Shown here: one piece after another, positions 1 through 44,312 of the stretch
Position numbering within the stretch: position 1 is the first letter of the stretch
How the letters are laid out: each line of letters starts with the position of its first letter
NCBI GenBank assembly: GCA_017550525.1
Contig: JAFZOU010000089.1
Coordinates: 1-44,312 of the forward strand
Reading direction: 5' to 3'
Length of the DNA stretch: 44,312 nt
Source: Bacteroidales bacterium
GTDB taxonomy: Bacteria > Bacteroidota > Bacteroidia > Bacteroidales > UBA932
Notes under the pieces: model-generated
Database searches by the model: none
The model's input: only the letters and a program-made list of their open reading frames with translations
Told to the model about the DNA's origin: nothing
Translations under genes and position numbers: made by a program

Positions 1-620
1 CCGCGGCCGACAACCAGCCCGGCGTTGAAATCCGCGTGCTCCAGGGCGAGCGCCCCATGGCCAACGACAACAAGCAGATTGGTATCTTCCATCTGGACGG
101 CATCGCGCCCGCACCCCGTGGAGTACCTCAGATCGAGGTGACCTTCGATATCGATGCAAACGGTATCCTCAATGTGAGCGCCGTTGACAAGGCTACCGGC
201 AAGGAGCAGCACATCCGCATCGAAGCCTCCAGCGGCCTGTCAGACGCTGAAATCCAGCGCATGAGAGACGAGGCCAAGGCCAACGAAGCAGCAGATAAGG
301 CAGAGAAGGAGCGCATTGACAAGATCAACAGCGCCGATGCCCTTACCTTCCAGGCAGAGAAATTCCTGAAGGAGAACGGTGACAAGGTTCCTGCCGATAT
401 AAAGTCAGAGGTGGAGACTAACTGCAACGCCCTCAAGGAAGCCGTGAAGGCTCAGAATATTGCCGATATCGACAAGTACTCCGAGGCCCTCAACAAGGCA
501 TTCGAGAAGATGTACCAGGCCAGCCAGCAGGGCCAGGCAGGTCCCCAGGGCGGCCCTCAGGGCCCGTTCAACGGCGGTCCTCAGCCCGGTCCTCAGGATC
601 AGGGTCCCGATGAGCAATAA
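1..620 (+). CDS. dnaK: Chaperone DnaK (Hsp70), C-terminal part, 5' end outside window
   Basis: Partial gene, read in frame from base 3, giving about 205 residues and a TAA stop. It covers the end of the substrate-binding beta domain ([35 protein letters not shown]), the helical lid (ATGKEQ, then [15 protein letters not shown]) and a disordered Gly/Pro/Gln tail ending in PDEQ. These blocks are diagnostic of bacterial DnaK, the ATP-driven cytosolic chaperone working with DnaJ and GrpE. The nucleotide-binding domain lies upstream of the window. The stop codon lies inside the first arm of a long inverted repeat, and the gene converges on trpS through a shared terminator. Confidence 0.98.
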
Positions 621-730
621 GCCCGCGTGGAGGTAATCTGCTGAAAATCAATAATTTGACTAAAAGAGGGTGCGGAATTTTCCGCACCCTCTTTTGCGTA
701 ATACGCTAAGTATCAGTTACTTGTCTCCAC
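618..730 (+). repeat. Long inverted repeat, left arm (113 bases)
   Basis: The reverse complement of this segment matches 4144-4256 without gaps at about 101 of 113 positions by hand alignment. It starts at the dnaK stop codon, includes the bidirectional terminator, and runs into the last codons of trpS (Arg-Gly-Asp-Lys-stop). The two arms flank trpS, the VanX-like gene and cstA. Confidence 0.9.
662..695. terminator. Bidirectional intrinsic terminator between dnaK and trpS
   Basis: AAAAGAGGGTGCGGA, a short AT-rich loop, then its complement ending in TTTT. The A-tract on one side and T-tract on the other let it stop both converging genes. An almost identical hairpin lies at 4179-4212. Confidence 0.9.
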
Positions 731-1835
731 GGTACTTTGCCGCCTGCTCTGCAATTAGCGCTGCGTCGTCAAAGTAATTGATCTGCATGGCGTCCTTCAT
801 CTCATGGAGAGTGGCGGCAGCTACCTCACGGGCTGCTTCAGAGCCCTTGCGGAGGATCTCATACACTGCGGGGATATCCTGCTCATAGGCGTGACGGCGT
901 GCGCGAATGGGTTCCAGACGGTCATTGAGGACACTGATGAGGAACTTTTTGCACTTCATATCTCCAAGGCCGCCGCGGCGGTAGTGGTCCTTGAGTTCAT
1001 CAAGGTTATTGTACTCAGGCAAGAACTTCTCAAAGTCCCCTTCTTCACAGAATGCGTCAAGATAAGTGAAAACGGTGTTGCCTTCAACCTTGCCGGGGTC
1101 TTCCACCCTGAGGTGGCCTGGATCCGTGAACATTCCCTTCACCTTCTGCTCCATGGTCTTGGCATCGTCTGAAAGATAGATGCAGTTGCCAAGGGACTTT
1201 GACATCTTGGCCTTGCCGTCCGTTCCTGGAAGGCGGCGGCAGGCAAGGTTGGAAGGCAGGAGGATCTCAGGCTCCACAAGGACATCGCACTTGTAGGTGC
1301 CGTTAAAACTGCGGACAATCTCACGGCACTGCTCTATCATAGGCTCCTGGTCTTCTCCCACAGGGACGGTAGTTGCCTTGCAGAAGCAGATATCGGCCGC
1401 CTGGGAGATGGGATAAGTGAAAAATCCCACAGGGAGGCCGCGCTTGTTGTCATCCGTGGCACCGCCGTCAAATCCGCGGAGAGCCATTTCCGTCTTCACG
1501 GTAGGGTTGCGCTGGAGACGCTGCACGGTGACAAGGTTGGAGAAGAACTGGGTCATCTCATGGAGCTCGGGTATCTGGCTCTGGATGAAGAGGGTGACCT
1601 TAGAAGGGTCAAGGCCGCAGGAAAGGTAATCCAGTGCTACCTCAATGATGTTCTGACGCACCTTCTCAGGGTTATCGGCATTGTCTGTGAGTGCCTGAAC
1701 GTCTGCGATGAACACAAACATGCGGTCATAGTTGCCCTCGTTCTGAAGGAGCACGCGGTTACGCAGTGAGCCCACGTAATGTCCAAGATGGAGTTTGCCC
1801 GTAGGGCGGTCTCCGGTAAGTATGATTCTTCCCAT
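717..1835 (-). CDS. trpS: Tryptophanyl-tRNA synthetase
   Basis: Class I aminoacyl-tRNA synthetase that charges tRNA-Trp in the cytosol. At 372 residues it is near the usual bacterial length. The start [13 protein letters not shown] was chosen because it opens the conserved N-terminus; upstream in-frame codons look non-coding and a TAnnTTTG box lies 20 bases before it. The HIGH signature appears as HLGH near residue 18, and the KMSKS loop appears as KMSKSLGN in the central part. The last four codons (RGDK) and stop belong to the inverted repeat also found at the end of cstA. Confidence 0.97.
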
Positions 1836-1854
1836 AGTTTTCAAATAAGAGACG

Positions 1855-1862
1855 CAAAGATA
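1855..1862 (-). promoter_or_regulatory. Bacteroidales -7 box for trpS
   Basis: Minus-strand TATCTTTG fits the TAnnTTTG -7 consensus of Bacteroides-type promoters and lies about 20 bases before the trpS start. It sits in the short gap between the VanX-like gene and trpS, so trpS can be transcribed on its own. Confidence 0.6.
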
Positions 1863-1875
1863 CGCTTTTCCGCGT

Positions 1876-2619
1876 TTATTTGCAACGCTGGAGCTGCTCA
1901 ACCGGAACGTCAAAGTAGGTTTCCGGGAAAGGCTCCTGCCTCAGGGTAAAGTGCCACCACTCGCTGTCAAGCGGTTTGAAGCCGTGGCGGAGCATTGCGT
2001 GCCTAAGGATTAAACGGTTACTGAACTGCTCCTCAGTGATAACGCGGCCGGCTGGAGAAGGCACGGGATTATAAAGGCCTGTGTCCGGGTCTCCGCAGAA
2101 ATCAGGGTGGCTTTCTGGGCCGAACCAGTCGAATGTGCCGCCCATGTCAAGTTCCTTTTCCGATGCCATGTCAAAGAGGGTGAGATCTACGGTAGAACCA
2201 CGTGTGTGGCCGCTTTTTGCCATAATATATTCCTGATCGAAGAGCACGCTCTTGTCAAGGTCCGGGTAGAAATAAGCCTTCATAAGGGTGTCGGGGACAT
2301 TTGCAGCCCAGCGCACAAAGTGATCCACAGCCCTCTGGGGCCTGTAGGCATCGTAGATCTTGAGCCTGTAGCCAAGGGCCTTGACATCCTCTGAGACGGC
2401 GTGAAGGGAATCGGCCGCCTCCTTTGTGAGAAGGGCGGTGGGCTGAAGATACCCGTCTATGCGCTCTCCCACAAAATTGTAGGTGCCAAAGTAACGGATT
2501 TCCAGGATGGCATCCGGGACGGCGTCAGTGATGGTGACAAATGAAGATTTAAATTCACTTTTGCTGCAGCAGGCCGATATCACCGCCAGCACAACTCCCA
2601 GAATCACAGCTTTTTTCAT
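1876..2619 (-). CDS. D-Ala-D-Ala dipeptidase (VanX/DdpX family), lipoprotein
   Basis: A 247-residue M15D-type zinc peptidase that would hydrolyse D-Ala-D-Ala. The N-terminus [19 protein letters not shown] is a lipoprotein signal with a lipobox-like Cys, placing it in the periplasm or on a membrane. Zinc ligands can be placed in [13 protein letters not shown] (SxHxxGxxxD) and in EWWHF near the C-terminus. [11 protein letters not shown] is the substrate-side Arg motif typical of VanX. No vanHA genes are nearby, so a role in cell-wall dipeptide turnover is more likely than vancomycin resistance. It lies in tandem upstream of trpS and divergent from cstA. Confidence 0.93.
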
Positions 2620-2642
2620 ACAGACTAATAATTATTATCTTT

Positions 2643-2650
2643 CAAAATTA
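2643..2650 (-). promoter_or_regulatory. -7 box for the VanX-like gene
   Basis: Minus-strand TAATTTTG matches TAnnTTTG, about 24 bases before the start codon. It lies almost back to back with the cstA box at 2673-2680. Confidence 0.55.
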
Positions 2651-2672
2651 AGCATTTTTTCGATAAAAGCAG

Positions 2673-2680
2673 TAACTTTG
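2673..2680 (+). promoter_or_regulatory. -7 box for cstA
   Basis: TAACTTTG matches TAnnTTTG and ends 19 bases before the cstA start codon. It lies in the divergent vanX-cstA gap. Confidence 0.6.
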
Positions 2681-2699
2681 GATAACCTAAAACTTCATT

Positions 2700-4157
2700 A
2701 TGGTATCGTTTCTTTTAAGTATCGTGGCTCTGGTCCTGGGGTATATCCTTTACGGAGCATTGGTAGACCGTATTTTCGGCCCTGATCCCTCCCGCAAAAC
2801 CCCGGCCATAACCAAGGCCGATGGCGTGGATTACATTGCCATGCCCACGTGGAAGGTTTACATGATCCAGTTCCTCAACATTGCCGGAACCGGTCCCATC
2901 TTCGGAGCCATCATGGGTGCGAAATTCGGCCCTTCAAGCTATCTCTGGATAGTGCTTGGCTGCATTTTTGCCGGCGCGGTACATGACTACATGTGCGGAA
3001 TGCTCTCTGTCCGCCACGGCGGAGCCAGTTTCCCGGAACTTGTTGGAGAATACCTTGGCAGGCGCACCAAAACCGTTATGCTGGTGTTCAGTATGATTCT
3101 CCTTCTCCTTGTGGGGACGGTGTTCGTTTACAGCCCCGCCCTCATCCTTGGAGACATTGCCGGAGACGGTACCCGTGGATCCATTATGCTATGGGTGGGA
3201 GCCATATTCCTATATTATGTAGTGGCAACGCTCCTTCCCATAGACAAGTTAATCGGCAAAGTATATCCCTTCTTTGCAGCCGCACTTCTTTTCATGGCTG
3301 CGGCCCTTATGGTTTGCCTCTTTGTGAAGTGGCCTTCACTTCCGGAGCTTTGGGACGGCCTTGGAGGTTGGAATGAGAAGGCCGGTATTGGAAACCAGCC
3401 CATTTTCCCTTGCCTTTTCATCACCATAGCCTGCGGTGCAATATCAGGCTTCCACGCCACGCAGAGCCCGCTTATGGCCCGCTGCATCCAGAATGAGAAA
3501 CTTGGACGTCCGGTATTCTACGGCTCAATGATAACGGAAGGCCTGGTTGCCCTCATCTGGGCCGCCGTGTCATCCTGGTTCTTCTTTGACGGCGGTGCCG
3601 CAGAGGTTGGTTCAACCACCGCTGCTGCAGCTCCCACGGTTGTGACCAAGGTGTCAGAGGGCTGGCTGGGGCTGTTTGGCGGCATCCTTGCAATCATCGG
3701 CGTAGTTGCCGCTCCCATCACTTCCGGAGACACCGCGTTCCGCAGCGCCCGCCTCATTGTTGCCGATTTCCTCCGCCTGGAGCAGAAAGGCATCTGGAAG
3801 CGCCTGTGGATCGCCATCCCCATGTTCGGTGCATCGGCCCTTCTCCTTTGGTATAATATTGCCGATGCAAACGGCTTCAACGTAATCTGGCGCTACTTTG
3901 GATGGAGCAACCAGACCCTTGCCGCATTCATGCTCTGGACGGCTACGGTCTATCTCACCCTGAAGCGCCCCGGAGGAGCATTCCTCATCACCCTCATTCC
4001 GGCAATGTTCATGACAGCCGTCTGCACCACCTTCATCCTTGTAGACAAGATAGGTTTCCGCCTTCCTACCGGCCTTGCGCCGTGGATTGGCATAGCTACA
4101 TTTTTGATTTCCGGCCTGCTGTTCTTCCTGTGGTACAGGAAGCGTGGGGATAAGTAA
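2700..4157 (+). CDS. CstA-family carbon starvation/pyruvate or peptide transporter (short form)
   Basis: A 485-residue polytopic inner-membrane protein with about a dozen hydrophobic segments. The family is recognised from the N-terminal block DGVDYIAMPTW, then QFLNIAGTGPIFGAIMGAKFGPSSYLWIVLG and GAVHDYMCGMLSVRHGGASFPEL, as well as SGFHATQSPLMARC and ITSGDTAFRSARLI. It is shorter than the roughly 700-residue enterobacterial CstA; short versions are usual in Bacteroidota. E. coli members import pyruvate or peptides, so the substrate here is not resolved. Its last codons and stop lie within the right arm of the inverted repeat. Confidence 0.93.
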   Translation: MVSFLLSIVALVLGYILYGALVDRIFGPDPSRKTPAITKADGVDYIAMPTWKVYMIQFLNIAGTGPIFGAIMGAKFGPSSYLWIVLGCIFAGAVHDYMCGMLSVRHGGASFPELVGEYLGRRTKTVMLVFSMILLLLVGTVFVYSPALILGDIAGDGTRGSIMLWVGAIFLYYVVATLLPIDKLIGKVYPFFAAALLFMAAALMVCLFVKWPSLPELWDGLGGWNEKAGIGNQPIFPCLFITIACGAISGFHATQSPLMARCIQNEKLGRPVFYGSMITEGLVALIWAAVSSWFFFDGGAAEVGSTTAAAAPTVVTKVSEGWLGLFGGILAIIGVVAAPITSGDTAFRSARLIVADFLRLEQKGIWKRLWIAIPMFGASALLLWYNIADANGFNVIWRYFGWSNQTLAAFMLWTATVYLTLKRPGGAFLITLIPAMFMTAVCTTFILVDKIGFRLPTGLAPWIGIATFLISGLLFFLWYRKRGDK

Positions 4158-4256
4158 CTGATACTTAGCGTATTACGCAAAAGAGGGTGCGGATTTTTCC
4201 GCACCCTCTTTTGGTTAAATCACTGATTTTCAGCAACTTACTTCCACGCGGGCTTA
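4144..4256 (-). repeat. Long inverted repeat, right arm (113 bases)
   Basis: Inverted partner of 618-730 at about 89% identity. It runs from the last four codons of cstA (RGDK) through the terminator to the stop codon of fba. The first 40 bases from the cstA stop region through the first half of the hairpin are identical between arms; most differences lie in the hairpin loop and the fba-side spacer. Confidence 0.9.
4179..4212. terminator. Bidirectional intrinsic terminator between cstA and fba
   Basis: The same hairpin as at 662-695 apart from the loop: AAAAGAGGGTGCGGA then TTCCGCACCCTCTTTT. It serves the convergent genes cstA and fba. Confidence 0.9.
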
Positions 4257-5252
4257 AGCCTTGCCATTGGAGCCAAGCACATTCACAATCTTGTGGATGT
4301 AGAGTTTCTTCATTTCGTCGCGGGCGGGGCCAAGGTATTTACGAGGGTCAAACTCACCGGGTTTGTCGTGGAAGACCTTGCGGATGGCGGCGGTCATTGC
4401 AAGACGGCTGTCACTGTCGATGTTGATCTTGCAGACAGCGCTCTTTGAAGCCTCACGGAGCTGCTCCTCAGGAATACCTACTGCATCCGGGAGTTTTCCG
4501 CCAAGTTCATTGATGATGTCTACATACTCCTGGGGAACGGAGCTGGAGCCGTGGAGAACGATGGGGAAGCCGGGGAGCTTCTTCTCAATCTCATGGAGGA
4601 CGTCAAATGCAAGGGGCGGGGGAACAAGCTTTCCGGTCTTGGGGTCACGGGTGCACTGCTCAGGGGTGAACTTGTATGCGCCGTGGCTGGTGCCGATGGA
4701 GATTGCGAGGGAGTCGCAGCCTGTGCGGGTAGCGAAGTCAATCACTTCCTCGGGCTTGGTGTAGTGGGATTCTGCGGCGGAAACCTCATCCTCAACGCCT
4801 GCGAGGACACCGAGTTCTGCCTCTACGGTTACGTCGTACTGATGTGCGTAGTCCACAACCTTCTTGGTGAGGGCGATGTTCTCCTCATAGGGAAGTGAGG
4901 AAGCGTCAATCATGACGGAGCTGAAGCCAAGGTCTACGCAGCTCTTGCAGGTTTCAAAGCTGTCACCGTGATCCAGGTGCAGGCAGATCTGGGGCTTCTC
5001 CCAACCAAGTTCCTTTGCATATTCCACGGCGCCTTCTGCCATGTAGCGGAGAAGGGTCTGGTTGGCATAGTTACGTGCTCCCTTGGAGACCTGGAGGATA
5101 ACGGGGCTCTTGGTCTCTGCAGCGGCCTGGATGATGGCCTGAAGCTGCTCCATATTGTTGAAATTGAATGCGGGGATGGCGTAACCGCCGGCAACTGCCT
5201 TGGCAAACATTTCGCGGGTGTTCACAAGGCCGAGTTCTTTGTAAGATACCAT
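4254..5252 (-). CDS. fba: Class II fructose-bisphosphate aldolase
   Basis: A 332-residue zinc-dependent aldolase that cleaves fructose-1,6-bisphosphate to DHAP and glyceraldehyde-3-phosphate in glycolysis, and acts in reverse in gluconeogenesis. PAFNFNNMEQLQAI near the N-terminus, CLHLDHGDSFETC with the catalytic Asp and a zinc His, VEAELGVLAGVEDE, SIGTSHGAYK and VLHGSSSVP are all class II landmarks. The start MVSYKELGLVN is conserved and follows a TAnnTTTG box. It is divergent from gmk and convergent with cstA, and looks monocistronic. Confidence 0.97.
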   Translation of the reverse strand: MVSYKELGLVNTREMFAKAVAGGYAIPAFNFNNMEQLQAIIQAAAETKSPVILQVSKGARNYANQTLLRYMAEGAVEYAKELGWEKPQICLHLDHGDSFETCKSCVDLGFSSVMIDASSLPYEENIALTKKVVDYAHQYDVTVEAELGVLAGVEDEVSAAESHYTKPEEVIDFATRTGCDSLAISIGTSHGAYKFTPEQCTRDPKTGKLVPPPLAFDVLHEIEKKLPGFPIVLHGSSSVPQEYVDIINELGGKLPDAVGIPEEQLREASKSAVCKINIDSDSRLAMTAAIRKVFHDKPGEFDPRKYLGPARDEMKKLYIHKIVNVLGSNGKA

Positions 5253-5291
5253 AACTAATATGAATTAGAATAAAATATTTCTTTAAGCCCA

Positions 5292-5299
5292 CAAATTTA
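5292..5299 (-). promoter_or_regulatory. -7 box for fba
   Basis: Minus-strand TAAATTTG fits TAnnTTTG and lies about 40 bases before the fba start. It is separated by only two bases from the opposing gmk box, so the two promoters probably compete for or share polymerase. Confidence 0.6.
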
Positions 5300-5301
5300 A
5301 C

Positions 5302-5309
5302 TATTTTTG
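5302..5309 (+). promoter_or_regulatory. -7 box for gmk-nadD-CYTH operon
   Basis: TATTTTTG matches TAnnTTTG and lies 18 bases before the gmk start. Confidence 0.6.
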
Positions 5310-5327
5310 CGGAAAAGTAAAAGCGAT

Positions 5328-5894
5328 ATGAGCGGTAAAGTACTAATTTTTTCGGCCCCTTCCGGCAGCGGAAAGAGCACCATCGTAAACCACATCCTGG
5401 GGCTGCATCCGGAGATAGAGTTCTCTGTATCGGCCACATCACGCCCCCCCAGGGGAGCGGAGCAGGACGGCGTTGAGTACCTTTTCTACAGCGCGGATGT
5501 TTTCCGCCTAATGGTGCGGGACGGAAAGTTTGTGGAGCACGAGGAAGTGTACCCTGACCGCTTCTACGGCACCCTGAAGAGCGAGGTTAACCGCATCTGG
5601 GCAAAGGGCCATGTCATCATCTTTGACGTGGACGTGAAGGGTGGCGTGTCGCTCAAGAAGTACTTCGGGGACAGCGCCCTTTCCGTATTCATCCAGGCCC
5701 CTTCTGTGGAGGAACTCCGTAAAAGGCTCATAGCCCGTGCCACGGACCCCATGGACGCCATTGAGCAGCGCGTTGCAAAGGCCGCGGAGGAAATGACCTA
5801 CGCTCCCAAGTTTGACCGAATCCTCATAAACGATGACCTTGAGACCGCCTACCGAGAAGCTGAGAAAATGGTGGATGATTTCCTATGCGGATAG
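5328..5894 (+). CDS. gmk: Guanylate kinase
   Basis: An enzyme of 188 residues that phosphorylates GMP to GDP using ATP. The P-loop is FSAPSGSGKSTIV at residues 8-20, followed by the GMP-binding region SATSRPPRGAEQDGVEYLF and the EEVYPDRFYGT block. The ATG at 5328 was preferred over an in-frame TTG 21 bases upstream because the upstream codon overlaps the -7 box. It overlaps nadD by 10 bases, the first coupling in a three-gene operon. Confidence 0.97.
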   Translation: MSGKVLIFSAPSGSGKSTIVNHILGLHPEIEFSVSATSRPPRGAEQDGVEYLFYSADVFRLMVRDGKFVEHEEVYPDRFYGTLKSEVNRIWAKGHVIIFDVDVKGGVSLKKYFGDSALSVFIQAPSVEELRKRLIARATDPMDAIEQRVAKAAEEMTYAPKFDRILINDDLETAYREAEKMVDDFLCG

Positions 5895-6442
5895 CAGTTT
5901 ACAGCGGGTCCTTCAACCCGCTCCACATCGGCCATGAGGCAATAATCCGTTTCCTTACGGAGAAGGCGGGATTTGACCTTGTGTACCTTGTGGTGACGCC
6001 GCAGAACCCCTTCAAGGACGCCCACAGCCTCCCTCTTGGCAAAACCCGCCTTGACGCTGCGGTGGAAGCCGTTTCCCGCCACCCTGAACTGAAGGTTGTG
6101 GTTAAGGACACGGAGCTCCATATGACGCCTCCCCAGTACACCATCCGTACGCTGGATACCCTCAAGGCGGAAGAACCGGAAAACAGTTTCACCCTTGTAA
6201 TTGGGGCCGATAACCTAGCCTGTTTCAGCGGCTGGCGCTTCCATGAGAGAATCCTCCTGGACTACGGCGTAGTGGTCTTTCCCCGCAAGGGATATCACAG
6301 GGGCCATGCCAAAGCCCGCCTGATGAAGGAGAATCCGCTATACAGGATAATTCTCCTGAGGGCTCCGCTTGTGACCATCTCTTCAACAGAAATACGTAAA
6401 GGCCTTCAGGAAGGCAAAGACATGTCCAAATGGCTGATGTAG
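5885..6442 (+). CDS. nadD: Nicotinate-nucleotide adenylyltransferase
   Basis: A 185-residue enzyme that joins nicotinate mononucleotide to AMP in NAD synthesis. The nucleotidyltransferase signature is YSGSFNPLHIGH at residues 6-17 and the C-terminal ISSTEIRKGL motif is present. Its start overlaps gmk, and its 3' end overlaps the CYTH gene by 13 bases, so all three are probably translated from one message. Confidence 0.96.
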   Translation: MRIAVYSGSFNPLHIGHEAIIRFLTEKAGFDLVYLVVTPQNPFKDAHSLPLGKTRLDAAVEAVSRHPELKVVVKDTELHMTPPQYTIRTLDTLKAEEPENSFTLVIGADNLACFSGWRFHERILLDYGVVVFPRKGYHRGHAKARLMKENPLYRIILLRAPLVTISSTEIRKGLQEGKDMSKWLM

Positions 6443-7035
6443 GAATCCATACGGAAACTGAGCGCAAATTCCTGGTGCTCAGTGACGCTTTCAAGGCTGA
6501 GGCTGTTGCCTCCCACCGCATAAGGCAGGGATACATTGCCCGCGACAACGGCAACTCAGTCCGCGTACGCATAAAGGATAATACCGGCATCCTTACCATC
6601 AAGGGCCCTTCGGTCGATGATATCTCCCGCACGGAATGGGAGATAGAGATTCCCCTTCCAGATGCCGAGGCTCTTCTCAAGCTCTGCCACGGCGGAATCA
6701 TTGATAAGACCAGGTACATAGTTCCGGAGGCAGGTACACTGTCCCAGACCCCTGGCCACCCTCGGCCGGGTAAGAGGGAGGGGCCCAAAGCTGCGCGTAG
6801 CGCTGCGCCTGGGAGGGGTCGCGAAGCGACGGTCGGGGACAGTGTACCTGCCTCCGGAAGGGTGTTTGAGGTGGATGAGTTCTATGGGGACAATGAGGGC
6901 CTCGTGATGGCGGAGATTGAGTTAGAGAATGCCAGTGACCCGTTTGAGAAGCCGTCCTGGCTTGGGCGGGAGGTAACTGGAGACCGGCACTATTACAATT
7001 CCTACCTGTCACTGCATCCGTTCAAGACCTGGTAG
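6430..7035 (+). CDS. CYTH-domain protein (triphosphatase-like) with in-frame palindromic insertion
   Basis: A 201-residue CYTH/triphosphate tunnel protein. The family is seen from ETERKFLV (the ExExK strand) at residues 8-15, SVRVRIKDNTGILTIKG, SRTEWEIEIP, KTRYIV, FEVDEFYGDN, AEIELENASDPFEKPSWLG and EVTGDRHYYN. Members bind triphosphates with a metal; the natural substrate is not known here. Removing the 46 codons encoded by 6722-6859 leaves about 155 residues, the usual length for Bacteroidota members. The insert lies between KTRYIVP and RVFEVDEF, a loop between two tunnel strands, and is rich in Gly, Pro, Arg and Ala. The enzyme may tolerate it, since the frame is kept. Confidence 0.9.
   Translation: MADVGIHTETERKFLVLSDAFKAEAVASHRIRQGYIARDNGNSVRVRIKDNTGILTIKGPSVDDISRTEWEIEIPLPDAEALLKLCHGGIIDKTRYIVPEAGTLSQTPGHPRPGKREGPKAARSAAPGRGREATVGDSVPASGRVFEVDEFYGDNEGLVMAEIELENASDPFEKPSWLGREVTGDRHYYNSYLSLHPFKTW
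6722..6859. repeat. 138-base palindromic element inserted in the CYTH gene
   Basis: The ends are a perfect 24-base inverted repeat (6722-6745 and 6836-6859; core GGCAGGTACACTGTCC and its complement). Inside are a small hairpin GTCGCGAAGCGAC near 6820-6832 and a GCGTAGCGC palindrome. The length is a multiple of three and no stop codon occurs in the reading frame used. No clear target-site duplication was seen. The layout resembles the Rickettsia-type palindromic elements that insert in genes, or REP/MITE-like elements. Confidence 0.85.
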
Positions 7036-7087
7036 CCCACCGCCGGGTTCTTTCTGCCGCTCTTAGCCAAGAAAATGACCTAAAACT

Positions 7088-7121
7088 TGACTAAGATTGT
7101 CAGTTGTGACGATCTTAGTCA
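7088..7121. promoter_or_regulatory. Long hairpin/operator upstream of the BtuG-like gene
   Basis: TGACTAAGATTGTCA, loop GTTG, then TGACGATCTTAGTCA: a 15-base stem with one wobble pair. A third copy of TGACTAAGATT lies at 7140-7150, directly before the promoter box. There is no T-tract after the stem, so it is not a standard terminator. The triple occurrence suggests a protein-binding site, or a structured leader or element. Confidence 0.6.
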
Positions 7122-7153
7122 TAAAACAGGGGTAAAATGTGACTAAGATTGCG

Positions 7154-7161
7154 TATATTTG
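7154..7161 (+). promoter_or_regulatory. -7 box for the BtuG-like gene
   Basis: TATATTTG matches TAnnTTTG, 22 bases before the start codon. The TGACTAAGATT copy at 7140-7150 ends just three bases upstream, a position where a bound protein would interfere with polymerase. Confidence 0.6.
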
Positions 7162-7183
7162 CACATCAACACAAAATAGTTCT

Positions 7184-8269
7184 ATGAAATACAAATCACT
7201 GCTGGTTTTCAGCGTGCTCCTTGCGGCGATAGCCGTGAGTTGTAGCAAGGAAAACGCCTCGGGCAACCTGCCCACGGGCATCGACATTGAAGTAGGTGAA
7301 AATTCCGCTCTGTTTATTCTGAATCAGGGTGCGTGGCCGGGGGGATCAACCCTGGACCTTAAGAATCTTTCCAGCGGCGCATTCAGCGCCAACTGGTTTG
7401 CCGCGGCCAATCCGGACGTTACGCAGGGCCTTGGAAACACCGGTAACGATATGGCCGTCATCGGCGGCAGACTCTGGGCCCTTATGAACGGCTCAAACCA
7501 GATAGCCATCATTAATCCCTCAACCGGGAAACTGGAGAAAGTCCTTGATGTGGACAGCCCCAGATATATCATCAAAAAAGGTAATTACGCCTATGTGACC
7601 TCATACGGGGCCGCAGTAAACGGCTCTGTATATGGAGTCAAGGGCAAGGTATACCGTATAGATCCCGCTACCTATGAAACCAAAACCGTTGAGGTTGGAT
7701 ACCAGCCCGACGGCATTACTGCCCTTGGGGAAAAACTCTATGTGGCAAACAGCGGCGGTTACCAGACGGAGCACGAAAACACCCTTTCTGTCATAGATAT
7801 GGCCTCTTTCTCCGTTATCGGAAATATTGAACTCCCCGTAGAGAATCTCAACCGGCTTTTCAGCGCAAACGGAAAACTCTGGGTAACCACTTACGACTGC
7901 TACAACGAAGACTGGAGCGCCGTCATAACCCCCGCAAGCCTTGGCAGCGTGACACCGGAAGGTGAATATGAGGCCATAGAAGGTGTCACGGTAGGAATGC
8001 AGGCCCTTTCAAAGGACAAGCTGTATAACATCTCATATGCAGGGATGCAGGTGGTGGACACTGCTACGGGCACAGTATCGGCCATTGAACTCAAGGGCGC
8101 CCAGATAGGTTACCCCTATGGCATTGCCGTCCATCCCGTAAACGGCGATATATACATCTCTGACGCAAACTTCACCGGAGACAGCCAGGTGGTTTGTTTT
8201 GGGGCCGATGGCTCCTTTAAATGGTCTCAGACAACGGGACTTGGCTCAGGGCCGCTTCTTGTATACTAG
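7184..8269 (+). CDS. BtuG-like surface lipoprotein, YncE/DUF5074-type beta-propeller
   Basis: A 361-residue protein with lipoprotein signal MKYKSLLVFSVLLAAIAVSCSK (Cys near residue 20). The body has repeated propeller blades: DMAVIGGRLWALM, NPSTGKLEKVLDVDSPRYIIKKGNYAYVTSY, IDPATYETKTVEVGYQPDGI, EKLYVANSGG, LSVIDMASFSVIGNIELPVENLNRL, GIAVHPVNGDIYISDA. In Bacteroides, BtuG proteins of this type bind cobalamin on the cell surface and pair with BtuB. The adjacent TonB receptor supports that role, but the genes are convergent rather than co-transcribed, and corrinoid specificity cannot be read from the sequence. The ATG at 7184 starts the signal peptide; the in-frame GTG upstream overlaps the promoter. 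Confidence 0.8.
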   Translation: MKYKSLLVFSVLLAAIAVSCSKENASGNLPTGIDIEVGENSALFILNQGAWPGGSTLDLKNLSSGAFSANWFAAANPDVTQGLGNTGNDMAVIGGRLWALMNGSNQIAIINPSTGKLEKVLDVDSPRYIIKKGNYAYVTSYGAAVNGSVYGVKGKVYRIDPATYETKTVEVGYQPDGITALGEKLYVANSGGYQTEHENTLSVIDMASFSVIGNIELPVENLNRLFSANGKLWVTTYDCYNEDWSAVITPASLGSVTPEGEYEAIEGVTVGMQALSKDKLYNISYAGMQVVDTATGTVSAIELKGAQIGYPYGIAVHPVNGDIYISDANFTGDSQVVCFGADGSFKWSQTTGLGSGPLLVY

Positions 8270-10111
8270 CTAAATCTCAACACTCACAGACCCCATGACG
8301 TGGAAACCCGGCATGGGGTATTGTTTTACTATTTCGTAGTGGGTGCCGGTGAAGTTGCGCAGTTCCACGGCAAGCCTGAGGCCCCAGGGGCCCTTCCAGC
8401 TCAAAGTCATGTCCCAGGTGGTGAAGGCGGGAATAACGGCCTCCGGGCGGGAGGAGGCGGCCGTGTAGCGGACGCCGGTGACCTGCCCGCGGATATCGGC
8501 CCTGAAGGACTTCCACGCGCCAAAGATGTTGAAGGACCCGCTGTGGAGCGGGATATAAGGAATCTGCCAGGGATTGGACGGGTCAAAAGCACGGTTGAAA
8601 CTGTAACGGGCGGTGATTCCGGCCTGCCAGGATGCGGCAGTATAGGCCGATGACGCGCTCCACTCGTCCCCGAACACCTGGACATTTCCGATATTGTACA
8701 TACTCCAGCGGAAAAGGCTTCCGTTGGGGACGGCGATGAGTTTATCCGTGACATGATTGAAATAGAGTTCCTCCCTTATGCGGAAGCTCCACGGACCGAG
8801 ACTCCTGTCCCAGAGCCACCAGATGGATACCTGCCACACTTTTTCCGGCCTCAGGTCCCTGCTCCCCACGTTTGTATAATAAAGGTCGTTGAAAGACGGA
8901 AGGCGGCAGGAACGCTTTCCCAGGAAGCCGAACTCCCAGTCAAAGCGCGGATGCCAGTCCACAAGAAGGGCGGGGGAGAGGAAGCGGTAACCGTCGGAGG
9001 TGCCCTGATACTGCGCGCTCACCTGTATCCTCCACGGGTCCAGAAGGAAGGCCGATGAAAACGCCCCCAGGATCTGTTGCCTTTTAGCATTAACCTGCGC
9101 GGTGAGCCAGTCGGCCTGGGCGTCCACGGCGGCGTTGAGGTGGAGCCAGGGGAGAGCCTGATAGCCAAGCGATGCGGCGGCATATGCGCTCTGGAGATTG
9201 TAATTCCACGTGGCGCTTATGGAAGGGTCAAGTTCCGATACATCTACATAATCCAGTATGTCAAGGGAGTATCGGCCTTTCACAAGAAGGCTCAGGCCGT
9301 GCCCCAGGGACTGTTCTCCGGAAAGCTGTGCAGTAAGGCTGCGGTCATACTGACGGTCATCGGACATTGGATACTTCCCGCTCTGCTTGAACACGGGCCC
9401 GGGGATGCCTCGGCCGGCGTCGTACCAGTTCACCGAGGCTTCGTATCGGCCCCCCTGAGGCAGGAACCAAAGGTGTCCGGCGGCCCGGAAGGCCTTAATG
9501 TCGCAGTTCTGGCGAATGAGGAGGGTGTCTTTCCCAAGGTCCAGCGTGTGGAAAGGGTACTGCCCGTGAGCCCGGTCTCCTCCAAGGCGAAGACGTGCGG
9601 CAAAACGTCCCCTGCGGGTTTCAGCGCTGCCGCTTGGGGAGATGGTCCCAAATGCGCCGCCGCGAAACTTAAGTCTCAGTTTCCGGCCGTCAGGGAGGGA
9701 GGACCTCAGGTGCAGGGAGGATGCGCTTCCGTATTCCCTCGCCGTCTGCACCAGGGCCGATTTCTGCCCTGCGTAGAGTTCAATTGTCTCAAGGTCTTCG
9801 GTGAATAACCGACCAAGGTCCACCTGCGCATTCTGGGCGTTGTCTATGGGTACTCCGTCAAGGAAAATGGCCGTGTGGGCGCTTCCAAGGCTCCTTACGT
9901 TCACGGTTTTGAGGCCGCCCACGCCGCCGTAGTCGCGGAGCTGGATGCCGCTGAAATCCCGGATGGCATCGGCCGTGTTTGGCGCTTGACGAAGGAGTTC
10001 CCCGCTTACGCTTTCGCTTGCCGGGGAAATGTTGCGCCGTGCCGTTACGCTGGATGCCTCAAGCGTATCAGGAGGAGAAACAAGTAGGGCTGCTATGAAG
10101 GCAAGAATCAT
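8270..10111 (-). CDS. TonB-dependent outer-membrane receptor, BtuB-like
   Basis: A 613-residue receptor with a short N-terminal signal (MILAFIAALLVSPP). The plug domain contains ESVSGELLRQAPNTADAIRDFSGIQLRDYGGVGGLKTVNVRSLGSAHTAIFLDGVPIDN, followed by a beta barrel rich in Trp, Tyr and Arg and a short C-terminal strand (MGSVSVEI). This size and plug fit vitamin B12-type receptors better than the roughly 1000-residue SusC type. It would import a corrinoid or iron chelate using TonB energy. Its start overlaps the small upstream gene by four bases (ATGA), and its stop directly abuts the stop of the BtuG-like gene. No cobalamin riboswitch was recognised upstream. Confidence 0.88.
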   Translation of the reverse strand: MILAFIAALLVSPPDTLEASSVTARRNISPASESVSGELLRQAPNTADAIRDFSGIQLRDYGGVGGLKTVNVRSLGSAHTAIFLDGVPIDNAQNAQVDLGRLFTEDLETIELYAGQKSALVQTAREYGSASSLHLRSSLPDGRKLRLKFRGGAFGTISPSGSAETRRGRFAARLRLGGDRAHGQYPFHTLDLGKDTLLIRQNCDIKAFRAAGHLWFLPQGGRYEASVNWYDAGRGIPGPVFKQSGKYPMSDDRQYDRSLTAQLSGEQSLGHGLSLLVKGRYSLDILDYVDVSELDPSISATWNYNLQSAYAAASLGYQALPWLHLNAAVDAQADWLTAQVNAKRQQILGAFSSAFLLDPWRIQVSAQYQGTSDGYRFLSPALLVDWHPRFDWEFGFLGKRSCRLPSFNDLYYTNVGSRDLRPEKVWQVSIWWLWDRSLGPWSFRIREELYFNHVTDKLIAVPNGSLFRWSMYNIGNVQVFGDEWSASSAYTAASWQAGITARYSFNRAFDPSNPWQIPYIPLHSGSFNIFGAWKSFRADIRGQVTGVRYTAASSRPEAVIPAFTTWDMTLSWKGPWGLRLAVELRNFTGTHYEIVKQYPMPGFHVMGSVSVEI

Positions 10112-10428
10112 TCAGAAAGTGCCTTCAGGATTGCTTTGGTGGTGTTTACGGCCTTCCCGGAAGGGAAGTCGAAGGGAAGTTTTGGGGCGTCTCCCGTGCG
10201 GAGAACCGCGGCAAAGGTGCCGGGGATGGAAGTCTCCTCAAGGATTGCTTCTATGAACTGATGGTACCGCCATGTGGAAAAGTCAAGGACAAGGTGGCCG
10301 CCGGCCTCCGATACGCTTCCATATGTCCTCAGGACATCGGTAAGCTTAGCCTTTGCGGCTTCCATATTATCGGCCTTGAACAGCGCGGTTCCGCTGTCCA
10401 TCAACTTAACCATTAAGATACTTGACAT
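10108..10428 (-). CDS. Small uncharacterised protein upstream of the TonB receptor
   Basis: A 106-residue soluble protein that I do not recognise. No signal peptide or membrane segment is seen. It is predicted to alternate helix and strand, with a central VLDFSTWRYHQFIEAILEET block. A real gene is supported by a TAnnTTTG box about 20 bases upstream and the ATGA overlap with the receptor gene, which implies one transcript. An internal ATG at codon 6 (MVKLMD) is an alternative start. Its function may relate to the receptor, but nothing in the sequence shows how. Confidence 0.7.
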   Translation of the reverse strand: MSSILMVKLMDSGTALFKADNMEAAKAKLTDVLRTYGSVSEAGGHLVLDFSTWRYHQFIEAILEETSIPGTFAAVLRTGDAPKLPFDFPSGKAVNTTKAILKALSE

Positions 10429-10447
10429 ATTCTTTCATTTACCTATG

Positions 10448-10455
10448 CAAATTTA
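10448..10455 (-). promoter_or_regulatory. -7 box for the small gene and TonB receptor
   Basis: Minus-strand TAAATTTG fits TAnnTTTG. It lies 12 bases from the opposing box at 10467-10474. Confidence 0.55.
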
Positions 10456-10466
10456 CGGAAAAAACT

Positions 10467-10474
10467 TATATTTG
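10467..10474 (+). promoter_or_regulatory. -7 box for the TonB-domain lipoprotein
   Basis: TATATTTG matches TAnnTTTG, 25 bases before the ATG at 10500. Confidence 0.55.
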
Positions 10475-10499
10475 CGTATTCAAATCCAAATTCAAAACA

Positions 10500-11093
10500 A
10501 TGCGTAAAGTTTATCTCCTTATGGCAGTTGCCGCTATCGTGGTGGTGGGCTGCAAGAACATCGGTTCAAAGAAGGCCGCCCAAGAGGCCGCCGCAGCAGA
10601 GGCTGCTGCTGAAGAAGCTGCCGCAGCACAGGCAGAACGTATCAATCATGCAATCGAAGAAGTTGAGGCCGCAGAGAACATGACAGCCCTTGAGGCAGTT
10701 GAGGCTCTTTCCCGCGCCCAGCTAGTAGAAGGCGAGGCCCTCTCAGATGAACTTGCCGGCAATCCTGATTTTGCCGTTCCTTTTGCCGCAGTTGAGGAAA
10801 AACCTTCATTCAACGGCGGTGACGCAAATGATTTCTCAAAGTGGGTTGCAGAAAACATCGTTTATCCCCAGGACGCTCAGGACCGTCAGGTGGGCGGAAG
10901 GGTAATCCTCCAGTTCACTGTGAGCAAGGAAGGAGATGTCAAGGATGTATCCGTCCTCAAGGGCGTGGATCCGGTACTTGACGCAGAAGCAGTCCGTGTA
11001 GTGTCCGCTTCTCCCAAGTGGGCTCCCGGCAACCAGAACAGCATTCCCGTGAACGTAAAGTACACCTTCCCCGTAGTCTTCAAGCTCAACTAA
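10500..11093 (+). CDS. Lipoprotein with C-terminal TonB domain
   Basis: A 197-residue protein. MRKVYLLMAVAAIVVVGCKN is a lipoprotein signal with Cys near residue 18. An Ala/Glu-rich coiled-coil stretch (AAQEAAAAEAAAEEAAAAQAE) follows, and then a TonB C-terminal domain: KPSFNGGDANDFSKWVAENIVYPQDAQDRQVGGRVILQFTVSKEGDVKDVSVLKGVDPVLDAEAVRVV. TonB domains couple the proton-motive force to outer-membrane receptors, but this one has a lipid anchor rather than a transmembrane helix, so it may instead act as a periplasmic partner. It is divergent from the TonB receptor operon, and such neighbourhood is suggestive but not proof of pairing. Confidence 0.88.
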   Translation: MRKVYLLMAVAAIVVVGCKNIGSKKAAQEAAAAEAAAEEAAAAQAERINHAIEEVEAAENMTALEAVEALSRAQLVEGEALSDELAGNPDFAVPFAAVEEKPSFNGGDANDFSKWVAENIVYPQDAQDRQVGGRVILQFTVSKEGDVKDVSVLKGVDPVLDAEAVRVVSASPKWAPGNQNSIPVNVKYTFPVVFKLN

Positions 11094-11116
11094 GCGCCCT
11101 CTATTTGAACTTTATT

Positions 11117-11155
11117 GCAGTCCCTGGTTCTTTGTAGCCGGGGGCTGCTGTTTTT
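11117..11155 (+). terminator. Intrinsic terminator after the TonB-domain lipoprotein
   Basis: GCAGTCCCTGG, a loop, then CCGGGGGCTGC followed by TGTTTTT. The stem has minor imperfections, and the T-tract lies on the plus strand. Confidence 0.7.
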
Positions 11156-11168
11156 GGTGCGTGGCGGC

Positions 11169-11199
11169 TTTGAGTTTTGAGAGAAATTACTTAAATTTG
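11169..11199 (+). promoter_or_regulatory. Promoter of dnaN, -33 and -7 boxes
   Basis: TTTG at 11169-11172, a 19-base spacer, and TAAATTTG at 11192-11199 match the Bacteroides consensus TTTG-N19-TAnnTTTG. The ATG is 36 bases further on. Confidence 0.7.
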
Positions 11200-11235
11200 T
11201 ATGCTTTAGTTGAAGAAAACAAAAAAGAACCATAT

Positions 11236-12357
11236 ATGAAACTTACTATCTCCAGTACCAATCTCCTGAAGGCCCTCATGGACGTTTCCAAGGCCATCCC
11301 GTCAAAATCTCCGCTCCCCATCCTGGAGAATTTCCTCTTCGTCCTCAAGGAGGGCGTCCTGGAAATCACCGCATCGGATTCAGAACTTACGCTCCGCACC
11401 CGCATTGAGGCGGAAGGATCGGAGGAAGACGGCTCAATTGCCGTTCCCGCACGTCATATGATAGACCTCCTGAAGGAGCTCCCGGATCTTCCGCTTTCTA
11501 TCAAGACTGTTTCTGACAGCTCATTCGAGTGCAGCTGGGGCAGCGGTAACTCCGCCCTCCCTTATTTCCCGGCTGCGGATTATCCTGAAATCAAGTCTAC
11601 CGGAGATGACGCCATTACCGTGGAATTCCCCGCAGAATCCCTTGTAGAAGGTATCCAGAGCACCGTTTACGCTACCGCAGACGACGAAATCCGTCCTGCC
11701 ATGAACGGTATCTTCTTCGATATGGATGTGAACAGTACCACCCTCGTGGCATCTGATTCCCATAAGCTTATCTGCTACACCACTAAGGACGTCAAGGCCC
11801 CGGAGAAGGCTTCCTTCATCCTTCACAAGAAGCCTGCAAGTGTGCTTCGCTCAATCATCGGCAAGGATGTGGAGAACGTAAGCATTTCATTTGATTCTTC
11901 ATCGGCCCAGTTCAGCTTTGGCGCCACCACCCTCATCTGTCGCCTGGTAGTGGGCAAGTACCCTAAGTATCGTGACGTGATTCCCCTGAATAACTCCAAC
12001 GTCCTTCAGATAGACCGTCAGCTTCTCCTGAACACCGTCAAGCGTGTTGCAGTGTGCGCCAACAAGGCTTCCAACCACATCAAGCTCACCCTCAAGGAAG
12101 GCCAGCTGGAAGTATCGGCCCAGGACCTTGGCTTTGCCCTTGCCGCATATGAGAAGATCATGTGCAATTACTCCGGAGATGAGCTCACAATTGGCTTCAA
12201 GAGCACTTTCCTCACGGAAATCCTTGCCAATATGAACTGCAACTCCCTGGTTGTGAAGTTTGCCGATGCCCGCCGCGCAGCCCTTATCCTCCCCGCAGAG
12301 GAAGAGGCGGAGACTGAGAAAGTCTGCGGCATTCTCATGCCAATCATGATCCAATAG
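11236..12357 (+). CDS. dnaN: DNA polymerase III beta subunit (sliding clamp)
   Basis: A 373-residue clamp that encircles DNA and tethers the replicative polymerase. The first domain starts MKLTISSTNLLKALMDVSKAIPSKSPLPILENFLF, domain 2 includes EIRPAMNGIFFDM and VASDSHKL, and the C-terminus AEEEAETEKVCGILMPIMIQ matches the conserved partner-binding pocket edge. An upstream in-frame ATG at 11161 would read through the promoter and is rejected. Unlike the common dnaA-dnaN arrangement it lies seven bases before a proofreading-like exonuclease gene. Confidence 0.97.
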   Translation: MKLTISSTNLLKALMDVSKAIPSKSPLPILENFLFVLKEGVLEITASDSELTLRTRIEAEGSEEDGSIAVPARHMIDLLKELPDLPLSIKTVSDSSFECSWGSGNSALPYFPAADYPEIKSTGDDAITVEFPAESLVEGIQSTVYATADDEIRPAMNGIFFDMDVNSTTLVASDSHKLICYTTKDVKAPEKASFILHKKPASVLRSIIGKDVENVSISFDSSSAQFSFGATTLICRLVVGKYPKYRDVIPLNNSNVLQIDRQLLLNTVKRVAVCANKASNHIKLTLKEGQLEVSAQDLGFALAAYEKIMCNYSGDELTIGFKSTFLTEILANMNCNSLVVKFADARRAALILPAEEEAETEKVCGILMPIMIQ

Positions 12358-12364
12358 GAATCCT

Positions 12365-13330
12365 ATGGAACTCAATCTACAGCGCCCGTTGCTCTTTTTT
12401 GACATAGAGAGCACCGGGCTTAATATTGCCACGGACGGCATTATTGAGCTTAGTTTTGTGAAGGCGTTCCCGGGAGGGGAGACCAGGGTGAAAACCTGGA
12501 AGATCAAGCCCTGGGACTACGTGAACCACTGCGTGATTCCCATCAATCCGCAGGCGTCGGAGGTGAACGGCGTAAAGGACGAGGACCTTGTGGACTGCCC
12601 CAAGTTCATAGAGGTTCTGCCGGAAGTGGCAGAGTGGCTGGAGGGGAGTGACCTTGCAGGATACAATTCCGCCAAGTTTGACCTGCCGCTCCTTGCCGAG
12701 GAAATTGAGCGTGTACGTGAGTACTGCGGAACCCGCCTCAAGGATGAAAAATCGGCCCCTAAAGCCAAGGAGATGCTCTCTCTCATTGACAAGCTGGACC
12801 TTCATTCCTGCAAGATGGTGGACGTCCAGAATATCTTCCACCACTTTGAACCCCGTAACCTCAGGGCCGCATACCGCTTCTACTGCGGCGGCAAGGACTT
12901 TGAGAACGCCCATACCGCAGAGGCCGATACCCTTGCAACCTATGAGGTGCTCAAGGGCCAGCTGGACCGTTACCAGGAACCCACGGAGTACCAGCCGGAG
13001 GTCCTTAAGAATGACGTTGACGCCCTTGCAAAGATTGGGGCCCGCTCCCGGACTGTGGATTTTGCAGGCCGATTGATAGAAGGTGAGGACGGGGAACCCG
13101 TCATCAGTTTTGGAAAGCACAAGGGCCGCACTGCACGTGATGTGTGGAATACGGAGCCTTCATACTATGCCTGGATAGAGGGCGGGGATTTCACCCTTGA
13201 CACCAAGAGGCAGTTTGCCCTCCTTAAGGCCCGCTTCCAGAAGGAGCGCAAGGAGGCCCTTAACAGGCCTGCCACGGACGATGAACTCCAGGGCCTTGCA
13301 AGTAAGTTCAACACAGGCAAACTTTTCTAA
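12365..13330 (+). CDS. DnaQ-family 3'-5' exonuclease with C-terminal extension
   Basis: A 321-residue DEDD exonuclease. Exo I is FFDIESTGL at residues 11-19 (Asp and Glu metal ligands), Exo II is AGYNSAKFDLPLL near 98-110 and Exo III is NAHTAEADTLATYEVL (HxxxxD) near 182-197. After about residue 235 there is a second small module, ISFGKHKGRTARDVWNTEPSYYAWIEGGDF, seen in DUF3820-like extensions of Bacteroidota exonucleases. Spaced seven bases after dnaN, it is a plausible clamp-associated proofreading or repair nuclease. It could be the replicative epsilon subunit or a paralogue; sequence alone does not decide. Confidence 0.92.
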   Translation: MELNLQRPLLFFDIESTGLNIATDGIIELSFVKAFPGGETRVKTWKIKPWDYVNHCVIPINPQASEVNGVKDEDLVDCPKFIEVLPEVAEWLEGSDLAGYNSAKFDLPLLAEEIERVREYCGTRLKDEKSAPKAKEMLSLIDKLDLHSCKMVDVQNIFHHFEPRNLRAAYRFYCGGKDFENAHTAEADTLATYEVLKGQLDRYQEPTEYQPEVLKNDVDALAKIGARSRTVDFAGRLIEGEDGEPVISFGKHKGRTARDVWNTEPSYYAWIEGGDFTLDTKRQFALLKARFQKERKEALNRPATDDELQGLASKFNTGKLF

Positions 13331-13388
13331 AGGTTCGGCACGGAGTTTGAGCAATCTCCGCGCGGAAAATGTTTAAAAAAGAAATACT

Positions 13389-14810
13389 ATGAAAAAAGGA
13401 TTCTTGACTGTACTGCTTTCAGTACTGGCAGGCGGTCTTACCGCCTATGGCGTAGTGAAAGTAACCGGACCACAGGCCGCCCAGGCCACAGTTGTGAAAG
13501 ATTCGCAAGGGAATGCAGTGGAGTACCGCACTGTCAATTTGGCAGACTCCGATTACCCGGATTTCACCTATGCCGCAGAAACCGCCGTTGAGGCCGTGGT
13601 ATATGTTGAAGTAACCGTCCAGGGCCGCCAGCAATACCAGAATATTGACCCGTTCTTCCGCTTCTTCTTTGGAGATGAATTCTCCCAGCCCCAGTACCGT
13701 GAGCAGAAGGGTAGCGGCAGCGGCGTCATCATCCGCCCTGACGGCTATATTGTGACCAACAACCACGTTGTTTCCGGAGCTACAAAGATTTCCGTGACGC
13801 TCAATGACAACTCCCAGTATGATGCCACAGTTGTGGGTACAGACCCCGTCACAGACGTTGCAATCATAAAGATTGACGGCGCAAACCTTCCCACAATCCC
13901 GCTTGGAGACTCAGACAAACTCCGCCTTGGAGAATGGGTGCTGGCAATTGGCTCACCTCTTGGCGCGCAGCTCCGCAGTACCATCACCGCAGGTATTGTA
14001 TCGGCCAAGGGACGCTCCATGCCGGATGGCTCCGGAGAATTCAAGATTGAGTCCTTCATCCAGACCGACGCTGCAGTGAACCCCGGCAACTCCGGTGGCG
14101 CCCTTGTGAATAAGAAGGGTGAACTGGTGGGCATCAACACCGCCATTGTGTCCCAGACCGGTGCCTACAGCGGCTATTCCTTCGCTGTTCCCGTGAATAT
14201 TGTGAAGAGGGTTGCCGGAGACCTCATTGACTACGGCTCAGTGAAACGCGCCATGCTTGGCATCACGATGGGCTCCGTTGACAAGAAAATTGCCGACGAA
14301 ATGAAACTTTCTTCGGTCTCAGGCGTATATATTAACGAGGTTTTGAAAGGCAGCGCCGCGGAAAAGGCCGGTCTTAAGAAAAACGACGTAATCGTAGCCA
14401 TTGACGGTGAGAAGATTACAGACGCTTCATCCGTACAGGCAAAGGTGAGTGGATACCACCCCGGAGACCAGGCCGATGTACTCTATGTCAGAGACGGAAA
14501 AGAGGCCCGCACAACTGTGGTTTTCCAGGCCGCTTCAACCGAAAACGGTGAAGTGGACGCGGAAGGCACCGTTGCTTTCTACGGAGCAAGGCTCAGGGCA
14601 GCCCAGAAGGGCGTTGAGATAGTTTCCGTGGGGCAGGGCAAGATGGCCGATGCCGGAGCCAAGGAGGGCGGAATCATCCTCTTTGTAAACGGAGATGCCG
14701 TTGCAAAACCTCAGGATGTTGTGGCCAAGGCCAAGAAAGGCGCCCGCGCGGTATATATTGAAGGTATAGACGCAAACGGCAAAACTTTCTACCTGGCATT
14801 TGGCAAGTAG
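13389..14810 (+). CDS. HtrA/DegP-family periplasmic serine protease
   Basis: A 473-residue S1C protease that degrades or refolds damaged envelope proteins. It has an N-terminal signal or anchor (MKKGFLTVLLSVLAGGLTAYGVV) and a trypsin-like domain with triad His in TNNHVVSGA, Asp in TDVAIIKID and Ser in GNSGGALV. A PDZ domain with the GVYINEVLKGSAAEKAGLKKNDVIVAIDG block follows, then a second weaker PDZ-like segment near the C-terminus. It lies between the exonuclease gene and rpoD, 15 bases before rpoD. Confidence 0.95.
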   Translation: MKKGFLTVLLSVLAGGLTAYGVVKVTGPQAAQATVVKDSQGNAVEYRTVNLADSDYPDFTYAAETAVEAVVYVEVTVQGRQQYQNIDPFFRFFFGDEFSQPQYREQKGSGSGVIIRPDGYIVTNNHVVSGATKISVTLNDNSQYDATVVGTDPVTDVAIIKIDGANLPTIPLGDSDKLRLGEWVLAIGSPLGAQLRSTITAGIVSAKGRSMPDGSGEFKIESFIQTDAAVNPGNSGGALVNKKGELVGINTAIVSQTGAYSGYSFAVPVNIVKRVAGDLIDYGSVKRAMLGITMGSVDKKIADEMKLSSVSGVYINEVLKGSAAEKAGLKKNDVIVAIDGEKITDASSVQAKVSGYHPGDQADVLYVRDGKEARTTVVFQAASTENGEVDAEGTVAFYGARLRAAQKGVEIVSVGQGKMADAGAKEGGIILFVNGDAVAKPQDVVAKAKKGARAVYIEGIDANGKTFYLAFGK

Positions 14811-14825
14811 AAATTTTTAGCACAC

Positions 14826-15686
14826 ATGAGGCAATTAAAAATCACAAAGTCCATCACCAACCGCGAGAGCGCGTCACTGGACAAGTACCTGCAGGAGATC
14901 GGCCGTGAAGAGCTGGTAACTCCGGACGAGGAAGTAGAACTGGCTCAGCGTATCCGTAAAGGAGACCAGGAGGCACTGGAAAAGCTCACAAGGGCAAACC
15001 TTCGTTTTGTGGTATCCGTTGCAAAGCAGTACCAGAACCAGGGCCTGAGCCTTCCGGACCTTATCAACGAGGGAAACCTTGGTCTTATCAAGGCCGCAGA
15101 GAAGTTTGACGAAACCCGTGGCTTCAAGTTCATCTCCTACGCAGTGTGGTGGATCCGTCAGAGCATCCTCCAGGCGCTGGCAGAACAGAGCCGTATTGTC
15201 CGTCTCCCTCTTAACCAGGTGGGTTCCCTGAACAAGATAAACAAGGCCCTCGGAAAGTTTGAGCAGGAGTATGAGCGCCAGCCTTCCAATGAGGAGCTCG
15301 CAGAGATGATAGACATCCCCAAGGACAAGATTTCCGACACCCTCCGCGTGGGCAGCCGCCACGTTAGTGTGGACGCTCCGTTTGTGGAAGGCGAGGACAA
15401 CTCCCTTCTGGACGTTCTCCCCAACGACGATTCCCCATCGGCCGATAAAACCCTTGTGAACGAGAGCCTCAACACAGAGATCGAGCGCGCCCTTTCCACC
15501 CTCACTGACCGTGAGAGGGAGATTATCAAGAGTTTCTTTGGCATCGGCTGCCAGGAAATGACCCTTGAAGAGATTGGAGAACGCTTCGGCCTCACACGTG
15601 AGCGCGTGCGTCAGATTAAGGAGAAGGCTATCCGCCGTCTCAAGAGTCCCTCACGCAGTAAACTTCTTAAGAGCTATCTTGGATGA
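14826..15686 (+). CDS. rpoD: Primary sigma factor, sigma-ABfr type
   Basis: A 286-residue housekeeping sigma factor without region 1.1, as is usual in Bacteroidota. Region 1.2 is [27 protein letters not shown], region 2 is [18 protein letters not shown] followed by [36 protein letters not shown], region 3 is RLPLNQV and SNEELAEMI, and region 4 is [15 protein letters not shown] with the helix-turn-helix [27 protein letters not shown]. This class reads the TTTG/TAnnTTTG promoters seen across the window. It overlaps argS by four bases and probably shares a message with htrA. Confidence 0.97.
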
Positions 15687-17413
15687 CCCCGGAATCTTTT
15701 ATTCAGTCAAAGGCCGCTGAGGCCATCAAGGCAATCTATGGAACTGAAGTGGCGGAAACGTCACTTCAGGTTTCTGTTACCCGCAAGGAGTTTGAGGGAG
15801 ACTACACCCTTGTCACTTTCCCTCTCCTTAAGATCACCCGTCAGGCACCGGACGTTACCGGCAACGCAATAGGGGAGTGGCTGGTTTCCAATGTGCCGGA
15901 AATATCGGCCTTCAACTCCGTAAAAGGCTTCCTTAACCTTTCATTCTCTCCCGTTTACTGGAACGAGTCCCTGAAGGCTATTTCAGAGGCCGATGATTAC
16001 GGTCAGCTGCCCTCTACCGGACGCCGCATCATGGTGGAATTCTCTTCCCCCAACACCAACAAGCCCCTTCACCTTGGCCATATCCGCAACAACCTCCTTG
16101 GAGACAGCGTTTCGCGTATCCTCAAGGCCTGCGGCAATGACGTGGTGAAGAGCACCATCGTCAATGACCGCGGCGTGCACATCTGCAAGAGCATGTATGC
16201 ATGGGAGAAGTGCTTTAACGGCGCCACTCCTGAGAGCACCGGCAAGAAGGGAGACCACCTTGTGGGAGACTGCTACGTGGCCTACGCCAAGATGGAGAAG
16301 GAGCATCCGGAGGTCATAGATGACGTCCATAAGATGCTTGTGGACTGGGAAAAAGGAGACCCTCACGTACGTGAACTCTGGGCCATGATGAATGGCTGGG
16401 TGTATGCCGGCTTCGATGAAACTTACGCAGCCCTTGGCATCACCTTCGACCAGGTGGACCATGAAAGCGAGACCTACCTCCTTGGTAAGGAACTGGTCCA
16501 GAGGGGTTTGGCCGAAGGCGTCTTTGTGAAAGACCCGGACGGCAGCGTGTGGTGTGACCTCACAGCAGACGGCCTTGACCGCAAGCTGGTTCTCCGCGGA
16601 GATGGCACTTCCGTGTATATCACTCAGGACCTGGGCACCGCAGAGCGCCGCTTCCAGAATTTTAAGCTGGATTCCCACGTTTATGTGGTGGGAAATGAGC
16701 AGGATTACCACTTCCAGGTGCTTAAGCTCATCCTCAAGAAGCTTGGCTTTGACTGGGCCGACCAAATCTACCATCTGAGTTACGGCATGGTAGAGCTCCC
16801 GGAAGGCAAGATGAAATCCCGCGAGGGAACGGTTGTGGACGCAGATGACCTTATTGAGAACATGTACCTAGAGGCCAAGAAAACCTCAGAGGAAAGCGGC
16901 AAGCTGGCCGATATCTCCCCCGAGGAAAAGGACAGGCTCTATCATATGATCGGCCTTGGCGCCCTCAAGTACTTCATAATCAAGGTGGATCCCAAGAAGA
17001 CCATGCTCTTCAACCCCAAGGAAAGCATAGACTTCAACGGCAACACCGGTCCCTTCATCCAGTATACCCACGCCCGTATCTGCAGTATTCTCCGTAAGGC
17101 AACCGTTGCTTTCGGCCCGTCAGATATTGCCGCGGATGCCCAGCCATCGGCCAAGGAAGTGCGTCTTGTCAAGCTCCTTGACCTTTATCCCGGAAAGGTG
17201 GCAGAAGCCGGTGCTGCGCTTAGTCCCGCCGTCATTGCCAATTATGCCTATGAGCTTGCCAAGGAGTTCAACCAGTACTACCACGACACCCCCATCCTCA
17301 AGGAAGAGAATGAGGCTGTCCTCAAGTACCGCCTGGAACTGATTGCCGTCATGGCCCGCACCCTGCGCAGCGCCATGGGCCTTCTGGGAATTGAACTTCC
17401 GGAAAGGATGTAA
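15683..17413 (+). CDS. argS: Arginyl-tRNA synthetase
   Basis: A 576-residue class I synthetase charging tRNA-Arg. It has the N-terminal Add-1 domain for tRNA recognition, the HIGH motif in [23 protein letters not shown], the [10 protein letters not shown] block after KMKSREG (KMSKS equivalent), and an anticodon-binding DALR domain ending in [18 protein letters not shown]. The start overlaps the rpoD stop as ATGA, so the two are translationally coupled. Confidence 0.97.
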
Positions 17414-17414
17414 G

Positions 17415-17819
17415 CTAGCGGCGCCGTTGTTTGGCAATATCCACCACAGCCACAACCACAGAGCTGATAAGCAGGGCTATTGTATCGGCCGTAAGGTCAA
17501 GAGGATCTCCGCTGCGGTATTTGGTGAGATGAGCCTGGCCCCATTCCGTTCCAAAGGCAAGCAGAAGGCCGATAATAAAGGTGACGCCCACAAAAAGCAG
17601 GGTGCTCTTTACCGTTTCCGTGAACCTGTCAAATGCAAAGAAAGCCAGGATAGGAAACGGGAAGAACATGATGAAATGCGCCAGCTTGTCCGTTGGAATG
17701 CCCAGGAAAGACATGGGAACGGAAGGGGTATTGTCAAAATGGCCGAAGCAGAGGAAAAGAACCCCTGCTACATACAGCCAGAAAAGTATCTGAAAGGCTA
17801 TCTTATTGCCGCGACTCAT
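17415..17819 (-). CDS. VanZ-like small membrane protein
   Basis: A 134-residue protein with about four hydrophobic segments: IAFQILFWLYVAGVLFLCF, KLAHFIMFFPFPILAFFAF, STLLFVGVTFIIGLLLAFGTEWGQ and DTIALLISSVVVAVVDI. The DKLAHF and TEWGQ motifs are typical of VanZ-like proteins, whose general function is unknown; one member gives low teicoplanin resistance. Its start overlaps the stop codon of the CBM9-like gene by one base. It ends one base from the convergent argS stop. Confidence 0.88.
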   Translation of the reverse strand: MSRGNKIAFQILFWLYVAGVLFLCFGHFDNTPSVPMSFLGIPTDKLAHFIMFFPFPILAFFAFDRFTETVKSTLLFVGVTFIIGLLLAFGTEWGQAHLTKYRSGDPLDLTADTIALLISSVVVAVVDIAKQRRR

Positions 17820-18448
17820 TAAAAACGCAGTTCCCCAAAGAATTCCGGCCTGTGGAAATCAGGCTGGGGAGTATCAATTGGAGCCCAGCTTACATAATGA
17901 GGATGGGCGGTTTTGTCTCCGCACTTGTAGAAGTTGGCGCGGATTTTCTTAGGAAGATTCTCAGGATCAATGCCGATTAACTCGAACGGTATGATGATGC
18001 ATACGCGCCAGTTCTGGAGGCCTTCCTTAGGGGTGTCTACCTTTGAAACAGATGCAAAGCGTGCGATGGCTTCCATTTCTTCCGCAGGGCGGCGGGTACG
18101 GTTATGACGGTCTGGGCCGGAGCAGGCAAGGACCTTTCCAAGGGCATTGATCTCAAAGTTGTAATATACGGAGCCGTCAGGATCCTCAACGAAGAACTCC
18201 ACGCAGCTGTCTTCCCACTGGGAACCGTTGTCCTCCTTATTCTCTGCCCTGAGGTCAAGGCCGCTTACACGGAAATCTACCACCAGGGAGCCTTCCGTGC
18301 GGGCAATTCGCCCTGCGCAAACAGGAGCATAGGGATATTCTGAAGGCCAGTTGACCGTATTCACGTCAAAACGGGCGGCCTGAAGCTCCATTACACTGTC
18401 AAGGTCCAGGGTGTCAAAATTTACAAGGGGTACTTTAATGGTTTTCAT
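17819..18448 (-). CDS. CBM9-like carbohydrate-binding domain protein
   Basis: A 209-residue single-domain protein without a signal peptide. The family is suggested by WEDSCVEFFVEDPDGSVYYNFEINALG, where acidic and aromatic residues form the CBM9 metal and sugar site, and by WRVCIIIPFELIG and the C-terminal HPHYVSWAPIDTPQPDFHRPEFFGELRF. Similar Bacteroidota proteins are annotated as carbohydrate-binding family 9-like; a ligand is not established. It overlaps the ABC exporter gene by four bases, so it probably follows that gene on one transcript. Confidence 0.85.
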   Translation of the reverse strand: MKTIKVPLVNFDTLDLDSVMELQAARFDVNTVNWPSEYPYAPVCAGRIARTEGSLVVDFRVSGLDLRAENKEDNGSQWEDSCVEFFVEDPDGSVYYNFEINALGKVLACSGPDRHNRTRRPAEEMEAIARFASVSKVDTPKEGLQNWRVCIIIPFELIGIDPENLPKKIRANFYKCGDKTAHPHYVSWAPIDTPQPDFHRPEFFGELRF

Positions 18449-20295
18449 AGGGCTTGCATGTCGTTAAGTTTCCTGTAATATCCGTTGAGGGCAATCAGTT
18501 CATCGTGGCGGCCTCGCTCCACAATCCTGCCGTCATGCATAACTATAATTTCATCGGCATTCTTGATGGTGGAAAGCCTGTGGGCGATGGCAATGGTGGT
18601 GCGAGTGGTCATGAGGCGGTCCAGGGCGTCCTGTACCAGGCGCTCGCTCTCCGTATCAAGGGATGCCGTGGCCTCATCCAGAATGAGGATGGGAGGGTTC
18701 TTCAGGATGGCGCGGGCAATGGAAAGCCTCTGGCGCTGGCCGCCGGAAAGCTTGGAACCGCGGTCTCCGATGTTTGTCTCATAACCCTCCGGCTTCTCCA
18801 TGATGAAGTCGTGGGCATTGGCAATCTTTGCCGCCGCAACCACCTGCTCCATTGTGGCGCCTTCCACGCCAAATGCTATGTTGTTGAAGATTGTGTCGTT
18901 GAAAAGGATGGGCTCCTGGTTCACGTTGCCCATAAGGGCCCGGAGGTCCTTAACCGCAAGGTCCTTGACGTCCTTTCCGTCAATGGTAATCCTGCCGCCC
19001 GTAACATCCCAGAAACGGGGGATTAGGTCTACCAGGGTGGATTTACCGGCGCCGGATTCTCCCACAATGGCTATCATCTTGCCGCGTGGAATCTCAAGGT
19101 CTATCCCACGGAGTATCTCACGGGAGGAGTCGTAGCTGAAACGCACGCCTTCAAAGCGGATGGCATCCTGGAAGGACTCCATGGGAAGCGGGTTCTGAGG
19201 GTCCTTGATGGGGTTGTCGTACTCCAGGATCTTGTTAATCCTTTCCATGGACGCCAGGCCCTTGGGAATACGGTAGGTGGCTGTGGAGAGCTCCTTGATG
19301 GGCTCAATCACGGAGTATAGGATCACAAGGAACAGGATGAACTGGGAAGCATCCATGAAAGTGCCGCCAAACAGGCCCCTGCCGCGGATGATCATGGCAC
19401 CGCCTACGCAAAGGGCAATCATGAGCATTGTGGTGCCAAGGAATTCGCTCACGGGATGGGCGGTAAGCTGCCTGGTAGAGACCTTGGCAATCTTACGGCG
19501 CATACGGTCCGTGACATTGCCAAAGCGCTTTGACATGGTTTTCTCTGCGTTGAAAGCCTTCACTATCCTGAGGCCACCAAGGGTTTCATCCACCTGCGAC
19601 ATTGTGTCACTCCAGAGTTCCTGCGCCTCCAGGGAACCTCTCTTAAGCTGCTTGCCTATGACCCCCATGATCCACACGAACCCCGGAGTGAAGAGGATGG
19701 TGAAAGCCATCATGTCCGGGCTCAGGAAAGTAAGGAAGGCAAAATACATCACAATAAGGATGGGGTCCTTGATAAGGATGAAGATAGAGGCGGTGATGGA
19801 GCTTTCAACCTCTGAGACGTCTCCGGTGATACGGGCAATGATGTCTCCCTTACGCTCCTCTGAGAAAAAGCCGATAGGCAGGCTTAGGATCTTATTGTAG
19901 ATGCGGCAGCGCAGCTCACGTACGATACCCGTTGAGATGGGCACCATCACGGCGTTTGAGCCAAAGTAGCAGCTGGTCTTGAGGAGGGTGAAGAAAATCA
20001 TGGTGCCGCCTAGGAGGATAAGTGTGTTCATAAGCCCGAACTTCCCTGCAAAATCCGACACATAGAAGTAGAAATTGTTTACCAGGGTATCCTTGAAGCT
20101 GCCCGTGCCCCAGGGAATGAACTCATAGGCTTCCACATTGGAGTTCACCTTGAAGAGGATATTGAGGAGCGGCACCAGCACCGTAAAGGAGAATATATTG
20201 AATATGGCCGATAATATGTTCAGTAGAACTGCCCCGGCCAGATGACCCTTGTACGGAGAGGCGTACTGCCTCATCATTTTGAGGAATTCCTTCAT
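18445..20295 (-). CDS. MsbA-like ABC exporter (fused permease and ATPase)
   Basis: A 616-residue type I exporter half-transporter. The N-terminal half has six transmembrane helices (from GHLAGAVLLNILSAIFNIFSFTVLVPLL onward). The ATPase half has Walker A GESGAGKSTLV, signature LSGGQRQRLSIARAI, Walker B ILILDEATASLD and the H-loop IAIAHRLSTI. Homologues flip lipid A or other lipids; substrate is inferred only. The start MKEFLKMM was chosen because the upstream TTG-initiated extension overlaps the promoter box TATCTTTG. The two genes downstream overlap in series. Confidence 0.93.
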   Translation of the reverse strand: MKEFLKMMRQYASPYKGHLAGAVLLNILSAIFNIFSFTVLVPLLNILFKVNSNVEAYEFIPWGTGSFKDTLVNNFYFYVSDFAGKFGLMNTLILLGGTMIFFTLLKTSCYFGSNAVMVPISTGIVRELRCRIYNKILSLPIGFFSEERKGDIIARITGDVSEVESSITASIFILIKDPILIVMYFAFLTFLSPDMMAFTILFTPGFVWIMGVIGKQLKRGSLEAQELWSDTMSQVDETLGGLRIVKAFNAEKTMSKRFGNVTDRMRRKIAKVSTRQLTAHPVSEFLGTTMLMIALCVGGAMIIRGRGLFGGTFMDASQFILFLVILYSVIEPIKELSTATYRIPKGLASMERINKILEYDNPIKDPQNPLPMESFQDAIRFEGVRFSYDSSREILRGIDLEIPRGKMIAIVGESGAGKSTLVDLIPRFWDVTGGRITIDGKDVKDLAVKDLRALMGNVNQEPILFNDTIFNNIAFGVEGATMEQVVAAAKIANAHDFIMEKPEGYETNIGDRGSKLSGGQRQRLSIARAILKNPPILILDEATASLDTESERLVQDALDRLMTTRTTIAIAHRLSTIKNADEIIVMHDGRIVERGRHDELIALNGYYRKLNDMQAL

Positions 20296-20301
20296 AGGAT
20301 A

Positions 20302-20309
20302 CAAAGATA
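20302..20309 (-). promoter_or_regulatory. -7 box for the MsbA-like operon
   Basis: Minus-strand TATCTTTG fits TAnnTTTG. The ATG lies only six bases further on, implying a nearly leaderless message. Confidence 0.6.
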
Positions 20310-20321
20310 GCAAAAAAAACC

Positions 20322-21317
20322 TTACAGCACCTTGTCCAGCCAGTAGAAGATGAGGCGGATACGGTCCTTGAGGACGTCGTAGTCAAGGGAGGCGGCGTTG
20401 TCCGTGGGTTTGTTGTTATTGAGCGTGATGCCGGAAGTGAACATCACGGCCGGGATCTTGTGCTCCAGGAAGATGCGCTGGTCGGAGATGCGTCGGTAGA
20501 AAAGCCGCGTGAAATCCTTGCTGCCGTAATAGTCATAGCCAAGCTCCAGCCCGAAGCCCTTCCCTTTGTTGGCCGATTCCAGCGAGGAGCGGTGGGAAAC
20601 TGCATCGTCCGAAAGCATCATAAGGAAGCGGGGATTGCCGTCCGTAAGCGGGGCGCTTGTGCCTCCAAGCTGGTCCAGATTCACTACAAGGGATATCTGC
20701 GAAGCCGTTACGGGCTGTCCGGACACGGGATCCAGAAGCTTTTTAGAATCTATCTGCCGCCACAGTTCCACGGCGCCGGCCTGGTTCTTCTCCTTGCCGT
20801 CAAGGGCAACCAGAATGAGGGAGTGCCTGTAAATCTTGTGGCAGGTGTTCATCCTGCCCACCATTGCGGCAAGCTCCAGGAGGGCGGCAACCCCGGAAGC
20901 GTTGGAATCGGCCCCGGGATAGAAAGTGCCGTTAAGGGTGCCAAGGTTGTCATAGTGGGCAATTACCACAATGTAGCGGGCGGGGGTGGAACTTCCTGGA
21001 ATAAGGCCGATGACGTTCCGGCCCATGCCCTCCGAAGTGCTGAAACCGTGGAGCCATGCCCCGCCCAGCGGCTGGAGCCCAAGGACGCGGAAATTACCGT
21101 CCAACCAGTCGGCCACCTTATGCGCCCCCTCAGAGCCGGTTGCGCGGCCGCCGAGGGCGGGATCTGTGAGATATTCTACGGTGGAGCGGATGTGCTCCTT
21201 ATTGAGAACCATATCGGCATTCATGGGGCTGATGCTGTAGCGGACGCTTTGTGCCTGAGCCGTCGCAGTCCCCGCCATAAGGCCGAAAATGATTAAAAAT
21301 TTTACTAACTTTGTCAT
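20322..21317 (-). CDS. M28-family peptidase homologue, probably inactive
   Basis: A 331-residue exported protein (signal MTKLVKFLIIFGLMAGTATAQA). The fold is recognised from VVIAHYDNLG (His121), FYPGADSNASG (Asp137), VNLDQLGG (Asp215) and IPAVMFTSG. Two features of active M28 enzymes are missing. The usual catalytic GEE is DGKE, so Lys175 replaces the general-base Glu. The last zinc His, normally in YHKPTD, is Asn302 in NNNKPTD. It therefore may bind but not cleave peptides, or use altered chemistry. A related non-canonical subgroup may exist in Bacteroidota. It is divergent from the TPR gene. Confidence 0.85.
   Translation of the reverse strand: MTKLVKFLIIFGLMAGTATAQAQSVRYSISPMNADMVLNKEHIRSTVEYLTDPALGGRATGSEGAHKVADWLDGNFRVLGLQPLGGAWLHGFSTSEGMGRNVIGLIPGSSTPARYIVVIAHYDNLGTLNGTFYPGADSNASGVAALLELAAMVGRMNTCHKIYRHSLILVALDGKEKNQAGAVELWRQIDSKKLLDPVSGQPVTASQISLVVNLDQLGGTSAPLTDGNPRFLMMLSDDAVSHRSSLESANKGKGFGLELGYDYYGSKDFTRLFYRRISDQRIFLEHKIPAVMFTSGITLNNNKPTDNAASLDYDVLKDRIRLIFYWLDKVL
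21306..21313 (+). promoter_or_regulatory. -7 box for the TPR gene
   Basis: TAACTTTG fits TAnnTTTG, 50 bases before the TPR gene start. It overlaps the first codons of the divergent M28-like gene, so the two transcription units overlap at their 5' ends. Confidence 0.5.
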
Positions 21318-21363
21318 TTGGTGCGAAATTAGCTATTTCACTCAAGAAAAGGAAATTTTTTTG

Positions 21364-23349
21364 ATGGTAAAGCCTCTGAAAATACTCTTCATGTGCCTGC
21401 TGCTGTGCATAGGAATCAATTCCCGTGCCCAGTGGGACAAAGACGTGTTCTCTTTCAGGGGCCGCACCGCCCTCCAGGACGGCCGCCTCAGTGAAGCGGT
21501 GGCCAATTTCAACATCCTGGCGCAGCTTGACTCCACGGACCACTGGACCTTCTTCTACAGGGGCATAGCCAAATACAATCTTGGGGATATCCGCGGCGCC
21601 AGGGCCGATTTCTCCACCGCCGTGCGCCTCAATCCCGTATTCACTTCCGGCTACCATTACAGGGCCATCACTGAAAGCCGCACCGGAGACTACGACGCCG
21701 CCCTCCAGGACCTTGAAAGGGCCATAGAGCTGAGGCCCGGCTCCCACGGCCTGTATTTTACCCGCGGCGTCACTTATTTTTTGAGCCGCCAGTTTGAGAG
21801 CGCCGTCAAGGACTTTGACAAGTATATAAGGAAAGAGCCAAAGGACCCTGCGTCCTACCTTAACCGAGGCGCTTCCTACCTCTTCCTTGGAGATACCACA
21901 AAGGCCCTGGCCGACTACAACCACGCCATTAAGATAGACCGCTTTGAGCCGGAAGGATACATCCGCCGGGGCGGCCTGGAGGCCTCCAGGGGGCAGTTTG
22001 ACGATGCCCTGGCCGATTTCAACAAGGCCATAGACCTGGATTCAACCCTTACCCTGGCCCACTTCCAGAGGGCCCTTGTGAATGCGGAGAAGGGTAACCT
22101 GAAGGAGGCCATGAGTGATCTAAACACCGTGCTCAAGTATGAGCCAGGCAACGCCCTTACGCTCTACAACCGCAGCCTCCTGAGCGCCCAGGTGGGGGAT
22201 TATGATGCCGCCCTGGCCGATATGGACAGGGTGCTTGCCATAAACCCCGGCAACGTCCTTGCGTATTTCAACCGTGCCAGTTTCTTCATAGAGATGGAGC
22301 GTTGGGACGATGCCCTGGCCGACTACAATAAGGCAATTGAACTGTACCCGGACTTTGCCAAGGCCTATATGAACAGGGCCTATGTAGAGCTCCAGCTTGG
22401 CATGAACCGCGCCTCCAAGGAGGACTACCGCACCGCCAGGAAGAAGGTGGCGGAGTATGAAAAGGCCACCGCTTCCGGGGCCGATTTCTCCGACACAACT
22501 AAGAAATACTCTTCCCTCCTTGCCTTGGATGCAGATTTCGCTCGTAACGGCGGCTTTGAGGACGAGATGCTCCGTCACCGTGACGTGGACATAAACCTGA
22601 AGCCGCTGTACCGCTTTGTGATAGCAGGCGCTTCGGGCGGCGGGGCCAATATCCTCCAGCACAGGTATGAGAACAAGCTCCTTGATACCTTCATGGCTTC
22701 TCTTGAGGTTCCAGTGGAGGTGAGTTCCGGCACTGCATCAATCCCAGCCGGGGAGGATTTGCTCCAGAAGCATGTGAAGGGGTCCTTCGAGAAAGGCCTC
22801 CAGGATATGGGGTCAAGGCAGTATTCAAAGGCCCTCGGGCACTTTACGGACGCCGCAAATGCAGAGCCCGTGGGCCCCTATGATGCCTACTACAAGGCCT
22901 TCTACCTTATGAACAGGGCTGCGCTGAGGGCGGAGATGATAGAGTTCATAGCGTCCTTCGAGTCCAACGTCCAGACCCTCACCATGGACGACAAAGGCAA
23001 CACCCGCGCCCGTGTCCGTGAGCAGGTTACCCGTGAGTATGACTATTCTGAGGCCCTCCAGGATATGGAGGCCGCAGCCGCAGTGCTGCCATCCGTTCCG
23101 TATATCCAGTTTAACCTTGGCAACCTGTACTGCCTGAGTTCACGCTTCGTGCAGGCAATAGAGAGTTATGACAAGGCCATAAAACTCTATCCCTGGATGG
23201 GAGACGCCTATTTCAACAGGGGCCTGGTGCTTATCTACCTCAAGGACCGTGAGAAGGGCTGCATAGACCTTTCCCGCGCCGGAGAACTGGGCGTGGAAGG
23301 TGCGTACGGCGTCATTTCCCGTTATTGTGACAAGGAGGAGAGGCCGTGA
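21364..23349 (+). CDS. Large exported TPR-repeat protein
   Basis: A 661-residue protein with signal peptide MVKPLKILFMCLLLCIGINSRAQ. It contains about nine consecutive 34-residue TPR units in the first 360 residues (for example HWTFFYRGIAKYNLGDIRGARADFSTAVRLNP), a non-repetitive middle (about 370-480), and two or three further TPR units near the C-terminus (YIQFNLGNLYCLSSRFVQAIESYDKAIKLYP). Such proteins act as periplasmic or outer-membrane scaffolds; partners are unknown. It overlaps the metallo-hydrolase gene by one base (TGATG), indicating coupling. Confidence 0.9.
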   Translation: MVKPLKILFMCLLLCIGINSRAQWDKDVFSFRGRTALQDGRLSEAVANFNILAQLDSTDHWTFFYRGIAKYNLGDIRGARADFSTAVRLNPVFTSGYHYRAITESRTGDYDAALQDLERAIELRPGSHGLYFTRGVTYFLSRQFESAVKDFDKYIRKEPKDPASYLNRGASYLFLGDTTKALADYNHAIKIDRFEPEGYIRRGGLEASRGQFDDALADFNKAIDLDSTLTLAHFQRALVNAEKGNLKEAMSDLNTVLKYEPGNALTLYNRSLLSAQVGDYDAALADMDRVLAINPGNVLAYFNRASFFIEMERWDDALADYNKAIELYPDFAKAYMNRAYVELQLGMNRASKEDYRTARKKVAEYEKATASGADFSDTTKKYSSLLALDADFARNGGFEDEMLRHRDVDINLKPLYRFVIAGASGGGANILQHRYENKLLDTFMASLEVPVEVSSGTASIPAGEDLLQKHVKGSFEKGLQDMGSRQYSKALGHFTDAANAEPVGPYDAYYKAFYLMNRAALRAEMIEFIASFESNVQTLTMDDKGNTRARVREQVTREYDYSEALQDMEAAAAVLPSVPYIQFNLGNLYCLSSRFVQAIESYDKAIKLYPWMGDAYFNRGLVLIYLKDREKGCIDLSRAGELGVEGAYGVISRYCDKEERP

Positions 23350-24143
23350 TGAGGTTTGTGAGTTTCTCCAGCGGCAGCTGCGGCAACTGCTATCTGCTTC
23401 TTGGCCCGTCGTCCGGAATAATGATAGACGCCGGGGTGGGTATCAGGCGCGTAAAGAAAGAACTTGATGCCCTGAAACTGGGCTACGATAATATATCGGC
23501 CATCCTTATAACCCACGACCACGGAGACCATATCCGGTCCCTGGGCTCTTTCTGCAAAAGGCTAACCCCGCCGGTGTGGACCACCGCCAAACTTCAGGAT
23601 GCCCTGGCATTCCATCCTTTCACGCGAGATTGGATAGGCCCCTGCCGCCAGGTACTTGAACCGGGCGTTTGGAACCCCGTGACTGAGGATTTTGACGTGC
23701 GCTTCTTTGTGGTTCCCCACGATGCCACCCAGTGCGTAGGATACGTGATTCGCTGTGAGGAGGAACTATTTGTCCTTATGACAGACCTTGGGCACGTGAC
23801 GCCGGAGGCTCTTAAATGGGCTTCTGAGGCCCAGACCGTGGTGGTGGAGTCAAACTATGACTTTGATATGCTCATGGGCGGCTCATATCCGCAGGAGCTG
23901 AAAGACAGGATAAGCCATGGAATCGGCCATTTATCAAATGACGCCTGTGCCGATGCCATCTGCCGCTTCATGCACCCCGGCCTCCGGAATATCTTCCTCT
24001 GCCACCTCAGCGGCAACAACAATACCCCGGAACTGGCATTTGACAGCGCCCTTTCCGCGCTGGAATCTTTGGGGATAGAGAAGGGAAGTGTGGCCCTGAG
24101 GGTGCTCAGAAGGGGAGAGGCGTCTCCTCTACTTACCCTTTAG
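23349..24143 (+). CDS. YycJ/WalJ-like metallo-beta-lactamase-fold hydrolase
   Basis: A 264-residue cytosolic MBL-fold protein. FSSGSCGNCYLL at the N-terminus, THDHGDHIRSL (HxHxDH zinc motif) near 57-67, the VPHDA segment and the C-terminal LCHLSGNNNTPELA fit the YycJ family, proposed single-strand or 5' exonucleases in DNA metabolism. Start: ATG at 23349 overlapping the TPR stop; the GTG one codon upstream is an alternative. Its 3' end overlaps the convergent MATE gene by 15 bases. Confidence 0.9.
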   Translation: MRFVSFSSGSCGNCYLLLGPSSGIMIDAGVGIRRVKKELDALKLGYDNISAILITHDHGDHIRSLGSFCKRLTPPVWTTAKLQDALAFHPFTRDWIGPCRQVLEPGVWNPVTEDFDVRFFVVPHDATQCVGYVIRCEEELFVLMTDLGHVTPEALKWASEAQTVVVESNYDFDMLMGGSYPQELKDRISHGIGHLSNDACADAICRFMHPGLRNIFLCHLSGNNNTPELAFDSALSALESLGIEKGSVALRVLRRGEASPLLTL

Positions 24144-25496
24144 CCAGGCGCCGCTGGCAAGGCGGATGATAAAGATTACTCCCCTGAAGCAGAGTTCCAC
24201 AGCCATACACATCCAGAATCCCGGCAGACCGTAGATGCGGGTGATGAATATGGCCGGGATAATCCTCACAAACCACATCGACCCGAAGTTCATGAAACTT
24301 GGGATCTTTGTGTCGGCCGCGCCCACAAATGCTCCGTAAATCACAAGGGAGGCGGCATATCCAAGTTCCGCCCAGGCTTCTATCCTGAGGACGCGCGCGC
24401 CAAGGTCAATCACGGCTGCATCCGGAGACATTATTCCCATCATCTGAGGGGCAAATATCCACATCAGGATAGCCAGGAAGCCCATTATGCCCATGCCCAT
24501 GAGGGTGGTGATCCAGGCAAAGCGCTTTGCCATGGGTTTTCTTCCGGCGCCTATGGACTGACCCACAAGGGCCGTGGCTGCATCGGCAATACCAACTCCC
24601 GGCATATAGCACAGGCTCTCAGCGGTGATTGCAAAGGAATTGGCTGCTATGGCGATGGTGCCAAGCGGGGCCACTATCATGGTTGCGGCAATGTATCCGC
24701 CCCTCATGAGGATGTTCTGAAGGGCCATGGGACCGCTTATTCCAAGGGCCTTATTAATAACCGTCCTGGTGGGCCTGTAGCTGCCTTTTTCCTGAGTGAG
24801 CCCCAGCTCCTTAGATCTGAAAGCAAGGAAGGAGAACATGGCAATTCCAGTCACAACCTCTGCAAGGCCGCTGCCAATTGCCGCCCCCACAACGCCCATA
24901 TCCAGGGCGTAGATGAAAACGTAGTTGAACACCACGTCAAGGACGCACATCCCAATGCTCAGGATGCTTGGAACCTTCATGTTGCCGCTGGCCTGCAGCA
25001 TGTAGGCACAGGTCCAGTCAAGGGCCATGGCGGGCATGAAGAGGGACATGATAAAGAAGTAGCTGGTTGCATCCTGGCTTATGTCAGGGCCGCCTCCCAG
25101 CCATCCGGGAAGGAAGGGGGAGAGGCATATGCCGATAAGCGCAAGGATCCCGCTGAAGACAAGAGCGCAAACAAGGCCCTGGCGTACCACGGACCGTGCC
25201 CCTTCAAAGTTGTTGGCCCCAACGGCATGTGCCACCTGCACGGAGAAACCGCTTGTGGCAGCCATCCCAAAGCCTCCGAAGAGCCACAAACACGTGGAAA
25301 CAAGGCCGATAGACGCTCCCGCAGCCGGCCCCAGGTGCCCAACCATAGCGGTGTCTATGTACTGCATCATGACGGAGGAGAGCTGGGCAAGGATGGCGGG
25401 ATAACTCATGGACAGGCACAACTTTATCTGCTGCCCTGTTGTGAGCTGTCCTCCGCCGCGGAGGATTCCAAGGAGTATGTCTTTCCTACTTGCCAT
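24129..25496 (-). CDS. MATE-family efflux transporter
   Basis: A 455-residue inner-membrane antiporter with about twelve transmembrane segments that would export cationic compounds using Na+ or H+. Typical blocks are [29 protein letters not shown] near the N-terminus and the repeated-half equivalent [28 protein letters not shown]. It overlaps the end of recQ by 11 bases, so the two genes are probably co-transcribed. Confidence 0.94.
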
Positions 25497-27351
25497 ATCC
25501 GGGTACCTCTCCTTTGTCTATCATGTCCCTCAGGACCTCCAGATATGTATCCTCTGCGGTTCCAAAGGCACTTCTAAGTTCCTTCAGGGTGTATTTCCCG
25601 CCCATCCCCTCTATCCAGGCCGCAAGCTTTTCCCTCAGGTCCTTAGGCTTTGCGGCACCTGCGCGGCAGATGTCGCACTTTCCGCAGAGGGCGCTTTCCA
25701 TCTGGCCGAAGTACCTCAGAAGGAACTGTGAGCGGCATTCGGTCTCTTCTTCCACATAATCCATCATAGTCTGGACCCTCTCATGGAAGGTGCTCCTAAG
25801 GAGTTTATACCTCTGCGGGCTAAGCTGGAGGTTTCCGGGCATGAGGCGGCCGTGCGCAAGACATATTATGGTGGCGTGGTCTGCGGGGATATATCTGATC
25901 ACATGATTCACGGAAAGCCCGTACAGAATCTGCCTGAGGGCCGATACCGGCACTCCCGCACGGCTTGCCACCGCGTCTTCCTCTATGGGCGTTGCGAATG
26001 AGAAGATGCCGGTGTACATTCTCATGAGGGCATCCAGGACATCCGGCATCCTCGGGTCCGGAAGGTCTACGCTGTAAAGCGCAGTGCGGTCTATGTCTAT
26101 CTTGACGCGGGTGTCTATATCGGCATCCTCCGCAAGGGACCAGTGACCCTCCCGGCCGATATATTTAATTGCATACCAAGCCGGCGCCTGCTGAAGGCCG
26201 AATCGCTTACAGAACTCCCGGATGTCGAATTTGAGCATGCGCCCTTCTCCGCCCTCATAGGGAATCTCATAGAAGATGTGGAGCTTCTGGTAGATGTCCT
26301 CAATGTATTCCAGGGAGGGGAAGGAGACCTGCTCAATCTGCCTAAGCCGGGTTATGTCCGTGCCGTTCCAGAGAAGGACGGCGTATGAAGGCTTCCCGTC
26401 ACGCCCGGCGCGGCCCGCTTCCTGGAAGTAGGCCTCCGGGGAGTCAGGGATATCGGCATGAACTACAAACCTTACGTCGGGTTTGTCTATACCCATCCCG
26501 AAGGCGTTGGTACACACCATCACGCGGGTTTTGCCGCTTTTCCATTCCTCCTGTCTCTCCGCCCTTGTATGAGCCCCAAGGCCGGCATGATAGAATGAGG
26601 CCGATATCCCTGCGCTCCTGAGCTGGGCCGATAATTCCTCCGCCCTGCTGCGGCTTCTCACATACACTATCCCTGTGCCTGGAACCCCTTCACAGACGCT
26701 TCTTATCTGGCCTGCCTTGTCCTGGGTTTTGCGGACAATGTAGCTGAGGTTAGGACGCTCGAAGCCGGATTTCAGTATGAGGTTTTCCTTGAAGGCGAGG
26801 CGCTCCATGATGTCACTGGCCACAAGGGGAGTGGCGGTGGCGGTAAGAGCTATCACCGGGGCGTCTATCTGCTTTCTGATGTTTCCTATCTCAAGGTAAT
26901 CCGGGCGGAAGTCATAGCCCCACTGGGATATGCAGTGGGCTTCGTCCACCACAATGTAGGATACGTTGAGAACGCTCAGGTATGCGTGGAAAGCACGGGT
27001 CTTAAGGCGTTCAGGGCTGAGGTACAGGAACTTGTAATCTCCGTAGGCGGCGTTGTTGAGGGCAAGGTCAACCTCACGGCGGTTCATTCCGGCGTGGATG
27101 GCGATTGCCCTTATGCCACGGGATTTAAGGTTCTGGACCTGGTCTTTCATGAGGGCGATGAGGGGAGTGACCACGAGGGCAAGGCCGTCCTTCATCAGGG
27201 CCGGCACCTGGAAGCAGACGCTCTTGCCGCCTCCGGTGGGGAGGATGGCAAGCACATCCCGGCCATCCAGAGCGTTCTGGATGATTTCCTCCTGCATGGG
27301 CCGGAATGAGTCATAGCCCCAATATGTCTTAAGTGTCTCCTTAGGACTCAT
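25486..27351 (-). CDS. recQ: ATP-dependent DNA helicase RecQ
   Basis: A 621-residue SF2 3'-5' helicase for recombination and repair. Motif 0 is [14 protein letters not shown], Walker [13 protein letters not shown], motif [21 protein letters not shown], motif [10 protein letters not shown] and motif [13 protein letters not shown]. The zinc-binding region is [11 protein letters not shown] then [10 protein letters not shown] near 540-570, followed by a short C-terminal region without an obvious HRDC domain. The ATG at 27351 was preferred to GTG at 27360. It is the first gene of the recQ-MATE pair and is divergent from the YbaK-like gene. Confidence 0.96.
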
Positions 27352-27382
27352 TAATTCCACTTACGTTACCCCCTCCCGAACC

Positions 27383-27401
27383 CCCTCCCCTCGGGGGAGG
27401 G
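27383..27401. repeat. C/G-rich hairpin between recQ and the YbaK-like gene
   Basis: CCCTCCCC, TCG loop, GGGGAGGG, preceded by a related direct copy (CCCCTCCCG). It lies in the divergent gap and is not followed by a T-tract. It could be a dispersed intergenic element or a binding site. Confidence 0.5.
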
Positions 27402-27433
27402 ACTCGAGGTTTGCTAAGATACGGCTTTTTTCT

Positions 27434-27441
27434 TAGATTTG
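27434..27441 (+). promoter_or_regulatory. -7 box for the YbaK-like gene
   Basis: TAGATTTG fits TAnnTTTG. The ATG follows after four bases, consistent with a leaderless transcript. Confidence 0.6.
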
Positions 27442-27445
27442 CGGT

Positions 27446-27916
27446 ATGAATGTGCAGAAAACAAATGCCGCAAGGCTCCTGGATGCAGCGGGGATTGAGT
27501 ATTCCCTTGTGCCATATGAGGTTGATGAAGAGCATCTTGAGGCTTCCCATGTGGCAGAGCAGCTTGGGGAGGACCTTGACCGCGTGTTCAAGACTCTTGT
27601 TCTCCGCGGAGACCGCGGCGGGCTCTTTGTGTGCGTGATTCCCGGCTCCATGGAAGTGGACCTGAAGGTTGCTGCGCGTATCTCCGGCAACAAGAGCTGC
27701 GCAATGATCCACGTGAAGGAACTTCTGCCCCTTACGGGCTATATCCGTGGCGGCTGCAGCCCTATCGGCATGAAAAAGCCGCTTCCCACATTCATCCATG
27801 AAAGCGCCCTCCTCTGGGACACCATCTACGTCTCTGCCGGCGTCCGCGGCCTCCAGCTGTGCATTGCTCCTCAGGCCATGATTTCCTTTGTTGGCGCCTC
27901 CCTCTATCCGCTGTAA
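27446..27916 (+). CDS. ybaK: YbaK/EbsC-type aminoacyl-tRNA deacylase
   Basis: A 156-residue editing enzyme that removes wrongly attached amino acids, typically Cys from tRNA-Pro. The fold is seen from NAARLLDAAGIEYSLVPYEVDEEHLEASHVAEQLGEDLDRVFKTLVLRGDRGGLFVCVIPG. The catalytic Lys lies in VFKTLVL, and GYIRGGCSPIGMKK is the substrate-pocket block. It is monocistronic, divergent from recQ. Confidence 0.93.
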   Translation: MNVQKTNAARLLDAAGIEYSLVPYEVDEEHLEASHVAEQLGEDLDRVFKTLVLRGDRGGLFVCVIPGSMEVDLKVAARISGNKSCAMIHVKELLPLTGYIRGGCSPIGMKKPLPTFIHESALLWDTIYVSAGVRGLQLCIAPQAMISFVGASLYPL

Positions 27917-27925
27917 CCCTCCATT

Positions 27926-28103
27926 GTAATGCCGATGCGGTGGGGCTAACTGGACGCTTACCCCACATTGTAATGCCGAGTGGGTGGGGGTTAACTGTTT
28001 GTGTATCAGGCTGTTACGACGTTGTTTGGGATTACTGGTTTTCCCAAAGACCCGCGTAAGTGACTGTGTGACAGTGACTTGAGCCCCACCGCATCGGCAT
28101 TAC
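27926..28103. repeat. Inverted repeat element with 22-base arms
   Basis: The arms at 27926-27947 and 28082-28103 are exact complements (core TAATGCCGATGCGGTGGGG). A third, imperfect direct copy lies at 27970-27990 (TAATGCCGAGTGGGTGGGG). The element spans 178 bases and ends close to the YbaK-like gene stop. Confidence 0.8.
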
Positions 28104-28164
28104 CGGAGGGGTGGACTGGGCGTTTCTCTACTGCGTTGGCATTAGTTACAGAGGCGGTAGGCTC

Positions 28165-28266
28165 CGGGCAACGAATCACACGTTTTGGGGCCTTTTTGTG
28201 CATTTCGTTGCCCATTTGGTCAATGATTCACACGAAAATGGCGTTAATTGTGCGTTTCGTTGCCCG
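28165..28266. repeat. Three copies of CGGGCAACGAA in alternating orientation
   Basis: A forward copy at 28165-28175 and reverse copies at 28204-28213 (one base shorter) and 28256-28266. Weaker shared flanks (ATCACAC / GTGCA / GTGCG) extend each match. The copies can form alternative hairpins, the first with either of the others. Confidence 0.75.
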
Positions 28267-28315
28267 AGGGTACCATCTGAGATAATTGTTTATTGCAGCA
28301 GAGCCGTATTTTTTG

Positions 28316-28323
28316 TATTTTTG
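28316..28323 (+). promoter_or_regulatory. -7 box for the flavoprotein-queE operon
   Basis: TATTTTTG matches TAnnTTTG, 17 bases before the start codon. Confidence 0.55.
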
Positions 28324-28340
28324 CAGCCAAATAGATCATT

Positions 28341-29834
28341 ATGCGTTCTGACATTATTGTTATAGGCGGAGGAGCCGCCGGACTCATGGCAGCCATCGGC
28401 GCTGCGGAGCAGATTGCCGCTGCAGGTGGCTCGGGTACCGTGACCGTACTTGAGAAAATGCCCAAGGCAGGCCGTAAGGTTATGATTACCGGTAAAGGCA
28501 GGTGCAATTTCACCAATGTGAAAGAATGGGGAGATTTCCAGTCCCACATACGTACGGATGTGAATTTCCTTAATCCCGCCTGGCACACCCTCACCCCCCA
28601 GGGCGTAATAGATCTTCTGAAGCGTAACGGGCTCAGGAGCGTTGTGGAACGCGGAGACCGCGCTTTCCCGGAATCACATATGGCAGGAGACGTTGTGGAT
28701 ACCCTCCTCCGCGCCTGCACCCTTTCCGGCGTGAAAGTGGTCACGGACTGCGAGGTGAAAACCATTGACGTAACGCCCCGTGGGTTCAGCCTCGACTGCG
28801 TCCAGACTTCCCGTAAGCAGGTGCGCGTCCACACTGACCGTCCCCCCATGCGCGGAAAACCCGCTCCCACAAGGGAGGAACTGACAATTGAGCCCGTAGA
28901 GTATAACTGCACCAAGCTTATTGTGGCAACCGGAGGCCTCTCATATCCCGGCACCGGAAGCACCGGAGACGGCTATATGTGGGCAGAGGAAATGGGTCAC
29001 GGCATAGACTCCTGTTTCCCGGCCCTTACCGCACTGGTTCCTGCCGGCTACAAGGATCCCAATCCTCTCCAGGGCCAGATCAAGGAGGCGTTCCGCGGCC
29101 GCACCGTTTACGGCAAGACCAAGGAGAGAAAGATTGCCCCGCTCCCGTCCTGGTACCCTAAATTCGAGAAACACATAGAGCGCGTAACCCCTCTGAGTGA
29201 GCTTGGAGAGCTGTTTAACGGCAATAATCTGGACAATGTCCAACTGTCTCTCTACATCAACGGGAACCTTGCCCAGCAGGAGTTCGGGGACATTGAATTC
29301 ACGGACGGAGGCCTTGAAGGCCCCCTCGGTTTCATGGTAAGCCGCAAGGCCGTGAAGGCCCTCATAGACGGCCAGAAGGTGTACGTTTCCCTTGACCTCA
29401 AGCCCGCAGTGGAACTTGAGAAACTTGATGCCGATATACATGCCAAGTGGGAGGAAGTGATTCACGATGACCGCTCCAAGGGCCAGAGTTTCCAGCGTCT
29501 TTTCCGCATCATGCTTGGAAAACTCATTCCATGGAACCTTACCCTGGCCTTCCTGAAGTGCAACCCCAAGGTGAGCGTAGACACCCTTGCATCGGCCCTT
29601 AAGGACTGGCGCATGGACATTGCCGGATTTGTGGGCTTCGAGCGCGCCGTCATCACTGCCGGAGGTATTTCCACGGCCGATGTAACCGCCAAAACCCTGG
29701 AATCCAAGAAGCAGCCAGGCCTCTATTTTGCCGGAGAGGTGCTTGACATGGACTGCGACACTGGCGGCTACAATATGCAGGTTGCATTCTGCACCGGATA
29801 TCTTGCGGGTCAAAGCGCTGCCAAAGCACTGTAA
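28341..29834 (+). CDS. BaiN/HI0933-family flavoprotein oxidoreductase
   Basis: A 497-residue FAD/NAD(P)-binding protein. The dinucleotide site is DIIVIGGGAAGLMAAIGA at residues 3-20, then VLEKMPKAGRKVMITGKGRCNFTN, IVATGGLSYPGTGSTGDGY and the C-terminal VITAGGISTADVTAKTLESKKQPGLYFAGEVLDMDCDTGGYNMQVAFCTGYLAGQSAA. It is longer than the roughly 400-residue common form, with extra residues before the ATGGLSYP motif (about 150-185) and in the middle. One member, BaiN, acts on bile acid intermediates, but most have no known substrate. It shares one base with queE. Confidence 0.9.
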   Translation: MRSDIIVIGGGAAGLMAAIGAAEQIAAAGGSGTVTVLEKMPKAGRKVMITGKGRCNFTNVKEWGDFQSHIRTDVNFLNPAWHTLTPQGVIDLLKRNGLRSVVERGDRAFPESHMAGDVVDTLLRACTLSGVKVVTDCEVKTIDVTPRGFSLDCVQTSRKQVRVHTDRPPMRGKPAPTREELTIEPVEYNCTKLIVATGGLSYPGTGSTGDGYMWAEEMGHGIDSCFPALTALVPAGYKDPNPLQGQIKEAFRGRTVYGKTKERKIAPLPSWYPKFEKHIERVTPLSELGELFNGNNLDNVQLSLYINGNLAQQEFGDIEFTDGGLEGPLGFMVSRKAVKALIDGQKVYVSLDLKPAVELEKLDADIHAKWEEVIHDDRSKGQSFQRLFRIMLGKLIPWNLTLAFLKCNPKVSVDTLASALKDWRMDIAGFVGFERAVITAGGISTADVTAKTLESKKQPGLYFAGEVLDMDCDTGGYNMQVAFCTGYLAGQSAAKAL

Positions 29835-30442
29835 TGTATAAGGTTAACGAGATATTCTACAGCCTTCAGGGAGAAGGGTTCTGGACAGGGACCCCTATGG
29901 TGTTTGTTCGCCTTAGCGGTTGCAACCTCCGCTGCTCATTCTGCGACACAAACCACAGTGAATTCCGCCTGATGACCGTGGAAGATATCGTAAAGCAGGT
30001 CACGGCCATTGACCCTGAAAACTGCGGTCACGTGTGCATCACCGGTGGTGAGCCCCTCCTTCAGTTGGGTACGGACCTAATTGACGCCCTCCACCGTTTC
30101 TACTACAGCATCCACGTGGAGACTAACGGCACCAAGCTGGTTCCTCGCGGGGTAGACTGGGTTACGCTCAGTCCCAAGGAGGACGTAAGGTACATAGGCC
30201 CCGCAGCAAAAGTGGTTCTGGACCAGGCCCAGGAGGTGAAACTGGTCTTTGACGGAACGCTTACCCATGAGCGCATTGAGCGCTGGGCTCAGTTCCCCGC
30301 CAAATGGCACTTCCTGCAGCCCTGTGACACCGGTGATTCCGCCCGCAATACAAAGATTCTGAGGGATACCATAACCTACATCAAGTCTCACACTACCTGG
30401 CGATTATCCCTCCAGACGCACAAGTTGCTGGGAATCAGATAA
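29834..30442 (+). CDS. queE: 7-carboxy-7-deazaguanine synthase (radical SAM)
   Basis: A 202-residue radical SAM enzyme making the preQ0 precursor 7-carboxy-7-deazaguanine. YSLQGEGFWTGTPMVFVRLSGCNLRCSFCDTNH holds the CxxxCxxC-type cluster ligands, followed by HVCITGGEPLLQ and HVETNGT. It belongs to the queuosine pathway with queD (34221) and queC (36961) further along. The 3' end overlaps the convergent MurU-like gene by eight bases. Confidence 0.95.
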   Translation: MYKVNEIFYSLQGEGFWTGTPMVFVRLSGCNLRCSFCDTNHSEFRLMTVEDIVKQVTAIDPENCGHVCITGGEPLLQLGTDLIDALHRFYYSIHVETNGTKLVPRGVDWVTLSPKEDVRYIGPAAKVVLDQAQEVKLVFDGTLTHERIERWAQFPAKWHFLQPCDTGDSARNTKILRDTITYIKSHTTWRLSLQTHKLLGIR

Positions 30443-31169
30443 TTAATTGTTCTGCTTCCTTCAAACCATCCGGGCTGCCGATGTCCACAAGACGCATATC
30501 GGCCGGGGCAAGGACGCCTTTTATGGTGCTGCTGGCGGCCATGGAAAGGTAGAAATCGATGATTGAAAATTTGTCGGGCCATGAAGCCATTGCCGGGAAA
30601 ACGTCCTCGGAGATGATGTGAATGCCGCAGAAACTGTATTTATGATATGCCGATGGATCATAATCCGGAAGATATGGGCTTTTCACCTCCCCGGTTTTGA
30701 CATTGGTCCAGCCGGTGAGGCGCATATCATCGTCAAAAAGGAGGTAACGGTCCGACGGAACGTCCCTCACAAGAAGGGTTGCAAGGCTGCCAGGAGTATC
30801 CTTGCCGATAAACCAGCCCACATCCAGAGTCGAGAGGATATCGGCATTATGGACAAGGAAGCGGCCCCGGGCCGATTTCAGCAGCGGCGCCGCGTGCTTT
30901 ATCCCGCCGCCGGTCTCAAGGGGCTCCACCAGTTCTTCGGAGATGGCTATCGGCAGGCCGAAATTGCCTTTATCGGCCAGATAATCCTCTATCTGCGAGG
31001 CAAAATGGTGGACATTCACCACAAAGGAGTCGCAGCCCTGAGAGGCCAGCTTGAGGATGACGCGTTCAAGCATTGGCACGCCTGCAACGGGCACAAGAGC
31101 CTTTGGCATATGGTCTGTGATGGGCCTCAGCCTGGTACCAAGACCGGCCGCAAAAACTAAAGCTTTCAT
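30435..31169 (-). CDS. MurU-like sugar-1-phosphate nucleotidyltransferase
   Basis: A 244-residue nucleotidyltransferase. KALVFAAGLGTRLRPITDHMPKALVPVAG is the nucleotide-binding signature (GxGTRx6PK), VHNADILSTLD the metal site and GGGIKHA the sugar contact. It overlaps by four bases with a kinase gene that looks like AmgK. AmgK and MurU together turn N-acetylmuramic acid into UDP-MurNAc in cell-wall recycling, so UDP-MurNAc synthesis is the best guess. Mannose-1-phosphate guanylyltransferase is the main alternative. Confidence 0.85.
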   Translation of the reverse strand: MKALVFAAGLGTRLRPITDHMPKALVPVAGVPMLERVILKLASQGCDSFVVNVHHFASQIEDYLADKGNFGLPIAISEELVEPLETGGGIKHAAPLLKSARGRFLVHNADILSTLDVGWFIGKDTPGSLATLLVRDVPSDRYLLFDDDMRLTGWTNVKTGEVKSPYLPDYDPSAYHKYSFCGIHIISEDVFPAMASWPDKFSIIDFYLSMAASSTIKGVLAPADMRLVDIGSPDGLKEAEQLII

Positions 31170-32194
31170 AGCTCAACCTTCATTCCGGGCATATTGGTAC
31201 TGCCGTCCCATTCATTTGCAACGCGGCGGAGAACCTCCGTCACATACGGGTACCTGGGGAACGGCTCCTCCGTCAGTTCCCTCAGGCAGCCAAGCACTGT
31301 TGGAATGCAGTCAAGGAAGATCTGTTTCCGCTCCACAAGGCCCCTGAAGCCATAAGCGGCGGTCTCCTGAAGGAGGCGTAGCAGCGTCATAAGGCGGTAT
31401 TCCTTATAGAACTGCGTCTCATCTACTGGCCGATATTTCTCCAACGCCTTCAGATATGTCAGTTCCAGTTCACGCCTTAACCCCGCATTGAAATGGGTTC
31501 CGGCATTCCAGAGGAACGATGCAAGGTCGTACTGAATAGGCCCACGCCTGCCACCCTGGAAGTCTATGAAGCAGGGCTCCCCGTCCTTTATCATCACGTT
31601 CCTGGCCTGGAAGTCACGGTAAAGGAATGTGTCTCCGGTATAGTTCACGGCATCTTCACGGATGCGGTCGAAGTCGTCCTGAAGCCGGATTTCATTGAAA
31701 TCCATCCCCGTGAACTTGAGGAAATCGTACTTGAAATAATTGAGGTCAAAGTTCACCATCCGGTCATTGAGCTCCCTGTCCGGGAAGCATACGCTCCAGT
31801 CAAAGCCCTTTCCCACCTCAAACTGCACGGAGGGAAGAAGTTCCATAGTCCTGTGGAGCCACCCCAGCTCTTCCTCCGTGAAGGATCCTTTTTCTATGGA
31901 GGGCTTCAAAAGAGCAAATAACTGCCCGTCCCCAAGGTCCTCCTGGAGGTAGGACATCTGGTCATCGGCCACGGCATAAACCTTGGGCGCGTGAAGCCCT
32001 GCGACACAGAACTTTGCATCCAGGGCAAGGAACGCGCGGTTTTCCGCAAGGTTAGTTCCCCGGCAGCCTATCACGGTTCCGGCATCACCTGTAATCCTGT
32101 AATACTTACGTGCGCTGCCGGACAGAGGAAGAAGGTCCGCATTATCGGCCTTTATCCCAAAATGACTGTGGTATAATTCAAGTAGTTTTTCCAT
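31166..32194 (-). CDS. AmgK-like sugar kinase (aminoglycoside phosphotransferase fold)
   Basis: A 342-residue kinase. The catalytic loop is FLYRDFQARNVMI (Asp and Asn), followed by the metal Asp in CFIDFQGGRRGPIQYDLASFLW; this FQGxRxGP form resembles AmgK more than antibiotic kinases. It would phosphorylate MurNAc/GlcNAc at C1 for the following MurU-like enzyme. Start: MEKLLELYHSHFG at 32194, six bases after a TAnnTTTG box; an upstream extension reads through the promoter. Confidence 0.87.
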   Translation of the reverse strand: MEKLLELYHSHFGIKADNADLLPLSGSARKYYRITGDAGTVIGCRGTNLAENRAFLALDAKFCVAGLHAPKVYAVADDQMSYLQEDLGDGQLFALLKPSIEKGSFTEEELGWLHRTMELLPSVQFEVGKGFDWSVCFPDRELNDRMVNFDLNYFKYDFLKFTGMDFNEIRLQDDFDRIREDAVNYTGDTFLYRDFQARNVMIKDGEPCFIDFQGGRRGPIQYDLASFLWNAGTHFNAGLRRELELTYLKALEKYRPVDETQFYKEYRLMTLLRLLQETAAYGFRGLVERKQIFLDCIPTVLGCLRELTEEPFPRYPYVTEVLRRVANEWDGSTNMPGMKVEL

Positions 32195-32199
32195 AATGA

Positions 32200-32207
32200 C
32201 AAAAATA
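32200..32207 (-). promoter_or_regulatory. -7 box for the AmgK/MurU-like pair
   Basis: Minus-strand TATTTTTG matches TAnnTTTG, five bases before the ATG, so the message is probably leaderless. Confidence 0.6.
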
Positions 32208-32220
32208 CAAAAAAAAGTTG

Positions 32221-32228
32221 TATATTTG
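32221..32228 (+). promoter_or_regulatory. -7 box for tRNA-Thr
   Basis: TATATTTG matches TAnnTTTG and lies 28 bases before the mature tRNA 5' end. Confidence 0.6.
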
Positions 32229-32256
32229 TAGTCCCGATTCACCACGGTCGGAAAAG

Positions 32257-32332
32257 GCCACTTTAGCTCAGTCGGTAGAGCAGCGCATTCGTAACGCGCA
32301 GGTCGTCAGTTCGAGCCTGATGAGTGGCTCCA
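32257..32332 (+). tRNA. tRNA-Thr (anticodon CGU), CCA encoded
   Basis: A cloverleaf can be drawn by hand. The acceptor GCCACTT pairs with GAGTGGC, D-arm is GCTC/GAGC, anticodon loop is TTCGTAA with anticodon CGT (reads ACG), the variable loop is AGGTC and the T-loop is TTCGAGC. The discriminator is T and CCA is encoded at 32330-32332. The pair closing the anticodon loop (A31-C39) is a mismatch. Confidence 0.95.
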
Positions 32333-32334
32333 GG

Positions 32335-32363
32335 GAGGGTGCCGGACACGGTACCCTCTTTTT
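32335..32363 (+). terminator. Intrinsic terminator after tRNA-Thr
   Basis: GAGGGTGCC, short loop, GGTACCCTC then TTTTT. The nine-base stem contains one G-T pair. It lies just six bases before the pnuC start, so pnuC may rely on readthrough or another promoter. Confidence 0.75.
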
Positions 32364-32368
32364 CGATT

Positions 32369-32944
32369 ATGGAAACTGTTATTCAGGCAATAGAGATATT
32401 TGCGGCTGTTACCGGCGTGCTTTACGTGCTGCTGGAAATCCTGCAGAAGAACGCTATGTGGGTTATCGGCATCCTCACCGGAGCCGCATGTGCCTTCAGT
32501 TTCGCCGTCCAGCACGTGTGGGCCTCCATGGGCCTTAACATCTATTATCTGGCAGTTTCCGTTATCGGCCTTTACAAGTGGCAGAAAGACAGCGCAGAGG
32601 TAGGAGAAGGAGACATCCACCTCAGGAAACTTCCCGGAAACGTGATGGCCTGGAGCGCGGCGCTCTTTGTGCTTGGCTCCCTGGCGCTCACCTGGGTGCT
32701 CAGGAAAACCGGAGACGCGGCGCCGCTTCTGGATTCATCGGCAACCGTCCTGAGCGTCATCGCCACCTGGTGGCTGGCGCAGAGTTACCTAAGGCAGTGG
32801 ATCCTCTGGATTGTGGCCGATATCATGTCCACAGCGCTCTGCCTCCAAACGGGGCAGTGGTGGATGGCGGGCCTTTACATTGTTTATTCGGCATCGGCCG
32901 TATATGGATATTATCACTGGAAAAGAAAAGGAGTATTTGTATGA
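32369..32944 (+). CDS. pnuC: PnuC-family vitamin/nucleoside transporter
   Basis: A 191-residue inner-membrane protein with about seven hydrophobic helices. The family is recognised from EIFAAVTGVLYVLLEILQKNAMWVIGILTGAACAFSFA, GLNIYYLAVSVIGLYKW and the C-terminal half WWLAQSYLRQWILWIVADIMSTALCLQTGQWWMAGLYIVYSASAVYGYYHWKR. PnuC proteins take up nicotinamide riboside; close relatives take up thiamine or riboflavin, so the substrate is uncertain. Start ATG at 32369 follows the tRNA terminator. It overlaps the serpin gene by ATGA. Confidence 0.9.
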   Translation: METVIQAIEIFAAVTGVLYVLLEILQKNAMWVIGILTGAACAFSFAVQHVWASMGLNIYYLAVSVIGLYKWQKDSAEVGEGDIHLRKLPGNVMAWSAALFVLGSLALTWVLRKTGDAAPLLDSSATVLSVIATWWLAQSYLRQWILWIVADIMSTALCLQTGQWWMAGLYIVYSASAVYGYYHWKRKGVFV

Positions 32945-34221
32945 AAAAAGCCCTTCTTGTCTTAGGTCTTATTGCCCTGGTTTCATGCCAGAAGCATATA
33001 ACTGTCACTGACCCCATAACAGTGGAGTCCCCAAATCCTACCAGGCAGATCACCAAGGTAACTCTCACGGATACTGAGCAGGGCTATATGGCTGCCGGGA
33101 ATGCCATGGCGTTCCGTTTCATGGATAAGGTATATGACGGGAGTAACCTTATTGTCTCCCCGCTCAGCCTCCAGTACGCCCTGGCTATGACCGCAAACGG
33201 TGCCAGCGGTGAAACCCTTCAGGAGATCATAGACTTTCTGGGTTACGGTGAAGAGGGCGTAGATGCCCTCAATGCCTACAGCCGTAAACTCCTGGAGCAG
33301 CTCCCGGCAGTGGACCTGGATGTGACCTTAAAGCTCACGGATGCCATCCTTGTAAATGACCAGTTCCCGCTTCTTCCCGCTTTCAAGGAAAACGTTCAGT
33401 CCAACTACTACGCAGCCGTGGAGAGCATGCCGTTCACAAATCCGGATTATACGGCTGCCAGAATCAATGAATGGGCAAGCCGCTCCACAAACGGCTTCAT
33501 AGACAAGGTCCTTGATCCCTCAGAACTGTCCCCGGATGCCGTGGCATACCTTATGAACGCCCTGTATTTCAAGGCAAAATGGGCAGGGAGTGATTATTCT
33601 CCTATGTTCAGGGAGCACGCCACCTATCAGGAAGATTTCACGCTTACTGACGGCTCAAAGAAGAAGGTGGACATGATGCACAACGTCAAGGACCACCGTT
33701 ATGCCATAAGGGACGGCTACAAGGTGCTGGCTCTCCCTTACGCGGGTCACAAATACTATATGTACATCCTTCTCCCTGACGGGAATGACGTGAAACCGCT
33801 CCTTGAAAAGCTTGCGGCAACGCCATGGGGAGAGATTACAGGCAGCCTTCTTGGTGATGCTGAGGTAACTCTCAAACTTCCCAAATTTGAGATAGAGAAT
33901 AAGATTTATCTTAAGGAAACACTTGAAGCCCTTGGCGTGAAAAAGGCTTTCAAGGGGAGTGTGGCCCAGTTTGACCATATGTTTGAACCGAAGCCAGGCT
34001 GGTATTACTGGATAGAGAAAGTTATCCAGAAGGCCAGGATAAAAGTTTCAGAATGGGGTACTGAAGCCGCCGCCGTCACGGTAGTGGAGATGGTTGGGGA
34101 GTCAGCCATGGCGCCAGAACCCAAGAGGATAGACTTTTTTGCCGATCACCCCTTTGTGTACGTGATTGGAGAAGCCACTTCCGGCGCAATTCTTTTTGAA
34201 GGAGTTTATACAGGAAAATAA
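32941..34221 (+). CDS. Serpin-family protease inhibitor, lipoprotein
   Basis: A 426-residue serpin with lipoprotein signal MKKALLVLGLIALVSCQ (Cys near residue 16), placing it in the envelope or on the surface. The core includes NLIVSPLSLQYALAMTANGASGETLQEI, NALYFKAKWA and the C-terminal FFADHPFVYVIGEATSGAILFEGVY. The reactive-loop hinge is EWGTEAAAVT at about 371-380, close to the inhibitory consensus of small residues, so it is probably a true inhibitor. Counting from the hinge puts the scissile bond near Glu387-Ser388. Gut bacterial serpins block host proteases such as elastase; the target here is unknown. It overlaps pnuC and queD, forming an operon. Confidence 0.95.
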   Translation: MKKALLVLGLIALVSCQKHITVTDPITVESPNPTRQITKVTLTDTEQGYMAAGNAMAFRFMDKVYDGSNLIVSPLSLQYALAMTANGASGETLQEIIDFLGYGEEGVDALNAYSRKLLEQLPAVDLDVTLKLTDAILVNDQFPLLPAFKENVQSNYYAAVESMPFTNPDYTAARINEWASRSTNGFIDKVLDPSELSPDAVAYLMNALYFKAKWAGSDYSPMFREHATYQEDFTLTDGSKKKVDMMHNVKDHRYAIRDGYKVLALPYAGHKYYMYILLPDGNDVKPLLEKLAATPWGEITGSLLGDAEVTLKLPKFEIENKIYLKETLEALGVKKAFKGSVAQFDHMFEPKPGWYYWIEKVIQKARIKVSEWGTEAAAVTVVEMVGESAMAPEPKRIDFFADHPFVYVIGEATSGAILFEGVYTGK

Positions 34222-34550
34222 TGTACTACGTTTGTAAAAGACTTGAAATAGCCGGGGCCCACGCCCTCAAGCTCTCCTATGAGAGCAAGTGCGAGGACCT
34301 TCACGGCCACAACTGGATAGTCAAGATCTACTGCAAGAGCGAAACCCTCAACGCAGACGGTATGGTGACGGATTTCACGCACATAAAGCGTGACATAGCC
34401 GGTGCCCTTGACCACAAGAATCTCAACGACATCCTGCCTTTCAACCCCACCGCGGAAAACATAGCCCGCTGGATATGTGACCACGTGGAGAACGCCTACC
34501 GTGTGGAGGTATGGGAAAGCGAGATGAACATGGCGGCATATGAACGCTAG
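34221..34550 (+). CDS. queD: 6-carboxy-5,6,7,8-tetrahydropterin synthase (QueD/PTPS family)
   Basis: A 109-residue T-fold enzyme of queuosine synthesis making 6-carboxytetrahydropterin. The catalytic and zinc region is GAHALKLSYESKCEDLHGHNW, with Cys in KCEDLHGH and His ligands; GMVTDFTHIKRDI and NPTAENIARWI are conserved. The C-terminus is shorter than typical, but the core is intact. Its ATG overlaps the serpin TAA by one base. Confidence 0.93.
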   Translation: MYYVCKRLEIAGAHALKLSYESKCEDLHGHNWIVKIYCKSETLNADGMVTDFTHIKRDIAGALDHKNLNDILPFNPTAENIARWICDHVENAYRVEVWESEMNMAAYER

Positions 34551-34561
34551 CCAAAATTTAG

Positions 34562-34569
34562 TATCTTTG
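34562..34569 (+). promoter_or_regulatory. -7 box for the FKBP gene
   Basis: TATCTTTG matches TAnnTTTG, 19 bases before the ATG at 34589. Confidence 0.6.
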
Positions 34570-34588
34570 TAAACACAACATCTACTAT

Positions 34589-35191
34589 ATGGATAAGAAA
34601 TCTTATGCATTCGGAATGAGCGTTGCCTCCAGCTTCTATCAGCAGGGCATACGCGTCCCCAACGTTGAAGACTTCCTTGCAGGCCTCAAGGCCATGCTTA
34701 CCGGCGCCAAACCCGCAATCTCCCTGGAGGAGGCCGGAGAGGCCCTGGAGGCATTCTACAATGAACTTGAGAGTGAATCGGCCGAAAGAAACGCCGCCGC
34801 AGGCGCAGCCGCTAAGGAAGAAGGAGAGAAATTCCTTGCCTCCATGGCAAAGGACCCCGCCGTGAAAGCCACCGGCAGCGGCCTCATGTATAAAGTCATC
34901 AAGGAAGGCACCGGAAAGAAGCCCAAGGCTACGGACAAGGTGTACTGCCACTATGAGGGCACCTTCCCCAACGGCCAGGTCTTTGACTCCTCCTACAAGA
35001 GGGGAGAGCCTATCGAGTTTGGTCTCAATCAGGTTATCAAGGGCTGGACTGAGGGCCTTCAGCTTATGAGTGAAGGCGCAAAGTATGAGCTCTATCTGCC
35101 ATACCACCTCGCTTACGGAGACCGCGGTACCGGCGGAATCCCTCCCTACAGCGCCCTCAAATTCGTTGTGGAACTCATAGAGGTCCGTTAA
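34589..35191 (+). CDS. FKBP-type peptidyl-prolyl isomerase
   Basis: A 200-residue FkpA/Mip-like isomerase. The N-terminal helical region (about 1-85) is a dimerisation-type domain; the FKBP domain follows with YKVIKEGTGKKPKATDKVYCHYEGTFPNGQVFDSSYKRGEPIEFGLNQVIKGWTEGLQLM and PYHLAYGDRGTGGIPPYSALKFVVEL. No signal peptide is seen, so it is probably cytosolic, unlike many FkpA proteins. It lies four bases before recR. Confidence 0.94.
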   Translation: MDKKSYAFGMSVASSFYQQGIRVPNVEDFLAGLKAMLTGAKPAISLEEAGEALEAFYNELESESAERNAAAGAAAKEEGEKFLASMAKDPAVKATGSGLMYKVIKEGTGKKPKATDKVYCHYEGTFPNGQVFDSSYKRGEPIEFGLNQVIKGWTEGLQLMSEGAKYELYLPYHLAYGDRGTGGIPPYSALKFVVELIEVR

Positions 35192-35195
35192 ACAG

Positions 35196-35807
35196 TTGCC
35201 TTACAAGGAAACATACCCGTCGGCCCTGCTTACAGAGGCCGTGGAAGCCATAAGCTCACTCCCCGGAGTGGGCCGCCGCAGTGCGCTGCGCCTGGCTCTC
35301 CACCTCCTCAGGCAACCCCAGGCCAACGTCCATCATTTCACGGAAGCCATTGACAGGCTGCGGGATGATGTGAAGTACTGCAAGTGCTGCCGCATGATTT
35401 CTGACGAAGACGTCTGCTCAATCTGTTCAGATTCCAAACGTGACCACCGCACCATCTGCGTTGTGGAAAGCGTCCGTGATGTCATGAGCATAGAGGCAAC
35501 CGGCCAGTACCACGGGGTGTATCACGTCCTTGGAGGCATAATATCGCCCATCCAGGGTATCGGCCCTTCAGACCTTACCATCAAGGAACTTGTGGAAAGG
35601 GTTAAGGATGCCGATGAGTTAATCCTTGCCTTAAGCGGAGACGTGGAAGGGGAGACCACCGCCTTCTATGTGTACAGGCAGATAGAAAGCTCCGCCGTAA
35701 AAGTAACAACGCTAGCCCGCGGCCTTGGCTTTGGGGACGACCTTGAGTATGCCGATTCCCTGACCCTCGGCCGGTCAATACTAAACCGACAAACCTTTAA
35801 ACCATGA
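35196..35807 (+). CDS. recR: Recombination protein RecR
   Basis: A 203-residue RecF-pathway protein that loads RecA with RecO. It has an N-terminal helix-hairpin-helix (LPGVGRRSALRLALHLL), a four-Cys zinc finger (CKCCRMISDEDVCSIC) and a Toprim domain (TICVVESVRDVMSIEATGQYHGVYHVLGG). Start: TTG at 35196, because it gives the conserved N-terminus (YPSALLTEAVEAI) and no ATG or GTG is available before it in frame. Confidence 0.95.
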   Translation: MPYKETYPSALLTEAVEAISSLPGVGRRSALRLALHLLRQPQANVHHFTEAIDRLRDDVKYCKCCRMISDEDVCSICSDSKRDHRTICVVESVRDVMSIEATGQYHGVYHVLGGIISPIQGIGPSDLTIKELVERVKDADELILALSGDVEGETTAFYVYRQIESSAVKVTTLARGLGFGDDLEYADSLTLGRSILNRQTFKP

Positions 35808-36964
35808 ATCCAGAAGCATCACGCTGCCTCCTGTGCAAAAAACCAAAATGCGCCATGGAGGGCTGCCCTATACATACCCCCGTTCCAGAATGCATGGCCC
35901 TTTACCGTGAAGGCCGCCTGAAGGAAGCCGGAGCCCTTCTGTTCCGGAACAACCCCTTGAGCGCCGTTACCTCACTTGTCTGCGACTGGCAGAAGTTCTG
36001 TTACGGCCACTGCGTCCTGAATGTGAAGAAGCAGGCGGTGCGCTGGTATGAGATAGAGCAGGAGATATCATCGGCCTACCTTTTCGGCCATGTACTGGAG
36101 CGCCACTCCCTGGAGCATTCCTATGACCGCGTGGCCATAGTGGGAGCCGGTCCCGCCGGAATTGCCGCCGCCATCTGGCTGTACCAGACCGGCGCGGAGG
36201 TAACCATGTTTGACGCCAATCCCCGTATGGGCGGCGTCCTCCGTTACGGCATCCCCGCTTTCCGCCTGGACCGCAAATACTGCGACGCCTACGAGAAGAT
36301 GCTCCTTGACGCCGGCGTGGAGTTCAGGGAGAACGTGGAAATCGGCAAAGATATTACCATTGCCGATTTATCGGCCGAATACGACGCAGTCCTTGTAGCC
36401 GCCGGCGCGGAGTATCCCTCCACCCTTGGCATCCCCGGAGAGTCACGTGCCGTGCAGGCTCTGCCTTTCCTGAAGAATCCATCGGCCTATAAACTTGGAA
36501 AGAAAGTGATTGTGATTGGCGGCGGAAACGTTGCCATGGACGCCTGCCGCACCGCCGTGAGGATGGGTGCGGAAACCTGGGTGTACTACCGCAAGACCTT
36601 CGAGAACATGCCCGCCAACCCTCTTGAGGTGCAGGCTGCAAAGGCCGATGGCGTCCAGTTCAAGGTGTTCCAGGCCCCAGTGGAGATTAAGGAAGGCGGC
36701 GTAGTGTTCTGCGACTGCAAGAACGTTATCCCGGAAGACGGCGGCCGCGTTGTCACCAAGATACTCAAGGGCACTGAGCATTTTGTGGAGTGCGACACCC
36801 TCCTTACCGCCATCAGCGAGAAACCGGATCCCGTACTTACCGTTGAGGCTCAGCCATACCACAACGTGTTCCTTGCCGGAGACTTCATGAGCGGCCCGGC
36901 AACCGTTGTAGAGGCCGTCAGGAGCGCCCACACTGCCGTAGAGAACATCCTCGAGAGCTTATGA
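35804..36964 (+). CDS. GltD-like NAD(P)/FAD oxidoreductase with iron-sulfur N-terminus
   Basis: A 386-residue protein resembling the glutamate synthase small subunit. The N-terminus carries Cys clusters CLLCKKPKCAMEGCPIHTPVPE and DWQKFCYGHCVLN for two [4Fe-4S] centres, followed by FAD site VAIVGAGPAGIAAAIWLYQTG and NADPH site VIVIGGGNVAMDACRTAVRMGAE. No large GltB partner is in the window, and the protein is shorter than GltD (about 480), so it may serve another redox partner. It overlaps recR and queC by four bases each. Confidence 0.9.
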   Translation: MNPEASRCLLCKKPKCAMEGCPIHTPVPECMALYREGRLKEAGALLFRNNPLSAVTSLVCDWQKFCYGHCVLNVKKQAVRWYEIEQEISSAYLFGHVLERHSLEHSYDRVAIVGAGPAGIAAAIWLYQTGAEVTMFDANPRMGGVLRYGIPAFRLDRKYCDAYEKMLLDAGVEFRENVEIGKDITIADLSAEYDAVLVAAGAEYPSTLGIPGESRAVQALPFLKNPSAYKLGKKVIVIGGGNVAMDACRTAVRMGAETWVYYRKTFENMPANPLEVQAAKADGVQFKVFQAPVEIKEGGVVFCDCKNVIPEDGGRVVTKILKGTEHFVECDTLLTAISEKPDPVLTVEAQPYHNVFLAGDFMSGPATVVEAVRSAHTAVENILESL

Positions 36965-37602
36965 GGGCGGTCTTAGTATATTCCGGAGGCCTTGACAGCA
37001 CTACGCTTCTTTATGAATATAAGGACAGCATAGCTCTGGCGGTTTCCTTCGACTACGGCTCAAAGCACAATAAGCGTGAGCTGGAGTATGCAACCATAAA
37101 TTGCAAGCGCCTTGGGATAAGGCATCTTGTTATACCGCTTGAGTTCATGGGCCGATATTTCAAGAGTGACCTCCTGATTGGCGGCGGGGACATCCCTGAG
37201 GGCTCCTATGCCGATGAAAACATGAAAAGCACCGTGGTGCCGTTCCGTAACGGTATCATGCTCTCCATTGCCGCCGGTCTTGCCGAAAGCTATGAACTTG
37301 ACACAATAATGCTGGCAAACCACAGCGGAGACCACGCCATCTACCCGGATTGCCGCCCGGAGTTCATTGAAGGTATGGCCGCTGCCGTTGAGGCGGGCAC
37401 GTACAACGGCGTAAAGGTGGTTTCACCCTACTGTAACATGACTAAGCGTGACATTGCCCTCCGCGGCCGTGAGCTTGGAGTGGATTATTCCCTTACTTAT
37501 TCCTGCTACAAAGGCGGTGAGAAGCACTGCGGCAAGTGCGGCACCTGCACAGAAAGAAAAGAAGCCCTTGAGGGCTTCGATCCAACGGAGTATTCAGAGT
37601 AG
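36961..37602 (+). CDS. queC: 7-cyano-7-deazaguanine synthase
   Basis: A 213-residue ATP-dependent enzyme converting carboxydeazaguanine to preQ0. PP-loop YSGGLDSTTLL is at residues 7-17; ANHSGDHAIYPDCRPEF and the C-terminal zinc site YSCYKGGEKHCGKCGTCTERKEA are diagnostic. It is last in the FKBP-recR-oxidoreductase-queC run. The 3' end overlaps the convergent corA by nine bases. Confidence 0.96.
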   Translation: MRAVLVYSGGLDSTTLLYEYKDSIALAVSFDYGSKHNKRELEYATINCKRLGIRHLVIPLEFMGRYFKSDLLIGGGDIPEGSYADENMKSTVVPFRNGIMLSIAAGLAESYELDTIMLANHSGDHAIYPDCRPEFIEGMAAAVEAGTYNGVKVVSPYCNMTKRDIALRGRELGVDYSLTYSCYKGGEKHCGKCGTCTERKEALEGFDPTEYSE

Positions 37603-38559
37603 TTTCTTCCGGCGGAAGAGTACAAATACCAGAAGGCAGCTCAAGGCCATCAGGGCCACTATGATTACCCAGTTCCAGAAATTGGCATTGGGGTCATCGG
37701 CATTGATCATTGGAAGTCTCACGTTCATGCCGTAGAAGCCGGCGATGAGGGTTGGAGGCATCAGGAACACGCTCACTACGGCCAGGATTTTCATAATCTT
37801 GTTCTGCTCCAGATTGATAAGACCAACTACGGTATCCTGAAGATACTCAAGACGCTCGAAGCAGAAGTTGGTGTGGCTGAGAAGTGAAGAGATATCCTGC
37901 AGGAGAACGTTGAGGCGGTTCTCAAGGCTGCGGGGCACCTTAGTGGAGCGCATGAGGTTGGAGATAAGGCGCTGCTTATCAACCACGTTCTCACGCACCA
38001 CCATGGTGTTTTCCTGCATCTGGGAAATGTCAATCAGGAGTTCCTGGTCTATGTCTTCCTGGTCGTTGATCTGTTTGGCGTACTGGGAGATTTCCTTTGA
38101 GAGGAGCTCAATCATATCGGCATCAAGGTCTACACGTTGATCCAGGATGGAAGCAAAAACGCTGAACCCTGAAGGATACTGTTTGGGATTTACCTGCATC
38201 CTTCTCTGAAGGTCCGTGAAAGAACGAAGGGGGACCTCACGGAGCGTAGTGAGGGTATCGTCCACGATTGTGAACGACACAGCCTGCTCACCGTACTCTT
38301 CCGGACCGGGGGTAAGGAAGTTGGTGTTTGCAAATATGGCATCATCCGTCTCAAAGTAACGGGATGATGACTCAATTTCCTCAGCTTGCGCACGGGACTG
38401 GATTTCTGTGCCCAGAAAGCCCTCCACGGCACGTTTTTCCGCACCGGTGGGCTGGACAAGGTCAATCCATACCACGTCTTCAAGCTTGATTGCAGGGAAA
38501 TCTTTCTCCGACTGGGAGAGGAGAATTTTTCCGTTTTCCTTGTAGAAGATACTCAGCAT
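37594..38559 (-). CDS. corA: CorA-family magnesium/divalent cation transporter
   Basis: A 321-residue protein. The large N-terminal cytosolic domain ends in a long helix, then two transmembrane helices: IMKILAVVSVFLMPPTLIAGF followed by the YGMN signature and WVIIVALMALSCLLVFVLF. The GMN motif after TM1 identifies the CorA pore. The C-terminus is basic (RRKKLL), as usual. A promoter box lies about 90 bases upstream. Confidence 0.94.
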   Translation of the reverse strand: MLSIFYKENGKILLSQSEKDFPAIKLEDVVWIDLVQPTGAEKRAVEGFLGTEIQSRAQAEEIESSSRYFETDDAIFANTNFLTPGPEEYGEQAVSFTIVDDTLTTLREVPLRSFTDLQRRMQVNPKQYPSGFSVFASILDQRVDLDADMIELLSKEISQYAKQINDQEDIDQELLIDISQMQENTMVVRENVVDKQRLISNLMRSTKVPRSLENRLNVLLQDISSLLSHTNFCFERLEYLQDTVVGLINLEQNKIMKILAVVSVFLMPPTLIAGFYGMNVRLPMINADDPNANFWNWVIIVALMALSCLLVFVLFRRKKLL

Positions 38560-38647
38560 ATCTCTTGTCTTTGTTTTAGCTCCGGGCCAGTCGCACCGGA
38601 TGGAGTTTATACCTATAACCAGCTGACATTACGGAAAAGTCAGCCTG

Positions 38648-38655
38648 CAAAAGTA
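38648..38655 (-). promoter_or_regulatory. -7 box for corA
   Basis: Minus-strand TACTTTTG fits TAnnTTTG, leaving an untranslated leader of about 85 bases, longer than for most genes here. Confidence 0.45.
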
Positions 38656-38683
38656 CGTAAAAAAACTGAAAAAGCAAGAATTT

Positions 38684-39451
38684 TTATTCCACGTTGGCCT
38701 CAAAGGTTTTTTGCCAGATGATGGTTGGAGAGCCGAAACCGGGGAAGTCTCTTTTGACAACGGCGTAGGTGAGGGCCACGGGGAACTTCCCGTCGGAGTT
38801 GTTGTCGTAGATGATATCGCAACCTTCTTTGATGAAACTGATGGCGTCTTCAGTGTCTTTCCAGGGACGGGTTGTGAGGGCGGCGGCACCGGTGTTGGGG
38901 TCTGTGGTGTCCAGGAAATCTTTGAAGGCCTGCTTGACGGCTAAATAGGACTGGCCGCATTCTTTGTAGAGATCTGTTCCCCTCTGGTCTGCCATCTTTT
39001 CCTTGAAGGCGGCATAAGCTTCATCGTAGTTTGATGTGTATGAGAAGAAGGCATACTTTGTGAACATGGCATCACCCATCTCATACACGGCAATGGTATC
39101 CTTGACTATGGTAATGGGAGGCTCCGGATTCACGGACTGTTTTATGAGAAGATAGCGCAGATACACGCTTTCCTTTCCAAGTTCTTCGTACTTTTTCACA
39201 ACTTCGCTGCATGCAGCCATCTTGGCCTGGTCCTGGGGAACGGAGGAGGGAGTGCTGTAGGCATTTTCCTGGCAGCCTACTGCCTTGCAAAGCTCATCAA
39301 AGATTTTGTTGGCGTCTTCACGGATCCCGTAGGAATAGTATTTTTCGTAGGTTACAATGTACTCGTACGTCTTGACGTATCTGGTGATGGGCTGGCAGGA
39401 GACCAGCGTGCATAGTGCCGCAATGGCTGCAAAAAGAACAGTTTTCTTCAT
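38684..39451 (-). CDS. Uncharacterised lipoprotein
   Basis: A 255-residue protein with lipoprotein signal MKKTVLFAAIAALCTLVSCQ (Cys19). The mature part is acidic, mostly helical, and rich in Tyr (YVKTYEYIVTYEKYYSYGIRED). It ends without any recognised motif. I do not recognise a family. The start at 39451 was chosen since it begins the signal peptide; the upstream in-frame start reads through the promoter region. No neighbour on the same strand suggests a function. Confidence 0.8.
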   Translation of the reverse strand: MKKTVLFAAIAALCTLVSCQPITRYVKTYEYIVTYEKYYSYGIREDANKIFDELCKAVGCQENAYSTPSSVPQDQAKMAACSEVVKKYEELGKESVYLRYLLIKQSVNPEPPITIVKDTIAVYEMGDAMFTKYAFFSYTSNYDEAYAAFKEKMADQRGTDLYKECGQSYLAVKQAFKDFLDTTDPNTGAAALTTRPWKDTEDAISFIKEGCDIIYDNNSDGKFPVALTYAVVKRDFPGFGSPTIIWQKTFEANVE

Positions 39452-39472
39452 AGTGGTAAGAATTAACTCTCG

Positions 39473-39480
39473 CAAAGATA
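39473..39480 (-). promoter_or_regulatory. -7 box for the lipoprotein at 38684
   Basis: Minus-strand TATCTTTG matches TAnnTTTG, 21 bases before the start codon. Confidence 0.6.
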
Positions 39481-39543
39481 CAAAAAACTATATAATGTTG
39501 TACACTGCGGCCAAAGCTGTTTCAGGGGCATTTCCACCATTTG

Positions 39544-39579
39544 GGGTGGTGTTTTTTATGATTATAACACCGAAATTTG
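39544..39579 (+). promoter_or_regulatory. Shared regulatory element, copy 1 (before small LuxR gene)
   Basis: GGGTGGTGTTTTTTA, 13 bases, GAAATTTG. The same two blocks with the same 13-base spacing occur at 43467-43502 before the double-zinc-ribbon gene. GAAATTTG is a weak form of the -7 box (GA in place of TA), which fits an activator-dependent promoter. The first block is the likely activator site. Confidence 0.7.
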
Positions 39580-39601
39580 CAACCATCAGATGTGAGAGCC
39601 T

Positions 39602-39796
39602 ATGAAACTGAACGACAGGGAACTGGAGATAGTGCGTCAGATAGCGGCGGGAAAAACCACCGCCGAAATTGCCGCAAACCTTTCTCTGAGCCCGGAAACC
39701 ATCAAATGGTACCGTAAAAAACTTCTGGCCAAATTCGAGGCCGGCAACTCCGCCATGATGGTAAAGATGGCCTCTGAGGCCGGGCTGCTGTTCTGA
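39602..39796 (+). CDS. Free-standing LuxR-type HTH protein (64 residues)
   Basis: The whole protein is one GerE/LuxR DNA-binding domain: LNDRELEIVRQIAAGKTTAEIAANLSLSPETIKWYRKKLLAKFE. It has no sensor or receiver domain. The recognition-helix stretch SLSPETIKWYRKK is identical to that of the TPR-LuxR regulator at 42193-43395, so both probably bind the same DNA. It is preceded by the shared promoter element and lies 24 bases before a 47-residue peptide gene, so it appears to lead the operon with the fimbrillin-like lipoprotein. It could be an activator, or a competitor of the larger protein. Confidence 0.88.
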   Translation: MKLNDRELEIVRQIAAGKTTAEIAANLSLSPETIKWYRKKLLAKFEAGNSAMMVKMASEAGLLF

Positions 39797-39820
39797 AATT
39801 ATCTATAAACGTACACATAT

Positions 39821-39964
39821 ATGAAAGCACAAAAACAAAACAGCTTGAATTATCAGGCTCCGGATTGCGATGTGGTCCAGCTGCAAACGGAGAAAAACAC
39901 CATGCAAATTATTTCAGACCCTAATGACTATGAAAACGGAGGTTCCGGCTTTGATTTGGACTAA
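39821..39964 (+). CDS. 47-residue peptide in operon with fimbrillin-like lipoprotein
   Basis: A short ORF beginning MKAQKQNSLNYQAPDCDVVQ and ending in DPNDYENGGSGFDLD. It has a Lys/Gln-rich start, one Cys, and an acidic tail with a Gly-Gly motif. It lies between the small LuxR gene and the lipoprotein, with a single base between its TAA and the next ATG. Comparable short proteins with an Ala/Pro-Glu/Asp...Val start and a variable tail often precede fimbrillin-like genes in Bacteroidales; their function is unknown. A secreted or modified peptide is possible but not shown. Confidence 0.72.
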   Translation: MKAQKQNSLNYQAPDCDVVQLQTEKNTMQIISDPNDYENGGSGFDLD

Positions 39965-39965
39965 T

Positions 39966-41462
39966 ATGAAAAAGATAGTATTCAGCCTTGCCGTTTTAGC
40001 GGCAATTATAACTGCCTGCACAGTTAAGAATAATCCTGTTATTCCGGAGGATAACCCTGCTCCCGGAGAAGAAACTATTGTTCCTGAAGAACCGGCTGCA
40101 GAGGGTATTCCCTTTGTGGCAACGGTATCGGCCAGTCGTGAAGATCCCGAAACCCGTTCTATTGCCGAAAGCGGGTCCGACCTTGCAGTAAACTGGGCGG
40201 AGAACGAAGAAATTGCCCTTATCTATACCGCTGGCGGAACCCCTGTAAATACTACGGCAAGGGTTTCTTCAGTGGATTCGGGTACTGGTGCGGCTACAAT
40301 TACCGCATCTCTTGATGCCTCCGTAACTGACAATACTCCCGTCACTCTCATTTTCCCCGCATCCGTAGCAGATGGCACAACTGGCAATATCCTTTCCACG
40401 GCACTGAGCGCTCAGGACGGTGCTCTGAGCAACAACCGTGATATCAGAAAGGGCAGCGGCACTATCCGCGTCAGCGGTACCGCCACGCTCCAGGATGGAG
40501 CCACTCTTGTAGCCCAATACGCAATCTGTAAGTTTGAGATTAAGGATATTGATGGAAGTAATAACCTAAGCGTCAGTAGCTTTAAGGTAAAGGATGCATC
40601 AGGTAATGTCATAACAACCATAACGCCTTCTCCTGCCAGCAGTACTCTGTATGTTTCTCTCCCCGCATCATCTTCTCTCACATGGTTTGAAGCGGTTGCT
40701 TCCGGAAAGTCCTATGTCGCCAAAGCCACCGCGGGCCTTTCAGCAGGTGTTTTCTATACGCCCACGCTAAAAATGGCAACAATTGGCAACGTAATAGGAG
40801 CAAACTTTAAGTTCTACAAGGACAAGAACGCCGCAGTTTCCGCCGGTACCACCGCCGCCGCAATTATTGCCTATGTTGGTGATGACACCGCAGAGACTGG
40901 TTTCAAGAATGGTTTGGCAATCAGCATGAAGAACACTTCGGGTGCCACAGTCCAATGGTCCACTTCATCTACTGCGGTGAACCCCAATACTTATTCTACA
41001 GCTGCCTTGGCAATTGCTGCCAAGGAATCGGGCTCTTCATTGTCATCTGGTAGGGGTACTGATTCTTATCCGGCATTCAAAGCAGCCCTGGCAAACGACA
41101 TCTCTTTAGAGTCCGGCATATCTGCAACCGCTCCATCAGGCACCAGCGGCTGGTTCCTCGCATCTATGTTCCAGTGGAATAATATACTGAAGGGATTGGG
41201 CGGCGCTTCCACAGATATCAGTGGTGTTGTTAACAATGATTTCAAAATCGACAAGTACTACACCATTATTCAGGCCTCATGGAACGATGACAGTTATGTA
41301 ATACCACACCAGATAGGAAGGACAGGTTCGTATCTGGATAAATTCTGGACAAGTTCGGAAAGGTCTGCCGATTATGCCTGGGACTATTATGCACAGAACG
41401 GAACTGTTGTTGACAACTACAAAACTAATTATATGTCGGTCCGTGCCGCTCTGGCGTTCTAG
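39966..41462 (+). CDS. Fimbrillin-like surface lipoprotein
   Basis: A 498-residue lipoprotein (signal MKKIVFSLAVLAAIITACTV, Cys near 18). The N-terminal half resembles the fimbrillin/Mfa-like domain: PFVATVSASREDPETRSIAESGSDLAVNWAENEEIALIY, then Thr/Ser-rich beta strands. The C-terminal part (SGWFLASMFQWNNILKGLG, then YLDKFWTSSERSADYAWDYY) is like the DUF1566/Fib_succ-type module found in surface proteins. The ATG at 39966 begins the signal peptide. Fimbrillins are exported, cleaved and assembled on the outer surface; polymerisation has not been shown for this type. Codon use is more AT-rich than the housekeeping genes. Confidence 0.8.
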   Translation: MKKIVFSLAVLAAIITACTVKNNPVIPEDNPAPGEETIVPEEPAAEGIPFVATVSASREDPETRSIAESGSDLAVNWAENEEIALIYTAGGTPVNTTARVSSVDSGTGAATITASLDASVTDNTPVTLIFPASVADGTTGNILSTALSAQDGALSNNRDIRKGSGTIRVSGTATLQDGATLVAQYAICKFEIKDIDGSNNLSVSSFKVKDASGNVITTITPSPASSTLYVSLPASSSLTWFEAVASGKSYVAKATAGLSAGVFYTPTLKMATIGNVIGANFKFYKDKNAAVSAGTTAAAIIAYVGDDTAETGFKNGLAISMKNTSGATVQWSTSSTAVNPNTYSTAALAIAAKESGSSLSSGRGTDSYPAFKAALANDISLESGISATAPSGTSGWFLASMFQWNNILKGLGGASTDISGVVNNDFKIDKYYTIIQASWNDDSYVIPHQIGRTGSYLDKFWTSSERSADYAWDYYAQNGTVVDNYKTNYMSVRAALAF

Positions 41463-41480
41463 TTCTCTCCAAATAAACCT

Positions 41481-41512
41481 AGTGCCCCGCCAATCGGCAG
41501 GGCACTTGTTTT
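41481..41512 (+). terminator. Intrinsic terminator after the fimbrillin-like gene
   Basis: AGTGCCCCGCC, AATC loop, GGCAGGGCACT, then TGTTTT. The stem has one C-A mismatch. Confidence 0.8.
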
Positions 41513-41580
41513 GTGGCCGTGTTTGCACTTAAAACGCTCCTGTGGCCGTTTTCACTGCCTACACGGCACGCGGAGACGCA

Positions 41581-41976
41581 TTATTCTTCTTTCTTTTTTG
41601 AACCATAGACGGGGCTGTCTGGTTCGCTTAGATATTGTGGCGCTCTATCTGGCTGATATCCATAGCCACTGACCAGATTGCCGGGATGGATAAGAAGATC
41701 CATGTCCAAAACTCTTTCCAATCTGGAGATAGTATCCAATGTCAGATTTTCCTTGCCTTTCAAAACAAGTGAGATATATTGCTGGGAGCATCCCATTTTT
41801 TCTGCCAACTCTTTTTGTGTCAGCCCAAGAGCAGCCATTTTTTTACGGGCGTTAAGTGCTATTTTAGCGGAATGCTTAAGCCAGCCCCAGTTGTCAACGT
41901 TCCACTGGGCCTGCTCTTTCCATTTTGACGGCTCACTGCTTTGATGAGCCTTCAGGACATCAATTGCTTTTGCCAT
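41581..41976 (-). CDS. XRE-family HTH antitoxin-like regulator
   Basis: A 131-residue protein. The HTH is KKMAALGLTQKELAEKMGCSQQYISLVLKGKENLTLDTISRLERVL at about 45-90. The N-terminal part (SSEPSKWKEQAQWNVDNWGWLKHSAKIALNARK) is typical of HigA-like antitoxins of Bacteroidales. One base separates it from a 38-codon fragment on the 5' side, where a toxin gene would normally be. It probably represses the shared promoter at a palindromic operator. Confidence 0.85.
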   Translation of the reverse strand: MAKAIDVLKAHQSSEPSKWKEQAQWNVDNWGWLKHSAKIALNARKKMAALGLTQKELAEKMGCSQQYISLVLKGKENLTLDTISRLERVLDMDLLIHPGNLVSGYGYQPDRAPQYLSEPDSPVYGSKKKEE

Positions 41977-41977
41977 T

Positions 41978-42094
41978 TTACTCTTTCATTAAATCCAACC
42001 AATTGCTAAAAGTGTGGTATAGGATATTATCCTGCATACCATCATATTTGGCAGCCCATAGGCGTCCGTCACCTGTTATTTCGTCAAATTTCAT
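41978..42094 (-). pseudogene. Truncated toxin-like ORF (38 residues)
   Basis: Reads MKFDEITGDGRLWAAKYDG and ends in NWLDLMKE. The GRLWAAKYDG segment resembles the N-terminus of the roughly 100-residue toxin that precedes such antitoxins in Bacteroidales, but the rest is missing. The ORF stops one base before the antitoxin start, consistent with deletion of the toxin C-terminal part. A genuine small peptide is the alternative. The toxin family assignment is from memory and needs a profile search. Confidence 0.6.
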
Positions 42095-42098
42095 ATTG

Positions 42099-42132
42099 CA
42101 AAGATATAATCATTTTTAACTTGTACAAGTTA
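42099..42132 (-). promoter_or_regulatory. Promoter and palindromic operator of the toxin-antitoxin remnant
   Basis: A perfect 16-base palindrome TAACTTGTACAAGTTA lies at 42117-42132. On the minus strand it contains TTG, then a 19-base spacer and TATCTTTG (42099-42106), the -7 box. The start codon follows four bases later. An operator overlapping the -33 region fits autorepression by the XRE protein. Confidence 0.7.
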
Positions 42133-42192
42133 TAATATGATTTTTATACGATATTTGATTTCTAATCCGCCTTGGGATGACAACAAGAGGTG

Positions 42193-43395
42193 CTATTCCA
42201 ATACCCCGCAGTCGCGGGCTTTGAGGACAAGTTCGGCCACGTTGGAGACGTCAAATTTCACAAGGAACTTCTTGCGGTACCATTTGATGGTTTCAGGGCT
42301 GAGGGACAGGGCCTCGGCGATATTGGTGCTGGTGTAGCCTTTGGAAAGAAGGTCCAGGATTTCCTTTTCACGGTCTGTGAGGGCGGGGATTTCCTCTGGC
42401 GAAATGCCCTCTGCGGGAGCATTGGCGGAGCGGCGTGAAGTGGCGGCCTTCTTGTCTTTCTTCCTTTTAACGATAGAGCCCGCGGCAACCAGGACAAGGC
42501 CGGTTAGGATACCCGTAAGAAATCCCAGCTGCTTTTTCTGGCGGGAGAGGACCTCTTTCATATAGTCCAGATTCTCTGTGCGGAAATTTGGCGCAAAGTC
42601 CGGGTGGGCGGCGTAGTAGGCATCGGCCTTCCTTAAATAGGAAAGGGACTTGCGGGTTTGGCCCTTCTCCATATACAACCTGCCATAACCCTTCCATACG
42701 TCCACTATCATTAGCGAATCCCCGGAAGCATCGGCAAAAGCCATTGCCTTGTCGTATTCGGCCTTGGCCTTGTGGACGTCTCCCTCGTCAAGCCAGGTCT
42801 CTCCCATATTGTAATGGAGGATGGAATTGCTCTCGTTCCAGCCGTATTTTTCAAAGATGGCGCCGGCCTTTTCATAATAATCCATGGCCTGCGGGATTGA
42901 ATCCATCATATTGTAAAGATTGCCGATAGAGCCGTAAAGGGCCGAGTAATAGTCGTCAATCTCTCTTTCCGTGTATCCTTCCTGGTTGGTGGGGGAGGTG
43001 GCGCCGGCGGCCATTGCGTCCACGGCGGCAAGGGAAGCCAGATAATAGACGCGGGCGCTGTCATACTGTTCCCGGCCATAATAGATTTGGCCGATATAGC
43101 GGTAGGCGTCGGAATCGGCCGCATACCATCCGCGGGGGCGGCTGATGGACAGGGCCTTGCGGGCGTAGAAGAAGCTCTTGTCACCGTTGAGGACGTTGTA
43201 GCCCAGCATAAGGTCACGGCAGGCGCGGTTGTACTGCACAAGTTCCTGGTCTGACGCTTTGTCAAGGGCGTCAGGGGTCCAGCGCGCAACCACCCTTTCC
43301 AGGGAGTCCAGATTATGGCCCCTGTGGTCATTGTAGGCTGCCGCGCTAGGCATGATTATACCCGCAAGCAGAAGCAGTGACAGAAAACGTTTCAT
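42193..43395 (-). CDS. Membrane-spanning TPR-LuxR transcription regulator
   Basis: A 400-residue one-component regulator. An N-terminal signal (MKRFLSLLLLAGIIMPSAAA) is followed by a TPR region in the periplasm (about 60-270), one transmembrane helix at about 290-309 (LGFLTGILTGLVLVAAGSIV), a basic linker and a cytosolic LuxR HTH (ALTDREKEILDLLSKGYTSTNIAEALSLSPETIKWYRKKFLVKFD, 338-381). This would sense an envelope signal and act on DNA from the membrane. It is divergent from the double-zinc-ribbon gene whose promoter carries the shared element, so direct control of that gene is likely. Confidence 0.88.
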   Translation of the reverse strand: MKRFLSLLLLAGIIMPSAAAYNDHRGHNLDSLERVVARWTPDALDKASDQELVQYNRACRDLMLGYNVLNGDKSFFYARKALSISRPRGWYAADSDAYRYIGQIYYGREQYDSARVYYLASLAAVDAMAAGATSPTNQEGYTEREIDDYYSALYGSIGNLYNMMDSIPQAMDYYEKAGAIFEKYGWNESNSILHYNMGETWLDEGDVHKAKAEYDKAMAFADASGDSLMIVDVWKGYGRLYMEKGQTRKSLSYLRKADAYYAAHPDFAPNFRTENLDYMKEVLSRQKKQLGFLTGILTGLVLVAAGSIVKRKKDKKAATSRRSANAPAEGISPEEIPALTDREKEILDLLSKGYTSTNIAEALSLSPETIKWYRKKFLVKFDVSNVAELVLKARDCGVLE

Positions 43396-43399
43396 ATTA

Positions 43400-43407
43400 C
43401 AAAAATA
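43400..43407 (-). promoter_or_regulatory. -7 box for the TPR-LuxR gene
   Basis: Minus-strand TATTTTTG matches TAnnTTTG, four bases before the ATG, predicting a leaderless message. Confidence 0.6.
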
Positions 43408-43466
43408 GATAAAAAAGGCGTAATTAACCCTTTTTGGCGGCTTGTCGCGCTTAATTCCCCCCTTTA

Positions 43467-43502
43467 GGGTGGTGTTTTTTAGTTCAAGAAGTGTGAAATT
43501 TG
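43467..43502 (+). promoter_or_regulatory. Shared regulatory element, copy 2 (before double-zinc-ribbon gene)
   Basis: GGGTGGTGTTTTTTA, 13 bases, GAAATTTG, identical in the two blocks and spacing to 39544-39579. It lies in the gap between the divergent TPR-LuxR gene and this gene. Confidence 0.7.
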
Positions 43503-43532
43503 TTCACCATGAAAACAAACTAATAACAGGAT

Positions 43533-44312
43533 ATGAAAAAATTACTTCTTTCCCTCGCCGTTCTTGCAATGGTTTGCGGAACGGCCAGTGCCCAGAGCTT
43601 TCTGGACAAACTAAAGGACCGTGCTAAGGAAGCCGCAGAGCAGAACATCGGCAACAAAGTTGAAAAGGGCGTCAACGACATCCTTGACGGTAACTTCGGC
43701 AAGAAAAAAGATAAGAAAGACAAGAAGGCCGATGAATCCGCGAAGCAGGAGGCCAGCGTCAGCTGGACCTGCGAGGAATGCGGCAAAACCGGCAACACGG
43801 GTAAGTTCTGTGCCGATTGCGGCGCAAAGAAGCCCGGCGCTTCTGAGGCTGCAAAGCCCGCTGCCCCCGCCGCCAGCGCTGCCTGGACCTGCGAGGAATG
43901 CGGTAAAACCGGCAACACAGGCAATTTCTGCGACGACTGCGGCGCAAAGAAGCCTTCTGGAGAAGCCGCTCCTGCTCCCAAGCCAAAGAAACAGGTGGAA
44001 ACTGCTTATGCAAAGAGTGACTTTGTCCCGGGAGACGAGATTTTCTTTGAGGATACTTTTGAAAATGAGCAGCTGGGAGAGTTCCCGTCACAGTGGGATT
44101 TGATGTCAGGTTATGCCGAAGTGGGATCCGTGGGAGGACGTAAGGTGATTGCCTTTACGGATGACGGATTCGCCGAAATACAGCCCCTGATGAATGACCA
44201 GCAGCACTTCCTGCCAGACGTGTTCACGCTGGAATTCGATATGTATTTGCAGACAGGCGACGGCCTGGGCGGGGACGAACTGGAAATCGCCTTTGGCAAC
44301 CCGGACCTTCCC
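43533..44312 (+). CDS. Exported protein with two zinc ribbons, OmpA-family-like, 3' end outside window
   Basis: A partial gene of 260 codons with no stop before the window ends. The signal peptide is MKKLLLSLAVLAMVCGTASA, followed by a Lys-rich helical stretch and two zinc ribbons repeating at exactly 40 residues: WTCEECGKTGNTGKFCADCGAKKP (Cys 80, 83, 93, 96) and its copy (Cys 120, 123, 133, 136). The rest (FVPGDEIFFEDTFENEQLGEFPSQWDL, then FTLEFDMYLQ) resembles the beta-sandwich region seen before OmpA domains in similar Bacteroidota proteins. The likely C-terminal OmpA domain is out of view. Zinc ribbons in an exported protein are uncommon. Confidence 0.85.
   Translation, partial: MKKLLLSLAVLAMVCGTASAQSFLDKLKDRAKEAAEQNIGNKVEKGVNDILDGNFGKKKDKKDKKADESAKQEASVSWTCEECGKTGNTGKFCADCGAKKPGASEAAKPAAPAASAAWTCEECGKTGNTGNFCDDCGAKKPSGEAAPAPKPKKQVETAYAKSDFVPGDEIFFEDTFENEQLGEFPSQWDLMSGYAEVGSVGGRKVIAFTDDGFAEIQPLMNDQQHFLPDVFTLEFDMYLQTGDGLGGDELEIAFGNPDLP
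43763..43945 (+). repeat. Near-identical internal repeat (zinc ribbon), 120-base period
   Basis: The segment from TGGACCTGCGAGGAATGCGG at 43763 recurs at 43883 with only a few third-position changes across about 60 bases. The low divergence points to recent duplication or ongoing conversion. Confidence 0.85.

Follow-up and report, generated by a model that had tools for sequence, protein, structure and literature searches.

A candidate operator shared by promoters beside a membrane TPR-LuxR protein and a free-standing LuxR domain in a Bacteroidales genome

Introduction

LuxR-type DNA-binding domains are familiar from several settings. GerE of Bacillus subtilis is a free-standing domain of this type, and at the lux box a palindrome near -42 is read by a dimer of the GerE domain of LuxR in the class II position; class II activators bind near -41 (site centre near -41.5). 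In Porphyromonas gingivalis, FimS/FimR is described, in the parts of the two reports used here, as a system with a periplasmic TPR sensor whose signal is given as unknown and which controls fimbrial surface genes, with FimR binding ahead of the gene that opens the fimA cluster, in a cascade (PMC11053733, PMC1974823). For promoters of the Bacteroidetes, the portion of PMC7366714 drawn on here gives TAnnTTTG as the -7 box consensus.

Here we analyse a 44,312-nucleotide stretch of DNA (the window) from a Bacteroidales bacterium, in which one promoter element stands twice beside genes for LuxR-type regulators.

Results

The blocks GGGTGGTGTTTTTTA-N13-GAAATTTG occur exactly at 39544-39579 and at 43467-43502, both on the plus strand (pattern scan of the window), bearing out the initial annotation, which had reported identical blocks at identical spacing. 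No third site was found in the window at up to 3 mismatches, and none in 100 dinucleotide shuffles; a scan of the 2.38-Mb assembly (91% complete) at up to 3 mismatches likewise gave these two sites and no others, with 0 in a reversed-pattern control, and the random occurrence that would have spoken against a regulatory motif was not seen. The blocks are exact but form only the right-hand portion of a longer element, whose palindrome had been missed: a 6-N4-6 palindrome (starting at 39534 and 43457) followed by TGTTTTT, N15 and a -7 box of the Bacteroidetes type (Table 1). A scan of the 44 kb for this layout (6-N4-6 palindrome, TGTTTTT, N15, nTTTG), with the arm letters left unconstrained, returned exactly these two sites at a score of at least 14. 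The N13 spacer, although exact in the window, is better read as N15 because the TA after the T run varies among relatives.

Table 1. Features of the two promoter regions and their neighbouring genes (positions in the window).
Feature	Position	Strand	Description	Basis
Operator 1	39534..39549	+	Palindrome CCACCA-TTTG-GGGTGG, 5/6 positions symmetric; candidate LuxR dimer site
TGTTTTT tract	39550..39556	+	Adjoins right arm; -33 region	Scan
-7 box	39572..39579	+	GAAATTTG, 22 bp after operator 1 palindrome	Consensus TAnnTTTG
Mini-LuxR	39602..39796	+	64 aa with no domain besides GerE (PF00196); helix SPETIKWYRKK	Profile match
47-aa peptide	39821..39964	+	Similar small ORFs lie downstream of 14 other element sites
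Predicted surface lipoprotein	39966..41462	+	Signal ending IITAC; 1 nt after peptide gene
TPR-LuxR	42193..43395	-	400 aa: N-terminal hydrophobic segment, TPR region, hydropathy TM, C-terminal GerE	Pfam, hydropathy
-7 box of TPR-LuxR gene	43400..43407	-	TATTTTTG, in agreement with the consensus; 4 nt separate it from the ATG
Operator 2	43457..43472	+	Palindrome CCCCCC-TTTA-GGGTGG, 5/6 symmetric
TGTTTTT tract	43473..43479	+	Adjoins right arm of operator 2	Scan
-7 box	43495..43502	+	GAAATTTG, 22 bp after operator 2 palindrome	Pattern scan
Exported protein	43533..44312	+	Two CxxC...CxxC ribbons; cut by contig end

Both window -7 boxes, GAAATTTG, depart from TAnnTTTG at the first base, in keeping with the degraded box, below an upstream site, first described for the two promoters; positioned by this box, the palindrome centre would lie at about -41. 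In searches that ignored the -7 box, TTTG stands at one distance in 25/29 and in 17/17 of the sites, the class 3 sites (see below) also having TTTG at a second offset in 11/17 and being partly near-identical. A looser search, again without the -7 box, gave 29 matches against 9 in the reversed control.

Across the genus (inferred to be Candidatus Cryptobacteroides), the element is present at up to 2 mismatches in 84 of 400 genomes, this one included, and the reversed pattern was matched in none of the 400. The matches number 98, of which 91 are palindromic, and 89 of these 91 adjoin a divergent TPR-LuxR gene, a mini-LuxR gene, an OmpA/LamG-like gene or a small-peptide ORF, compared with 2/6 non-palindromic matches. 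A mini-LuxR gene starts within 900 bases downstream of 54/91 palindromic sites; at 25/91, OmpA is present and the mini-LuxR absent, and the mini-LuxR is therefore dispensable for the arrangement. These neighbour counts come from sites that were fetched by the element itself, with all 98 matches included. At 240 random positions, partly in loci of the same kinds, the control counts were 19 for TPR, 13 for the peptide (whose search pattern is loose), 7 for OmpA and 6 for mini-LuxR. An arm-free scan of 30 loci chosen by their TPR gene recovered 16 sites scoring at least 15, compared with a mean of 0.03 in 30 shuffles; the operator is absent from 11 of the 30, in some because the contig ends there. 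The arms covary, with a mean of 5.17 of 6 positions symmetric and 4.94 in the best of 10,000 arm re-pairings, relatedness not being controlled in this comparison; the arm and helix statistics use 97 sites, 94 of them distinct, one contig-edge site lacking its left arm having been left out. Exact matches outside Bacteroidales (L066, L073 and L084; 3/28) were set aside as chance, having no related HTH gene in the stretch and no palindrome by eye, as were those to a shorter pattern in other families of the order (11 matches against 8 in the reversed control, 16 genomes).

The two regulators of the window have the stretch LSLSPETIKWYRKK in common, exactly as annotated, and the recognition helix of the TPR-LuxR GerE domain is identical to that of the mini-LuxR; PF00196 is matched above its cut-off of 23.5 by both proteins, at 55 and 50.3 bits. 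The 400-residue protein has 19 Pfam matches, none of them to a histidine kinase or ATPase domain. In the set of proteins called as TPR-LuxR, a hydropathy TM segment is found in 56/56 and an N-terminal hydrophobic segment in 51/56.

Three operator classes pair with three recognition-helix classes in a near-perfect association. Where the third right-arm base is G, the helix residue before the conserved T is E in 55/55 TPR proteins (two of these helices read by eye) and 38/39 mini proteins; where that base is A, the residue is P, A or H in 11/12 and 9/10, respectively. A class 3 operator was predicted from the helices and then found, at 0 mismatches, before the second mini-LuxR gene of this genome. 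A second circuit, on contig C125, had been missed by the initial annotation. On a tree of 73 TPR-LuxR proteins, trimmed to the C-terminal 425 residues and built without L231 and L241 (helix SPETIKWYKKK, class 1 operators) and without 14 of the 98 sites, operator class changes only twice; with only about two evolutionary switches, the match between helix and operator therefore cannot reach significance. Independent switching of the mini and TPR helices was suggested by a first HTH tree (distinct HTH sequences, longer than 55 residues for those from element loci) and was lost when the helix columns were dropped; a single origin of all class 2 helices was then not rejected (AU p 0.54), so that the mini and TPR helices may not have switched independently, and the independent pairs are too few to uphold the idea. 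Both HTH proteins plausibly read one element, as first proposed: both helices follow operator class.

Turning to the downstream genes, the small ORFs resembling the 47-residue peptide precede lipoprotein genes at those of the sites that were read, and in genome G242 the gene order of the peptide-lipoprotein locus is conserved (57% identity). The lipoprotein of the window had been called fimbrillin-like, a name that is unproven, with no family above cut-off from residue 8 on in either Pfam (best Lcl_C, E 0.041) or NCBIfam. Nor did it hold up as a fixed member of the regulon: a protein search gave 10 partial matches, 36-45% identical, in 8 other genomes, and at all 10 of these relatives' loci the element is absent from the fetched stretch. 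The exported protein annotated for its zinc ribbons does have two CxxC...CxxC motifs, but its zinc-ribbon Pfam match falls below cut-off, and an OmpA part had been overlooked: two full-length relatives, when scanned, end in an OmpA domain (PF00691) and have a LamG-like stretch below cut-off. Comparison (89/91 sites) supports the proposed regulon of a membrane TPR-LuxR and envelope proteins, without the lipoprotein as a constant target; the initial interpretation as a whole is partly supported.

Discussion

At the level of sequence, a palindrome stands 22 bp upstream of an off-consensus -7 box, beside genes for LuxR-type proteins, in many genomes of the genus. We think it probable that this palindrome is the operator of these LuxR proteins and, with scarcely less confidence, that the shared block as a whole is best explained as a class II activator site; activation as its effect is likely, if somewhat less so. 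In such a promoter, a dimer of LuxR (GerE) domains would bind the palindrome near -41 and help RNA polymerase start. The TPR-LuxR would act as an inner-membrane sensor, its TPR part periplasmic and its GerE domain cytoplasmic, and the arrangement points to a putative envelope-sensing switch. The mini-LuxR, itself a product of a target operon, would read the same site and most likely serve as a soluble amplifier, extending the response to promoters poorly reached by the tethered protein; the outputs would be the OmpA/LamG-like protein and the operon of small peptide and lipoprotein.

Whether the mini-LuxR would provide positive feedback is an even call, its gene's place in the target operon being compatible with either sign. 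With the operator taken as real, the mini-LuxR may instead be a competitor that occupies the site without activating, giving negative feedback, as its lone DNA-binding domain and common helix might suggest; present sequence observations do not separate activator from competitor. We nevertheless consider this unlikely, given that stand-alone GerE-domain regulators are known (GerE of B. subtilis, and the PedR model in NCBIfam). It is improbable that the element serves the TPR-LuxR alone, with the mini-LuxR sharing its helix by descent and acting elsewhere: kinship between the two HTH groups and a possible single origin of class 2 helices speak for this, but the mini-LuxR keeps its place downstream of those 54 palindromic sites and its helix tracks operator class.

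A palindrome followed by T-rich sequence could also form an intrinsic terminator, a hairpin and T run at a gene end; site 1 is called terminator-like by a consensus scanner and some relatives have GAAA loops. However, site 2 is absent from that scanner's list, a divergent TPR-LuxR gene adjoins 74/91 palindromic sites, so that no gene ends there on that strand, and class 2 and 3 stems are richer in A-T pairs, from which weaker hairpins are expected (by composition, not folding). Together with the fixed distance to the -7 box, the divergent neighbours lead us to reject this reading as very improbable. A recent promoter duplication without common regulation is hardly credible, since the two window sites match across 15 and 8 bases but differ in the 13 bases between and in their flanks, and many genomes of the genus have this element next to genes of these same kinds.

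Returning to the proposed activator site, the analysis supplies a concrete candidate operator, the proteins likely to read it and a few candidate targets in a gut genus known here from assembled genomes alone. Since each of the three operator classes has its matching helix, DNA recognition by these LuxR domains is also open to direct test. Among the titles and abstract openings listed in searches of the open-access literature, none describes the element or the TPR-LuxR/mini-LuxR pairing, which is no proof of their being unpublished. Taking the circuit as a whole, we tentatively picture a FimS-like membrane sensor in which a DNA-reading domain replaces the kinase, with a soluble HTH-only amplifier for remote promoters and insulated copies, each with its own operator code, coexisting in one genome; this fuller picture is conceivable rather than probable.

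Among known systems, the lux box offers a palindrome in the class II position and a GerE dimer as reader, as predicted here, but the sequence differs, the promoter is of the Bacteroidetes type and no autoinducer domain is present. Like GerE of B. subtilis and PedR (NF052366, matched at 34 bits with a cut-off of 120), the mini-LuxR is a free-standing LuxR-type DNA-binding domain; to our knowledge, neither GerE nor PedR has a membrane TPR partner of the same specificity. Histidine-kinase relatives of the window's TPR sensor, passed over at first, do exist: the TPR sensor of the Bacteroidales TPR-HisKA_3 kinases L217 and L218 is homologous to it (for L217, 37% identity over 295 aligned columns), with kinase and ATPase domains where the TPR-LuxR has GerE. 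As far as the cited parts of the FimS/FimR reports go, that system likewise combines a TPR sensor (predicted to be periplasmic here) with control of surface genes (predicted here), whereas FimS is a histidine kinase with a separate regulator and the window's sensor lacks a kinase and has a GerE domain of its own. Against the FimS model NF053520 (cut-off 600) its TPR region reaches 25 bits, in the TPR part only, and by homology, signal segment and TM segment the TPR-LuxR resembles a FimS-like periplasmic TPR sensor in its predicted topology. If a DNA-binding domain has taken the kinase's position, this would be a clear-cut example of one sensor serving both a two-component pathway and a one-component regulator.

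A promoter element shared by two window sites and widespread in the genus

The identical blocks that the initial annotation noted before two promoters proved exact at both places, and a genome-wide scan of the 2.38-Mb assembly (up to 3 mismatches) returned the window pair as the sole sites. The full element begins ten bases before the noted block and runs as a 6-N4-6 palindrome (the putative operator), TGTTTTT, 15 free bases and the -7 box GAAATTTG. An arm-free scan, which fixed only symmetry, T tract and -7 ending and left the arm letters free, found no window sites but these two when the score had to be at least 14.

Features of the window and of two other contigs of its genome
Feature	Position	Remarks
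Site 1, palindrome	39534-39549	start of element; followed by genes for the 64-aa GerE-domain protein (mini-LuxR), 47-aa peptide and lipoprotein, in that order
Site 1, noted block	39544-39579
47-aa peptide	39821-39964	lipoprotein gene starts 1 nt past its end
Xre-type HTH protein	41581-42093 (-)	131 aa; behind a 38-aa ORF (MKFDEITGDGRLWAAKYDG...)
TPR-LuxR -7 box	43400-43407	TATTTTTG; matches TAnnTTTG; 4 nt from ATG
Site 2, palindrome	43457-43472	start of element; between divergent TPR-LuxR gene and exported zinc-ribbon protein (incomplete at contig end)
Site 2, noted block	43467-43502
Class 3 locus	C125, 13983-17514	L219, L054, L060
Truncated GerE domain	C58, 3-191	L059; cut by contig start

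The promoter element is real and widespread in the genus: at up to 2 mismatches, 98 matches fall in 84 of 400 same-genus genomes (own included), and the reversed pattern gave none across the same 400. G is the first -7 base in 87 of 94 distinct sites, under a search pattern that had G with 2 mismatches permitted. An exact scan of the species collection returned 28 stretches; 25 of them, with Bacteroidales, Bacteroidia or Cryptobacteroides in the title, each hold a related HTH, and no related HTH was found in the 3 stretches with other titles.

Gene company of the element

The 98 matches divide into 91 palindromic (at least 4 of 6 positions symmetric), 6 non-palindromic and one at a contig edge. 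At least one of four neighbour types adjoins 89 of the 91: a divergent TPR-LuxR (74), an OmpA/LamG-like protein (63), a mini-LuxR (54) or a small-peptide ORF (15), counts that describe the company of element sites and not the frequency of the element among such genes. Two of the six non-palindromic sites have at least one such neighbour. Both palindromic sites lacking any, L113 and L270, have a TCACCC left arm; at loci L113 (G108), L270 and L252 (G102) the element so armed precedes another gene (718 aa in L113), possibly a further target.

Further searches did not depend on the full element. A pattern of palindrome and TGTTT that omitted the -7 box (1 mismatch) matched 29 times in 25 of 151 genomes, versus 9 matches for the reversed control; TTTG stands at a single offset in 25 of the 29 (second-ranked offset: 6), and HTH, TPR, OmpA or lipoprotein genes adjoin 23. 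A TPR-LuxR profile matched in 28 of 81 genus genomes. Within 30 profile-led loci, several previously found through the element, the arm-free scan placed an operator in 19 and none in 11; at scores of at least 15 there were 16 sites, whereas 30 shuffles gave 0.03 on average. Previously unseen arms appeared (CTACCA/TGGTGG, CTAAAC/GTATAG). Comparative links between the element and both LuxR-type proteins are strong, and class II activation is likely.

TAnnTTTG also lies within 45 bases upstream of 37 of 56 TPR-LuxR genes (taken by a simple ORF rule); since in 34 of these 37 it stands 4-5 nt before the called start, the transcripts may be leaderless. A third half-site lies upstream of the palindrome in L025, L040, L041 and L049 (GGGTGG-N6-CCACCC-N4-GGGTGG), is GGATAG or GTATAG at a number of class 2 loci, and may serve the divergent TPR-LuxR promoter.

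Operator class, recognition helix and a putative second circuit

The residue before the conserved helix T follows operator class. It is E in both proteins with class 1 (mostly GGGTGG) and P, A or H with class 2 (GGATGG and similar); with class 3 (CCACAT/GTGTGG) it is N in 5 of 5 TPR proteins, and in the mini proteins S or P (11 of 14), N (2) or D (1). Across all sites, two exceptions break the pairing of a third right-arm G with E: class 3 site L136, and L142, where the mini and TPR proteins both have E although the arms differ (CCACCC/GTATGG); the protein-led locus L203 combines helix Q with GTATAG. The match is consistent, though not statistically independent because a tree built from 73 TPR proteins shows just two changes of class, and parallel change of the helices in TPR-LuxR and mini-LuxR is not established.

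Class 3 was initially met at L136. The second mini-LuxR and TPR-LuxR of the window's own genome (contig C125) have similar helices, so the operator was sought there; it lies in front of the mini-LuxR at 0 mismatches, and TATTTTTG follows 22 bp later. A TPR-LuxR whose helix matches and several lipoprotein-like genes complete what appears from its sequence to be a second, parallel circuit. Among the 400 genomes this operator has 17 matches in 16, of which 14 precede a mini-LuxR and 3 precede proteins with N-termini like the OmpA protein (judged by eye); TTTG occupies the expected offset in all 17 and a second offset too in 11, partly near-identical sites.

Separately, the GerE domain of L059 has the helix TEQTIKWRRQR, resembling that of the TPR-LuxR L207, where the search found no operator.

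Downstream genes

Genome G242 repeats the window's order of element, mini-LuxR, small peptide and lipoprotein (57% identity), and in G403 mini-LuxR and OmpA genes follow one element while peptide and lipoprotein follow another; as these arrangements differ, the mini-LuxR is placed in either the OmpA or the peptide-lipoprotein operon. The two full-length relatives of the zinc-ribbon protein that were scanned have an OmpA domain at the C-terminus. A search of 121 genomes for the lipoprotein gave 10 partial matches in 8 others, all without the element in the stretch retrieved, which is evidence against a fixed lipoprotein role.

No Pfam or NCBIfam family was found for the 47-aa peptide. Small peptides of ~37-58 aa, many with Y-L-x-P-E-x-E-V, lie downstream of the element and precede surface lipoprotein genes in the loci read; ORFs like the window peptide occur in L091, L100, L108, L112, L135, L140, L143, L150, L153, L154, L158, L160, L268 and L273. 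The Xre-type protein and its 38-aa ORF may be what is left of a toxin-antitoxin pair.

Relation of the TPR sensor to FimS

In other families of the order, the TPR-LuxR profile matched 2 of 97 genomes. Both matches reach only position 271 or 331 of its 406 positions, and the two proteins, which are TPR histidine kinases, contain HisKA_3 and ATPase domains. The difference from TPR-LuxR may reflect loss of a kinase or acquisition of a DNA-binding domain. Two reports describe P. gingivalis FimS as having a periplasmic TPR sensor, its signal unknown, and FimR as binding the promoters of mfa1 and of the gene that opens the fimA cluster (PMC11053733, PMC1974823). Against the NCBIfam FimS model (cut-off 600) the TPR parts of the two kinases score 61 and 35 bits and that of the window protein 25 bits, a resemblance to FimS that falls short of family membership.
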